Assembly (NCBI GenBank): GCA_018266765.1
Contig: JAFDZU010000036.1
Coordinates: 86,240 to 137,791, forward strand
Length of the DNA: 51,552 bases
Source of the DNA: Bacteroidota bacterium
GTDB taxonomy: Bacteria > Bacteroidota > Ignavibacteria > Kapaibacteriales > UBA961
Direction of reading: 5' to 3'
Positions 1 through 51,552 of the stretch are shown in pieces; the stretch's first letter is position 1; each line of letters begins with the position of its first letter. Position numbers and translations under genes: made by a program. Under the pieces are notes generated by a model. The model was not told where the DNA came from, did not search any database, and saw nothing but the letters and a program-made list of their open reading frames with translations.

Positions 1-21
1 ACATTTAGCGATGGTACTTAA

Positions 22-1137
22 ATGAAACAACACTCAAAACAAGACACTCCAGCCCAAGGAGCAGAAAATCGTTTAACTGTGATTCGTAACAGAATGAAAG
101 AGAAGGGGATAGATGCTTTACTGGTTACGAGTTTGTCATCTATTCGATATTTAACCAATTTTTCGGGCTCAAATGCTACACTTTTTATTTTGCAATCAAA
201 AGTCATCTTTTTTACTGATGACCGATACACAGAGCAAATTAAAACTGAACTCCATACTATTAATGGATTAGAAACATTCGTTGAACGTACTCCATTTTCT
301 TATGCTAAAGAGAATAGATTACTTATCGGAGTAAATCTTATAGGAATAGATACTAAAAATGTTTCGTATTCAACTGTAATACAGTTACGTAAGACATTCA
401 ATCCTGCTAAAATTATTGATGAAGGTGGAATAGTAGAGAGTGCAACAATTCCCAAAACCCATGATGAAATTACTAAAATAAGACGAGCAGCTGATATTCA
501 AGCTGATGTATTTAATCAAATTCTTCCTTTCATTAAAGTTGGCGTTTCGGAATCCGACCTCGCTGCTGAAATTACGTATCGTGGTAGAATGTTAGGTGCT
601 GAAAAGGAAGCATTCGACATTATAGTTGTTGCCGGTGAACATAGTGCTTGGGTTCATGGACGTGCTACAAACCAAAAGATTAACTCTGGAGATATGATAA
701 CCTTTGATTTTGGTTTTTATGTAGATGGATTTGCCTCTGATGTTACTCGTACAGTTGTAGTAGGTAAAGTATCAGATGAACAACGAACAGTCTATAATGT
801 AGTGAGAGACGCACATAAATCTGCAATTGAATCTGCAAAAGCAGGTATGACAGGTAAGGAATTGGACGCTGTGGCTCGAGATATTATCACTTCAGCTGGT
901 TATGGAGATTATTTTAAACATTCATTGGGACATGGCTTAGGTATATCTGTGCATGAAAGCCCAGCAATATCATTTAGAAACGAGAAACAAAGGATACCAG
1001 CTGGTGCAGTTATAACTATTGAACCCGGAATTTATTTACCCGGAAAATTTGGTGTACGCATTGAAGATGATATTCTAATAACAGAATCAGGATGTGAGAT
1101 ATTAAGTTCTGGTAGTAGTGAATTGTTGATACTTTAA
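22..1137 (+). CDS. Xaa-Pro aminopeptidase-type peptidase (family M24B)
   Basis: Cytosolic metallopeptidase expected to remove N-terminal residues ahead of proline (aminopeptidase P) or split Xaa-Pro dipeptides (prolidase). The N-terminal creatinase-like domain covers about residues 18-140 and the pita-bread catalytic domain about 145-371. The dinuclear metal ligands are all visible: D229 in TFDFG, D240 in FASD, H304 in LGHG, E334 in IEPG and E348 in RIED. H212 in the HGR motif is also present. At 371 aa the length fits the short bacterial form. The ATG at 22 is used because an earlier ATG at 11 runs into a stop after four codons; about 18 residues precede the usual family start. It is the only plus-strand gene at this edge and is convergent with the respiratory operon. 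Aminopeptidase and prolidase cannot be separated by eye. Confidence 0.93.
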   Translation: MKQHSKQDTPAQGAENRLTVIRNRMKEKGIDALLVTSLSSIRYLTNFSGSNATLFILQSKVIFFTDDRYTEQIKTELHTINGLETFVERTPFSYAKENRLLIGVNLIGIDTKNVSYSTVIQLRKTFNPAKIIDEGGIVESATIPKTHDEITKIRRAADIQADVFNQILPFIKVGVSESDLAAEITYRGRMLGAEKEAFDIIVVAGEHSAWVHGRATNQKINSGDMITFDFGFYVDGFASDVTRTVVVGKVSDEQRTVYNVVRDAHKSAIESAKAGMTGKELDAVARDIITSAGYGDYFKHSLGHGLGISVHESPAISFRNEKQRIPAGAVITIEPGIYLPGKFGVRIEDDILITESGCEILSSGSSELLIL

Positions 1138-1152
1138 AAAAATATGACTGAT

Positions 1153-1185
1153 AAGACTTACTTAGTTGGGAAGAGTCTTGTTTTA
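1153..1185 (+). terminator. Weak possible terminator after the M24 peptidase
   Basis: A 6-bp inverted repeat, AAGACT (1153-1158) and AGTCTT (1174-1179), with a 15-base loop is followed by GTTTTACTT. The position suits termination of the peptidase gene, but the stem is short and AT-rich, so this is only a possibility. Confidence 0.25.
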
Positions 1186-1268
1186 CTTACTTTACATAAT
1201 ATCAATTATATTACCGCTTGAGTATAAGTCAAAATTAAACTAAAGTGTCAAATCATTTACTCTTCTTG

Positions 1269-1460
1269 TTATTCTTTTACCCATGTAATAGTCGGTTTTA
1301 TCCATTCAGGTAATGCCTTGAATAAGAATCCATGTTTCAAACCTGTAGTAAGTTCAATTTCCTTAAACTTAGTAACATTAGACTTTGAATTTACTTTCAT
1401 CTTCTGACAAGACCTGCCTAACACATCAGATTTTTCATAGATAGATAGAATTACGTTATA
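1269..1460 (-). pseudogene. C-terminal relic of an alpha/beta hydrolase
   Basis: Between the actF stop and the peptidase, the minus strand stays open for 63 codons and ends in TAA at 1269-1271. The frame has no credible start: the first ATG is at 1398-1400 and would give 43 aa. The translation reads like the last strand and helix of an alpha/beta hydrolase: GLKHGFLFKALPEW, then PTITWVKE. The HGF histidine sits where the family's catalytic histidine normally lies. No nucleophile elbow or other upstream hydrolase part is present, so what remains is a fragment. It is read here as a decayed gene rather than a functional peptide. Assignment rests on pattern recognition of the family tail, not on a search. 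Confidence 0.42.
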
Positions 1461-1471
1461 TCATCATGAAA

Positions 1472-2647
1472 CTACGAAACAAGTTCAATTGATTCTTTGA
1501 TGTACGGATCATTAACAGGAATTAAATTGTTACTTGCAAATTGTTTAGCAACGATATAAGTAAACAATCCAAAGAAAAACAACCACGCTGTAATTTCTTG
1601 ATAACCAAATATTAAAGTTTTGCTGAATACAGGAAGAACTATCCAACACAAATCAATAAAATGAGCAAGTAATAACAGACACGCCCCAGCCATCATCACT
1701 GGTAAACGGCGTTTCACATCTTGACGAAGCAGCATCAAGAACGGAACTATAAAGTGTAAGAATATTGACCCCCAACCGAATAATTCCCAACCACCTTGTA
1801 ATCTTTTTACATAGTAAATTGTTTCTTCAGGTATATTTCCATACCAAATCAAAAAGTATTGAGAAAAAGCAATATAAGTCCAAAAAATAGTGAATGCAAA
1901 CATAAACTTTCCAATATCATGGAAATGTTCAAGTGTAACATAATTCTTTAAGTAGCCACCTTTATACAGATTTATCATGTAGATACAAATCAAAGAAAGA
2001 GTTGCTACAAAATTACCTGCGAAGAAATAAACACCAAAAATTGTACTGTACCAATGCGGTTCAAGTGACATCAAAAGATCAAAAGATGCAAATGTAATAG
2101 TAAACGCATAAAGCACTACAAAAGGAGCGGCACGCTTAAGATTTTTGTATGTCGGCGAATAGTCGGTCGCAGTGTCTTGTTTCTTAGAGTTACCCACTAT
2201 AAATCGGTACATATAGTACCAAAGTCCACAGTATAATGCTAAACGTATACCAAAAAAAGTAGTATTAAGGAATGGTGCTTTACCTGATATAATCGGGTCA
2301 GAAGCAACTTCATGCACCCAATGAAACAACTCACCTTTAAAAAGATAAATAGGAATCATTCCAATAATAAGATACGGAACAAATCCTGCAAAATTCTCTG
2401 CAATCCGACGAACAGAAGTGCTCCATCCCGCTTTTACCAAGAATTGTAATGCTGAAAAAAACATTGCCGTTACAGCAATTCCTGCAAAATAGATAAAACC
2501 AATCAGATAGTCAGCCAACAATCGAGTATGGTCTGAATCAGTAGCAAATGCAACTGCTAATCCAAGAGCACCAACAACTATTGCTCCTAAAGCAACTTTC
2601 TGAAGTTTTGAAATAAATGGCGTTCCTTGTAATTGAATTGGAGTCAT
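1472..2647 (-). CDS. actF: Alternative complex III membrane subunit ActF
   Basis: Integral membrane subunit of ACIII, which oxidises menaquinol and passes electrons to c-type cytochromes in place of a bc1 complex. The 391-aa product shows ten hydrophobic segments, at about residues 15-35, 43-67, 89-103, 128-150, 173-195, 202-227, 243-269, 287-307, 313-338 and 344-370. This matches the ten-helix topology of ActF and the related ActC. No heme or Fe-S motif is present, as expected. It is the last gene of the operon, 64 bases after actE. No clear terminator is seen behind it; the next sequence is the hydrolase relic. The family call rests on length, topology and the conserved act gene order. Confidence 0.9.
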   Translation of the reverse strand: MTPIQLQGTPFISKLQKVALGAIVVGALGLAVAFATDSDHTRLLADYLIGFIYFAGIAVTAMFFSALQFLVKAGWSTSVRRIAENFAGFVPYLIIGMIPIYLFKGELFHWVHEVASDPIISGKAPFLNTTFFGIRLALYCGLWYYMYRFIVGNSKKQDTATDYSPTYKNLKRAAPFVVLYAFTITFASFDLLMSLEPHWYSTIFGVYFFAGNFVATLSLICIYMINLYKGGYLKNYVTLEHFHDIGKFMFAFTIFWTYIAFSQYFLIWYGNIPEETIYYVKRLQGGWELFGWGSIFLHFIVPFLMLLRQDVKRRLPVMMAGACLLLLAHFIDLCWIVLPVFSKTLIFGYQEITAWLFFFGLFTYIVAKQFASNNLIPVNDPYIKESIELVS

Positions 2648-2711
2648 TGTCTATCCTCAATGTTTTGGGTCTGAATTTTACTTTTTTAAATTTGTTAATA
2701 TTGATAATCAA

Positions 2712-3326
2712 CTACTTAGTGGTTTGTTTAACTTCTTGAACACCTTCAGCTTGCATTTTTCTGATATAATGAATTACAGTCCATCTATCATTCTCGGAAA
2801 GTTTATCTGCATAGCTGGGCATAATGTTTTGCCCGGAACTTATAACATGATAGATTAACCCATCACTTTTCATTCTTGTTAAATCAGCTCTAAGATTTGG
2901 CGGGTTTTGAAAGCCGCGTTTGACCACTTCCCCATTTCCTTGTCCGTCATTATTATGGCATGGAGAACACATTGTTTCAAATCGGTTTTTTCCACGAGCG
3001 AGTACAAAATCTGAAGCGGGTAAAGGATTTTTTCCATTGACTGAATCTGCTTTTTCAAAATCAGATTTATCTAAAGGATATTGAACACCTCCACGTGGGA
3101 ATGTATTAGGTAATGGGTCACGGTCAGCTTTTCTATCAGCGAAAAATGTATTACCTACCTGTGCTTTATCTTTAAATTGATTGTCCATATCATCAACCAC
3201 TTGAAGTGGTGGTTCATCGGAAAACCAAGTTTTTTCACCGGTTAAAACCAGTATAATAAAAACTGAAGCGGCAAGCCCAATAATAATTTTAATATACGGA
3301 AAACCTTTTTTCTTTTGCTCTTCCAT
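2712..3326 (-). CDS. actE: Alternative complex III monoheme cytochrome c subunit ActE
   Basis: Periplasmic monoheme cytochrome c subunit of ACIII. An N-terminal membrane anchor at about residues 12-29 follows a lysine-rich start and has no lipobox. One heme-binding motif, C120-SPC-H124, lies in the C-terminal cytochrome domain. M169 in NIMPSY is the likely distal heme ligand, and the WTVIHYIRKMQ helix near the end is typical of class I cytochromes c. Length is 204 aa. It lies 51 bases after actD and 64 before actF. In the known complex ActE lies near the electron exit, so it is a candidate donor to the downstream oxidase or to the separate lipoprotein cytochrome encoded at 15850-16395. Confidence 0.92.
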   Translation of the reverse strand: MEEQKKKGFPYIKIIIGLAASVFIILVLTGEKTWFSDEPPLQVVDDMDNQFKDKAQVGNTFFADRKADRDPLPNTFPRGGVQYPLDKSDFEKADSVNGKNPLPASDFVLARGKNRFETMCSPCHNNDGQGNGEVVKRGFQNPPNLRADLTRMKSDGLIYHVISSGQNIMPSYADKLSENDRWTVIHYIRKMQAEGVQEVKQTTK

Positions 3327-3377
3327 TGGTAATAAATCCTTTAATTTCAGATTAAGTTTTGTATTCGAATGTGCAAA

Positions 3378-3911
3378 TTATTCTTGAATTAGTCGAACAT
3401 CATCGGCACCAAGTTCAGTCATAAGTTTCTTTGTTGCTTCGATAGAAAATCGTTGGTCAGTTGCCATTATACTTACTACAAATGTATTATCTACAGCTGA
3501 CTTAAATCCTTCGTCATTTTGCAATGGCGAGTACCACTTAGGTAATCCACATAAAAACCATAATCCTAAGAAAGTAGCTATTGCTGTCAGTAGAATTGTA
3601 AGTTCAAACATCACAGGAATACCAAATTGAAATGCAAAAAGTGGTTTGCCACCAATGTTTAACTTATAGTGAACTGCACCCGTCCACCAAATAAGAGAAA
3701 TCGCATTTAAAAGACCAAAAATGCCTCCTCCGAAAGCAATATAAGGAAGAATTGTTCTTTTTACTCCCATAGCTTTGTCCAAACCATGCACGGGATATGG
3801 AGTATAAATATCAAAATCTTTATACCCTGATTCACGGATTCTATTAGCGGCTGTCATTAATAAGTTAGGGTCTTTGTAGTTTCCTAAAACTGCTATTGGC
3901 TGAGTATTCAT
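3378..3911 (-). CDS. actD: Alternative complex III subunit ActD (DUF3341)
   Basis: Small membrane subunit of ACIII, 177 aa, of the DUF3341 type. The N-terminal soluble part carries the family's typical YKDPNLLMTAANRIRESGY and DIYTPYPVHGLDKAMG stretches, about residues 12-50. Two transmembrane helices follow at about 55-75 and 98-123, then a C-terminal ferredoxin-like half ending near the stop. No redox motif is present; the role in the known complex is structural. It lies 30 bases after actC and 51 before actE, inside the act order. Confidence 0.92.
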   Translation of the reverse strand: MNTQPIAVLGNYKDPNLLMTAANRIRESGYKDFDIYTPYPVHGLDKAMGVKRTILPYIAFGGGIFGLLNAISLIWWTGAVHYKLNIGGKPLFAFQFGIPVMFELTILLTAIATFLGLWFLCGLPKWYSPLQNDEGFKSAVDNTFVVSIMATDQRFSIEATKKLMTELGADDVRLIQE

Positions 3912-3941
3912 GATAGTTCCAAAGATTCAAAAAATATTATA

Positions 3942-5378
3942 TTAATGGTTGTCATGATGTTTTGGCTGAGAACCAGGAAGAACACTCTTAATTTCTGCTA
4001 TTGCTATCATCGGTACAAATTTTGCAAATATTAAAAAGAGTGTAAAGAATATTCCTATAGTTCCTGTAAATATTGAAATCTCTACCCAAGTCGGTGAATA
4101 ATACCCCCAACTTGCAGGCAGATAATCATGATGCAATGAAGTCGAAATAATGGTAAAACGTTCAAACCACATACCAATATTTACAAAAATTGACATTACA
4201 AACATCACCGGAATGCTTCGACGCATTTTCTTGAACCAATAAATTTGAGGTGATATAACATTACAACTTACCATTGTCCAATAAGCCCAAGCATAATCAC
4301 CTGTTGCTCGATTAATAAATACTGAAGATTCATACGGATTACCACTATACCATGCCATGAAGAATTCCATTGCATACGCATATCCCACCATCATTCCTGT
4401 TGCAAGAATAATTTTATTCATGTTGTCAAGATGTTTGAGAGTTATAAAACTTTTCAAATCAACTACTTCACGAGCAATTACAAGCAAAGTCATTACCATT
4501 GCAAAACCCGAAAAAATAGCTCCTGCAACGAAGTAAGGAGGGAAAATTGTTGTGTGCCATCCCGGAAGAACCGATGTTGCAAAGTCCATTGAAACCACTG
4601 TATGAACTGATAGAACAAGTGGAGTCGAAATACCTGCTAATATCATATAGGCCACTTCGTATGTATGCCAATGGCGCACAGAACCTGTCCAACCCAAACT
4701 AAATGCTGTGTATATTTTGCTGGCAAACTTACTTTTAACATAATTACGCATTGTTGCCAAATCGGGAACTAAACCAATGTACCAAAACAGTAATGATACT
4801 GTTCCATAAGTAGATACTGCAAATACGTCCCAAACAAGTGGAGAGCGGAAGTTCACCCACATTTGCATTTGATTAGGATAGGGAGTTAGCCAATAAAATG
4901 CTAACCATGGACGACCTGTATGTAATAATGGAAATATTAATGCGCAAAGAACTGCAAATAAAGTCATGGCTTCAGCCGAACGATTTATAGCAGTACGCCA
5001 TTTTTGCCTAAATAAAAATAAAATAGCTGAAATTAATGTTCCGGCATGACCAATACCAATCCAGAACACGAAGTTGGTAATATCCCACCCCCATCCGACC
5101 GGGTTGTTCAATCCCCAAACACCAATACCGGTTGCGATGGTATATCCCATACAAAATAATCCCCAAAGTGCCATTGAGGCAAACACAAAAAGTGTAACGA
5201 GGAATTTAAGGTTTGGAGTTAAAGTTGGAATACTGGCTATTTTTTCAGTTATTTCGTGCAAAGTTGGATTGCCAAGAATCAACTGCTCACGAAATACCTC
5301 TTCATGCGCCGAAGGCATAAGAGAATTTGTTCCATTGACACTCGATTTGGTTTCGTTCATTGTATCGTTAACGTTCAT
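3942..5378 (-). CDS. actC: Alternative complex III quinol-binding membrane subunit ActC (NrfD/PsrC family)
   Basis: Polytopic membrane subunit of the NrfD/PsrC family, 478 aa with about ten transmembrane segments. In ACIII this subunit is known to form the menaquinol oxidation site next to the Fe-S domain of ActB. Family stretches include [20 protein letters not shown] near residue 95 and [20 protein letters not shown] near residue 258. The C-terminus is histidine-rich (PKHHDNH), a trait shared with several other membrane subunits of this operon. It is 45 bases after actB and 30 before actD. Confidence 0.95.
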
Positions 5379-5423
5379 TTCTTTTTCCTAAAGTTTGATA
5401 CCAAACTATCCTGTTAATTGAAA

Positions 5424-8405
5424 TTATGCTTTTTCTGCTTTATTACGAACTTTGCCATGATATGTAATTGAAGGACGAACATTGAGTTCTTCCAATACTC
5501 TAAATTTTCTATCTTCTGTATTTTTAGAAAGATAAACTTTGCTTGTTTTATCATTCATATCACCAAAAATTATTGCTCCGGCAGGACATGCTTGCTGACA
5601 TGCTGTAATAATCTCGCCATCGAGCACTCGAGCGCGACCATGATCTTTTGCGTGAAACTTACCTTCGTTAATACGCTGAACACAGAAAGTACATTTTTCC
5701 ATGATTCCACGCATTCTGACTGTTACATCTGGGTTAAACACTAAATCTAGCGGTGTTTTATCGTTTTTGTGCCAATTAAGGAAATTAAAACGACGAACCT
5801 TGTAAGGACAATTGTTTAAACAATAACGAGTTCCTACGCATCTGTTGTACGTCATCTCATTAAGACCTTCAGGGCTATGAGTAGTAGCGGCAACAGGACA
5901 GACATTCTCACAAGGAGCATTTTCACAATGCTGACACAGCATCGGTTGGAATAATGTTTCTACATTTCCTTTGTCATCTTTAGAATAATATCTGTCAAGA
6001 CGAATCCAGTGCATTTCACGACCGTTTATAACTTCTTGTTTGCCGACGGAAGGAATATTATTCTCAACTTGACATGCTGTAGTACAAGCACTACAACCAA
6101 CACATGCTGACATGTCAATCGTCATTCCCCACCGATGACCTTTATAAGTATAATCATCAACAATGCTCAAATCATTTGAAATTAAATGATGCTCATGTTC
6201 ATGATTATCAGATACAAATTCTGCCAGAGTAACATCTCGAACTATGTCACGACCCTCTATTGAATTATGTCCTTGTGTTGTTGCGATAATTTCATGCTTA
6301 CCAGTTTTTTCAACTGTAATTTCTATATACCCAAGTGATTCTCCCAAACCAAGTAATTTATAGACGTTCGCTCCAACATTTTTAAGAATTGTTCCACCTT
6401 GAGTACGACCGTAACCTGTTGTGATAGAGACAACTCCATCGGCCATACCATCTTGAATAAACGTTGGAACTTCAATTGAACCATTATTTGTTGAAATCCG
6501 AATAACATCTCCTTGTTTTACACCCCACTCCCCTGCTGTTTTTGCGCTAACTGCGGCAATATTTCCCCAAGTAACTTTAGTAATTGGATCAGGGAGTTCT
6601 TGCAACCAGCCATTATTTGCTAAATCACCATTATTAACAGTAAGTGACAATGCAATATGTCCAATTGTTTTAGACATTGTAGCTTTAGATGCCTTGGATA
6701 CTAATTCAGCTGCTCCTGCTTGATTTACATTCAAACTCCCTACTTGAGGAATTGAAGCATTTTTAACAATTCCATCTTGTAAAGAATTATCCCATTCTTT
6801 TTGATTTGGAAGTATTGATTGTAGACGTGTTCGTATATAATCAAAATAAGTAGCTGCTGTAGTAAATAGTTCAGGATTAAGTGCTTTGCTGATTTGTATT
6901 AGAGCATCTTGTATTGAAATAGAAGATTCATTCAACGGAGCAATTATTGGTTGTTGAATTGAATACGTTCCTTCAAAACCTACAGCATCACCCCATGACT
7001 CAAGAAAATGAGTTGTTGGCATAATTACAGAACAAATCGAACATGTTTCATCTTCATATTGTGAAAGTGAAATTCTTTTAGGAACACCACTTACTAATGA
7101 TTTCATATCACGGTCACCAAAATACTCTGTATTTGTATCTGCAAAAATTAATACACCAACTGATTTAGATTTTAATTCAGAACGTAAATTTTCAATTGCA
7201 GGTGTTTTTCTATTGCTATTTGGTAAAGTGTGAGCAATATCAAGTACTTTTCCCGTGCCAACTGAACCGAGAACAAGATTTATACACAAAGCAATTGCAT
7301 TTGCTTTTGTTGATAAGTGAGCACCTGCTACTACAATACCTTTATCCCCTGCTTTAGTAAGCATTTCTGCTATTTTCGATGCTGAGGGATGAGTTGCCGA
7401 TGAAACTGCTGAAGCAACATTAGCTCCAACAGAGCTACTTCCTTTAGAAGCTATAACTTCTTTCAAAATTGCTGATAATATTTGTTCGTATTCTGACGGT
7501 TGTACAATAATTCTATGATCTGAATTTGCTCCTGTTAAGGACATCATTGCCTCAACAGTAAAAAGCATATTCATTACAGGATTTTTCTTAGTAGGTTTAC
7601 GCTTCGCTGAAAAATTTCGGATATGATACACAGAGTTTTTATCTGTACCTAATAAGTCTGCATCAACAGAAACAATTACGTCTGCTTTTGAGAGGTCAGG
7701 AACTATTTCACTATCAATTCCTAAAATTGAATTATTTGCAGAAGCTGTTCCATCACTGATAGTTGCGGGAACAGTTACAAATTTAAGAGAAGGTATTTTA
7801 AGTTCAATTTCATTTATAAGTGCAGTATAGGAAGGAGAACAATGCTCATCAATTAATATACGAACAGTTTTTCCGTCGGCAATAGCTGACTTTATAGCAT
7901 CCGAGATTGTTATAATTCCATTAGTTACCGATGAATCCCCACCGTGCAATCGCGGACGACGTAATACTCTATCAGGGTCATAAAGAGATAATAGAGTCGC
8001 TTGAATTCTTGAAGAAGAAACACCCATCGAAATAGGATGACGGTCATTTCCATCTAATTTAATTGGACGACCTTCGACAGTTTTCACAAGCAAGCCAAAC
8101 GCTGCATTTCTATTCTGATAGACAGTAGTATAGTAATTTGGTATTCCGGGAGTTCTGTATTCTACAGCTTTAACTGTTGGTACAAGTTTATGATCCGGAC
8201 GGCGGCAAGCGGCTGCACCAACAGCCATTGTAGCTGAAAGCAATGCCATAAATGTCCGACGACTGACTGCCGACTCAAAAACTGGCGGTTTGTCATAATC
8301 AGCAGAAAATTCTTGTTGTTCGTTTTGCAACTCATTCGGCGAGAGTAGAAATTCTTCCGAAGTTTTCCAAAAGCGTTTTTTACTTGAAAATGTAGAATTT
8401 GACAT
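5424..8405 (-). CDS. actB: Alternative complex III Fe-S subunit ActB (fused molybdopterin-like and ferredoxin-like domains)
   Basis: Large peripheral electron-transfer subunit of ACIII, 993 aa. A Tat-like signal (SRRTFMALLSATMAVGAAAC) starts near residue 48. About residues 70-720 resemble a molybdopterin oxidoreductase that in known ActB proteins carries no cofactor. A histidine-rich linker (H735-H740) leads to a ferredoxin-like domain with four cysteine clusters: C768/771/774/778, C824/827/832/836, C856/862/866 and C905/908/936/940. The third cluster has three cysteines in this arrangement, and known ActB carries three [4Fe-4S] and one [3Fe-4S] centre. Which cluster is [3Fe-4S] here is not assigned. 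It is 50 bases after actA and 45 before actC. Confidence 0.95.
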   Translation of the reverse strand: MSNSTFSSKKRFWKTSEEFLLSPNELQNEQQEFSADYDKPPVFESAVSRRTFMALLSATMAVGAAACRRPDHKLVPTVKAVEYRTPGIPNYYTTVYQNRNAAFGLLVKTVEGRPIKLDGNDRHPISMGVSSSRIQATLLSLYDPDRVLRRPRLHGGDSSVTNGIITISDAIKSAIADGKTVRILIDEHCSPSYTALINEIELKIPSLKFVTVPATISDGTASANNSILGIDSEIVPDLSKADVIVSVDADLLGTDKNSVYHIRNFSAKRKPTKKNPVMNMLFTVEAMMSLTGANSDHRIIVQPSEYEQILSAILKEVIASKGSSSVGANVASAVSSATHPSASKIAEMLTKAGDKGIVVAGAHLSTKANAIALCINLVLGSVGTGKVLDIAHTLPNSNRKTPAIENLRSELKSKSVGVLIFADTNTEYFGDRDMKSLVSGVPKRISLSQYEDETCSICSVIMPTTHFLESWGDAVGFEGTYSIQQPIIAPLNESSISIQDALIQISKALNPELFTTAATYFDYIRTRLQSILPNQKEWDNSLQDGIVKNASIPQVGSLNVNQAGAAELVSKASKATMSKTIGHIALSLTVNNGDLANNGWLQELPDPITKVTWGNIAAVSAKTAGEWGVKQGDVIRISTNNGSIEVPTFIQDGMADGVVSITTGYGRTQGGTILKNVGANVYKLLGLGESLGYIEITVEKTGKHEIIATTQGHNSIEGRDIVRDVTLAEFVSDNHEHEHHLISNDLSIVDDYTYKGHRWGMTIDMSACVGCSACTTACQVENNIPSVGKQEVINGREMHWIRLDRYYSKDDKGNVETLFQPMLCQHCENAPCENVCPVAATTHSPEGLNEMTYNRCVGTRYCLNNCPYKVRRFNFLNWHKNDKTPLDLVFNPDVTVRMRGIMEKCTFCVQRINEGKFHAKDHGRARVLDGEIITACQQACPAGAIIFGDMNDKTSKVYLSKNTEDRKFRVLEELNVRPSITYHGKVRNKAEKA

Positions 8406-8455
8406 TCTTATATCTCGTGAAAGTTAGACGTTTTTTTTGTCGTTTGTTAAGAAAA

Positions 8456-9184
8456 TTAATGATGGCATGACGAACAATTTTCAGGACCATACCCGGGATG
8501 TTTTGGAGTAGGAATTCCTTCGACTTCTTGTTTTGGAATTTCACTCATAAATGCACCAAACTGAGGATGTGTCATTGGTTCTACTTTAGCAAGTACAGCT
8601 TTTGCTGTAGAATCAAAATAACTATTAGCTTTAATTCCTGTAAAAATTCCGGAAATAGGTCTTGCAGGAATAATATGAGCTTCAGGATTACGATGGCAAT
8701 CCAAACAGAATCCCATATTCATTGGTTTAAATTGAGAAACAACCCCCATTGTTTCTACTTTACCATGACAAGATTCACAATCTATTTGAGAACGAATATG
8801 TCGGCTATGATCAAAATGTACATAATCCGGTAAAGCATGTATCCGCTTCCACTCAATTGGTGTATTGTTTTCATAGCTATCACGTACCATTTTGAGTTTT
8901 GGGCTTTCAGTTTTGATAGCAATATGACAATTCATACAAGTACTCGTCGAAGGAACTGGAGAATGAGCTGATTTTTCAACTGAAGTATGACAATACATAC
9001 ACTTCACTCCCATATCACCTGCATGGAGTTTATGTGAAAACGGGACCGGCTGAACGGGACGATAACCAACATCCGTAACCCGATTATGAAGACCAAAATA
9101 GCCAATCAAGAAGCAAACACCGGCAATACTCAGTACAAGTAGCGATATTTTCTTGATTTTTTTGTCTATTTCTTGAGAAAACAT
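8456..9184 (-). CDS. actA: Alternative complex III pentaheme cytochrome c subunit ActA
   Basis: Multiheme cytochrome c subunit of ACIII, 242 aa. An N-terminal transmembrane anchor at about residues 12-30 precedes a periplasmic domain with five CxxCH motifs, starting at C62, C83, C136, C160 and C237. Five hemes match ActA of characterised complexes. The last motif lies within the final six residues, so the protein ends in CHH. An AAGG ribosome-binding site lies about 8 bases before the ATG at 9184. It is 37 bases after the small CxxC protein gene and 50 before actB. Electrons pass from the ActB Fe-S centres through these hemes to ActE. Confidence 0.95.
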   Translation of the reverse strand: MFSQEIDKKIKKISLLVLSIAGVCFLIGYFGLHNRVTDVGYRPVQPVPFSHKLHAGDMGVKCMYCHTSVEKSAHSPVPSTSTCMNCHIAIKTESPKLKMVRDSYENNTPIEWKRIHALPDYVHFDHSRHIRSQIDCESCHGKVETMGVVSQFKPMNMGFCLDCHRNPEAHIIPARPISGIFTGIKANSYFDSTAKAVLAKVEPMTHPQFGAFMSEIPKQEVEGIPTPKHPGYGPENCSSCHH

Positions 9185-9221
9185 AGATGAACCTTAGATA
9201 TGGAAAGTAAGAGTCAAAAAA

Positions 9222-9476
9222 TTAAGAGTTAAAATACTGAGAAGAAGCATTTTTCTTCTTCATTGTTAAGTAAATTTTAGTTGAGAACCCTATAAACACA
9301 CTGAAAAATATAATGAGCATAAAAATAACACTTAAAGAAAATCCCTCGCCTATTGAAGCTTCTTTAGAACCTTTTTCAAATGCATCTTTACAGTTTGGAC
9401 ATGCAATTAAAGCACTGTTTACTGAACCAATTATACTAAATATAAAAGCAACGAAAAGAACAAATTTAGTTTTCAT
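9222..9476 (-). CDS. Small membrane protein with CPNC motif, in the respiratory operon
   Basis: An 84-aa protein of unassigned function. Residues 1-22 look like a signal peptide ending near VNSA. A CxxC pair (C26-PN-C29) follows, then a short acidic linker and one transmembrane helix at about 45-66 with a basic cytoplasmic tail (MKKKNASSQ). The layout places the cysteine pair outside the cytoplasmic membrane. It lies between sco and actA with short gaps (11 and 37 bases), so it is almost certainly co-transcribed. A role in copper or heme delivery, or a small accessory subunit, would fit this position, but this is inference. I recall similar short CPxCK-plus-helix proteins beside oxidase loci in other phyla, without being able to confirm it here. 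Confidence 0.8.
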   Translation of the reverse strand: MKTKFVLFVAFIFSIIGSVNSALIACPNCKDAFEKGSKEASIGEGFSLSVIFMLIIFFSVFIGFSTKIYLTMKKKNASSQYFNS

Positions 9477-9487
9477 TTTACATGTGA

Positions 9488-10102
9488 TTAGTTTTTCGTA
9501 TTTAACATCGTTTTTAGAACGTTTCTAAGTTTATCAACGTCTTGTGAATCCAATCCATCATAATATCCACGAATTTTTCCGGCTTTATCTATTAGAACTA
9601 TTCGTTTACTATGGTCAAGCGGGGCATTTAAAGATGCAATTCTAAATCCTTCTAATGATAAATTCTTGACTGTATCAATAGGCAATCTAAGAAAAGCCCA
9701 TTTATTAGGTTTTGCACCATACCGCTCAGCATATTTTTTCAGTACTTCTTGTGTGTCATTATCAGGATCTACAGAAATTGAAACAAATTTTAAATCTGAA
9801 TAATCCTTAAATTCTCCATATAAAGCACTTAACTGAGAGTTTAGTTTGGGACAGATATCACCACAACTTGTAAACATAAAACTTGTCAGCCAAATATTCC
9901 CTTTTAATTCTTCAGAACTGAATTTTGAACCATCAAAATTTACTCCCGTAAAACTTGGAGCTTCTTTTATTGTAGGTAAATCAATTTTTTTCTGATTTTG
10001 CGGTAGTTCGGAATCGGTTTTGATTCTTGAACAACTACTTAAAAAAAATACACTTATAAATATCCCTAATTCAAATAATCTATATATGTTGCAATTTTTC
10101 AT
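9488..10102 (-). CDS. sco: SCO1/SenC-family copper chaperone for the CuA centre
   Basis: Membrane-anchored thioredoxin-fold protein that loads copper into, or reduces, the CuA site of oxidase subunit II. The start is set at the ATG at 10102 (about 204 aa). This places a signal sequence and a lipobox-like FLSSC at the N-terminus, so it is a probable lipoprotein. The longer frame from 10147 adds 15 residues, overlaps coxD by 26 bases and puts those residues ahead of the signal. The copper-binding CGDICP motif has its cysteines at 80 and 84 counted from the chosen start, with the partner histidine in LDHSKR at about 164. SISVDPDNDT is also typical. It sits between coxD and the small CxxC protein gene. 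Confidence 0.92.
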   Translation of the reverse strand: MKNCNIYRLFELGIFISVFFLSSCSRIKTDSELPQNQKKIDLPTIKEAPSFTGVNFDGSKFSSEELKGNIWLTSFMFTSCGDICPKLNSQLSALYGEFKDYSDLKFVSISVDPDNDTQEVLKKYAERYGAKPNKWAFLRLPIDTVKNLSLEGFRIASLNAPLDHSKRIVLIDKAGKIRGYYDGLDSQDVDKLRNVLKTMLNTKN

Positions 10103-10121
10103 TAATATTACCACACGAATC

Positions 10122-10430
10122 TTAAGGGCCAAGGACATTAAGTGCAAAAGTTAAAACACAAAACAAAAATATAGGTACAAAAATAAAGGCACGAAGGAAT
10201 TTATTATCAAACTTAATGTGCATAAATATATAAATAACCATTGCTGCTTTTGCGAATGCAATAATTAAACCTATTGTTATATGTAAAGTACCACCAATTT
10301 CTCCCCAACTTTTTGGAACCCAATCCATTGCGGCTAGAACTGTTAAAGCAGTAAATATAAACAACCATGTAAATACTTTAATATACTGCTTAATCATCAG
10401 TTCGTCAGAAGGATGTTCATGATGTCCCAT
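10122..10430 (-). CDS. coxD: Cytochrome c oxidase subunit IV (bacterial CoxD type)
   Basis: A 102-aa membrane protein with a histidine-rich N-terminus (MGHHEH) and three hydrophobic helices, at about residues 17-35, 45-69 and 78-99. It matches the small prokaryotic subunit IV of caa3/aa3-type oxidases. The motif FMHIKFDNKF between helices 2 and 3 is characteristic. It is 20 bases after coxC. It has no redox ligand; its role is structural. Confidence 0.88.
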   Translation of the reverse strand: MGHHEHPSDELMIKQYIKVFTWLFIFTALTVLAAMDWVPKSWGEIGGTLHITIGLIIAFAKAAMVIYIFMHIKFDNKFLRAFIFVPIFLFCVLTFALNVLGP

Positions 10431-10450
10431 AAGAATTACTTTCTAATATA

Positions 10451-11071
10451 TTAATGATGTGAAGGAAATATAAGATATAAAATCGGGAATAAAAATATCC
10501 ACACTAAATCCACAAAGTGCCAGTAAAGTCCAAGAGTTTCTAATTTTACAGGTTTGTTGTATCCTTGTTTTGTAAAGGATTTTGAAAGCATATATATCAT
10601 TGGTATTAACCCTAATATAACGTGCAACGCGTGAAATCCGGTCATTGTAAAATAAAAAGCAAAGAATACATTCGACCAAGGAAATATTCCATGTGGAAAC
10701 ACAGGATCTACGTGGTTAAATTTTGATGTATATTCGATTGTTTTTACAATTAAAAATATAAACCCACAAACGATCGTAAGCCCTAGAAATAATTGAAAGT
10801 TTTTCTTGTTTCCACGTTGCAAATTCAATATTGAGAGTGCCATAGTAAGAGAACTGCCTATAAGAACTGCAGTATTTAATAAAGCAAGCCATTTATTTAA
10901 TTCTGCGGCAGAATGAGAGAACACTTCAAGATTTGAATTTCGTAGCACTATAAAAGCACCAAAAAAACCACTGAAAAACATAATTTCAGATGCAAGAAAT
11001 ATCCACATTGCTAATTTTCCGTGTGGTACTCCGCTTACCGGCTCGTGTGCTAATGAAAGACCTGCTGACAT
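10451..11071 (-). CDS. coxC: Cytochrome c oxidase subunit III
   Basis: A 206-aa membrane protein with five transmembrane helices, the short prokaryotic form of subunit III (mitochondrial forms have seven). The family stretch MTGFHALHVILGLI lies around residues 139-152, and YWHFVDLVWIFLFPILYLIF closes the protein before a SHH tail. An AAGG ribosome-binding site precedes the ATG. It is 54 bases after ctaB and 20 before coxD. Subunit III holds lipid and supports stable proton uptake in subunit I. Confidence 0.93.
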   Translation of the reverse strand: MSAGLSLAHEPVSGVPHGKLAMWIFLASEIMFFSGFFGAFIVLRNSNLEVFSHSAAELNKWLALLNTAVLIGSSLTMALSILNLQRGNKKNFQLFLGLTIVCGFIFLIVKTIEYTSKFNHVDPVFPHGIFPWSNVFFAFYFTMTGFHALHVILGLIPMIYMLSKSFTKQGYNKPVKLETLGLYWHFVDLVWIFLFPILYLIFPSHH

Positions 11072-11125
11072 ATAATTATACCTTGTATAAATCTATGAAT
11101 ATTCAATAATTATAAATACGTTTAC

Positions 11126-12013
11126 TTAAAGTTTATTTAAAAACATAAGTATTATTAACCCTGTAAGGAAAAAATACGATGATAATAAAGTTGCTCTAGC
11201 ATTATCATGTGTTCTATCCAATCTAAATTTCAATGCAAACCCGATAAAAATCAAATTCAATACTATTGCACCAATCGCATATACAATTCCAACAACTCCG
11301 ATTTGCCACAATGCTAATGATACCGGAAGCAACAATAAGCAATATATTAAAGTTTCAGTACTTACCCTTTTCCCCGAATCGTCAACTACCACAGTCATTA
11401 TAAAACCACCTCTTTCATAGTCTTTTTTGTACATCCAAGACAAAGAAAGAAAATGAGGCAATTGCCAAATAAACATTATACCGAAAAGAACTATTGCAGG
11501 AGCTTCTATTGAATTTTTATATGCTGTCCACCCTCCCAACATTGGCAAAGCCCCCGGTATTGCTCCAACAAACAACGACAAAACACTTTTTCTTTTTAAT
11601 GGAGTGTAAATTACTACATAAGAAACCCATGTTGCGATTGCAATTAACAAAGTAAGATAATTTACAAAGAACAGACAAACTGCACCAAAAACTGACAACA
11701 CTATTCCATACAAAAGACCGCTTCCTGCTGAAATATTACCAGACGGTAACGCTCTATTCATAGTCCTTTTCATCAATTTGTCAATATCACGTTCAATATA
11801 ATTATTCAGAACGCAACTACCGGCACAAATTAACGTTGATCCTGCTATAGCAAGAAATAATCGGTAAAAATGAGAAAGAACGCTAAAATATTCTAATGAT
11901 GATTCCGGAATTGCTAAATAATATCCCGTTGAAGTTGTCAAAACTACCATTCGGGTAATTCCGGGTTTTGTTAGATTATAAAATGACGATAATTTTTGAT
12001 AAACTGAGTTCAT
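11126..12013 (-). CDS. ctaB: Protoheme IX farnesyltransferase (heme O synthase)
   Basis: UbiA-superfamily membrane prenyltransferase that adds the farnesyl group to heme B, giving heme O, the first step to heme A. The product is 295 aa with about nine helices. The first aspartate-rich motif, NNYIERDIDKLMKRTMNRAL, begins near residue 70. The second conserved loop reads YKKDYERGGF, around residues 195-205. The gene is embedded in the oxidase operon between ctaA and coxC (gaps of 40 and 54 bases), so cofactor synthesis is made together with the enzyme. Confidence 0.95.
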   Translation of the reverse strand: MNSVYQKLSSFYNLTKPGITRMVVLTTSTGYYLAIPESSLEYFSVLSHFYRLFLAIAGSTLICAGSCVLNNYIERDIDKLMKRTMNRALPSGNISAGSGLLYGIVLSVFGAVCLFFVNYLTLLIAIATWVSYVVIYTPLKRKSVLSLFVGAIPGALPMLGGWTAYKNSIEAPAIVLFGIMFIWQLPHFLSLSWMYKKDYERGGFIMTVVVDDSGKRVSTETLIYCLLLLPVSLALWQIGVVGIVYAIGAIVLNLIFIGFALKFRLDRTHDNARATLLSSYFFLTGLIILMFLNKL

Positions 12014-12053
12014 AGTTTGAATTAAGGTAGCACGGAAAAAGGACTACCTAAAA

Positions 12054-13031
12054 TTAAATTTGAGAACTAACAGTAAATAATTTCTCGTTTTTTACCTGCT
12101 CAACCTCAAAATTTCTAATTGATAAAATAAATGTAACTGCATTTGCAATAAGGAGCAAAGAACCAACTGCCACATGTGCAGTATTCGGTATAACATCTCT
12201 AACTGTTAATATTATCAAGGCACCCAGAGTTATTTGAACTATAATAAGAATCGTAGCAGAAGCCGATGATAAACGTAACATTGCCAATATACTTCCGCCT
12301 CGATAAACTTTTATATATTGTACAATAATAAGTACACTTAAAATCAATGCACCAACTCTATGACAGTAATGAATAACTACTTGATAATTATAAAGCGAAA
12401 AATCAGGAATTATCTTACCGTATGCAAGTGGAAAATCAGGAATTGCCATACCACTATACGTATGTCTTGTGAGTGCGCCGAGGAATATCTGAATAAATGT
12501 AAATATAAATGTACTACCAAATAAAAATTTATTGTTAAATGTAATCATATTATTGTGTTTAGTAGCTATTTCTAACCACCATCGAGAAGTCATTATAGAT
12601 AACACAACAGTAAAAATTAAGAATATTTGTGCAAGCATCCCATGAGAAGCCGATACAGCTGTTGGCAGTTGCATTCTGACTGTCAAACCACCTAAAATTC
12701 CTTGTAAACAAACAGCAAGCAGAGCAAATGAAGCGACTTTTCTAAGATAAGTACTACCTTTTTTTTTCTCTAAAATCCATACCCAAATAAATTCAATTAT
12801 CATTAAAAAACCAACAAATGAAGCGAACAATCTGTGACCATGTTCATATTTTATTCCACCTGTCCATTTACTAATAGGATATGTAAACATATTCTGACCA
12901 TACGTTGTAGGCCAGTCAGGAACCGAAAGTCCGGATCCTGTACTGTGTACCAATCCACCCAGAGTTATTAATATCAAAGTACAAAACGTCAAAAAAATAC
13001 TAAACCGATGAAGCTGTCTATAAGGGTACAT
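12054..13031 (-). CDS. ctaA: Heme A synthase (CtaA/COX15)
   Basis: Eight-helix membrane enzyme that converts heme O to heme A. The product is 325 aa, and both four-helix halves carry paired histidines: EHGHR (H64, H66) and ASHGM in the first half, IHYCHR and NTAHVAVG in the second. The extracytoplasmic loop GSGLSVPDWPTTYG is repeated in diverged form as SGMAIPDFPLAYG. It does not carry the cysteine pair seen in some Gram-positive forms. It is 14 bases after coxA. Together with ctaB it predicts an a-type heme oxidase. Confidence 0.95.
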   Translation of the reverse strand: MYPYRQLHRFSIFLTFCTLILITLGGLVHSTGSGLSVPDWPTTYGQNMFTYPISKWTGGIKYEHGHRLFASFVGFLMIIEFIWVWILEKKKGSTYLRKVASFALLAVCLQGILGGLTVRMQLPTAVSASHGMLAQIFLIFTVVLSIMTSRWWLEIATKHNNMITFNNKFLFGSTFIFTFIQIFLGALTRHTYSGMAIPDFPLAYGKIIPDFSLYNYQVVIHYCHRVGALILSVLIIVQYIKVYRGGSILAMLRLSSASATILIIVQITLGALIILTVRDVIPNTAHVAVGSLLLIANAVTFILSIRNFEVEQVKNEKLFTVSSQI

Positions 13032-13045
13032 TACAACGTAATTCG

Positions 13046-14875
13046 TTAGTGTCCACCATGACTTAGAGATGAAACCTGACTTTTATTCTCATCACCAACT
13101 ACTTCAGGTGCTTCCCATTGTGGCCAATAATCTAATTTTCTATCAGGATGCGAATATTCATACGGTCCGCGATATACTGTAATATCTTTATCAAAATTTC
13201 CATGACCTGGTTTAGCAGGTGCTGCCCAATCCAATGTGTTAGCTCTCCATGGATTACGTGGAGCATTTCTACCATATTTGAGCGACCAAAGAATATTAAA
13301 TATGAGTATCAATTGTGATGCACCTAGTATAAAAGCTGAAATCGTTATAAATTGATTCATTGGTTGAAAATGCTTGAGAAAATCATAAACATATGGGTCA
13401 TAGACTCTTCTCATGTGACCTCCAACGCCTAAAATATGCATTGGATAAAAAGTCAAGTTAAAAAATGCAAATGACCAATAAAAGTGTTTTCGTCCCCAAG
13501 ATTCATTTAACATTTTTCCAAACATTTTAGGAAACCAATAATAAATCCCTGCGAATATTCCAAACAACGATCCGCCAAAAAGAACATAATGAATATGAGC
13601 AACAATGAAATAAGTATCGTGAATATAAATATCAACTGGAGCTGAAGCCATAAATATTCCACTTAAACCACCAATAACAAAAGTTGCTATGAATGCTAAA
13701 GCATTCAAATTAGCTGTGGCAAATTTAATGTTTCCTCTCCATATAGTACCAAGCCAATTAAAAATCTTAATTGCAGACGGTACTGCTATCACTATCGTAG
13801 AAAGCATAAATGTAGTGCCCAACAGTGGATTCATTCCTGATTGGAACATGTGATGCCCCCAAACAATAAATCCAAGGAATGCAATTCCCATAATAGCAAA
13901 TATCATGGCTTTATATCCAAATATTGGCTTTCTTGAAAAAGTTGAAAGTACATCTGATACTATTCCCATCGTTGGGAGAATCATAATATATACTGCCGGA
14001 TGAGAATAGAACCAAAAAAGATGTTGCCACAGTATTGGCTGCCCACCACCTGAATACAAAGCACCTTTTGCATGAACTAAATGACTAGGCACAAAGAAAC
14101 TGGTATGAAGAAATTGATCCATGAATTGCATCGAAATAGCAGCTGCAAGCACAGGAGTTCCCAAGGTAATAAGTATTGCAGTAATAAACAAAGCCCAAAC
14201 TGTTAAAGGCATACGGAACATTGTCATTCCTTTTGCTCTTTTATTCAATATTGTCGTTATATAATTTACAGCTCCCATAATCGAGGAAAAACCTACTAAA
14301 AACATACCGACCAACCAAAGAGTTTGACCTTTATCTGCTAATGCTGCCAGTGTAGGATAACTAGTCCATCCAGCAGCAGCCGAACCACCTTCTACAAAAA
14401 AACCAGCACATACCAACATACCTGCAGGAGGAACAAGCCAAAATGAATACATATTCAGTTTTGGCAGTGCCATATCATCAGTACCAATCATTAATGGAAT
14501 ACACTGATTTCCAAAAGCACCAACTGCAAGTGGAATAATGACCAAAAATATCATTATTGTGCCATGCATAGAGAGTAACTGAGCATAAAAGTTAGGTTGA
14601 ATTGCACCACCTGCCACCAACGTATCAGGAAGAAACTTACCAATAAGTGGTATTGCTTCTCCAGGATATGCAAGTTGCCAACGAATCAACATAGCCATAA
14701 ATCCACCGACCAATAAGAAAAATAACGCAACAAATAAAAATTGTCGAGCAATTACTTTGTGATCAGTCGAAAAAATATACTTCTGTACAAAAGATAATTC
14801 GTGGTGATCATGAGAATGGTCATGATCATGAGAATGATTCGTTGTTTCGTGAAGAGAAATCGTTGCCGTATCCAT
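13046..14875 (-). CDS. coxA: Cytochrome c oxidase subunit I, type A2 heme-copper oxidase
   Basis: Catalytic subunit that reduces oxygen at the heme a3-CuB site, 609 aa. Ligands visible: H104 and H429 for the low-spin heme, H427 for the high-spin heme, and H292, H341 and H342 for CuB. Y296 in HPAVY is the cross-linked tyrosine. The D-channel glutamate of the A1 type is replaced: the sequence reads Y290-S291-HPAVY, the YS signature of type A2. K323 in GYKAM fits the K-channel lysine. The N-terminus is histidine-rich (residues 14-25) and the C-terminus ends SHGGH. It is 50 bases after coxB and 14 before ctaA. Confidence 0.97.
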   Translation of the reverse strand: MDTATISLHETTNHSHDHDHSHDHHELSFVQKYIFSTDHKVIARQFLFVALFFLLVGGFMAMLIRWQLAYPGEAIPLIGKFLPDTLVAGGAIQPNFYAQLLSMHGTIMIFLVIIPLAVGAFGNQCIPLMIGTDDMALPKLNMYSFWLVPPAGMLVCAGFFVEGGSAAAGWTSYPTLAALADKGQTLWLVGMFLVGFSSIMGAVNYITTILNKRAKGMTMFRMPLTVWALFITAILITLGTPVLAAAISMQFMDQFLHTSFFVPSHLVHAKGALYSGGGQPILWQHLFWFYSHPAVYIMILPTMGIVSDVLSTFSRKPIFGYKAMIFAIMGIAFLGFIVWGHHMFQSGMNPLLGTTFMLSTIVIAVPSAIKIFNWLGTIWRGNIKFATANLNALAFIATFVIGGLSGIFMASAPVDIYIHDTYFIVAHIHYVLFGGSLFGIFAGIYYWFPKMFGKMLNESWGRKHFYWSFAFFNLTFYPMHILGVGGHMRRVYDPYVYDFLKHFQPMNQFITISAFILGASQLILIFNILWSLKYGRNAPRNPWRANTLDWAAPAKPGHGNFDKDITVYRGPYEYSHPDRKLDYWPQWEAPEVVGDENKSQVSSLSHGGH

Positions 14876-14925
14876 GTGATATTATCCCTATAAAGATGTT
14901 TCTTTGTTTTACGTATGAGAAATAC

Positions 14926-15753
14926 TTAATGATGTGATTCTTTTGCCGGTTCTTCAACTGTTGGAGTTGGTAAAGCCGGAGGATTTGCTAACAGATTTGC
15001 TTTAATTGCACTATATTTTTCGTCAAGCCATTTATCATATTCTACTTCAGATTGCATAAAAACTTCTCCTCGCATAGAATAATGTCCGCTTCCACAAAGT
15101 TCTGCACAAGCAAGCTCATATTTTCCAGATTTAAATCCGTTAAACCAAATTTTTATCCATTGTCCGGGTAGAGCATCTTGTTTAACACGAAAGTTTGGAA
15201 GAAAGAAACTATGAATTACATCCATTGTAGATAAATTTACGACTACGTTCTTATTGATTGGAAGATGAATTTGATTCATTGTTATTAAATCATCAAATCC
15301 AGCTGGGTCGTTCTTATCTATTCCAAAAGGATTACTTGGTGTCATCTGTGATCGATCTTTTTTACCGAATACTCCGTCGGGACCAGGATAGCGAATATTC
15401 CACCCAAATTGATATGCCATAACTTCAACTGATACATCAGGATGTGGAACACGCCATTCAGATTTGGTTCGAGTCCACATGTCTTCGCTCCACAAACCTA
15501 TCAAAATAAAAACAATAGAAGGAAGTAATGTCCAAGTAAATTCCAAAGCATTGCTACCATGGAAGTGATATCCTTTGCGGTTTGGGTTAAAGCGATATTT
15601 GATGATAAATGCAATCAATAAACCATAGGTTAGGAAAAAGATAACAACCGAAAACCAGTAAATAACTGCAAACATATCATCTAATTGCTTACTATAGGTA
15701 CTTACTCCTTCAGGAAAGAATGTAAGCATATCTTTATAAAGCCACTCAAGCAT
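14926..15753 (-). CDS. coxB: Cytochrome c oxidase subunit II with CuA site
   Basis: Electron-entry subunit of the oxidase, 275 aa. Two transmembrane helices (about 28-52 and 72-90) precede a periplasmic cupredoxin domain. The binuclear CuA ligands are complete: H181, C216, E218, C220, H224 and M227 in CAELCGSGHYSM. No cytochrome c domain is fused at the C-terminus, which ends ESHH, so electrons must come from a separate cytochrome c or directly from ACIII. An AAAGGT ribosome-binding site precedes the ATG. It follows the cytochrome c lipoprotein gene after 96 bases. Confidence 0.96.
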   Translation of the reverse strand: MLEWLYKDMLTFFPEGVSTYSKQLDDMFAVIYWFSVVIFFLTYGLLIAFIIKYRFNPNRKGYHFHGSNALEFTWTLLPSIVFILIGLWSEDMWTRTKSEWRVPHPDVSVEVMAYQFGWNIRYPGPDGVFGKKDRSQMTPSNPFGIDKNDPAGFDDLITMNQIHLPINKNVVVNLSTMDVIHSFFLPNFRVKQDALPGQWIKIWFNGFKSGKYELACAELCGSGHYSMRGEVFMQSEVEYDKWLDEKYSAIKANLLANPPALPTPTVEEPAKESHH

Positions 15754-15849
15754 AGTAATTACCTTTTAAACTATAGTATTTGAAGTATATAGTAATGTAT
15801 TTGAAATTGATTGATAATAAATAAAAAAAATAGCCGATTGATTCAAACA

Positions 15850-16395
15850 TCACATCGGCGATTGCAATTCACTTTCATCCCACCCTTTCATTCGGGAAGC
15901 TGTTTTTTCACGGACTGCTTTGACTTCATCAGGAGTAACTGCTGGTGCGCTATTACCCCAATTTGACCGAACATAAGTAAGTACGTCTGCTATTTCTTGG
16001 TCAGTCATGGAATCTTTCCAAGGAGCCATTAATCCATTGTACTCTTTTCCCCCACGTACTATTTTACCTTTAAATCCATGTAGAACAATACGAATTGGTC
16101 GAGTAGATTCGCCTGTTGCAAATTCAGAACCAGCCAGAGGCGGATACGTTCCGGGAAGCCCTTTCCCATTTCCTTGGTGACATGTAGCACATATTTTACT
16201 GAAGACTGCCGCACCTGGACCTCCGCTTGTAGCTGTACCACCTGCTTCTACTTGTTTTTTGGCATCAGGATCAACAAAAACAGGATCATCCCCAAGATGA
16301 ACAAAAAAACCCTTTACATTACATCCGGCTATAAATAATATACTAATGAAGGAGAGAGAGAGAATACTTCTAGGAGAGAGTAAAAATTTCATCAT
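15850..16395 (-). CDS. Monoheme cytochrome c lipoprotein
   Basis: A 181-aa periplasmic cytochrome c. The N-terminus is a lipoprotein signal ending at a lipobox (LFIAGC, C25). A low-complexity glycine/threonine/alanine stretch at about 51-63 precedes a class I cytochrome domain with one heme motif, C69-ATC-H73. A distal methionine candidate is M103 in LMAPWKD. Two adjacent ATG codons could start it. It is the first gene of the oxidase-ACIII operon. A lipid-tethered cytochrome encoded here is a good candidate shuttle between ActE and CuA, since CoxB has no heme domain of its own. That role is inferred from context. Confidence 0.9.
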   Translation of the reverse strand: MMKFLLSPRSILSLSFISILFIAGCNVKGFFVHLGDDPVFVDPDAKKQVEAGGTATSGGPGAAVFSKICATCHQGNGKGLPGTYPPLAGSEFATGESTRPIRIVLHGFKGKIVRGGKEYNGLMAPWKDSMTDQEIADVLTYVRSNWGNSAPAVTPDEVKAVREKTASRMKGWDESELQSPM

Positions 16396-16645
16396 TAATT
16401 ACGCTGAAAATAATTACAAAAAATCGCTCAAAAATGCCACTTTGTTACAATTCACTTCTCAAAATTACAAGCAATTCCCTATTTGAACAAATGTTTTTTG
16501 AAAATATTTTTACTAAATTTACCAAAAGACAGGAAACTAAAAATCTATTTCCTTACTCTTAAAAGAGTTATTACATCACTCTAAAATTTTAGTTTTTTTT
16601 AAATGTTTCAGAATTAGGTGGAAGCAAAGTAAAGAATTGTATGTT
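16396..16645 (-). promoter_or_regulatory. Upstream region of the oxidase-ACIII operon
   Basis: This 250-base AT-rich gap precedes the first gene of the long respiratory operon and follows pyrC on the same strand, so it should hold the operon promoter. It contains an AGGAAA/TTTCCT inverted repeat at 16531-16553, a near-palindrome around 16555-16568, and the palindrome CTAAAATTTTAG at 16581-16592 beside a run of eight T. I cannot assign -35/-10 or -33/-7 boxes with confidence. Confidence 0.4.
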
Positions 16646-17929
16646 TCAAAATTTTGAAGAGAAAATTTGATTGTTATTTATTGTAAATTTTGGCTTACCT
16701 GTTAAAATAATCCCTTGAAACGGTGAGTTTTTTGACATAGAACAACTTAACTCTAAATTTACTGTCCACTGTTCATCAGGAGCAAAAATTGTTAAATTAG
16801 GGATTTCTCCAACAGAAATAATTGGTTGTGGTATTTGTAGTATTTTACGAGGATTTACACTCATTTTTTCGATAAATTGATTTAATGTAAGTTTTTTAGA
16901 ATGAACTAAATATGTTAAACCAAGCCCCAAAGCAGTTTCTAAACCTGTAATTCCATTTGCCGCATTAGAAAATTCACATTGTTTCTCATGGATTGCATGT
17001 GGTGCATGGTCTGTAGCAATACAATCAATAGTGCCATCAGCTAATCCTTCAATAATTGCTTCTACATCTTCAATCGTACGTAATGGAGGATTCATTTTTG
17101 CATTTGTATTATAGCCACGTACCGATTCATCTGTCAATACAAAATGATGTGGAGTGACCTCACAACTTACTCTTTGTCCCCTTTTTTTTGCTTCACGAAC
17201 TAATCGTACAGCTCCTTTTGTGCTAATGTGTGCAGCATGATACCGACGATTTCCACAGTATTCTGCCAACAGAATATCTCGTGCAATTATAACGTCTTCC
17301 GCAACTGTTGGATAGCCTTTCAATCCTAGTTCTGTAGAAACTTTACCTTCATTCATTGCAAAGTTTCGTGTCATTGAGTGTTCTTCACAATGTTGTGTTA
17401 ATAATGCATCCCATTGAGCTGTATAATCAAAAGCTCGTCTCATCATTTCAGCACTTTCAAGGCACGAACCGTCATCCGAGAACATAACTGCGCCTGCTTC
17501 AATAAGAGACAGTAAAGGTGCAAGATCCTTCCCTTCCCTACTTTTCGTCATTGTTGCACATGGAAATACATCTACTAAATTTCCTTTTGATCTGCTTTTT
17601 ATATATTCTATTACAGCAACCGAATCAACTGCAGGTGAAGTATTTGGCATACATACAACTCCGGTAAATCCACCATTTGCTGCTGCTAATGTTCCAGTTT
17701 GAATTGTTTCTTTGTATTCATGACCCGGTTCTCTTAGGTGTACATGCATATCAAACAATCCCGGACTACATACTAAATCTGAACCACTAATAATCCGAGT
17801 CTTGTCTGAAATTGTTGGTGTGTATTTCCCGACATATTGTATTAATCCTTCTTGTATATGAATGTTAAGACGTTCGTCAATATTCTGAATAGGACTTATT
17901 ACTCGTATATTACTAAAATATATATTCAT
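16646..17929 (-). CDS. pyrC: Dihydroorotase (class I)
   Basis: Zinc amidohydrolase that closes N-carbamoyl-aspartate to dihydroorotate, step three of pyrimidine synthesis. The product is 427 aa. Metal and active-site residues are in place: H62 and H64 in DMHVHLREPG, D152 in FSDDG, H180 in TQHCEEH, H231/H234 in HAAHIS, and D307 in ATDHAPH. The FSDDG aspartate, rather than a carboxylated lysine, is the mark of the class I long form. It is the last gene of the four-gene operon, 21 bases after rnhB. No other pyr gene is in the window. Confidence 0.95.
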   Translation of the reverse strand: MNIYFSNIRVISPIQNIDERLNIHIQEGLIQYVGKYTPTISDKTRIISGSDLVCSPGLFDMHVHLREPGHEYKETIQTGTLAAANGGFTGVVCMPNTSPAVDSVAVIEYIKSRSKGNLVDVFPCATMTKSREGKDLAPLLSLIEAGAVMFSDDGSCLESAEMMRRAFDYTAQWDALLTQHCEEHSMTRNFAMNEGKVSTELGLKGYPTVAEDVIIARDILLAEYCGNRRYHAAHISTKGAVRLVREAKKRGQRVSCEVTPHHFVLTDESVRGYNTNAKMNPPLRTIEDVEAIIEGLADGTIDCIATDHAPHAIHEKQCEFSNAANGITGLETALGLGLTYLVHSKKLTLNQFIEKMSVNPRKILQIPQPIISVGEIPNLTIFAPDEQWTVNLELSCSMSKNSPFQGIILTGKPKFTINNNQIFSSKF

Positions 17930-17950
17930 ACTTTATAAAATTATATAAAT

Positions 17951-18595
17951 TTAAAACAATGTAAATTGTGGATTTTGGGCGAGAATATTTCGTAGAAATG
18001 TTTTGCGATGTAATGGACAAATGCCGTAATTTAGAATTGCTTCAATATGCTCACGAGTCCCATAACCTTTATGTTTTGCAAACCCATATTGAGGGAAATC
18101 TTTATCGGCAACCTCAGTCATCCATCTATCTCTTGATATTTTTGCCAAAACTGAAGCCGCGGCAATTGAAAGAACTTTACTATCACCTTTCACAACTGTT
18201 GTGAATGGTAATGTTTTGTGTTCAAAGTAATTACCGTCTATAAAAACGTGATTAACTTTTTTCTCAAGTGACTTTAAACATGTTTGCATAGCTAAAAGTG
18301 TTGCTTTTCGGATATTAATTTCATCTATCATATCTGATTCAACAAAAGAGACTGAATTATCCACTGCGACAGTAATTAATAGTTCGTACAATTCTTCTCT
18401 TTGTTTTTCACTTAATTTTTTAGAATCATTAAACCCAATATTAGCATCTATATAATATGGAAGTATGACTGATGCTGCAACTACTGGTCCAGCGAGTGGC
18501 CCCCTACCGGCTTCATCTATTCCAACAACATATTGATTGTTTTGCCAAAACGACAATTCATAATCAGTTGTAGGTTTTGAAATTAATTGTTTCAC
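17951..18595 (-). CDS. rnhB: Ribonuclease HII
   Basis: Endonuclease that cleaves RNA in RNA-DNA hybrids, including single misincorporated ribonucleotides. The product is 214 aa. The acidic catalytic set is D27 and E28 in GIDEAGRGPLAGPV, D120 in FIDGN, and D156 in the AKISRDRWM segment. The YGFAKHKGYGT motif of type HII follows. The start is GTG at 18595, overlapping the folE stop in a GTGA junction that suggests translational coupling. It is 21 bases before pyrC. Confidence 0.95.
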   Translation of the reverse strand: MKQLISKPTTDYELSFWQNNQYVVGIDEAGRGPLAGPVVAASVILPYYIDANIGFNDSKKLSEKQREELYELLITVAVDNSVSFVESDMIDEINIRKATLLAMQTCLKSLEKKVNHVFIDGNYFEHKTLPFTTVVKGDSKVLSIAAASVLAKISRDRWMTEVADKDFPQYGFAKHKGYGTREHIEAILNYGICPLHRKTFLRNILAQNPQFTLF

Positions 18596-19329
18596 CTAAT
18601 TAAACTCAAAAATTCATTCCGTAAATTGAAACAAGTTCCTAATTTGCCTCGCATCACTGAAGTTGTCATTTTAGCTTTATCTTCCGATTCTTGGACACCA
18701 CGTGCTATCATACAATAATGTTTGGATGTTATGACAACGCCTAATGCTTTTGGATGAAGCAATTCTTCAAGAAAATCAGCAATTTGTTCTCCAAGTTCTT
18801 CTTGGATTTGCCCACGTCGAGAAAACCAATTTACAATTCGTGTAAACTTTGACAAACCAAGTACATATTCACCCGGCATATATCCGATAGAACATTCCCC
18901 TGAAATTGTCTGCCAATGATGAGAACACATAGATGTAACTGTAATTCCCTTACTGATAATTAATTCGTCTACAAGTTTACGGTTTGGAAAAACTGTACAA
19001 TTTGGGGGTGGTTCATATCTTCCGGCAAATAATTCATTGACCCACATTTTTGCAATTCTGTTTGGTGAATTTGCGCTATTTGGGTCATTTCTGTTAATTC
19101 TTAATATCTCGAAAATATCAGCAAGTTTATTTTCAACTCGTTCAACCATTTCTATCCGTTCTTCGACTGAAACAGGTATATTTCCGTTTGCATCAAATAA
19201 CAATTTACCATGACTATTAACAACCGGAAAAGTAGGATATTCCTCAACTCTGTTAATTCGATCTCTATCTTGTGTGTTTTCTGACAAAGGTTCACGATTT
19301 GTAGCAAATGGTTGGTTAGATATTTTCAT
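18592..19329 (-). CDS. folE: GTP cyclohydrolase I
   Basis: Enzyme turning GTP into 7,8-dihydroneopterin triphosphate, the entry to folate, biopterin and 7-deazaguanine (queuosine) pathways. The product is 245 aa with an extended N-terminus of about 50 residues. Zinc ligands by family comparison are C135 and H138 in MCSHHW and C206 in HYCMIARGVQ. The stretch GLSKFTRIVNWFSRRGQIQEEL is a slightly diverged family core. It starts 16 bases after the queD-like gene and ends in the rnhB start codon. Pairing with a PTPS-family gene suggests dihydroneopterin triphosphate is handed directly to that enzyme. Confidence 0.93.
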   Translation of the reverse strand: MKISNQPFATNREPLSENTQDRDRINRVEEYPTFPVVNSHGKLLFDANGNIPVSVEERIEMVERVENKLADIFEILRINRNDPNSANSPNRIAKMWVNELFAGRYEPPPNCTVFPNRKLVDELIISKGITVTSMCSHHWQTISGECSIGYMPGEYVLGLSKFTRIVNWFSRRGQIQEELGEQIADFLEELLHPKALGVVITSKHYCMIARGVQESEDKAKMTTSVMRGKLGTCFNLRNEFLSLIR

Positions 19330-19345
19330 AAAATTTATACTTTAA

Positions 19346-19786
19346 TTAAGAATTAAAAGAATAACGTGGAATTTCAATCTGCTCACCAAAATATTCTACA
19401 AAATTACTGTCCGACTCAAATAACTTCAATGAATGAAGTTCACCAACCGGAAGATTATCTTTGATAATTCCCCAGAATTGGACAACAACGTTTTCGGCTG
19501 ATGGGATTATTCCTTCTAAAAAATCAACATCATAATTGAGATGTTTATGATCTACTTTATCTATAATTTTATGTTCTAAAAGATCGCGCAACAACTTTAA
19601 ATCAATTACATATCCTGTCAACGGGTCTGGAATCCCTCGAACAGTTACTTCAAGGGTGTAGTTATGTCCATGACCATTGAGATTATTACATTTATCAAAT
19701 ATTGCTTCGTTCTTCTCGTCCGTAAAGTTTGGATTAAAAAGCCGATGTGAAGCAGAAAAATGAACTTTGTGGGTAACATAAACCAT
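19346..19786 (-). CDS. queD: 6-pyruvoyltetrahydropterin synthase / QueD family protein
   Basis: Acts on dihydroneopterin triphosphate. QueD makes 6-carboxytetrahydropterin for queuosine, whereas PTPS makes 6-pyruvoyltetrahydropterin for biopterin. The product is 146 aa. Zinc histidines are H14 in SASHRL and H39 and H41 in GHGHNY. The catalytic cysteine is C33 in DKCNN, with D79/H80 in KVDHKHLN and E124 near the end. An AAGGAG ribosome-binding site lies 9 bases before the ATG. The C-terminal FESDSNFVEYFG resembles animal-type PTPS as much as QueD, so the exact product is open. It is first in the queD-folE-rnhB-pyrC operon. Confidence 0.88.
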   Translation of the reverse strand: MVYVTHKVHFSASHRLFNPNFTDEKNEAIFDKCNNLNGHGHNYTLEVTVRGIPDPLTGYVIDLKLLRDLLEHKIIDKVDHKHLNYDVDFLEGIIPSAENVVVQFWGIIKDNLPVGELHSLKLFESDSNFVEYFGEQIEIPRYSFNS

Positions 19787-19953
19787 CTTTATTTACTCCT
19801 TATGTTTATAGTCTTAATTCTGACTTTCGTTGACAAAACTAAGTAATTAATTAGTAATTTTGAATTGTTAAAAAAAGAAATAATAGTTATTATTAGTTGT
19901 AATTCAATGAAATAAATAGTTTATTTCTTAAATCTTCACTTACAGATATCCAC
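19787..19953. promoter_or_regulatory. Divergent intergenic region (queD-like / LolA-like gene)
   Basis: These 167 AT-rich bases separate two divergently transcribed units and must contain promoters for both. Apart from the queD ribosome-binding site at the left edge, I can assign no box, riboswitch or operator. No preQ1-type element is recognisable by eye. Confidence 0.4.
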
Positions 19954-20829
19954 ATGAAACGTATAGTATCAACTTTTGGTTTAGTTGTTATGTTTATCAT
20001 AACGACAGAAATATCACTTTATTCACAAGTAACATCTAACAATAATGACGATAGAATTAAATCAATTGATTCTACTTTTAGTCAAACACCTACCGGAATA
20101 ATTCCTCATGAATTGCCTCCAGCTCAGTCTGTTAATGCACTTAAATATGCTATGAATAAAAGGATAAAATCATTGCACAATTTAGAATTTTCAGCAGATA
20201 TGACCGTTAAATACCAAGGAATGACTCAAATGGGAAATTGTGATGCAAAACTATGTAGCTCAGATTCAATGTGTGTAACGATTCATGGTCCTTTCGGCAT
20301 ATTTGTTGGGAAAATGTTTGCTACTCCATCTAATTTTATTTTTTATGATGCTTTTAATAACCAAGCAATTACAGGTACCCCAAGTGCAAACAATATCGCA
20401 AAGACCCTACGGATTCCACTCTCAGGTGAAGACTTTGTACATTTAATGCGCGGTGAAGCTCCGACAAGTTCTAATGAAAATATATCTAATGAGTTTACAA
20501 TCAGTTCTGATAGAATTTCTGACACTAATCATGTTTTATTTGTTAGACGTTCTGAAACTTTTGGAGCAGAGTATGTTTTATTCTCATTGAAAGAACAAGT
20601 TATACTTCAATTTCAAAAAAAATCTCCCGACGGAAAAATATTACTTAATGTAAAATACAGTGATTTTACAACAATAAATGATATACCATTAGCTCAAAAA
20701 ATTGATATTCAATCGCCTGAAAACCAAGCAACCGCATTAATGACACTATCCGATTTTAAAATAAATCAAGTGATACCATCACTTCGTTTTACAATACCTA
20801 AAGGTTTACAAACAATTCATCTTGACTAA
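19954..20829 (+). CDS. LolA-like outer-membrane biogenesis protein (DUF4292 type)
   Basis: Exported protein of 291 aa. A signal sequence (about residues 1-24, ending near SLYSQ) is followed by a low-complexity linker, then a half-barrel domain at about 60-285 resembling DUF4292/LolA-like proteins of the Bacteroidota group. The core CVTIHGPFGIFVGKMFATP, followed by FIFYDAFNN, is the most recognisable part. Two cysteines near residue 100 (CDAKLC) could form a disulfide. It is 24 bases before an LptD-like gene, which supports a periplasmic role in outer-membrane lipoprotein or lipid handling. That role is inference from fold and neighbour. Confidence 0.72.
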   Translation: MKRIVSTFGLVVMFIITTEISLYSQVTSNNNDDRIKSIDSTFSQTPTGIIPHELPPAQSVNALKYAMNKRIKSLHNLEFSADMTVKYQGMTQMGNCDAKLCSSDSMCVTIHGPFGIFVGKMFATPSNFIFYDAFNNQAITGTPSANNIAKTLRIPLSGEDFVHLMRGEAPTSSNENISNEFTISSDRISDTNHVLFVRRSETFGAEYVLFSLKEQVILQFQKKSPDGKILLNVKYSDFTTINDIPLAQKIDIQSPENQATALMTLSDFKINQVIPSLRFTIPKGLQTIHLD

Positions 20830-20853
20830 ATTTCTAAATAATATTCCGTTGAA

Positions 20854-23547
20854 ATGCTGTCTAAATTGTTTTTTCAATTAAGTTTACTTGTTTTTATTGT
20901 ATCCGAATTAAATGCGGGATCTTATAACCATAACTCAACATTACAGTTTTTAAATACTGTTAATTTAGGAGTTAACTATACTAACCAAATTCTCGACTCA
21001 ACTAATTTGTCTATAACTAAAGATTCACTTTTAACACAAACTGATTCTTTACATTTAATTATAGATTCACTTTCAAACCGTTCTAAAAGTGATCTGGATA
21101 CAGTTGTTACATATTATGCAAAAGATTCCGTAACTTTTTCTTTAAGCAAGAAAATAATGCGTTTGCGTGGTCAGTCCAAGGCAGTCTTTAAAGAACAAAA
21201 ACTTGAAGCTGAAATTCTTGTTTTTGATTTTAATGCTTCAACCATGAAAGCAATTGCTGCACAAGATACCAATGGTAAGTTTATAGGATTTCCAAAATTT
21301 ACGGATAAAAGCGATGAATTTGTCGGTGAACAATTACTCTTTAATTTTCAAACAAAACAAGGCACAATAACACTAGGAGAAACCAAAGTTAAGGAAGGTT
21401 TTTATTTTGGTTCAAAAGTTAAACGTATTAATGATAACACGTTATTTATTGAGAATGGATGCTATACTACGTGTTCAAAACCACATCCTCATTATTACTT
21501 TGGCTCACCCAAAATGAAAGTAATTACACAAGATCGGATATTTTTAGACCCACTTATTTTATATGTTGAAGATTTACCGATATTTGCTGTCCCATTTGGA
21601 TTGTATTTTGAAAATAAAACAGGAAGACGTTCAGGATTAATAGTTCCGGCTTTCTTTTTTTCAAATTTAAACGGAGTGACTTTTCAAAACCTAGGATATT
21701 ATTTTGCATTAAGTGATTATTACGACACTCAAATTACAAGTGATATATTTACAAAAACAGGATTTTTACTAAAAAATTCCACTCGATATAAATATCAAAA
21801 TTCACTTGATGGTGGGTTTAATCTTTCCTTCGGACAACGACGAATAAATCCCGATGTTCCTATGGATCAAAGTTGGAGTTTAGATCTAAATCACCGTCAA
21901 ATACTCACTCCTCAATCAAGCATTTCAGCAACAATAAATTTCTCATCTCAAAACTTTAATCGTAATTACGAATCTGATATTACTAGGCGAATAACCCAGC
22001 AAATTTATTCAAATGCTTCATTTTCTCAACAATTTGATAATGGTTCATCCCTGTCTTTAGGTTTTAGGCGAAGCCAAAACATTATCACAAGTGAATATCA
22101 AGTTGAGCCATCATTTTCATATCAAATACCTCAAATCCTTCCATTTAAGCGATACGTTAAATCAGATAACTGGCTGTCAAATATTGCATTCACTTACAAT
22201 ATGAATGCAAATTACAATCTTGATCGAATTCGATATATAAGTAGTGATACAGTATTTAATACTCCAGATACAATATTCAATAAGAATGAAAAGTATGGTA
22301 TTCGACACAATCCATCGCTTTCAATTTCGCCAAAACTTGGATACTTTTCACTAACTCCCCAAATTTCATATCGTGAAAATTGGTTTTTCCGCAAATTCAC
22401 AAAATCCGTAAATCTAAAAGATTCTAGTATTTTAACACAATTTGAAAATTCCGTATTACCATACAGAGATTACAGTTGGAGCGTAGGTGTTGGTGCTTCT
22501 ACTCGACTTTATGGAGTAATTGAGCCGAATTTTTGGGGAATCAAAGCAGTGCGTCATGTTTTTGTTCCCACTGTAAGTTATTCATTTTCTCCTGAATATT
22601 CTAATAGAACGACTGATAAAATTGGAGAATACCTTGACTTAAAAACAGGAAATAAAATTCAATACTCACGATTTGAAACAGATGGAGGAGAATCTCCGAG
22701 AGATAAATCTACCCAGCGATTATCTTTTGGATTGGCAAATACTTTACAAGCCAAAATCGCCCAAAAAGATACCCTGCCTGATCTAAATCTTGATTTAGTA
22801 GCTTTTGAGATTAGTAGTAATTATGATTTAGCAAAAGACTCTTTAAATTTTGGTGATATATCCCTAGGATTTAGAACACCCGCTCTAAAATTTGTAAGTT
22901 TTAATGGTTCTTCTCGTTTCACACTTTACGATGAAGCTGAGCGATTTTCAGCCAACGGAAAATCTGCAGGAATTGGTTTTATAAATAAATATTTAATTAA
23001 TGAGGGTTTAGGATTATCTCGTCTAACATTTTTTTCAGTTAATCTTTCTACGAGTTTTTCTTCCGAAGGCATACAAATTACTAATTCTTCTCTTAAGGAT
23101 ACAAACATTAAAGACAGTTCAGGAAATACAATTGGAGAACGATTTTTAAGGCGATATAATTATACTGCTTCTCAAGATGATATTTATGGAGATCGAACCC
23201 CAGGATTTTCACCTGTGGGAATACCATGGAGTATTCAATTGGGACTTACTTTTTCTTATAATGAACCACTAAAACATATAATAACACGTAATTTAAATGC
23301 ACAAGCTGGTGTTCAATTTAGTATTACACCTACTTGGAAAGTGAACACGACTCTATTTTATGATTTCGTAAATAATAAATTTGATGCTTCAACTGTTAAT
23401 ATTTCGAAAGACTTGGACTGCTGGGAGCTACAATTTGTGTGGACACCAACCGGTTTCAGTCAAGGATTTTATTTACGTTTTGGAATAAAATCACCACAAC
23501 TTCATGATTTAAAAATTGAGAAACGTGATAGTCCGGGGTTTAGATAA
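20854..23547 (+). CDS. lptD: LptD/OstA-like outer-membrane LPS assembly protein
   Basis: Large outer-membrane protein of 897 aa. A signal peptide (about 1-22) leads to an LptA/OstA-like periplasmic domain at about 85-200, seen in DSVTFSLSKKIMRLRGQSKA and the repeated strand pattern after it. A long beta-barrel follows, with PFGLYFENKTGRRSGLIVPA near residue 250, a strong LptD signature. The role would be final insertion of lipopolysaccharide into the outer leaflet. Cysteines are few: a CYTTC pair near 203-207 and one in DCWELQF near 856. The layout differs from the four-cysteine disulfide scheme of E. coli LptD. It follows the LolA-like gene by 24 bases. Confidence 0.88.
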   Translation: MLSKLFFQLSLLVFIVSELNAGSYNHNSTLQFLNTVNLGVNYTNQILDSTNLSITKDSLLTQTDSLHLIIDSLSNRSKSDLDTVVTYYAKDSVTFSLSKKIMRLRGQSKAVFKEQKLEAEILVFDFNASTMKAIAAQDTNGKFIGFPKFTDKSDEFVGEQLLFNFQTKQGTITLGETKVKEGFYFGSKVKRINDNTLFIENGCYTTCSKPHPHYYFGSPKMKVITQDRIFLDPLILYVEDLPIFAVPFGLYFENKTGRRSGLIVPAFFFSNLNGVTFQNLGYYFALSDYYDTQITSDIFTKTGFLLKNSTRYKYQNSLDGGFNLSFGQRRINPDVPMDQSWSLDLNHRQILTPQSSISATINFSSQNFNRNYESDITRRITQQIYSNASFSQQFDNGSSLSLGFRRSQNIITSEYQVEPSFSYQIPQILPFKRYVKSDNWLSNIAFTYNMNANYNLDRIRYISSDTVFNTPDTIFNKNEKYGIRHNPSLSISPKLGYFSLTPQISYRENWFFRKFTKSVNLKDSSILTQFENSVLPYRDYSWSVGVGASTRLYGVIEPNFWGIKAVRHVFVPTVSYSFSPEYSNRTTDKIGEYLDLKTGNKIQYSRFETDGGESPRDKSTQRLSFGLANTLQAKIAQKDTLPDLNLDLVAFEISSNYDLAKDSLNFGDISLGFRTPALKFVSFNGSSRFTLYDEAERFSANGKSAGIGFINKYLINEGLGLSRLTFFSVNLSTSFSSEGIQITNSSLKDTNIKDSSGNTIGERFLRRYNYTASQDDIYGDRTPGFSPVGIPWSIQLGLTFSYNEPLKHIITRNLNAQAGVQFSITPTWKVNTTLFYDFVNNKFDASTVNISKDLDCWELQFVWTPTGFSQGFYLRFGIKSPQLHDLKIEKRDSPGFR

Positions 23548-23565
23548 ATGAAATAATAAAAATAA

Positions 23566-23597
23566 AAGTGCGAAAATTGGGGGGAATTTCCGCACTT
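23566..23597. terminator. Bidirectional terminator between lptD and the VOC gene
   Basis: A 13-position stem (12 paired) starts AAGTGCG and closes CGCACTT around a G-rich loop. Read on the minus strand it is followed by TTTTATTTTTATTATTTC, a good U-rich tail for the VOC gene. On the plus strand it lies 18 bases after the lptD stop and has only a weak tail. Confidence 0.75.
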
Positions 23598-23657
23598 AAT
23601 TTACCAAAACAGGCAAATTGCAGTTTGCTGTTGAGGTTGTAAATAATTTTTGTTACT

Positions 23658-24026
23658 TTAGTGTTGCGAATGTAATGCAACTTTTCCACCCTCGGTGTCT
23701 AAAAATACTGCTATGGATCCAATTTCCGCTGTAATTTGCATTTTGGGAATGAGTATTTTTCCACCATTTGGTTCTACTCTTGATAATATATCTGATAAAT
23801 CATCACCGGCATTGAGATAAACCACAGCTCCATCAGAACTTGGCGTATATCCGTCACCAAATATCAATGCACCACCAACTCCCTTATCTTCTTGAGGAAA
23901 AAACGCCATTTTAGAACCATTCATTTCTGAACAATACAACTGTGTTTCCAGAATTGCTCCATAAAATTTTACCGCACGGTCAAAATCAGCGACCGGTATT
24001 TCAAACCAATTCAAAGCATTTTTCAT
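23658..24026 (-). CDS. VOC family (glyoxalase/dioxygenase fold) protein
   Basis: A 122-aa cytosolic protein with a single vicinal-oxygen-chelate domain: NWFEIPVADFDRAVKFYGAI at the start, FFPQEDKGVGGALIFGDGY in the middle and IAVFLDTEGGKVALHSQ at the end. One copy means two chains or paired beta-alpha motifs complete the site. The substrate cannot be predicted. It lies downstream of a WYL regulator on the same strand with 142 bases between them, an arrangement that suggests control by that regulator. Confidence 0.88.
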   Translation of the reverse strand: MKNALNWFEIPVADFDRAVKFYGAILETQLYCSEMNGSKMAFFPQEDKGVGGALIFGDGYTPSSDGAVVYLNAGDDLSDILSRVEPNGGKILIPKMQITAEIGSIAVFLDTEGGKVALHSQH

Positions 24027-24122
24027 ATAAACTCCCTGAAATATATAATTTTATAAATTACTCAGCCATAAATATTGTTCATCAGGCAAAGTAGTATCAA
24101 GTACAAAAATACCCTGCCCAAC

Positions 24123-24138
24123 TGACAACAGTATGTCA
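24123..24138. promoter_or_regulatory. Inverted repeat TGACA-N6-TGTCA, candidate operator
   Basis: A perfect 5-bp inverted repeat with a 6-base spacer lies between the WYL regulator and the VOC gene, about 100 bases upstream of the VOC start. On the minus strand it overlaps a TTGACA hexamer. The spacing of about one helical turn suits a dimeric DNA-binding protein. Binding by the neighbouring WYL regulator is inference. Confidence 0.35.
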
Positions 24139-24168
24139 AGAGGAAATCAATTTAAAAAATAATTTTTA

Positions 24169-25119
24169 CTATTTTTCATTTAATTCTGCTACTTCGCGAG
24201 CGGTGCGGGCTAGTATAGTTCGAAGTTCCGGTGGGTGGAGTACGGTTACATTCTTGCCAAATGATAATGTCCAGCGGGCTATCCATTCGAGATATGGTAC
24301 TAGAAATGTCATTTCCATACCTGATTCACTTTGATTTTCTTCTACTAAACCGTAATAATATTTAGAAGTAGCAAAACGAGCATACGAATATGGGAACAGC
24401 AAACGAACTTCTACAGGGTTTTCCATTTGAAGCTCTCTTCGCATAAATTTTTTGACTGAGAAATTATTTCTTTTTTCAAATATATCACCTTGTTCATAAA
24501 TAGTTTTAATTCTATCTGCTCTAAAATCTCTATAATCTTTGCGAAGTCGGCAATATCCTACAAGATGCCAGTGCTCACTGTAATAAACTAATCCTAACGG
24601 TTCAACCTCTCTAACCGTTGTTTTATCATTAGATTGTGCATAATATTCTAAATGAAGTATTTTTCTGTGGACAATTGAACGTTGAATTAAACTTAATACG
24701 TTTCCATTCATTTCATCATGAAGCCACGGTGAACGAGCTTGTACTGCTACAGATTCTTGTAAACGCTCCATATATTCTTTTTTTTCTCGAGGGAGAACCG
24801 AGCTTATCTTCATAAGTGCTGATATAGTATGTTTTTGGTGAGTTATGTCTGTAGTTTGTTTCAAAAATTCACCACCAAGAAAAATAGCACTTGCTTCTTC
24901 TTCTGTAAACATCACAGGTGGCAAAAGATATCCTTGTGCAAGTGAATATCCGACACCTGTTTCTGCGGCTATTGGGATACCTGCTTCTTCTAATGAACGT
25001 AAATCACGGTAAATTGTACGAACACTTACACCAAAAAAGCTTGCAATATCTTCAGCTTTACTTATTTTTTTACTTTGTAGATGTAAAATAATACCTAAGT
25101 ATCTTGTTAATTTATTCAT
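24169..25119 (-). CDS. WYL-domain transcriptional regulator (YafY-like)
   Basis: DNA-binding regulator of 316 aa. An N-terminal helix-turn-helix of the HTH_11 type (KAEDIASFFGVSVRTIYRDL, about residues 21-40) is followed by a wing (VGYSLAQGYLLPP). The WYL ligand-sensing domain is at about 140-215, with LGLVYYSEHWHLVGYCRLR and RDFRADRI. A WCX-type C-terminal extension runs to the end. It is divergent from the esterase gene and upstream of the VOC gene. Likely targets are itself and the VOC gene. The ligand is unknown. Confidence 0.92.
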   Translation of the reverse strand: MNKLTRYLGIILHLQSKKISKAEDIASFFGVSVRTIYRDLRSLEEAGIPIAAETGVGYSLAQGYLLPPVMFTEEEASAIFLGGEFLKQTTDITHQKHTISALMKISSVLPREKKEYMERLQESVAVQARSPWLHDEMNGNVLSLIQRSIVHRKILHLEYYAQSNDKTTVREVEPLGLVYYSEHWHLVGYCRLRKDYRDFRADRIKTIYEQGDIFEKRNNFSVKKFMRRELQMENPVEVRLLFPYSYARFATSKYYYGLVEENQSESGMEMTFLVPYLEWIARWTLSFGKNVTVLHPPELRTILARTAREVAELNEK

Positions 25120-25240
25120 TTTTGGTTTTAATCAAAATGCAATAACAGCTTTAATTATTTTCACAGTTAATTCTTCTAATATTTTTGTAATTTTGTATTT
25201 AGAAATTACATTGCTTACACATTATTTAATTATTTAAAAA

Positions 25241-26389
25241 GTGACTATACACCAAGAACATATAGACTCTCTGCTAAAGCTGTTAGGTACACATGATCCC
25301 GAACATAAGAAAAAAATTGCAGATGAATTTTGGAAAAACATAACGACGACTTCCACTTCCCCACTCCCAATCACTCTCAAGGATAGAGCTTATTTCTTAT
25401 ATAAAGGAAATGCTGAAAAAGTTATGTTAGTTGGAGATTGGACATATTGGCAACCTGCAGTAATACTTCAAAAAATTGAACATACAGATTTATTCTATGG
25501 AATTCAAGAGTTTCATCCTACTGCACGACTTCAATATAAATTGATTGTAGATGGTAATTGGATTCTTGACCCGCTTAACAAACATTCATCTATAGAAGGA
25601 TTTGGGCAAAATTCTGAATTTTGGATGCCGGAATATCACGATGAATCATGGCTTCAACCTACTTCATCTGTTGTTCATCGAGGCAATATAAAACGCTTTG
25701 AATTCAAAAGCAAATTACTTGGTGAAAAAAGAGAAATATTTTTATACACTCCAGTTTATAAGAACGAAAAAGGATTTTCATTACCATTGTTAGTAGTCCA
25801 TGATGGAGCAGAAGCTATCCAAATTGGTAAATTTCATCAAATTTTAGATAATCTACAATCAGCCGGAAAAATTCCACCGTGCGCAGCTCTATTTATAACA
25901 CCTAAAGATAGAATCGGTGAATACGCTTTAAATGCATCTTATCCTGAATTTTGTATTAATGAGGCACTTACAGAAGCATTATCTATATGGAAAAAATGGG
26001 GTGTACCTATTTCAGATGAGTCTCCAAAACGAAGTATAACCGGTGCTTCACTCGGAGGACTACTTGCAACCAAAACTTCGCTGCAATTTCCTAAACAAAT
26101 TGGAGTATGTATAGCACAATCTCCTTCTTATTGGTGGAATCAAGCTGAAATATTCCATTCGCCTTTTCTAAAAAATGCATCTAAAATTGAATTTCATTTA
26201 CAAACAGGAACAATTTGCGATGCACAGAAAATGACTGAATCCATGTTTCATAGATTAAAACATCTCGGAGCAACTGTTATGTATCAAGAATTTCACCAAA
26301 GCCACACGTGGGGCAATTGGCGAACAAATCTTGCTTCAGCACTTCAATCGTGGCTTTCTCCTATATCAATTCCAAATCATATTCATTAA
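25241..26389 (+). CDS. Esterase (enterochelin esterase-like) with N-terminal glycogen-binding-like domain
   Basis: A 382-aa protein starting at GTG (25241), with no signal peptide. About residues 48-130 form a CBM48/AMPK-like E-set domain: AYFLYKGNAEKVMLVGDWTY and QYKLIVDGNWILDPLNKH. About 150-380 is an alpha/beta hydrolase of the esterase D/Fes type. The nucleophile is S270 in GASLGG; likely partners are D327 and H355 in QSHTWGNW. In Fes-like enzymes this layout cleaves esters of siderophores or related small molecules, but the substrate here is unknown. It is 21 bases before an ATP-grasp gene, so the two are probably one transcription unit. Confidence 0.87.
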   Translation: MTIHQEHIDSLLKLLGTHDPEHKKKIADEFWKNITTTSTSPLPITLKDRAYFLYKGNAEKVMLVGDWTYWQPAVILQKIEHTDLFYGIQEFHPTARLQYKLIVDGNWILDPLNKHSSIEGFGQNSEFWMPEYHDESWLQPTSSVVHRGNIKRFEFKSKLLGEKREIFLYTPVYKNEKGFSLPLLVVHDGAEAIQIGKFHQILDNLQSAGKIPPCAALFITPKDRIGEYALNASYPEFCINEALTEALSIWKKWGVPISDESPKRSITGASLGGLLATKTSLQFPKQIGVCIAQSPSYWWNQAEIFHSPFLKNASKIEFHLQTGTICDAQKMTESMFHRLKHLGATVMYQEFHQSHTWGNWRTNLASALQSWLSPISIPNHIH

Positions 26390-26410
26390 TAATTATAAAG
26401 AGGTTTCACA

Positions 26411-27592
26411 ATGGAATCAAAAAAAACTGTTTTATGTATCGTCGGAGCTTTGTTTGGACGTCCTTTTTTGCTTGAAGCAAAACGAATGGGATGGAATGTT
26501 CATTTACTAACAGAAGAAAGATATTTGAAAGAAGCTTGGCCAAGAGATCAAATTGATCAAGTGTATGCTGTCCCTGATTTATTTGATGAAAAAGTAGTTC
26601 GTAATGTGGTATGCTATCTTTCAAGAGTTGTTAAGTTTGATAAAATAATAGGTTTGGGAGAATTTGATATTGAAGTAGCCGCTTCAATACGAGAGCATAC
26701 TCGTATCGCAGGAATGGGCGAAACTACTTCTCGCTATTTCCGAGATAAATTGGCAATGAGAATGAAAGCAAAAGAAGATGGTATTTTGATTCCGGAATTT
26801 GTCAGGATTCTCAATCACGCTGAAGTAAAAGAATTTATGGATACAGTTCCTGCTCCTTGGGTTTTAAAACCAAGAATGGGCGCATCTGCCTCTAAAGTTA
26901 CAAAAATGTTCCACCCACAAGAAGTTTGGAACGAAATTGAAAAACTTGGTGACAAACAATCCAGTTACTTATTAGAACGGTATGTTGCCGGTGATGTATT
27001 TCACGTAGATTCATTAGTAAACGATTCTAAAGTAGTATTTGCCTCTTGTTCTAAATATGGCATTCCTATGCTTGATTTGACAACAACAGGAGGAATTTTT
27101 ACAACAAGAATGATAAAACGAGGAAGTGCTGACGAAAAAGCTCTTCAGAAAATTAACAAAGATATTACCGCAAGTTTCGGAATGGTAAGAGGAACGATGC
27201 ATAATGAATACATCAAGAATAAAGATGATGGTAAATTCTATTTCCTCGAAGCAAGTGCTCGAATTGGTGGTGCAAGAATTCCTGATGTAGTTTTTCGTTC
27301 TACAGGGCTTTGCCTGTGGCATGAATGGGCAAAAATTGAGTTGTTGCCACCCGGTGAATATAAACTTCCTAACTTTGATAAATTATATGGTGGTGGTATA
27401 TTTACTCTTGCTCGCCAAGACGAACCTGATACATCTGTCTATAACGACCCCGAAGTCGCTTGGGTTCAAATAAAGAAAAATTACGCTGGATTAATATTAA
27501 AATCTGAGAATCCGGTTAGAATAGAAGAATTATTAATGAATTATTACCCACGGTTTGTTCAAGATTTCATGGCTCATGTGCCAATGAAGTAA
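26411..27592 (+). CDS. ATP-grasp superfamily enzyme of unknown substrate
   Basis: A cytosolic protein of 393 aa. A preATP-grasp Rossmann-like part spans about residues 5-100. The ATP-grasp core has K153 in PWVLKPRMGASASKV, hinge residues in SSYLLERYVAGDVFHVDSLV and metal ligands around E280 in FYFLEASARIGG. It resembles the carbamoyl-phosphate-synthase-like/carboxylate-amine ligase group, which joins a carboxylate to an amine or thiol through an acyl-phosphate. An AAAGAGG ribosome-binding site precedes the ATG. Its only partner is the upstream esterase; a strong terminator follows. Neither gene is part of a recognisable peptide, purine or siderophore cluster. Confidence 0.85.
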   Translation: MESKKTVLCIVGALFGRPFLLEAKRMGWNVHLLTEERYLKEAWPRDQIDQVYAVPDLFDEKVVRNVVCYLSRVVKFDKIIGLGEFDIEVAASIREHTRIAGMGETTSRYFRDKLAMRMKAKEDGILIPEFVRILNHAEVKEFMDTVPAPWVLKPRMGASASKVTKMFHPQEVWNEIEKLGDKQSSYLLERYVAGDVFHVDSLVNDSKVVFASCSKYGIPMLDLTTTGGIFTTRMIKRGSADEKALQKINKDITASFGMVRGTMHNEYIKNKDDGKFYFLEASARIGGARIPDVVFRSTGLCLWHEWAKIELLPPGEYKLPNFDKLYGGGIFTLARQDEPDTSVYNDPEVAWVQIKKNYAGLILKSENPVRIEELLMNYYPRFVQDFMAHVPMK

Positions 27593-27618
27593 AGTTTGGT
27601 TTTATTTTTATTGCTTTT

Positions 27619-27665
27619 GACCTGATTGACTTATTTATTGTCAATCAGGTCTCTTTTTGTTTTTC
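27619..27665 (+). terminator. Strong intrinsic terminator after the ATP-grasp gene
   Basis: A perfect 12-bp stem (GACCTGATTGAC at 27619-27630 paired with 27640-27651) closes a 9-base loop and is followed by TCTTTTTGTTTTTCC. It ends the esterase/ATP-grasp unit before mfd. Confidence 0.93.
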
Positions 27666-27695
27666 CATAATGTATATTTGTTTTAAAACTAATAA

Positions 27696-30600
27696 ATGCA
27701 ACCTGAAACAACACATTTTGATTCAATTACTAATCGCATTGGTAAATCGCGATTTCTCAAAGAAATCGAACAACAGTTTACCAAGCAATCGTATGTTTCC
27801 ATTAAAACTCTTTCAGGTTCATTAAGGGCACTAACAGTTTGTGCATTATGGAAAAAGAGTCCAAAACGTATTTTCATCTTAACAGAATCAAAAGAAGAAT
27901 GCCAAGAATGGATTTATGACTTAAATGCTTTAGTCGGTGAAAACAACACCGCATTGTTTGTCGAACCTGATAAACGAGTTAATTTCACAGCAGAACAACT
28001 TGATGAAAAGATTGTTGCCATTATTGATTCTCTAGCCTTAGTTGAAAACAACAATCAATGTATAGCTATAGGTTCACCGGAATGTCTTAGCTTTAGAGTT
28101 CCTAAACCAAATGAAGTTCATACAAACAGAATTCACCTTCAAAGAAACGAGCAACTTGCTTTTAATGAATTTATTACAACTCTTTCATTACACGGATTTG
28201 ACAGAAAAGACTTTGTTGAAAATCAAGGAGACATGGCTGTTCGAGGTGGAATTGTTGACGTTTTTCCTCTTGGATGGTCAGCACCTCTGCGTATAGAATT
28301 TTGGGGTGATATTATTGATTCAATAAGAGAATTTGACCCACTTTCTCAACGCAGTATTCGAGAACACGAATCAGTTGACATTATAGCAGATCTATTCCAG
28401 CATGGTGATACTCCATTTGAATCTTCAATTATAGATTATTTTCCTACCGGTTCACTATTGATAGTAGATTCTCTCGAATTATGTGAACGCAAATTTGAAG
28501 AATTAGAAATATCTGATTGGAAATCCTCGTTCAAGGGTTGGAATATTCTGTCAATTAATGGACTAACTGATTCAAATATAACGGTGAAATCTCAATTTCA
28601 GCCGTCATTAGCCGCCTCTGTGCATAATTTATTAATAGAACTCCGCTCGCTTGCAGTTTCTGACTATAAAATTTATTTGGCAACCGAAGGGACAGTTAAT
28701 TCCAAACGACTTCATGATTTAGTAATCAATGGATTTGAACAAGATACAAATGAAGAACCTGACAAACCACTTGCTTCACCTCAAAGTACACTTAGAAAAA
28801 TTACTTGGATGAATAAAACACTTTCAAAAGGTTTTGTTTTACAAGATGAAAACTTGGCTTTTTTTACAGAACACCAACTATTTGAACGGCGACATTTTCA
28901 AACAAATAAACGTGGCAAGCAATTTACAGGTATTACTCTTAGAGAGCTTGCTCAACTTCGTCGAGGAGATTATGTAGTTCATATTGATAAAGGAATTGGA
29001 AGATTTGATGGTTTGGAAACAATAACTATCGCCGATAGTAAACAAGATTGCGCTCGAGTAATTTATGAAGGAAATGATGTACTGTTTGTGCATTTAAATC
29101 ATATTCATAAACTTCAAAAATACTCAGGTGGAGAAGATGCCGCTCCCAAACTAAGTAAACTTGGTTCATCTGATTGGGAAAGAAAAAAGCAACGAAGCAA
29201 AAAGAAGCTCAAAGATATTGCCCGCGAACTCATAAAACTGTATGCAGAAAGAAAATCTCAACCAGGATTTGCTTTTCCTGAAGATACTGTTTGGCAAAAA
29301 GAATTCGAAGCATCGTTTATTTATGAAGATACTCCTGACCAATCAAAAGCAACATCTGAAGTTAAAAGTGATATGGAATCAAATACACCTATGGATAGAC
29401 TGGTATGTGGTGATGTTGGATTCGGCAAAACAGAAGTTGCAGTTCGCGCTGCTTTTAAAGCAGTACAAACCGGAAAACAAGTTGCAATTTTAGTTCCTAC
29501 GACAATTTTAGCTCAACAACACTTTTCATCTTTTAAAGATAGATTACACCGATATCCGGTAACAGTTGATGTTCTTTCAAGATTTCGGTCCCCTGCTGAA
29601 CAAAAAGTAGTTATAGAGAATTTAAAAAAAGGTGGAGTTGATATTTTGATTGGAACTCACAGGATATTAAGTAAAGATATTGAATTCAAAAATTTAGGGT
29701 TATTGGTAATAGATGAAGAGCAGAAATTTGGAGTTGGTGCTAAAGAAAAATTGCGAGCAATGCGAGTAACAGTTGATACTCTTACTCTTACGGCTACACC
29801 TATTCCAAGAACATTAAACTTTTCACTTATGGGTGCTCGAGATTTGAGTGTTATTGAAACTCCCCCTCGTAATCGTTTGCCTATAATAACGGAAATTGCA
29901 GAATGGAACGAAGATACAATTCAGAAAGCAATTCTACGAGAAATAGAACGAGGTGGGCAAATCTATTTTGTTAGTGATAAAATAGCAACTCTTACTAAAA
30001 TTCACGAACAACTGCTTGAACTTGTACCTACTTTACGTTGTGGAATCGCACACGGACAAATGGATACCAATAAACTTGAAAATACTATGGAAAAGTTTAT
30101 GGAAAGAAAATACGATGTGTTGATTTGTACTAAAATAGTAGAATCGGGACTTGATATTCCAAATGCAAATACAATTTTTATTCATAACGCAGATAATTTT
30201 GGACTTGCTGAACTCTACCAATTACGAGGAAGAGTTGGTCGTTCTAATACTCAAGCGTATTCAATGCTTATTGTTCCTCCAATGCGCACACTTTCAAGAA
30301 CTGCACTTAGAAGATTACAGGCATTAGAAGAAAATACAGATTTAGGAAGCGGGTTTCAACTTGCTATGCGAGATATGGAAATAAGAGGTGCCGGAAATTT
30401 ACTTGGAGCCGAACAGAGTGGTTTTATCGCCGAAATGGGTTTTGAATTATATCAAAAAATAGTGGATGAAGCAGTAAATGAACTTCGTTCTGAAGAATTT
30501 TCTTCTCTATTTGCTGACGAAACAAGTTATTTGCGAAAAAGGAAATTTACAAATGAAGATGTCGCAGTTGAAATTGGTGTAGATGCTTTATTACCTACTA

Positions 30601-31013
30601 ATTACGTATCAAGTGATACAGAAAGATTTGAATTTTATAAGCGGCTTTACAATGTTCGTTCTGAAGTAGAATTAAGCAATATTATTTCAGAATTAAGGGA
30701 TAGATACGGACGATTGCCGGAACAAGCTGAAAACTTAATTTTTGCAGTAAGACTTCGTGTCGTTTCAATTGAAACCGGTTTCGTTAGAATAATATTTAAA
30801 AATAAATTATTAATTGCTGAATTGCCTCCTGAATCGAATACACTGTACTACGAACATATTTTTATTCCACTGACAACATTTATTTCATCAGTTCCCTCAG
30901 GAAGGTTTGTTCAGAAAAAAGATAAAGTATTCATGGAAGCACCTATTAATTCCCGTGAACAATGCCTTGACTTTTTAGAACGATTTTCGAGGCATTTACA
31001 AACTGAGGGATAA
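27696..31013 (+). CDS. mfd: Transcription-repair coupling factor
   Basis: DNA translocase that displaces stalled RNA polymerase and recruits nucleotide excision repair. The product is 1105 aa, slightly shorter than E. coli Mfd. A UvrB-like N-terminal part (about 1-330) includes RGGIVDVFPLGW. The RNA polymerase-binding CarD-like domain is at about 410-480, seen in LRRGDYVVHIDKGIGRFDGL. The helicase core has Walker A in GDVGFGKTE near 575, DEEQ near 672, and TATPIPRTL. QLRGRVGRSNTQAYSML lies near 845, and the C-terminal TRCF domain closes the protein. It has its own unit after a strong terminator and is convergent with doxX. Confidence 0.97.
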   Translation: MQPETTHFDSITNRIGKSRFLKEIEQQFTKQSYVSIKTLSGSLRALTVCALWKKSPKRIFILTESKEECQEWIYDLNALVGENNTALFVEPDKRVNFTAEQLDEKIVAIIDSLALVENNNQCIAIGSPECLSFRVPKPNEVHTNRIHLQRNEQLAFNEFITTLSLHGFDRKDFVENQGDMAVRGGIVDVFPLGWSAPLRIEFWGDIIDSIREFDPLSQRSIREHESVDIIADLFQHGDTPFESSIIDYFPTGSLLIVDSLELCERKFEELEISDWKSSFKGWNILSINGLTDSNITVKSQFQPSLAASVHNLLIELRSLAVSDYKIYLATEGTVNSKRLHDLVINGFEQDTNEEPDKPLASPQSTLRKITWMNKTLSKGFVLQDENLAFFTEHQLFERRHFQTNKRGKQFTGITLRELAQLRRGDYVVHIDKGIGRFDGLETITIADSKQDCARVIYEGNDVLFVHLNHIHKLQKYSGGEDAAPKLSKLGSSDWERKKQRSKKKLKDIARELIKLYAERKSQPGFAFPEDTVWQKEFEASFIYEDTPDQSKATSEVKSDMESNTPMDRLVCGDVGFGKTEVAVRAAFKAVQTGKQVAILVPTTILAQQHFSSFKDRLHRYPVTVDVLSRFRSPAEQKVVIENLKKGGVDILIGTHRILSKDIEFKNLGLLVIDEEQKFGVGAKEKLRAMRVTVDTLTLTATPIPRTLNFSLMGARDLSVIETPPRNRLPIITEIAEWNEDTIQKAILREIERGGQIYFVSDKIATLTKIHEQLLELVPTLRCGIAHGQMDTNKLENTMEKFMERKYDVLICTKIVESGLDIPNANTIFIHNADNFGLAELYQLRGRVGRSNTQAYSMLIVPPMRTLSRTALRRLQALEENTDLGSGFQLAMRDMEIRGAGNLLGAEQSGFIAEMGFELYQKIVDEAVNELRSEEFSSLFADETSYLRKRKFTNEDVAVEIGVDALLPTNYVSSDTERFEFYKRLYNVRSEVELSNIISELRDRYGRLPEQAENLIFAVRLRVVSIETGFVRIIFKNKLLIAELPPESNTLYYEHIFIPLTTFISSVPSGRFVQKKDKVFMEAPINSREQCLDFLERFSRHLQTEG

Positions 31014-31038
31014 ATTAATTATATTGTCAGATTAATTT

Positions 31039-31482
31039 TTACTTTGTATCTACCATATATTTCCCAGAAATAGTTAGAGCCGCAGATACCAGTACTGCGT
31101 TTTTGATTATATACTGACCCACTAAAGATGGTACAAATGGAAACGATATAAAACATAGATTGGGTACTATAACAAATGGTAATAATGTACCTGCCAGATG
31201 AAAAAGTATAATCATAATGGTAAATGGAATAAGACGTTTTATTAGAAGTCCAATTCCCATTGCTACTTCCCAATATCCTAAAAATGGTACAAAAAATTTA
31301 GCAGGAATCCAATAGATAGTTACTGCAACAAGTTCTTCTGCCGGGCTCATTCCAAATATTTTCAATGCTCCGAACCAGATATAAACTATAGCAAGAGAAA
31401 ATCGTAGAAGATTAACCCCATTGTTTGCCATTGCTTTACTGATATTTTTATAGAAAAAATTTAAGCTGTTTATTCTTAACAT
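31039..31482 (-). CDS. DoxX-family membrane protein
   Basis: A 147-aa protein with four hydrophobic segments, at about residues 22-42, 62-82, 85-105 and 115-140. It resembles DoxX-like proteins, with LRFSLAIVYIWFGALKIFG at the first helix. No cofactor motif is clear and function in this subfamily is uncertain; links to thiosulfate oxidation or redox control elsewhere cannot be assumed here. It is 30 bases downstream of mutS2 on the same strand and convergent with mfd across a 25-base gap. Confidence 0.8.
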   Translation of the reverse strand: MLRINSLNFFYKNISKAMANNGVNLLRFSLAIVYIWFGALKIFGMSPAEELVAVTIYWIPAKFFVPFLGYWEVAMGIGLLIKRLIPFTIMIILFHLAGTLLPFVIVPNLCFISFPFVPSLVGQYIIKNAVLVSAALTISGKYMVDTK

Positions 31483-31512
31483 GAATTTTTAAAAGATTTA
31501 TTATACAAACTA

Positions 31513-33858
31513 TTACTTTAATTCTAAAACTGTAACTCCATCGCCGCCTTCTTGGATAGTGCCGATTCTAAAATTAGCGACAAGCGGATGTTTTCTAAGT
31601 TGGTCGTGAATTGCTAATCGAAGTGCCCCTGTTCCTTTTCCATGAATTATAGTTAGAGTTTGTAAGTTTGTCATCATTGCATCAGAAATAAATTGTTCAA
31701 CTTCTTTACAAGCAGCATCTGCTCTATGTCCACGTAAGTCAAGATTCATTTTAGAATCATACTTTACAAATCCACCCGAACCTTTGACCGTTTCTTTCTG
31801 CTTTGATTTTGGAGATTTTCTTAATTGTGCGAGAGCTGTTTTGAATTTTAGACCATTAAATTCAACAACTGCTGAGTGAGAACTTTCATCAACTGCGATT
31901 ACAACTCCAATTTCTTTTGAACCAATCATTGTTACAACGTCACCAGATAAAAGTTCTTCATTATCATATTCGTGCTTGGGTTTCATTGCTTCAGCGCGCG
32001 TCTCAATTTCTTTTTTCCCAATTTCAAAATCCTTTTTTATTTCAGATGTACCACGTTGTTGTTCACGGATTTCTTTTATTGTTTGTTCAACGAGTGCATT
32101 CGATTTTTGAACAATATCTTTGGCTTCATCACGAGCATCTCCAATAATTTGATTACGTTTAGCTTTGACTTCAGCAAGTCGTTCTTCGTAATCAATTTTC
32201 TTTTTTTCTGCTATGATTCGTTCTTGTGCAGCTTTTCGTAAATGCTCTTCTGCTTCTTGTTTAAACCGTTGTAGTGCAGAAATACTTTCTTCGAGTTCTG
32301 AATGCCTGTCGCCAAGATATGTTTTAGCTCTATTCATTACAACGTCAGGAATTCCAATTGACTTAGCAAGGGCGAATGCATAACTGTTTCCCGGAACTCC
32401 TGATTGAAATTTGTACGTTGGAATTAGGCGAACTCCATCAAATTCCATTGAAGCATTTAATATTTCAGGACGACTAAGCGCATAGCTTTTAAGAGAAGAT
32501 TGGTGAGTTGTTACTACAAACATAGCGTTACGTTCAATGAAGCTATCCAAAATCCCTGCTGCTAATGCTCCACCTTCTTGAGGATCTGTTCCAGAGCAGA
32601 TTTCATCTACTAGTATTAATGCTTGAGGAGAACAGAATGAAAGAATTTCACGTAATCTTACTATTTGTGAACTAAAAGTACTCAAATTATTTTCTATGGA
32701 TTGGTGATCTCCAATTGCACAGAAAATGGAACGAATATTTGTTTCACATTCCCCGAGCGGAAATATTCCCGATAGTGCCATTGCTATATTTAATCCTATG
32801 CTTTTTAATGCAACTGTTTTACCGCCTGCATTTGGTCCAGAAATGAGATGACCAAGGATATCCGACGTAAAATTAATTGACAGTGGTATAGGCTTTGAAT
32901 CTGCACTCCATTGCAACAGTGGATGATACACATTGCGTAGTTCTATTCGATTTTCATCTATAATTTGTGGTTTAATTCCTTGACGTTTCATTGCATATTG
33001 CGCTTTGGAATACATAGCATCAAAATGAGATAAAATATCAATTGAACCTAAAAATTCACGAGCTTCCGCTCCTAATTCAGCCGTTAATGTCGTTAAAATC
33101 TTTACAACTTCACGTTGTTCTTCATTATATAGCATAGAAAGTTGATTGTTCGATTCAAATATTTCAGAGGGTTCAAGAAAAACGGTTGAACCTGTTTGTG
33201 ATACACTATGTATAACTCCCGGAATTTGTCGTTTATGTTCAACTTTAATTGGAAGTACATATCTTCCCTCACGTTGTGTTACATAATCTTCCATTGCTCT
33301 ATCTTCTTCGACTACTTTTTGTAAAATTTTACGTAGTCTCGAACGAAGTTTTGCAGAAGTTTCTTGGATTTCACTACGAATGTTTGCAAGTTCTTTGCTT
33401 GCTGTATCACGAACTGAACCGGTATCGTCAATTGCATCATTTATATGCTTTTCGAGGAATCTGCTTTCATGCAAATTACAACAAAAGTCAGTTAAATTTG
33501 GGGTTATTTCTTGTTGTTTAAAGTACCCACGAATTAATCGAGAAGAACGAACAGCTTCAAGTACATTAATTAGTTCATTGGGAGATAAATATGCTCCGGC
33601 AATTAATGATTTATATAATTGAGGTCGTATATCAGTCAAACCGCTAAGAGGAATGACTTCATTTTTGGCAAGCAACCCCCGAAGTTCTTCAATTCGATTA
33701 TGTTCTTGACGTAACCACTCAGCATTTTCTACAGGAATCGTTTGTTGTATAACTTCCTTTCCAAGCTCTGAATATGCTAATTTTGAAATGTGATCTAATA
33801 CTGTCGGGAATTCGAGTTCAATGAGTGTTTCTTGGAGTAATATTTCTTCATTAGTCAT
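31513..33858 (-). CDS. mutS2: Endonuclease MutS2
   Basis: MutS-family ATPase with a C-terminal nuclease domain, linked to suppression of recombination and to rescue of collided ribosomes. The product is 781 aa. Order of parts: core/lever domains (about 1-320), ATPase with Walker A GPNAGGKTVALKS near 340 and Walker B LILVDEICSGTDP near 420, then a long coiled coil at about 510-640 rich in K, E and A. The Smr domain (about 700-781) has LDLRGHR and HGKGTGALR, both intact. It lies upstream of doxX and just downstream of the kinase gene. Confidence 0.96.
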   Translation of the reverse strand: MTNEEILLQETLIELEFPTVLDHISKLAYSELGKEVIQQTIPVENAEWLRQEHNRIEELRGLLAKNEVIPLSGLTDIRPQLYKSLIAGAYLSPNELINVLEAVRSSRLIRGYFKQQEITPNLTDFCCNLHESRFLEKHINDAIDDTGSVRDTASKELANIRSEIQETSAKLRSRLRKILQKVVEEDRAMEDYVTQREGRYVLPIKVEHKRQIPGVIHSVSQTGSTVFLEPSEIFESNNQLSMLYNEEQREVVKILTTLTAELGAEAREFLGSIDILSHFDAMYSKAQYAMKRQGIKPQIIDENRIELRNVYHPLLQWSADSKPIPLSINFTSDILGHLISGPNAGGKTVALKSIGLNIAMALSGIFPLGECETNIRSIFCAIGDHQSIENNLSTFSSQIVRLREILSFCSPQALILVDEICSGTDPQEGGALAAGILDSFIERNAMFVVTTHQSSLKSYALSRPEILNASMEFDGVRLIPTYKFQSGVPGNSYAFALAKSIGIPDVVMNRAKTYLGDRHSELEESISALQRFKQEAEEHLRKAAQERIIAEKKKIDYEERLAEVKAKRNQIIGDARDEAKDIVQKSNALVEQTIKEIREQQRGTSEIKKDFEIGKKEIETRAEAMKPKHEYDNEELLSGDVVTMIGSKEIGVVIAVDESSHSAVVEFNGLKFKTALAQLRKSPKSKQKETVKGSGGFVKYDSKMNLDLRGHRADAACKEVEQFISDAMMTNLQTLTIIHGKGTGALRLAIHDQLRKHPLVANFRIGTIQEGGDGVTVLELK

Positions 33859-33927
33859 AGATGTATCTATTATATTTAAAACTTTATTAACATTTAATAG
33901 TGTTATAAATTCATATTCTGTTTGTAT

Positions 33928-35784
33928 TTATACTTCAAATTGTTCTTCTTCGGCACTTGGTAGTTCGATTATAAAAGTAGCTCCATATCCTAATTGTGAT
34001 TCACAATAAATTGAACCATTCATCATTTCCACTAATTTTTTACATATCGATAGTCCAAGTCCTGAGGTATGTTCACCCCCTGTTGGTTTAGCAGATAATC
34101 GTTGAAATTTACCAAATAGCTTTTTTTGATCCTCAATAGAAATACCTGGGCCCAAATCTTTAACTCTAATTTTAACAACTGAATTTTCAACACGATTATC
34201 AACTATATCAATATAAATATCAGAACCAAAAGATGAATATTTCACAGCATTTGAAAGTAAATTATCTATAGCTTGCCGAAGTAATTGCATATCTGCTAAA
34301 ACAAAAGAATGAGCAGGTGTTTTACAATGGACATTAATATCTTTTGAAAGTGCATTTTGTTTGTAGTTTCTTGTTAAATGTCGAACTAATTGTGCAGAAT
34401 CAATTGTAGTTAAATTTGGTTCAATTGTTCCATTTTCGAATCGATTACTATCTAAAAGATTAGTTATTAAATTAAACATTGCTTGTGCTGAAGAATGAAG
34501 CATTTCACCGAAATCGATAGCTTCTTCCGGAGAACAACTTCCTGATTTTATTGCATTTGCAATATATAATATACCTGTTAGTGGGTTCTTTAAATCATGT
34601 GCAGCAATGGCTAAAAAACCGTCTTTTTCTTCATTCAATTCGTTAAGCTTTTTATTTATTATACTCAGTTGCTCATTCTTTTGGTGTTCAATTTCAGTCT
34701 CTTTTTTATGAAATTCTACTTGATGAAGCACTAACATTTTTTGTAATTTATCAGAAGCATGTTGATTGTAAACTTGCTCCTTATAATTCAAATATAATTC
34801 ATGATGGTGTAATGCCTTTTTGTAATCTCCAATTGATTTATAGACTGTATAAAAACCATCGTGAATTTCTAACAAACGATGTTTTGCATCAATAACTTCA
34901 GCAATACTCAATGCTTTTGTTAAACACTGAAGAGACATCTCATTATTTTCAACTTTTGAATACGCTTCAGCAAGATTACTAAGTGTATTACATATTGCAT
35001 CTTTATTCAACCCGCCTATTTGCTCATGAATTGAAATAGCTTTCTGTAAATTTTGAATAGCTTGTGAATATTGTTCAAAAGTACCATATAAAGCACCTAA
35101 ATTATTAAGAACAAGGGCCTCATGTTCTAAGAGTCTTTCCTTTTGAAACAATTCGAGTGCTTTTCCATAATATTCGTTTGAATGTTCGAAATCTTTACAA
35201 CTCATATATACAGAACCAATATTCTGTAAAGATAAACCTTTAACACGATTATTTGTTTTACCCTCTGTTAATAAATCGAGAGAGTGAAATAAATTAAGAA
35301 GTGCTAATTCATGATTGCCCATTTGCCTGTATATTTCACCCAGAGAATTGTAATATAGAGAACTCGACTCTATACTAGGGTCAGAATTAACAATATCAAG
35401 ACACTCTAGTACATATTCAAGAGCTTTTGAATAATCACCTAAGTAATAATAAACAATTCCTAAATTATAAACCGACTTACTTTCATGAAGTTTATCTGAT
35501 ATTTTTTTTGAAATTACAACAGCTTTATTATGATATTCTATTGACTTAGCATAATCTCCAATTTTTGTATAATAGTTACCAACGCAGGTTAATAAACCTA
35601 GTGTTTCTTTTTCTTCACTATATCCTTCAATTATATCAACAGCTTCCTTAATGTAACCACTTCCGACTTTATAATTAGAATTTAATGTACAATAACTTAT
35701 AACAGTAATTAAGGTTTTAATTTTTTCTGAAATTGTAGTTGTCTTATTTACTGTTTCGATTGATAATTGTAATTCAGGGTTCAT
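33928..35784 (-). CDS. Cytosolic TPR-containing sensor histidine kinase
   Basis: A 618-aa protein with no signal peptide and no transmembrane helix. About residues 60-340 hold around six or seven tetratricopeptide repeats, such as YTKIGDYAKSIEYHNKAVVI. A coiled coil follows at about 340-388 (KKETEIEHQKNEQLS). The HisKA phosphoacceptor is H396 in AAHDLKNPLTG. The HATPase domain has the N box at N512 (NLLSNAVKYS), G1 DLGPGIS (543-549) and G2 GLGLS (575-579). No receiver or output gene adjoins it. Neighbours are yqeY upstream (17 bases) and mutS2 downstream. It probably senses a cytosolic partner through the repeats; the signal is unknown. Confidence 0.92.
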   Translation of the reverse strand: MNPELQLSIETVNKTTTISEKIKTLITVISYCTLNSNYKVGSGYIKEAVDIIEGYSEEKETLGLLTCVGNYYTKIGDYAKSIEYHNKAVVISKKISDKLHESKSVYNLGIVYYYLGDYSKALEYVLECLDIVNSDPSIESSSLYYNSLGEIYRQMGNHELALLNLFHSLDLLTEGKTNNRVKGLSLQNIGSVYMSCKDFEHSNEYYGKALELFQKERLLEHEALVLNNLGALYGTFEQYSQAIQNLQKAISIHEQIGGLNKDAICNTLSNLAEAYSKVENNEMSLQCLTKALSIAEVIDAKHRLLEIHDGFYTVYKSIGDYKKALHHHELYLNYKEQVYNQHASDKLQKMLVLHQVEFHKKETEIEHQKNEQLSIINKKLNELNEEKDGFLAIAAHDLKNPLTGILYIANAIKSGSCSPEEAIDFGEMLHSSAQAMFNLITNLLDSNRFENGTIEPNLTTIDSAQLVRHLTRNYKQNALSKDINVHCKTPAHSFVLADMQLLRQAIDNLLSNAVKYSSFGSDIYIDIVDNRVENSVVKIRVKDLGPGISIEDQKKLFGKFQRLSAKPTGGEHTSGLGLSICKKLVEMMNGSIYCESQLGYGATFIIELPSAEEEQFEV

Positions 35785-35801
35785 AAATTATTGTGTGTAA
35801 A

Positions 35802-36251
35802 TTAATTTTCAAGTAAAGATTTTACTATTGTTTGAACAATAGTACCATCAGCTTTGCCACGAAGTTCTTTCATTGCACTTCCAATTACTTTTCCAAAATC
35901 CTTGGAGTTTGTAGCACCGGTATCATTAATTATTTTTTGTATAATTGATTTAATTTCAAACTCTTCCATTTGTTTTGGTAAAAATTCTTCGAGGATTGTT
36001 AACTCTTGTTGTTCTTTTTCGGCTGCTTCGATTCTTCCGTGAGTTTTGTAAATTTCTATAGAATCCTTACGTTTTTTTGCTAATTTTTGAACTATTTTTA
36101 ACTCATCTTCTTCTGTTAAAGCCCGATTTGCACCACTTGTATTAAATTCTAAAATTGCCGCACGAATTGAACGTACTGTATCGAGACGAATTCTATCGCC
36201 TGATTTCATAGCCGCTTTCATTTGCTCTGTGATTATTTGATCAAGACTCAT
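35802..36251 (-). CDS. yqeY: GatB/YqeY domain protein
   Basis: A 149-aa YqeY-family protein, essentially the tail domain of GatB on its own. Features are the N-terminal helix ITEQMKAAMKSGDRIRLDTV, the LAKKRKDSIEIY segment, ILEEFLPKQM in the middle and DFGKVIGSAMKELRGKADGT near the end. The GatB tail binds tRNA in the amidotransferase, and the free-standing protein is presumed to act on or with tRNA, without proof. It starts a short unit with the kinase 17 bases downstream. Confidence 0.93.
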   Translation of the reverse strand: MSLDQIITEQMKAAMKSGDRIRLDTVRSIRAAILEFNTSGANRALTEEDELKIVQKLAKKRKDSIEIYKTHGRIEAAEKEQQELTILEEFLPKQMEEFEIKSIIQKIINDTGATNSKDFGKVIGSAMKELRGKADGTIVQTIVKSLLEN

Positions 36252-36337
36252 ATTGATTCCTATGTTAATTATTTAGATGTTGATACTTAGATAAAATGTA
36301 AATTGGATTTATTTCTTATTAAATCAAAATTAATACT

Positions 36338-36365
36338 CATATTTATTACTAAAATAATGAATATG
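36338..36365. other. AT-rich hairpin downstream of murI
   Basis: A near-perfect inverted repeat, CATATTTATTAC with ATAATGAATATG, lies in the 207-base gap between murI and yqeY. It could end the murI transcript, but it has no run of U on either side, so its role is undecided. The rest of this gap shows nothing I can name. Confidence 0.28.
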
Positions 36366-36458
36366 GGTTTAAATTTGGAAATAACTTGCTCCAAATCGAT
36401 TATTATAACAATTGATATTAATTTAACAACGATAAAAGTTGAGGTGTAATTGATATTA

Positions 36459-37277
36459 TTATTCTAAATTGATTCGTGTGGGCGACTCAATTAAAAAACC
36501 CAAGAACCGCTCCGCAATTTCTGGAAAAAGAGGAGTACTGTCGGTTAAATAAAAATCTATTTTGGTTGGGGTAATTATATGTTCAATCGAATTAATTCTG
36601 TTGGACAACGATAATATAGTTTGAGCTTCAAATGCTGCATATTCACCACAATCAATCAATGTAGCATTTGGCATTTGCTTTTGAATTAAAGGCGCAAGTA
36701 ACGGATAATGAGTGCATCCCAATACTAATGTATCAATATCTTCAGATTGTAAGGATGTTAAATATTCTTGGATTATTAATTCTGTACTGACGTGCTCGTG
36801 AAACCCTTCTTCTGCAAGTGGAACAAGAAGTGGGCATGCCTTGCCATAAACTTCAAAGGTTTTATTAGATTGAAATTGTGATATCACTTGAGGATAAGCT
36901 TTACTGCCAATTGTTGCTCGAGTTCCAATTATTCCTATTTTACCGTTTTTGGTGCTGATTGCTGCTGCTTTTGCCGCAGGATGAATCATACCAATTATAG
37001 GAATATCACTTAATTCTTCTGCGATTTGTAATGCAAGTGCTGATGCCGTATTACAAGCTATAATAATTAATTTAGCTTCAATTTGTAATAAAAATTTTAC
37101 AGCTTGTCTTGTGTATTCTTGTATTGTTTCTTCGGATTTATTTCCGTAAGGAACTCTTGCTGTGTCACCCAAATAGACATATTGTTCATTAGGAAGAATT
37201 CTTACTAAATGCCGAAGAACACTAAGCCCTCCTACACCTGAATCAAATACACCTATAGGTTTTGATAATTTACTCAT
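36459..37277 (-). CDS. murI: Glutamate racemase
   Basis: Cofactor-independent racemase that makes D-glutamate for peptidoglycan. The product is 272 aa. Catalytic pair: C75 in IACNTAS and C188 in LGCTHYPLL, with D12 and S13 in GVFDSGVGG and H190 beside the second cysteine. YLGDTARVPYGNKS is the usual substrate-pocket stretch. It lies only 6 bases after the stop of the secreted-repeat protein gene, so the two are very likely co-transcribed. Confidence 0.97.
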   Translation of the reverse strand: MSKLSKPIGVFDSGVGGLSVLRHLVRILPNEQYVYLGDTARVPYGNKSEETIQEYTRQAVKFLLQIEAKLIIIACNTASALALQIAEELSDIPIIGMIHPAAKAAAISTKNGKIGIIGTRATIGSKAYPQVISQFQSNKTFEVYGKACPLLVPLAEEGFHEHVSTELIIQEYLTSLQSEDIDTLVLGCTHYPLLAPLIQKQMPNATLIDCGEYAAFEAQTILSLSNRINSIEHIITPTKIDFYLTDSTPLFPEIAERFLGFLIESPTRINLE

Positions 37278-37283
37278 TAATTC

Positions 37284-39638
37284 TTATTTTTCTATAATTA
37301 CCGGTAAAACTTTCGTTCCTCCTGCTACTCGAATGATAATATAATACAATCCTGTAGAAATTCCATTCGTATTAAATACAAATTTTCCTTCTAAAGTTGG
37401 AATTTTAGCATTAACTTTATTTGTTAATTCTAAAGCTGAAGTTTTTAGAATTGAACCAAACATATCATTAAGTGTTGCTGATGGCATCGTATCTTCTAAA
37501 ATAGAATTACCACTTGTTGAAAAATTAACTTGAATCTGGTTTGAAGTTGATGGCTGAGGAAATGGAGGAGAAACAGAGTAATTTCTACCTAATTCAAACA
37601 CTACGCCTTTAACGGGAATATTACACTGAGAATTACTACCTACAAAATAAGAATCACCCTTAGATTTTAAAACAACAGAAATATCTGAACAAGTATCAGC
37701 TAATATTAATGTATCAGTTTGAAATAGAGTATCAATTGGAGCATAACATATCATGAGAGAAATTGTTCCATTGGGTGGGATAGATACAGGAAGTTGGCTT
37801 TGTGGAATTGAAAAAAGCAAATTTTTAACTAAAAAAGGATTATTAAGGAAATAAGGGAGAGAATCATTTCTATTTCTTAAAACTATTGAACGACATCCTT
37901 GTGCAGAGAGTGTCACAGGGTCAATTTCAAATGTATTGTTTTGTAATTTTGTTAGTATTTCTAATTTATTTTGGGCATCTAAAGCTGTTACAGTTACAAT
38001 ATCCGATGTACCTATACATCCGTTTGAATCAATTACAGTTACACTAAATGTTCCCCCTACAGTTGTATAAAATTGTTTAGATGTAATACCATTATTCCAT
38101 ATATATTCAGCAAAACCATCGGGTGCTGATAACAACAAACTATCACCAATACAAAATGAAAAATTATGAATTGCCGAGATTTTGGGTTTAATCGGAGGAT
38201 TTGCAACTAATGTAATAGCCGGAGATTCACTCATACATCCATTTGAGTCAGTAACTATTACACTATACACACCAGGATTAGCAACTCGAATAGACTCAGA
38301 GGATTCACCAGTTGACCACTTGTATTTTGAGTACGTCGATGAAAGTGATAGAGTTAAAGTATCACCATCACAAATGATTGGTTTCGCACGATTAAGTTGA
38401 ATTATCGGTGGTGATTTTCTAAATAATGTTACAAAAACAGAATCGAATGCTTCTCTACAGGTATTTTTATCATACGCTAATACTTTATACCATCCAGCTG
38501 ACTTTGCAGATATTATTTGATCAACATCACCATTTGACCAAGTATAGCTTGTAAAATTACCTGAAGCTTGCAATGTTACGCTATCTCCCTCGCAGAAAGT
38601 CAATGGTTTACTTGCAGTAATTTTTACAGTAGGTGGATTTTGGAAGTTTGTTTTGTAAACACCCTGTCCAACTGCCCATCCTAAAGAATCAGTAATAAAC
38701 CATGTATCATCTAAATTAGCTCCCGGGTCAATTCCACAATTTCGATTTTGCCAAGTGAGTCCAGCGTCACTTGTGTAATACACTGAAGCTCCGTCACCTA
38801 CTCCCCAACCTGATGTTTCATTTATTAAAAACGAACCAAACATAGAATGATACGTTTGATATCTTCTCCATGTATTACCTCCATCATTAGAAAATCTCAA
38901 TTCACCTTTATCATCACGTTGCCCTGAACAATCCTCTCCGGATGTTGGTACTAAAAATGAATTTTTAATATTAGTTATTTCTTCTTGCCAATAGTTTGGA
39001 CCGGTTTGAGAAAATACTCCCCATGTACGCCCACCGTCTGTTGTTTTCCAAATAATTCCGCTACTTGATCCATATCCTAGACCATCTTGTGTATATAACA
39101 TTATATCTGTCATACCACTGTTGGGGATATTTGAATGAAATTCAGTCCAAGAATTTCCACCATTTGTTGTTCTGAAAAATGTTTGTCCATCTCCTGAACA
39201 TCCGCCCGCAACGACCATTCCTACATTCTGATTCACAAAAAAGCATCCCCACATTGTAAAAGCATTTGAAACAGGAGTTACATCTCGCCAACTCGCTCCA
39301 CCGTCTATTGATTTATAAATTCCATTTCCTCCTGAAGCAAAACCAATCTTTGTCGTTACAAAATGAATGCTTTCAAGCATAGGGTTTTGAAATATTTCTG
39401 TCCCTTGCCAAGTAATACCACCATCAGTGGTACGAAGAACGTACCCATTAAATCCGGATATCCATCCATATTGTGGATTTGATGGTAAGAAAAAAACATC
39501 GAGGTAATAACCATTATTGAAAGGAGCTGGAATATTCGTAATTTTTTGCCATTGAGAAGTAGCAGAATTAAGAATACCTAATGATAATACAATGCAGAAA
39601 ATTAAGTATTGAATAATTCGATTTATTTTAATGTTCAT
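37284..39638 (-). CDS. Secreted repeat protein with YCF48-like and Ig-like domains and a T9SS-like C-terminal tail
   Basis: Exported protein of 784 aa with a signal peptide at about 1-28. About residues 30-330 contain six BNR/YCF48-like units with the RTTDGGITW pattern. About 333-555 hold three Ig-like repeats of some 75 residues, each with one cysteine near the start (FCEGD, ICDGD, FCIGD) and one near the end (KNTC, SNGC, SNGC), probably a disulfide. A beta-rich region follows. The last 90 or so residues resemble a type A sorting tail of type IX secretion (SPPFPQPS, then ISTGLYYIII and VLPVIIEK). The ligand or role outside the cell is unknown. It is 6 bases upstream of murI. Confidence 0.83.
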   Translation of the reverse strand: MNIKINRIIQYLIFCIVLSLGILNSATSQWQKITNIPAPFNNGYYLDVFFLPSNPQYGWISGFNGYVLRTTDGGITWQGTEIFQNPMLESIHFVTTKIGFASGGNGIYKSIDGGASWRDVTPVSNAFTMWGCFFVNQNVGMVVAGGCSGDGQTFFRTTNGGNSWTEFHSNIPNSGMTDIMLYTQDGLGYGSSSGIIWKTTDGGRTWGVFSQTGPNYWQEEITNIKNSFLVPTSGEDCSGQRDDKGELRFSNDGGNTWRRYQTYHSMFGSFLINETSGWGVGDGASVYYTSDAGLTWQNRNCGIDPGANLDDTWFITDSLGWAVGQGVYKTNFQNPPTVKITASKPLTFCEGDSVTLQASGNFTSYTWSNGDVDQIISAKSAGWYKVLAYDKNTCREAFDSVFVTLFRKSPPIIQLNRAKPIICDGDTLTLSLSSTYSKYKWSTGESSESIRVANPGVYSVIVTDSNGCMSESPAITLVANPPIKPKISAIHNFSFCIGDSLLLSAPDGFAEYIWNNGITSKQFYTTVGGTFSVTVIDSNGCIGTSDIVTVTALDAQNKLEILTKLQNNTFEIDPVTLSAQGCRSIVLRNRNDSLPYFLNNPFLVKNLLFSIPQSQLPVSIPPNGTISLMICYAPIDTLFQTDTLILADTCSDISVVLKSKGDSYFVGSNSQCNIPVKGVVFELGRNYSVSPPFPQPSTSNQIQVNFSTSGNSILEDTMPSATLNDMFGSILKTSALELTNKVNAKIPTLEGKFVFNTNGISTGLYYIIIRVAGGTKVLPVIIEK

Positions 39639-39711
39639 GGTAGATCTCCTGATAATTCAAGGCGATATAGATAATTTTAAAGATAACTCAATATCAATTC
39701 ATATAACATTT

Positions 39712-41127
39712 TTATTTTAGAACTAAAGAATTACTGAATTTAGATTTTATAAATATAACGATATACATAATAAAAGAAAGTATAATTCCAGGAATCATTG
39801 GCTCTATAGAAATAATAGTATTCTGTATTGCTATAGGTAAGATTACAACCACCGTTAGAATCATCCAAAGTAATGATAGTAATGACGATATTCCCATCAT
39901 CAGCATTGCTTGCTTAGATGAGAGTACTTTTTTTGAGGAATAGCTTTCAAGTAAAGGAATCAATAATCCGGGTACTGCAATAGAAGCAGATTTATAAATA
40001 AGTTGCACTGTAGACGGCAATAAAAGTGCAAGCATTATTCCTATCAATGAAATAATCGCTAATCCAAAGCGAATTAAAAATGCATCTGTTTTCTTATTCT
40101 TGAAAATAGGTGATATAAACTCCTTACCAATTGTTATTGCAGAAAGAAAAGCATAACTATTTAACGATGACATAACAGTAGCTAATAATGACACTGCAAA
40201 TATCCCCTTCCAAAAGACTGGCAATATTTCACTTGCAAGCATTGGAAAAGCTAAAAGAGGTTCCGTTTTTATATGTACTCGTGCATATAGTCCGGTTGAA
40301 ATTGTCAAGAAATCGAAGAGGATCCAAAATAAAACTGATATAAATATTCCTTTTTTGGCAACCAATGGGGATTTTGCTGCAGCAGATCGCTGATGAAAAC
40401 TTGGATCAATAAATGTTTGTAAAGAAATAATAAACCAAGCTATAATAATTTGCCAATTGTTTCCACCTCTAAAATTTAAATGTGTTGTTGGTAATCCTGT
40501 AGCTAATGTAACAATGTTTCCAAATTTAACAACAGAAAAGATAAATAATGCACCGAACCCAATATACATAAGTACAAACTGTAAAGCATTGGTCAAAACA
40601 TCTGCCCTAAAACCACCAATAAATAAATAAATTACCGAAGATACTGTTCCAATTAGAATTGACACGGTAATGTTTAATCCTGTAAACATCTGAATTAACG
40701 TACCTAACATTAGAATATATGCAGCAGGAATTGTTAAAATTAAGACCAAACCTGACGCAAATCTCCCTGATACATTTCCGTAATTATTCCTAATTTGTTC
40801 CGGTATTGAAACAGCAGTTGACAGTTGAACTTTACCTGCAATAAACTTTGCATATAAAATTGCTGTAATGTAATATGGAAGTCCTAAACAGACCCAAGCA
40901 ACTATTCCCTGCGAATAAACATATTCCCCTACTCCGAGAATCAATCCATACCATGTAGCAACTAACGTAGCAACAAAAAGAGGTAAAGTTAACCTTCTTC
41001 CATCAAGTAAAAAATCAAATTTACTGTTATTACTTATACTTTTCCTATGTTTTGAATGGAATCCAATTGCAATAACAGCAAAGAAATATACTGCAATAAC
41101 TAAACTATCTGTAAACTCTAAATTCAT
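39712..41127 (-). CDS. Sodium:solute symporter family protein
   Basis: A polytopic transporter of 471 aa with about 12-13 hydrophobic helices, of the SSS (SLC5) family. Family features include LFVATLVATWYGLILGVGEY near residue 51, GGFRADVLTNALQFVLMYIG near 170 and SSLNSYAFLSAITIGKEF near 322. It should import a small solute with sodium; the substrate cannot be predicted. It is divergent from menA across 108 bases and has no co-oriented partner. Confidence 0.9.
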   Translation of the reverse strand: MNLEFTDSLVIAVYFFAVIAIGFHSKHRKSISNNSKFDFLLDGRRLTLPLFVATLVATWYGLILGVGEYVYSQGIVAWVCLGLPYYITAILYAKFIAGKVQLSTAVSIPEQIRNNYGNVSGRFASGLVLILTIPAAYILMLGTLIQMFTGLNITVSILIGTVSSVIYLFIGGFRADVLTNALQFVLMYIGFGALFIFSVVKFGNIVTLATGLPTTHLNFRGGNNWQIIIAWFIISLQTFIDPSFHQRSAAAKSPLVAKKGIFISVLFWILFDFLTISTGLYARVHIKTEPLLAFPMLASEILPVFWKGIFAVSLLATVMSSLNSYAFLSAITIGKEFISPIFKNKKTDAFLIRFGLAIISLIGIMLALLLPSTVQLIYKSASIAVPGLLIPLLESYSSKKVLSSKQAMLMMGISSLLSLLWMILTVVVILPIAIQNTIISIEPMIPGIILSFIMYIVIFIKSKFSNSLVLK

Positions 41128-41235
41128 TTGAAAATTTCTGGCTTTATAACTTTTTTATATTTCTTTTCTACTAAATTACCTCTTGTTGAGTATTTTTGCT
41201 TCATATTTTTATGAATAATAACTTCAGGAGACAAT

Positions 41236-42156
41236 ATGACTCATACTTTACCTCAGCGTAGTTCACTAAGTATTTGGCTTCAAGCAATTCGAGTATTTTC
41301 TTTTACCGCTTCAATGATTCCTGTTTTCGTTGGAGCGATGTTAGCACTTTTTTATAATGGTTATAAAAATTGGGAACTATTCCCTCTTGTAATTTTGTGT
41401 TCGCTTTTAATGCATGCAGGGACAAATTTAGTAAGTGATTATTATGATTATAAAAAGGGTGTAGATTCGGAAAATGCTTTAGGTGGAAGTGGTGTTTTGG
41501 TTGGAAAACTTCTTGAACCAAAAAAAGTTTTGAACGTGGGAATTGCCTGTTTCACTTTGTGTTTTATAATTGGACTTGTATTTGTTCAAACTCGCGGTAT
41601 AAATATGCTTTATTTAGGTATTATTGGAATTCTAGGTGGTTATTTTTATTCAGGAGGTATTAGTTATAAATTTATAGCATTAGGAGATATAATTGTTTTT
41701 TGGTTAATGGGACCATTAATGGTTATTGGCTCATACTTTGTAATAACCGGTATATTTAGCGAAGAGGTTGCTTTAGTATCTATGCCAATTGGGTTTCTGG
41801 TTACAGCAATACTGCATGCAAATAATCTGCGTGATATTAAACATGATTCAGATGCGAACGTAAGAACAGTTGCCAATATAATTGGCTTAGAAGGTTCTAA
41901 GTTGCAGTACTATTTCTTAGTTTTATCCGCATATATAAGTGTTATTATTATGGTAGTTATGGATATTCTTCCTATTTGGGCTTTACTTGTGGTGCTTAGT
42001 TTACCACCGGCAGTGAAGAACATGAAATCTATTTCAAAAGCTCAATTAGAAAACACAAAAGATATTTCAATGATTGATATTAAAACTGCTCAACATCACT
42101 TTCTTTTTGGATTGTTGCTCATAATCAGTCTATTAGTTGCATTTATACTATCTTAA
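41236..42156 (+). CDS. menA: 1,4-dihydroxy-2-naphthoate polyprenyltransferase (UbiA family)
   Basis: Membrane prenyltransferase that attaches the isoprenoid chain to dihydroxynaphthoate in menaquinone synthesis. The product is 306 aa with about eight or nine helices. The first aspartate motif is N64-LVSD68-YYDYKKGVD, and the second is NNLRDIKHDSDANVRT near 191-206. GGSGVLVGKL after the first motif is typical of MenA. An AGGAGA ribosome-binding site lies 6 bases before the ATG. It is 9 bases before a CPBP protease gene. A menaquinone pool is what the ACIII in this window would need. No other men gene is present. Confidence 0.88.
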   Translation: MTHTLPQRSSLSIWLQAIRVFSFTASMIPVFVGAMLALFYNGYKNWELFPLVILCSLLMHAGTNLVSDYYDYKKGVDSENALGGSGVLVGKLLEPKKVLNVGIACFTLCFIIGLVFVQTRGINMLYLGIIGILGGYFYSGGISYKFIALGDIIVFWLMGPLMVIGSYFVITGIFSEEVALVSMPIGFLVTAILHANNLRDIKHDSDANVRTVANIIGLEGSKLQYYFLVLSAYISVIIMVVMDILPIWALLVVLSLPPAVKNMKSISKAQLENTKDISMIDIKTAQHHFLFGLLLIISLLVAFILS

Positions 42157-42165
42157 TTAGTAAAC

Positions 42166-42804
42166 ATGAAAATTCTTATTGTTGGAGTCTGTTTAGCTGC
42201 ATTTTTTTGGTTTATGATGTTTTCTACTTTTCCTAATTTAGCGAATGTTATACATACAACCTACTTTTGGTATGCAATGACATTTTCGACTATATCTCTT
42301 TCAATTTTTTCATTCAAATTTCAAAAGAATAAACTTAATGAGTTATTCAGATTTGAATGGAAGTTTGTTGGAATTGGAATTGGGCACGCAATTTTTCTCT
42401 ACGCATTATCAAACTTTGGTGTTTATTTAATGACTGAAGTATTCACAAGTGTTCGTCCTCAAATTGAAGCAATTTATCAAACTCGAACCCAACATTCCCC
42501 AATGCTCATTGCTCCACTTTTATTTTTTATTATCGCACCTGCTGAAGAAATATTCTGGCGTGGCTTTGTTCAGAATAGACTAATGGGTTTATATGGTGCG
42601 ATGCAAGGAACTATAATAGCAATTATACTGTATGCCGGTGTTCATATTTGGGCAATGAACCCTATGTTGCTAATAGCGGCAACTGTACTTGGTGTTCACT
42701 GGGGATTTGTTTATAAGCGATTTGGATCACTAGTACCGGGAATAATATCACATGCACTTTGGGATACAGCAATTTTTGTATTACTACCTATAAAATTTAG
42801 TTAA
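42166..42804 (+). CDS. CPBP family intramembrane metalloprotease
   Basis: A membrane protein of 212 aa with about six to seven helices (CAAX protease and bacteriocin-processing, Abi family). The three family motifs are present: E127-E128 and R132 in APAEEIFWRGF, H160 in AGVHIW, and H196 with D200 in SHALWD. These are the glutamate and histidine residues of an intramembrane glutamic/metal protease. It follows menA by 9 bases. Family members process prenylated or small-peptide substrates in some species; no substrate is evident here. Confidence 0.88.
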   Translation: MKILIVGVCLAAFFWFMMFSTFPNLANVIHTTYFWYAMTFSTISLSIFSFKFQKNKLNELFRFEWKFVGIGIGHAIFLYALSNFGVYLMTEVFTSVRPQIEAIYQTRTQHSPMLIAPLLFFIIAPAEEIFWRGFVQNRLMGLYGAMQGTIIAIILYAGVHIWAMNPMLLIAATVLGVHWGFVYKRFGSLVPGIISHALWDTAIFVLLPIKFS

Positions 42805-42818
42805 ATATATTCATCATA

Positions 42819-43355
42819 TTACTTAGCTATTTTTATTGGTTCTACAATACATAGTACGGTGTTTTTATCTACTGCAATTCCTTCTTGAACATTGATATTA
42901 GTTACTTTTCCTGCTATTGGTGACTTAATTGAATTCTCCATTTTCATCGCTTCAAGTACAAAAAGAGTTTCCCCTTTTTTAATTATTTGTCCGTTAGAAA
43001 TACTGATAGATTTTATCAAACCAGGCATAGGTGCAGGAATTTTAGTAGAAGTTGATTTTCCTGCTTTTCCTGAAAGTAAAATTTGGTTGTAAAAATATTC
43101 TTTTTCAGATAAAACTTCTAATGGATATGTATATCCACAGTGCGATATTATAGCTTTACCTTTTGAATCTAGTTTTACAACAAAAGAGCTTATTAGACCA
43201 TCAGTTTTAGTAATGTTGACTACTAATGGAAATTCTTGTTCAATTGAAAATCCCATTTCGATGCCGTTTACGGTCGTTAAATTTTCTCCAATTGTAACAA
43301 ATGTTTCATCATCTGATTCAAACAAATCACTGCTAACATATTGATTAATAGACAT
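42819..43355 (-). CDS. Biotin/lipoyl carrier protein (biotin carboxyl carrier-like)
   Basis: A 178-aa cytosolic protein. About residues 20-95 form an N-terminal beta-rich part (TEEEF-like, here FVTIGENLTTVNG). A short linker follows, then the biotinyl domain (about 105-178), with the attachment lysine K138 in VLEAMKMENS. Such proteins carry CO2 for acetyl-, propionyl- or oxaloacetate-type carboxylases. No carboxylase, transferase or decarboxylase gene lies beside it, so its partner is elsewhere. It converges with the menA/CPBP unit across 14 bases. Confidence 0.9.
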   Translation of the reverse strand: MSINQYVSSDLFESDDETFVTIGENLTTVNGIEMGFSIEQEFPLVVNITKTDGLISSFVVKLDSKGKAIISHCGYTYPLEVLSEKEYFYNQILLSGKAGKSTSTKIPAPMPGLIKSISISNGQIIKKGETLFVLEAMKMENSIKSPIAGKVTNINVQEGIAVDKNTVLCIVEPIKIAK

Positions 43356-43426
43356 GATTAAGAGTTTATATATATTATTATTCGTTATTTTGACTGGAAA
43401 TTAATATAAATTATAGGAACAATCAA

Positions 43427-43771
43427 ATGAAAGATGAAATTTTACATAAAAAAAGTCGGAAAGATTTCGATGAACGAGTTTATCAAATCGTAATGCAAAT
43501 TCCATACGGGAAGGTTACAACGTATGGTCATATTGCATCATCACTTGGTTCACGAAAATCATCAAGAATGGTTGGTTATGCTCTTAATTATGTAAAAGAC
43601 AGAATAACAATTCCTTGCCATCGGGTTATCAATCGAAATGGCGAATTAAGCGGTAAGTTACATTTTGCCACACCAACTCTGATGCGGGAACTTCTTGAAG
43701 CAGAAGGAATTGAATTCAATGGAGATACAGTTAATTTAATGAAACATTTATGGATACCACCAATTGAATAA
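43427..43771 (+). CDS. Minimal MGMT-family DNA-binding protein with PCHR motif
   Basis: A 114-aa protein matching only the C-terminal DNA-binding domain of O6-alkylguanine-DNA alkyltransferases: IPYGKVTTYGHIA, the arginine-finger region SSRMVGYAL (R47), and the active-site P63-C64-H65-R66. The alkyl-acceptor cysteine is present, unlike in alkyltransferase-like (ATL) proteins, which carry tryptophan there. The N-terminal domain of full MGMT is absent. An AGGAAC ribosome-binding site precedes the ATG. Whether it repairs alkylated guanine or only binds damage cannot be told. It stands alone between minus-strand genes. Confidence 0.88.
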   Translation: MKDEILHKKSRKDFDERVYQIVMQIPYGKVTTYGHIASSLGSRKSSRMVGYALNYVKDRITIPCHRVINRNGELSGKLHFATPTLMRELLEAEGIEFNGDTVNLMKHLWIPPIE

Positions 43772-43815
43772 ATGTTTGATTTATTTCAACATTTCTGTTG
43801 TTTTAACTTGTGATT

Positions 43816-45951
43816 TTATGGTTTTTTCGTTGGAGTAGTTGAATCATTTTTAGTAGTGTCTTTATCAAAAAAAGGCAATTCAGGAATTGATTTATCAAGT
43901 CCGAAAGGAAGAGATATTTTCAATTTTGATATATCTATTTTTGTATCTACAGATGGCATTTTACCATCGGGAGCAGGCAAAGACAATGTACCGTCCTTTA
44001 TTTTAATTTCATTTTTATTTTGTGGACTTTGTTCTATCTTTTGGTCGGTATTAATTGGTGGATTTATAGTATTTGAACTATCCACGGCAGGTTTTTCTTT
44101 TTGTTGCCAAGGTGTTACCGAATCTGGATTTTTATTATTAACTTGATGTGCCGCATAGTAATTCACGCTCGGAAATATATCTTTAGCATACACTGAGTTA
44201 GGATAACGTTCGAGCAATATTTTGTAGTAGAACAAAGCACTGTCTTTCATCTCTAACTTCCGTTCGTAAATCCACCCTGCGACATATAATGAACGAGGAG
44301 CGAGCATTGAATTACGATATTTATCAGCAAGTTTTACAAACTGTCGAATTGCCATACGATTATCACCAATAGCACGAAATCGTGAACCTGACTGAAATAA
44401 ATCCGCAACAGTATCAATAACTACAGCATCTGTAAATCCTAATTTTTGACGAGCTTCGAGACCAAATTCTGTAGTTGGATATTTTAAAGCTATTATTTCC
44501 ATCAATGAATCAGCTTTATCAGGATTTGATGGTGATATTAACCTTGCAACACCGTAAAGAAACCTAGCTTTATCTTTACTTGAATTAGGGCAAGAATCTA
44601 CGGCAATTTGAAAATAATGGAGAGTTGTATCAGGATGATTTAGTTTTTCATGAGTTCTTCCTATATCATAGCTTGTATTAGCCCATAAAACCCTTAAGGT
44701 ATCATCATTATCTTTAGCCATTTTTTCTCGAGTTTGGCTTGCAAGTTCTTGAGAATTTTCCAAACGATTTAATAATAGAAAGTATTCTGCGGCTGATTCT
44801 GAAACAGGTGACTTAACAGATTTTGCCCTTGCGAAATATTGACGAGCTTGCAAATAATTGTTTTCTCGATAATAGTCCATTCCTCTTTCAAAAAAAGTTG
44901 TAGTTAACGCAGGATTACCGGCAACTTTTTCTGCTTCTTGTTCGGCTTTTAACAGTTCTTTTTCTTCCCTTTTAAGTCTTAATATCCTCATTCGTTCTGC
45001 TAAAACACTATTTCGCCAATCTTTAAAATTTTCATTTCGTTCAAGTTCAGCAAGAATTGGCTCTGCTTTCTCAAATTTGCCAAGTTGAATGAAAGACGAG
45101 GCCAAATATAAATTCGATTCAAATTCACCAAGAATATCGAGTGAATAATCTTTTGCTTTATCAAATTCTTTAGCTGCTTGTTCAAATCTGCTGATTCGAT
45201 ACAAAATTGAACCAATTTCAATCTGCCATTTACCTTTTACATCATCATCATCACATTGTGCAATTGCTTGGCGGTACGGTCGTAATGCTTCCTCAACATC
45301 ATCTTCAAACAATGCTTGTTCTGCAATTAGTCTAAACGCTTCAGAGAGTATATCATATCGTTTGGTTTGCCATGCTATATCCACAGTACGAGAGAGCATG
45401 TTTTTACCTAAAGCAAATTTCCGTTCAATAAGATAACATTTAGCATACAACAAATGTGCATCGGGTGAGTATTCACCAAGTGAATATTTATCTATTAATT
45501 CGCTACATTTAACCTCTGCAGGTAGCCATTCACTTTTATAAAAAAATGCTTTCGCCATCAGATAAATTGAGCTTTCAATATAATTAGATTTTGGATGGAG
45601 TTTTAATATTTTGGAACCTTTTATGAGTACAGAATCTAATTTAACAGCTACCGGTTGTATTTTAGTTTGGTCAATTATATATTCTTTTAGATAAGGTGGA
45701 AGTTGGTTCGTGTTCGTAGTCGTTCCAAAAGCTGAACCACTGTCAATCGGTACAATAACGCGAGGTCTGACACGCCGTTTCTCTTCAGTGAATGCAAACT
45801 CATCTTCAGTTTCGTTCATTAAACGCTTTTCATTATAATATGTATTGAAAAGTGTTGTAAAATTATCATAACTTTTACATCCATTTATTGTAACGATAAC
45901 AGAAAAAAGTCCTACTAAAAGGATTAAGTGGCGGGCTATTTTGTGGTTCAT
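43816..45951 (-). CDS. TPR lipoprotein of the outer-membrane region
   Basis: A 711-aa protein with a lipoprotein signal ending at a lipobox (TINGC, C25) and the stretch KSYDNFTTLFNTYYNEKRLM just after it. About residues 100-600 are alpha-helical tetratricopeptide-like repeats, for example YPNSVYAKDIFPSVNYY near the end of the array. A proline/lysine-rich low-complexity tail follows at about 610-711. The architecture resembles PorW/SprE-like TPR lipoproteins linked to type IX secretion, and a likely T9SS cargo is encoded nearby, but this is inference from layout. It is convergent with the MGMT-like gene and 78 bases downstream of the M61 peptidase gene. Confidence 0.8.
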   Translation of the reverse strand: MNHKIARHLILLVGLFSVIVTINGCKSYDNFTTLFNTYYNEKRLMNETEDEFAFTEEKRRVRPRVIVPIDSGSAFGTTTNTNQLPPYLKEYIIDQTKIQPVAVKLDSVLIKGSKILKLHPKSNYIESSIYLMAKAFFYKSEWLPAEVKCSELIDKYSLGEYSPDAHLLYAKCYLIERKFALGKNMLSRTVDIAWQTKRYDILSEAFRLIAEQALFEDDVEEALRPYRQAIAQCDDDDVKGKWQIEIGSILYRISRFEQAAKEFDKAKDYSLDILGEFESNLYLASSFIQLGKFEKAEPILAELERNENFKDWRNSVLAERMRILRLKREEKELLKAEQEAEKVAGNPALTTTFFERGMDYYRENNYLQARQYFARAKSVKSPVSESAAEYFLLLNRLENSQELASQTREKMAKDNDDTLRVLWANTSYDIGRTHEKLNHPDTTLHYFQIAVDSCPNSSKDKARFLYGVARLISPSNPDKADSLMEIIALKYPTTEFGLEARQKLGFTDAVVIDTVADLFQSGSRFRAIGDNRMAIRQFVKLADKYRNSMLAPRSLYVAGWIYERKLEMKDSALFYYKILLERYPNSVYAKDIFPSVNYYAAHQVNNKNPDSVTPWQQKEKPAVDSSNTINPPINTDQKIEQSPQNKNEIKIKDGTLSLPAPDGKMPSVDTKIDISKLKISLPFGLDKSIPELPFFDKDTTKNDSTTPTKKP

Positions 45952-46029
45952 ATAAAAGTTTCCCTTCGGTAATCAATGCACAATTTTACAAACAATTATA
46001 CCGATTGTCATATACCTAAACAACTAATT

Positions 46030-47874
46030 CTACATTAGTGAAAGCCAAAAATTTAACAATCTTCGTTGGTCATTAGATATATCTTGAACATACATCAAAG
46101 ATTTATTGACAACTTCTTTTGGAATAACAGTTGTTTCATATAACGTACCGTCACAGAGTGCTGTTATAAGTGCTGTATTACCAGCTCCTACTGCTGAAAT
46201 TAATTGTTGGAAACTATTGACGGATGAAACTCGTTTTGTATTGACACAAAGAATTTCATCATCAATTCCTAATCCTGCAACCTCTGCAGGTGTTCCGTCT
46301 TCAACTTCACGAACAAGAACTTTACCTTGCTCTTCTTTGAGTGAAAGACCAATGAATACAGACTTGTTTTTTGAAGCAAAAAACCGTCCATCTCCAAATG
46401 TATCTGTATCTTGAACTTCTTTTTTAACACCCCAAGTTAATCCGAAAGGCGCAAATATCTCATTATACGGGAGCTCTGTTGTTCCATCTAACCAATCAAA
46501 AAGTATAGAACGAACTTTAATTCCTGTTGCAAACTCGATAGCAGTGATAACTTCTTCTTCAGTCACTCCATGCTCAGGACGAGTTTTATATAACTCCCAC
46601 AACATTTTCATACCGTCTTCGAGTCGTTTTGTTCCATTAGATTGGGCTATTATATAAAGGTCGAGCATCATCGCAATGATTCCACCTTTTAAATAATACG
46701 ATGGAAAACGATTATTCATATCTGGACTTAAGGAATATAATTTAACCCACGCTAAGTAACTGCTATCTCTAACTGACATTGCGAATCTACCCGGTACTCG
46801 TTCCAACCTTGCTAAATGTTGTTGAGAAATCGTTTGTAAATATTCATCCTTTGATAAAAACCCACATCGATATGTTAAATAATCATCATAATATGATGTT
46901 ACTCCCTCGGCAAGCCAAAGCATACGTGAGTAATTTTCTTTAGAATAATCAAAAGGACCTAGTTCGTTCGGGCGAATACGTTTAATATTCCAAGTATGAA
47001 AATATTCATGGACTAATAGAGTTAGCATACCTTGAGCGGTTGCTTTATCACTAAAAGCAGATGGTTCTACAGCACTTACATTGCATCTTGCGTGTTCTAA
47101 TCCTCCCCTCTGGCCTTCACCTACAAGAAGCATAAAAATATATCTGTCATAAGGTAAATCACCCCAAAATGCACATTCAACCTCTACGATTCTTTTTACT
47201 TCATTAGCAAGCCATTCAATATCAACATCTTGGTTCCCCATAATTGCAAGTTCATGTTTTTTACCGAATACATCAAATTTTCTTACGCTGTGATTCCCAA
47301 TATCTATTGGTGAATCAGCTACAATGTCATAATTCAATGCTCCAAGTATAATTGGTTCATCCTCTTCAAAATTACTTTTTACGGGTGAAAGTGAACTTGT
47401 TAAGGTTTTCCAATTAGTGCGATTGTGATGGAAATACAGATGATGAATTTCGTCTTCGCGTCCTTCAGCATACATTAAACAAGCAACTGGCATGAGATAA
47501 GCATGAAATCTGTTTACATGCGAAGTACGTACTCCACGTTCGTTTGCAAAATATGTATACGAAAGTCGAATAGAAGTCGCTCCATAAAGTTGAACTTCAA
47601 TTCTGTTCTTGGATGTCCAGTGCCATTGTAATAATTTTCCATCGTTTGTAGTTATGACAACATTCCCTTGATGTGCTACCATTTCGCGAATTTTATAACT
47701 TCCAGGCATCCATGCCGGCATAACAAGAGTTATTGTTTCATGAGTTATTTTATCAATTTCCATTTCTACTCTCAATATATGCTGAGGAGCTCTGTCGAAA
47801 AAAAGATGATAACGAATAAAAGCTGAGGTTCCGATTAAATCTTTGTCTTGTTGCTCAATTGAAAATTTTTTCAC
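46030..47874 (-). CDS. M61 family glycyl aminopeptidase-like metallopeptidase
   Basis: A 614-aa protein starting at GTG (47874), with no signal peptide, so probably cytosolic. An N-terminal beta-rich domain (about 15-205) precedes a gluzincin catalytic domain with GGLEH (258-262), H289-E290 and H293 in HEYFHTWN, and the third ligand E323 in LAEG. A C-terminal PDZ domain lies at about 505-595 (GLSLKEEQGKVLVREVEDG). M61 enzymes cleave N-terminal glycine or alanine from peptides. It lies 52 bases downstream of the J-domain-like gene. Confidence 0.93.
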   Translation of the reverse strand: MKKFSIEQQDKDLIGTSAFIRYHLFFDRAPQHILRVEMEIDKITHETITLVMPAWMPGSYKIREMVAHQGNVVITTNDGKLLQWHWTSKNRIEVQLYGATSIRLSYTYFANERGVRTSHVNRFHAYLMPVACLMYAEGREDEIHHLYFHHNRTNWKTLTSSLSPVKSNFEEDEPIILGALNYDIVADSPIDIGNHSVRKFDVFGKKHELAIMGNQDVDIEWLANEVKRIVEVECAFWGDLPYDRYIFMLLVGEGQRGGLEHARCNVSAVEPSAFSDKATAQGMLTLLVHEYFHTWNIKRIRPNELGPFDYSKENYSRMLWLAEGVTSYYDDYLTYRCGFLSKDEYLQTISQQHLARLERVPGRFAMSVRDSSYLAWVKLYSLSPDMNNRFPSYYLKGGIIAMMLDLYIIAQSNGTKRLEDGMKMLWELYKTRPEHGVTEEEVITAIEFATGIKVRSILFDWLDGTTELPYNEIFAPFGLTWGVKKEVQDTDTFGDGRFFASKNKSVFIGLSLKEEQGKVLVREVEDGTPAEVAGLGIDDEILCVNTKRVSSVNSFQQLISAVGAGNTALITALCDGTLYETTVIPKEVVNKSLMYVQDISNDQRRLLNFWLSLM

Positions 47875-47926
47875 GCTAATTCCTTTTATTTAATATAGTT
47901 CAGAATTGAATTAAATTGTTTTTTTA

Positions 47927-48862
47927 TTATCGCCCGCTAAAATAAGTTGAGTTGGTAAATTCTTGATCAAAATTTTGTTCCCTTGGTGTAGTGTTTCCAT
48001 TTGATTGCTGCCATTCATTTCCGGTTAATTCTGTCATCAAGAGTTGATATTGCTTAATTTCTGCACATTTTTTAAACAAATCATTATTTAATGTTTGTCG
48101 ATGATTTTCTACCCATTGAGGATTCTGAAGGTTTTTTTCTATTGAAAACGGTTCTTCACTTTTTAATCGACTTAATTTACGTGCTTCACGTTCCAATTGT
48201 ATTTCTAACACTTTTATTTCATTTTGTAATTTTATTTCTTCAGAAATCGAATCTACATAAGTATTTTGAGTATTTTGAGAATTTTGTTCATTATCATTAC
48301 AAATCAACAAATATAAAGAACGGATTTTTTGAAGATTTTTATTCTCGTAAGCATCTTGTGCCAATTGCCAGTATTTTAAAAAATCAGAACTTTGTACAGT
48401 AATATCTGGGTGTAGTTTCTTTACAATTGCACGATAAAGTTTTGGCAATTCTGCATCTGTTGGATTATTTTGATTTTTAGTTGAATGTATTTGTTGTTTA
48501 TCTTCTGTGCTTTTATAAACTTCGTGGATTCGTTTGTGATATTGATCAAACTCTTTATCTACAAACAAATTAACAAGTGATATTAATTCTTGGGTAAGAA
48601 TTTCACCTCTATCTTTTTTGATAGACAATAGTTCTACTCGTCGTGCTAATTCAGCAGCTTTTAACGTTTTAATTTGAATACCAATTTCTAATTCTCCAAA
48701 TAATGAATCGTACTGAGAAAGTAATTGTGGTCGTACTATATATTCCAAATAATACCATTCATCTAAAATGGAACGAATTGCCAATCGTAGTTCTTTATTA
48801 CGATTGTGAAGTTCATTAAGTAAAGGAGATTGAATAATTTTTTCAGACATTATTTGTGTCAT
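47927..48862 (-). CDS. J-domain-like coiled-coil protein of unknown function
   Basis: A soluble 311-aa protein I cannot place in a named family. An N-terminal helical region (about 15-120) is rich in leucine, glutamate and lysine. Residues 138-190 resemble part of a J-domain: the helix ELPKLYRAIVKKL, then H151-P152-D153, then a helix with QLAQDAYENKNLQKIRSLY. A second coiled coil is at about 205-245, with a polar tail to the end. The HPD tripeptide is the DnaK-stimulating motif of J-domains, but the J-domain lies in the middle and no client-binding domain is recognised. It lies between dtd and the M61 gene on the same strand. Confidence 0.75.
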   Translation of the reverse strand: MTQIMSEKIIQSPLLNELHNRNKELRLAIRSILDEWYYLEYIVRPQLLSQYDSLFGELEIGIQIKTLKAAELARRVELLSIKKDRGEILTQELISLVNLFVDKEFDQYHKRIHEVYKSTEDKQQIHSTKNQNNPTDAELPKLYRAIVKKLHPDITVQSSDFLKYWQLAQDAYENKNLQKIRSLYLLICNDNEQNSQNTQNTYVDSISEEIKLQNEIKVLEIQLEREARKLSRLKSEEPFSIEKNLQNPQWVENHRQTLNNDLFKKCAEIKQYQLLMTELTGNEWQQSNGNTTPREQNFDQEFTNSTYFSGR

Positions 48863-48899
48863 GTTATTAAATCAAATCTTGATTATAGAGCATTATCAG

Positions 48900-49340
48900 T
48901 TATTTTTCAAGAATTATTGTAACAGGTCCATCGTTTGTTAATGTAACTTCCATCATCGCTCTAAAAACTCCTGATTGTATTTCAATTTGTGTGTTATTTC
49001 TTAAATATTCTACAAAATAATCATAAATAGGCATAGCATCCATTGGCTTTGCAGCTTGAATAAAATTAGGTCTATTCCCTTTATTAGAATTTGCATATAA
49101 TGTGAAATTTGAAATTACGAGTAAACTCCCTTTTATATCTATTACTGATAGATTCATTTTCTCCTCAGCATCTGGAAATATCCTTAAATTCACTATTTTG
49201 TTTGCTAATGACTCTGCATCATCACGAGTATCATTATGTGCTATTCCAAGCATAACTACCATTCCTTTGTTTATTTCTGTAGTTATTTCATCATTAATAC
49301 GAACAGATGCTTGACTTACTCTTTGTATAACCGCTCGCAT
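48900..49340 (-). CDS. dtd: D-aminoacyl-tRNA deacylase
   Basis: Proofreading enzyme that frees tRNA from D-amino acids and mischarged glycine. The product is 146 aa. The first active-site motif reads S77-N-F-T80-LYA, with asparagine where most members have glutamine. The cross-subunit Gly-cisPro motif is G138-P139 in NDGPVT. Family stretches MRAVIQRVSQASV and GNRPNF are present. It precedes the J-domain-like gene by 37 bases and follows the DUF3078 gene by 30 bases. Confidence 0.95.
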   Translation of the reverse strand: MRAVIQRVSQASVRINDEITTEINKGMVVMLGIAHNDTRDDAESLANKIVNLRIFPDAEEKMNLSVIDIKGSLLVISNFTLYANSNKGNRPNFIQAAKPMDAMPIYDYFVEYLRNNTQIEIQSGVFRAMMEVTLTNDGPVTIILEK

Positions 49341-49370
49341 AATTTATAATTTAATATTAGTAACTATAGT

Positions 49371-50324
49371 TTAAAATTTAACACCAAAACCCACACCAAG
49401 AGATTCCTTAAATTGTGTTTTTGGACCTTTCCCAACTTCAGTTTTAACACCGTTTATTGTTTCATACGTAGCTATTGCAATATCATGATCGTAAATAACA
49501 TTTGCAAAAATGTTGGCAGAAATATATTTATTAACTTTCATACTCACTAGTACATCCCAATTAACATCAATATTAGTACGGTTATCAACATTTTTATCTG
49601 TATAATTATCAAACAATGTTATTTTTGAAAGTAGATTTACGTTATCCATTATATCATTTTGGAATTTTGCTGAAAGAAGTGCACCAAATTCTATTCTAGT
49701 ATTTTTTCCATCAGATACTTTTTTTCCTGATGCGTCAAATACAGCTTTGTCCACCCCAAAAGCACCTGAGTCAGCTAACACTTGATTAGTAACTATAGTT
49801 ATCCTGCCGGTTGCAGGTGAAAGAAAAATTGAGAAATATGGCTTTGGGCGAAAATCAAGACCAAGTGCCGCAGTAATATATGCAGGTGCAACAAAACTTG
49901 AAATTTCAATGCTGTCGTTAGGATAATTATACCCATTAGCAAATTGCGTTCGAAAATTCATTAATGCTGAGTAGAAAAAATTTCCTTCGGCTAGTTGACC
50001 ATATTTAGAGTTAAGTTCAATTTTATCCTCATTTTTTCGCATTGGATTTCCGTCAGATTTGATGACACCATACCCTAAATCGAGAGAATTGTCCCAAGAA
50101 GCATTTTCAAAACGATAATTTGCAAAAAAATTAAAAAGTCCGGTTAAGGAGAATGAACTTTCACCACCGGCAGCCCAATTATTTAAACTGACTTGGTTCA
50201 CATTGACTGAAACAAATCCACCAAGTTTCCAAGAAGTGTCACTTACATTTGTCGAGCTATTTTGCGCTCGCACAGATGCTAAAGAAATAAAAGTAATCGC
50301 AATTACATACAGTATATTTTTCAT
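49371..50324 (-). CDS. DUF3078 family outer-membrane beta-barrel protein
   Basis: An exported protein of 317 aa with a signal peptide (about 1-20, ending SVRAQ). Early residues WKLGGFVSVNVNQVSLNNWA, followed by GGESSFSLTG, are characteristic of DUF3078 proteins of the Bacteroidota group. Alternating polar and apolar strands fill the rest, and the chain ends in GFGVKF, with a terminal phenylalanine as in many outer-membrane barrels. Function is unknown. It is separated from nuoB upstream by a terminator, so it heads its own unit with dtd 30 bases downstream. Confidence 0.85.
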   Translation of the reverse strand: MKNILYVIAITFISLASVRAQNSSTNVSDTSWKLGGFVSVNVNQVSLNNWAAGGESSFSLTGLFNFFANYRFENASWDNSLDLGYGVIKSDGNPMRKNEDKIELNSKYGQLAEGNFFYSALMNFRTQFANGYNYPNDSIEISSFVAPAYITAALGLDFRPKPYFSIFLSPATGRITIVTNQVLADSGAFGVDKAVFDASGKKVSDGKNTRIEFGALLSAKFQNDIMDNVNLLSKITLFDNYTDKNVDNRTNIDVNWDVLVSMKVNKYISANIFANVIYDHDIAIATYETINGVKTEVGKGPKTQFKESLGVGFGVKF

Positions 50325-50389
50325 ACAAATTGAATAAGAATTAAAAGAATCAACAAAATACTAAACTACACTCTAATGTAGAATATAAC

Positions 50390-50427
50390 AAAAAAAAACC
50401 GGATTGCTCGTTTTAAAGCAGTCCGGC
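50390..50427 (-). terminator. Intrinsic terminator after nuoB
   Basis: On the minus strand a 10-position stem (CCGGACTGCT with AGCAATCCGG, one mismatch) closes an 8-base loop and is followed by eight T. It starts about 25 bases after the nuoB stop. Confidence 0.9.
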
Positions 50428-50451
50428 TTACAATTTTAATGAACTAAGATA

Positions 50452-50982
50452 TCATCCGATTAATACAGCGTTATTAAATTCGGGTTGTTCTTTATTACCA
50501 AAATCAAGAATAGTAGGTGACCTTCTATCCACTTTGTCTTGAATTGCCATCAGTCCTTTAATTACTGCTTCTGGACGTGGCGGGCAACCGGACACATACA
50601 CATCAACAGGTAAAAACCTGTCAATCCCTTGAACTACTGAGTAACTGCGAAACATTCCCCCTGTTGAAGCACATACCCCCATTGAAAGTACCCACTTCGG
50701 ATCGGGCATTTGGTCGTAAATTTTACGAACTACCCAACTCATTTTGTACGTTACTGTTCCTGCAACTATTAACAAGTCAGACTGTCGTGGTGAGAATCTG
50801 AATACTTCTGAACCAAAACGTGAAGCATCCATTCTCGGACCGGCAAAAGCCATCATTTCAATTGCACAACATGAAATACCAAGAGGCATAGGCCACATCG
50901 CATTTTTTTGTGCCCATTGAATAACTGAATCGACTGTTGTTGTAAGAAATCCTTGTTTTGCAAGTGTTTGGTCTAATCCCAT
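50452..50982 (-). CDS. nuoB: NADH-quinone oxidoreductase subunit B
   Basis: Peripheral-arm subunit of complex I that holds Fe-S cluster N2, the direct donor to quinone. The product is 176 aa. The four cluster ligands are C38-C39 in [11 protein letters not shown]104 in MGVCASTGG and C133 in SGCPPRPEA. An AAAGGAG ribosome-binding site lies within the end of nuoA, and the genes overlap by 10 bases, so translation is probably coupled. A terminator follows directly, which is unusual since nuoC commonly comes next. Confidence 0.97.
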
Positions 50983-51332
50983 TTTAATGCTCCTTTTTTA
51001 ATGACATAAATAAAACCTGCAAACAGAAGTAACATGAATAATCCCATTGCTATTAATCCAGTTGTGCCTAATACTTTGAATTGAACTGCCCATGGATACA
51101 TAAATACAATTTCAATATCAAACAGAATAAATAGCATAGCTACCATATAGAATTTCACCGAAAATCTCTCTCTTGCAGATGTGATTGGTTCCATTCCACA
51201 TTCATATATACTAAGTTTAGTTTTGGTTTTTGTTCTGCGTGGGCCGAGAACTTCGGCGAGAATAACGTTAGATAGCCCAAATAAGCCACCAACTGCTACC
51301 ATAATTATTAATGGAATATACAAATCTATCAT
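50973..51332 (-). CDS. nuoA: NADH-quinone oxidoreductase subunit A
   Basis: Small membrane subunit of complex I, 119 aa, with three helices at about 3-24, 62-82 and 88-110. [11 protein letters not shown] (the conserved cysteine loop) and [22 protein letters not shown] are diagnostic. An AAGG ribosome-binding site lies about 11 bases before the ATG. It is the first gene of a two-gene unit with nuoB. Confidence 0.96.
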
Positions 51333-51552
51333 AGTGTTTTACCTTAAAAATGAGGATTTTCTAAAAAACATACTCGAAATTACCCGTTTTTTTTCTTATT
51401 ACAAAGTATTTGCAAGATTTTAATGTTTGAGTATTATAATTGTTTACCTTTACAACTAAAGCTAACAATATGAGAATATTAGTAGTAAACAATTATTACT
51501 ATATATGTATTTTTGTATTGTTTGAATTAGTTTTCATAATTTTTGACCAATC
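51333..51552 (-). promoter_or_regulatory. Upstream region of nuoA at the window edge
   Basis: These 220 AT-rich bases should include the nuoAB promoter, but no box is clear. On the plus strand an ATG at 51470 opens a frame to the window end that begins MRILVVNNYYY, then turns hydrophobic. It has no ribosome-binding site and I do not call it a gene. Confidence 0.35.

Follow-up and report, generated by a model that had tools for sequence, protein, structure and literature searches.

A conserved gene pair for a Fes-like esterase and a RizA-like ATP-grasp ligase in Kapaibacteriales

The esterase-ligase locus

The window, by which we mean the whole stretch of 51,552 nucleotides that was analysed (C36:86240-137791 of a 3.71-Mb genome), carries an esterase gene and an ATP-grasp ligase gene on the same strand with a spacer of 21 bp (Table 1), and our ORF calls confirmed the coordinates and spacing given by a first-pass annotation of this DNA. 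The gaps around and within the pair measure 121, 21 and 103 bp, and the GTG start of the esterase aligns with a GTG in the congener G313. Upstream of the pair, TAATTTTG conforms to TAnnTTTG, the Bacteroidota -7 promoter consensus, and judging from this motif it is the probable promoter of both genes. Downstream, the terminator noted earlier proved sound: its perfect 12-bp stem (-20.1 kcal/mol) lies 9 SD below shuffled sequences (z -9.05) and is retained in G313, where one A-U pair is replaced by G.U, while a simple scanner had missed it because the loop limit of that scanner is 8. The dN/dS of the esterase between congeners was 0.03-0.05, and that of the ligase was 0.017 for G313/G314, the only computable pair, with ligase dS saturated for comparisons against the window sequence.

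Genes for a WYL-domain regulator, which is divergent from the pair and may control it, and for a glyoxalase-like protein lie between lptD and the pair in the window and throughout its genus; both are absent at this place in G006, where the pair directly follows lptD. The window also holds a full respiratory block (by eye). The earlier statement that the two genes have no other partners applies within the window but not among relatives, where one genus has glgA immediately upstream.

Table 1. Features of the locus and of related loci (positions refer to the window unless a locus is named)
Feature	Position	Strand	Description
Respiratory genes	1472-9184 and 10451-16395	-	Alternative complex III-type and cytochrome oxidase genes
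Glyoxalase-like protein	23658-24026	-
WYL-domain regulator	24169-25119	-	Divergent from the pair
Candidate promoter element TAATTTTG	25188-25195	+	Matches TAnnTTTG; kept in congener G313
Esterase gene	25241-26389	+	382 aa, GTG start; cytosolic, Fes-like, with CBM48/AMPK1_CBM-like domain
CBM48-like domain	25388-25624	+	W70, K100, W107 and putatively N124, corresponding to AMPK-beta W100, K126, W133 and N150
Alpha/beta-hydrolase esterase domain PF00756	25709-26344	+	Triad S270 (codon 26048-26050), D327, H355
ATP-grasp ligase gene	26411-27592	+	393 aa, RizA-like
Intrinsic terminator	27619-27651	+	Stem 27619-27630/27640-27651, loop 9 nt, then T-rich tract
glgA-esterase-ligase loci	L151:10803-12308 and L152		G034 and G014; genes on same strand
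Second, truncated ligase-family member	L180:5436-6419		G313
Six-gene run	L124:922-7197		Bryobacteraceae
GCS2 protein	L184:7705-8955		Genome of the window (G000), contig C43

Domains, folds and catalytic residues of the two proteins

The esterase matched PF00756 (E 2.6e-11) and AMPK1_CBM PF16561 (E 2e-7), both above cut-off, and its Ser-Asp-His triad is intact and invariant across orthologues, which bears out the initial description of an esterase with a CBM48-like domain. An AlphaFold model made from ten orthologues (pLDDT 87) had Fes (PDB 2b20, 3c8d, 3mga) as its best full-length fold match (TM 0.65-0.70), followed from rank 5 by CBM48-CE1 esterases. The likeness to Fes extends to an N-terminal beta-sandwich preceding the alpha/beta-hydrolase domain, a cytosolic location and the catalytic Ser/His; by contrast, identity to Fes is ~20%, the esterase falls below the family cut-off and the genome is without NRPS siderophore genes. 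With the CBM48-CE1 feruloyl/acetyl xylan esterases (8bbp, 6rzn, 7b5v, 6ne9) it shares a CBM48 followed by CE1, the GxSxG motif and the HTWxNWR region, but those are secreted enzymes of xylan breakdown, and their tested CBM48 domains do not bind starch (PMC8040265). Paired orthologues whose starts are clear showed no signal peptide, either by eye or in a simple hydropathy check, although many class homologues at 30-37% identity do carry one, and no PUL genes were seen around the pair or in the neighbourhoods of relatives; we rejected a secreted plant-wall esterase on these grounds.

The ligase matched the Pfam family ATP-grasp_4 (E 2.9e-7, above cut-off). Its best PDB match by sequence was RizA (phmmer E 5e-23, profile 5e-31), and Foldseek searches with the predicted model (pLDDT 88) placed RizA and BL00235 at ranks 1-3 with TM values of 0.74-0.77 (RizA E 8e-30, TM 0.76). 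RizA of Bacillus subtilis (4wd3), BL00235 (3vot) and BacD/YwfE (3vmm) share with the ligase the ATP-grasp fold over its whole length, the ATP/Mg residues and E-x-[SAG]-x-R-x-G-G, the E-x-[SAG]-x-R motif being common to the ligase, RizA and BL00235. All of the ATP/Mg-binding Lys, Lys, Glu, Glu and Glu residues and the substrate Arg of L-amino acid ligases are present (K113, K153, E189, E266, E280 and R284, aligned with RizA and identical in 111/111 family sequences). Such ligases form an acyl phosphate and then an amide bond, RizA yielding Arg-X dipeptides (PMC9321006). The protein encoded here is thus probably an amide-forming ATP-grasp enzyme of the L-amino acid ligase type, for which family membership points to the type of reaction, and the earlier proposal of ATP-dependent amide formation fits the nearest relative found by both sequence and fold.

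The resemblance to RizA has limits: identity is ~20% and the acceptor-pocket loop differs, T81, K83 and S84 of RizA corresponding to G83, F85 and D86 by our reading of the alignment. Residue 83 is D in 95/97 other family members and G in the clade of the pair (14/14) and in two others, so this clade may use other substrates than the clustered relatives do, and the clade-specific change offers a residue at which substrate choice could be tested. Our literature searches turned up no studied member of this ligase branch. G313 carries a second, truncated member of the ligase family (47% identity over residues 3-191).

Conservation of the pair and its counterparts in other phyla

The first-pass annotation had named rare co-occurrence as grounds for discarding the pair; instead, co-occurrence was the rule. 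In our order sample (123 genomes) the close ATP-grasp clade occurs in 18 genomes, all of which encode the esterase, adjacent in 17 of them. Conversely, the full esterase orthologues of the order all fall within genomes bearing the ligase family (22/22; hypergeometric 3e-19, uncorrected for kinship). In the class sample (245 genomes) an esterase at 44% identity or more was present in 14 genomes, together with the ligase in 14/14 and adjacent to it in 11. Exceptions were G316, in which we found no ligase and a fragment of the esterase at the end of a contig; the f5 family, whose ligase is more distant (45%) and is accompanied in four genomes by an unlinked esterase; and G148, where the two genes are unlinked. 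Beyond the order, one genus (G014, G034) has the pair as well. Since flanking genes differ between families, the pair has been retained through genome rearrangement. Esterase and ligase are a genuine conserved functional unit, and because they have remained together throughout the order and have comparable neighbours in other phyla, both very likely act in a single small metabolic pathway.

RizA-like ligases are widespread among uncultured phyla. In the ligase tree a clade (SH-aLRT 99) unites the proteins of the order with those of G014/G034 and corresponds almost exactly to the esterase-paired set, with two Cyanobacteria MAG sequences as neighbours. We found 20 PF00756-type esterases in 767 kb of sequence flanking ligase relatives versus 1.4 expected from whole-genome density (~14-fold), and 12 versus 1.3 when Chloroflexota were left out; p-values for this enrichment are indicative only, as the loci are mutually related and were chosen by similarity. 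These esterases belong to other subfamilies and occur in Acidobacteriota, Chloroflexota, Thermomicrobiota, Armatimonadota and Myxococcota, and the ligases linked to them sit at several separate places in the tree. In four cases the ligase has, directly upstream, an esterase of a different subfamily that overlaps it or lies within 135 bp. On the other hand, 63 of the 79 contig loci of ligase relatives outside the order have no such esterase in the sampled flank, and when nine genomes from outside the class that encode ligase relatives were searched for the CBM48 esterase, only distant homologues emerged. Frequent companions of the relatives are a GCS2 carboxylate-amine ligase, RimK-like and circularly permuted ATP-grasps and peptidases M29 and S8, with an M14 peptidase and an SDR in Ignavibacteria (GC-rich contigs were analysed by profile searches of six-frame translations).

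The label "orphan" therefore suits the ligase locally but not in other phyla, where its relatives recur with esterases, carboxylate-amine ligases and peptidases; likewise, the earlier remark that the pair could not be matched to a known system needs qualifying, as its ligase belongs to this broad RizA-like family. No description of the pair was found in the literature searched, a scope that did not include the general survey by Iyer et al. 2009 (reference 23 of PMC8939145) of the neighbourhoods of amidoligases, peptidases and related enzymes. The Acidobacteriota and Chloroflexota neighbourhoods (such as L124 and L088) resemble the pair in placing the same ATP-grasp family near PF00756 esterases, and differ from it in having GCS2, RimK-like and circularly permuted ATP-grasps and M29/S8 peptidases. 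The window's pair consists of two genes only, with a different esterase subfamily (the one with CBM48), and GCS2, extra ATP-grasps and peptidases are absent around it. In view of the recurrent ligase-esterase linkage and these companions, the pair looks like a minimal, compact form of a broader association of amide ligases and esterases. The repeated association of the ligase family with more than one esterase subfamily suggests that an ester step belongs to its chemistry in general, and the compact version narrows the search for a product to one ester and one amide bond.

Four Chloroflexota loci (L073, L088, L107, L126) hold a cluster of a RizA-like ATP-grasp, a subtilase S8, a Fes-like esterase and RimK-like and circularly permuted ATP-grasps. 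The Bryobacteraceae run consists of genes for an esterase, a RimK-like ATP-grasp, GCS2, an M29-like peptidase, a 393-aa protein with no Pfam or NCBIfam match and a RizA-like ATP-grasp. The one GCS2 protein in the window's genome, of the same subfamily and 62% identical to the GCS2 clustered in Acidobacteriota, is encoded on a different contig, unlinked to the pair and beside two-component and efflux genes.

Proposed chemistry and competing explanations

We hypothesize, with moderate confidence, that the pair is a two-gene metabolic module in which RizA/BacD-type ligation and an esterase act on the same small molecule. Using ATP, the ligase would phosphorylate an amino acid or comparable small acid at its carboxylate and then join the acyl phosphate so formed to an amine, which yields a dipeptide or amide, and the cytosolic Fes-like serine esterase would hydrolyse an ester on the same molecule, most likely freeing the carboxylate used by the ligase or trimming the ligase product, while the CBM48-like domain might hold a glycosyl or other carrier part near the active site. 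The reaction types of both enzymes are well supported by family membership; in which order the reactions run, that the substrate is a small molecule and what the CBM does are our inferences. The module is argued for by the pairing, the rearranged surroundings, the RizA and Fes folds, the invariant catalytic residues and the recurrent ligase-esterase linkage, and we counted against it the low identity to RizA, the many outside loci without an esterase, the unlinked genes of G148 and f5, and G83.

Could the unit instead be linked to glycogen, with the CBM48 docking the esterase on intracellular alpha-glucan to remove ester-linked acyl or aminoacyl groups and the ligase recycling the acid? AMPK-beta binds glycogen through W100, K126, W133 and N150 (PMC9788615; see also PMC4339375). 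W70, K100 and W107 of the esterase align with the three former residues and N124, which lies outside the printed alignment, would be equivalent to Asn150; all four are invariant in all 14 orthologues. The CBM48 domains of characterised CE1 esterases, by contrast, do not bind starch (PMC8040265), and the Trp/Lys/Trp trio is not kept by 8bbp in the printed alignment. The lack of a signal peptide fits an intracellular role as well, and in G034 and G014 glgA (PF08323, E 2e-77) lies directly upstream of the pair on the same strand with a gap of ~3 bp. By contrast, most secreted class homologues retain the same four residues, which alone do not, therefore, show intracellular glycogen binding, and the glgA linkage was seen in one genus only. 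Since glgA is near universal (236/245 genomes), its co-occurrence has no power to test a link to glycogen. We know of no aminoacyl-glycogen. Thus, we regard this explanation as unlikely, keeping a glucan link, and with it the sugar hint of the first-pass annotation, as a candidate because of the canonical alpha-glucan-binding residues and the one genus with upstream glgA; that a new intracellular system of alpha-glucan-docked esterase and amino-acid ligase decorates glycogen or a glucan-linked metabolite, or recycles acyl or aminoacyl groups from either, strikes us as improbable.

ATP-grasp ligases of other clades add amino acids to proteins or peptides, and peptidases S8, M29 and M14 are encoded close to relatives of this ligase, so that the ligase might tag a protein or ribosomal peptide with an amino acid that the esterase removes, unless the latter acts on a precursor. 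We consider this distinctly unlikely, as the ligase has the fold and motif of dipeptide ligases, the gaps at the pair leave no space for a precursor peptide gene and neither protein has a match in PADLOC or PHROGs. We rejected a graspetide cluster for the absence of a precursor peptide gene beside the ligase, and a defence or phage origin for the lack of PADLOC and PHROGs matches.

The first-pass annotation had also entertained a siderophore-like substrate, which fared poorly. An esterase that opens an imported tri-ester siderophore as Fes does, with the ligase incidental or recycling the monomer, would agree with Fes being the best fold match over both domains and with NF007758 being the best NCBIfam match, but the latter scores 89.3 bits against an equivalog cut-off of 222 for enterochelin esterase, no NRPS condensation domain was detected in the genome (controls positive) and inspection by eye of the ORFs near the pair revealed no siderophore receptor or genes. 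Given the missing condensation domain we rejected siderophore synthesis, and the siderophore idea as a whole is weakened; we regard siderophore use, also of foreign siderophores, as improbable. Finally, it is very unlikely that two unrelated housekeeping genes merely share a transcript in one lineage: the order's pairs could stem from one ancestral joining, consistent with a ligase clade that matches the esterase-paired set, but the pair survives rearrangement, is common to a genus outside the order and is paralleled in other phyla by pairings with other esterase subfamilies.
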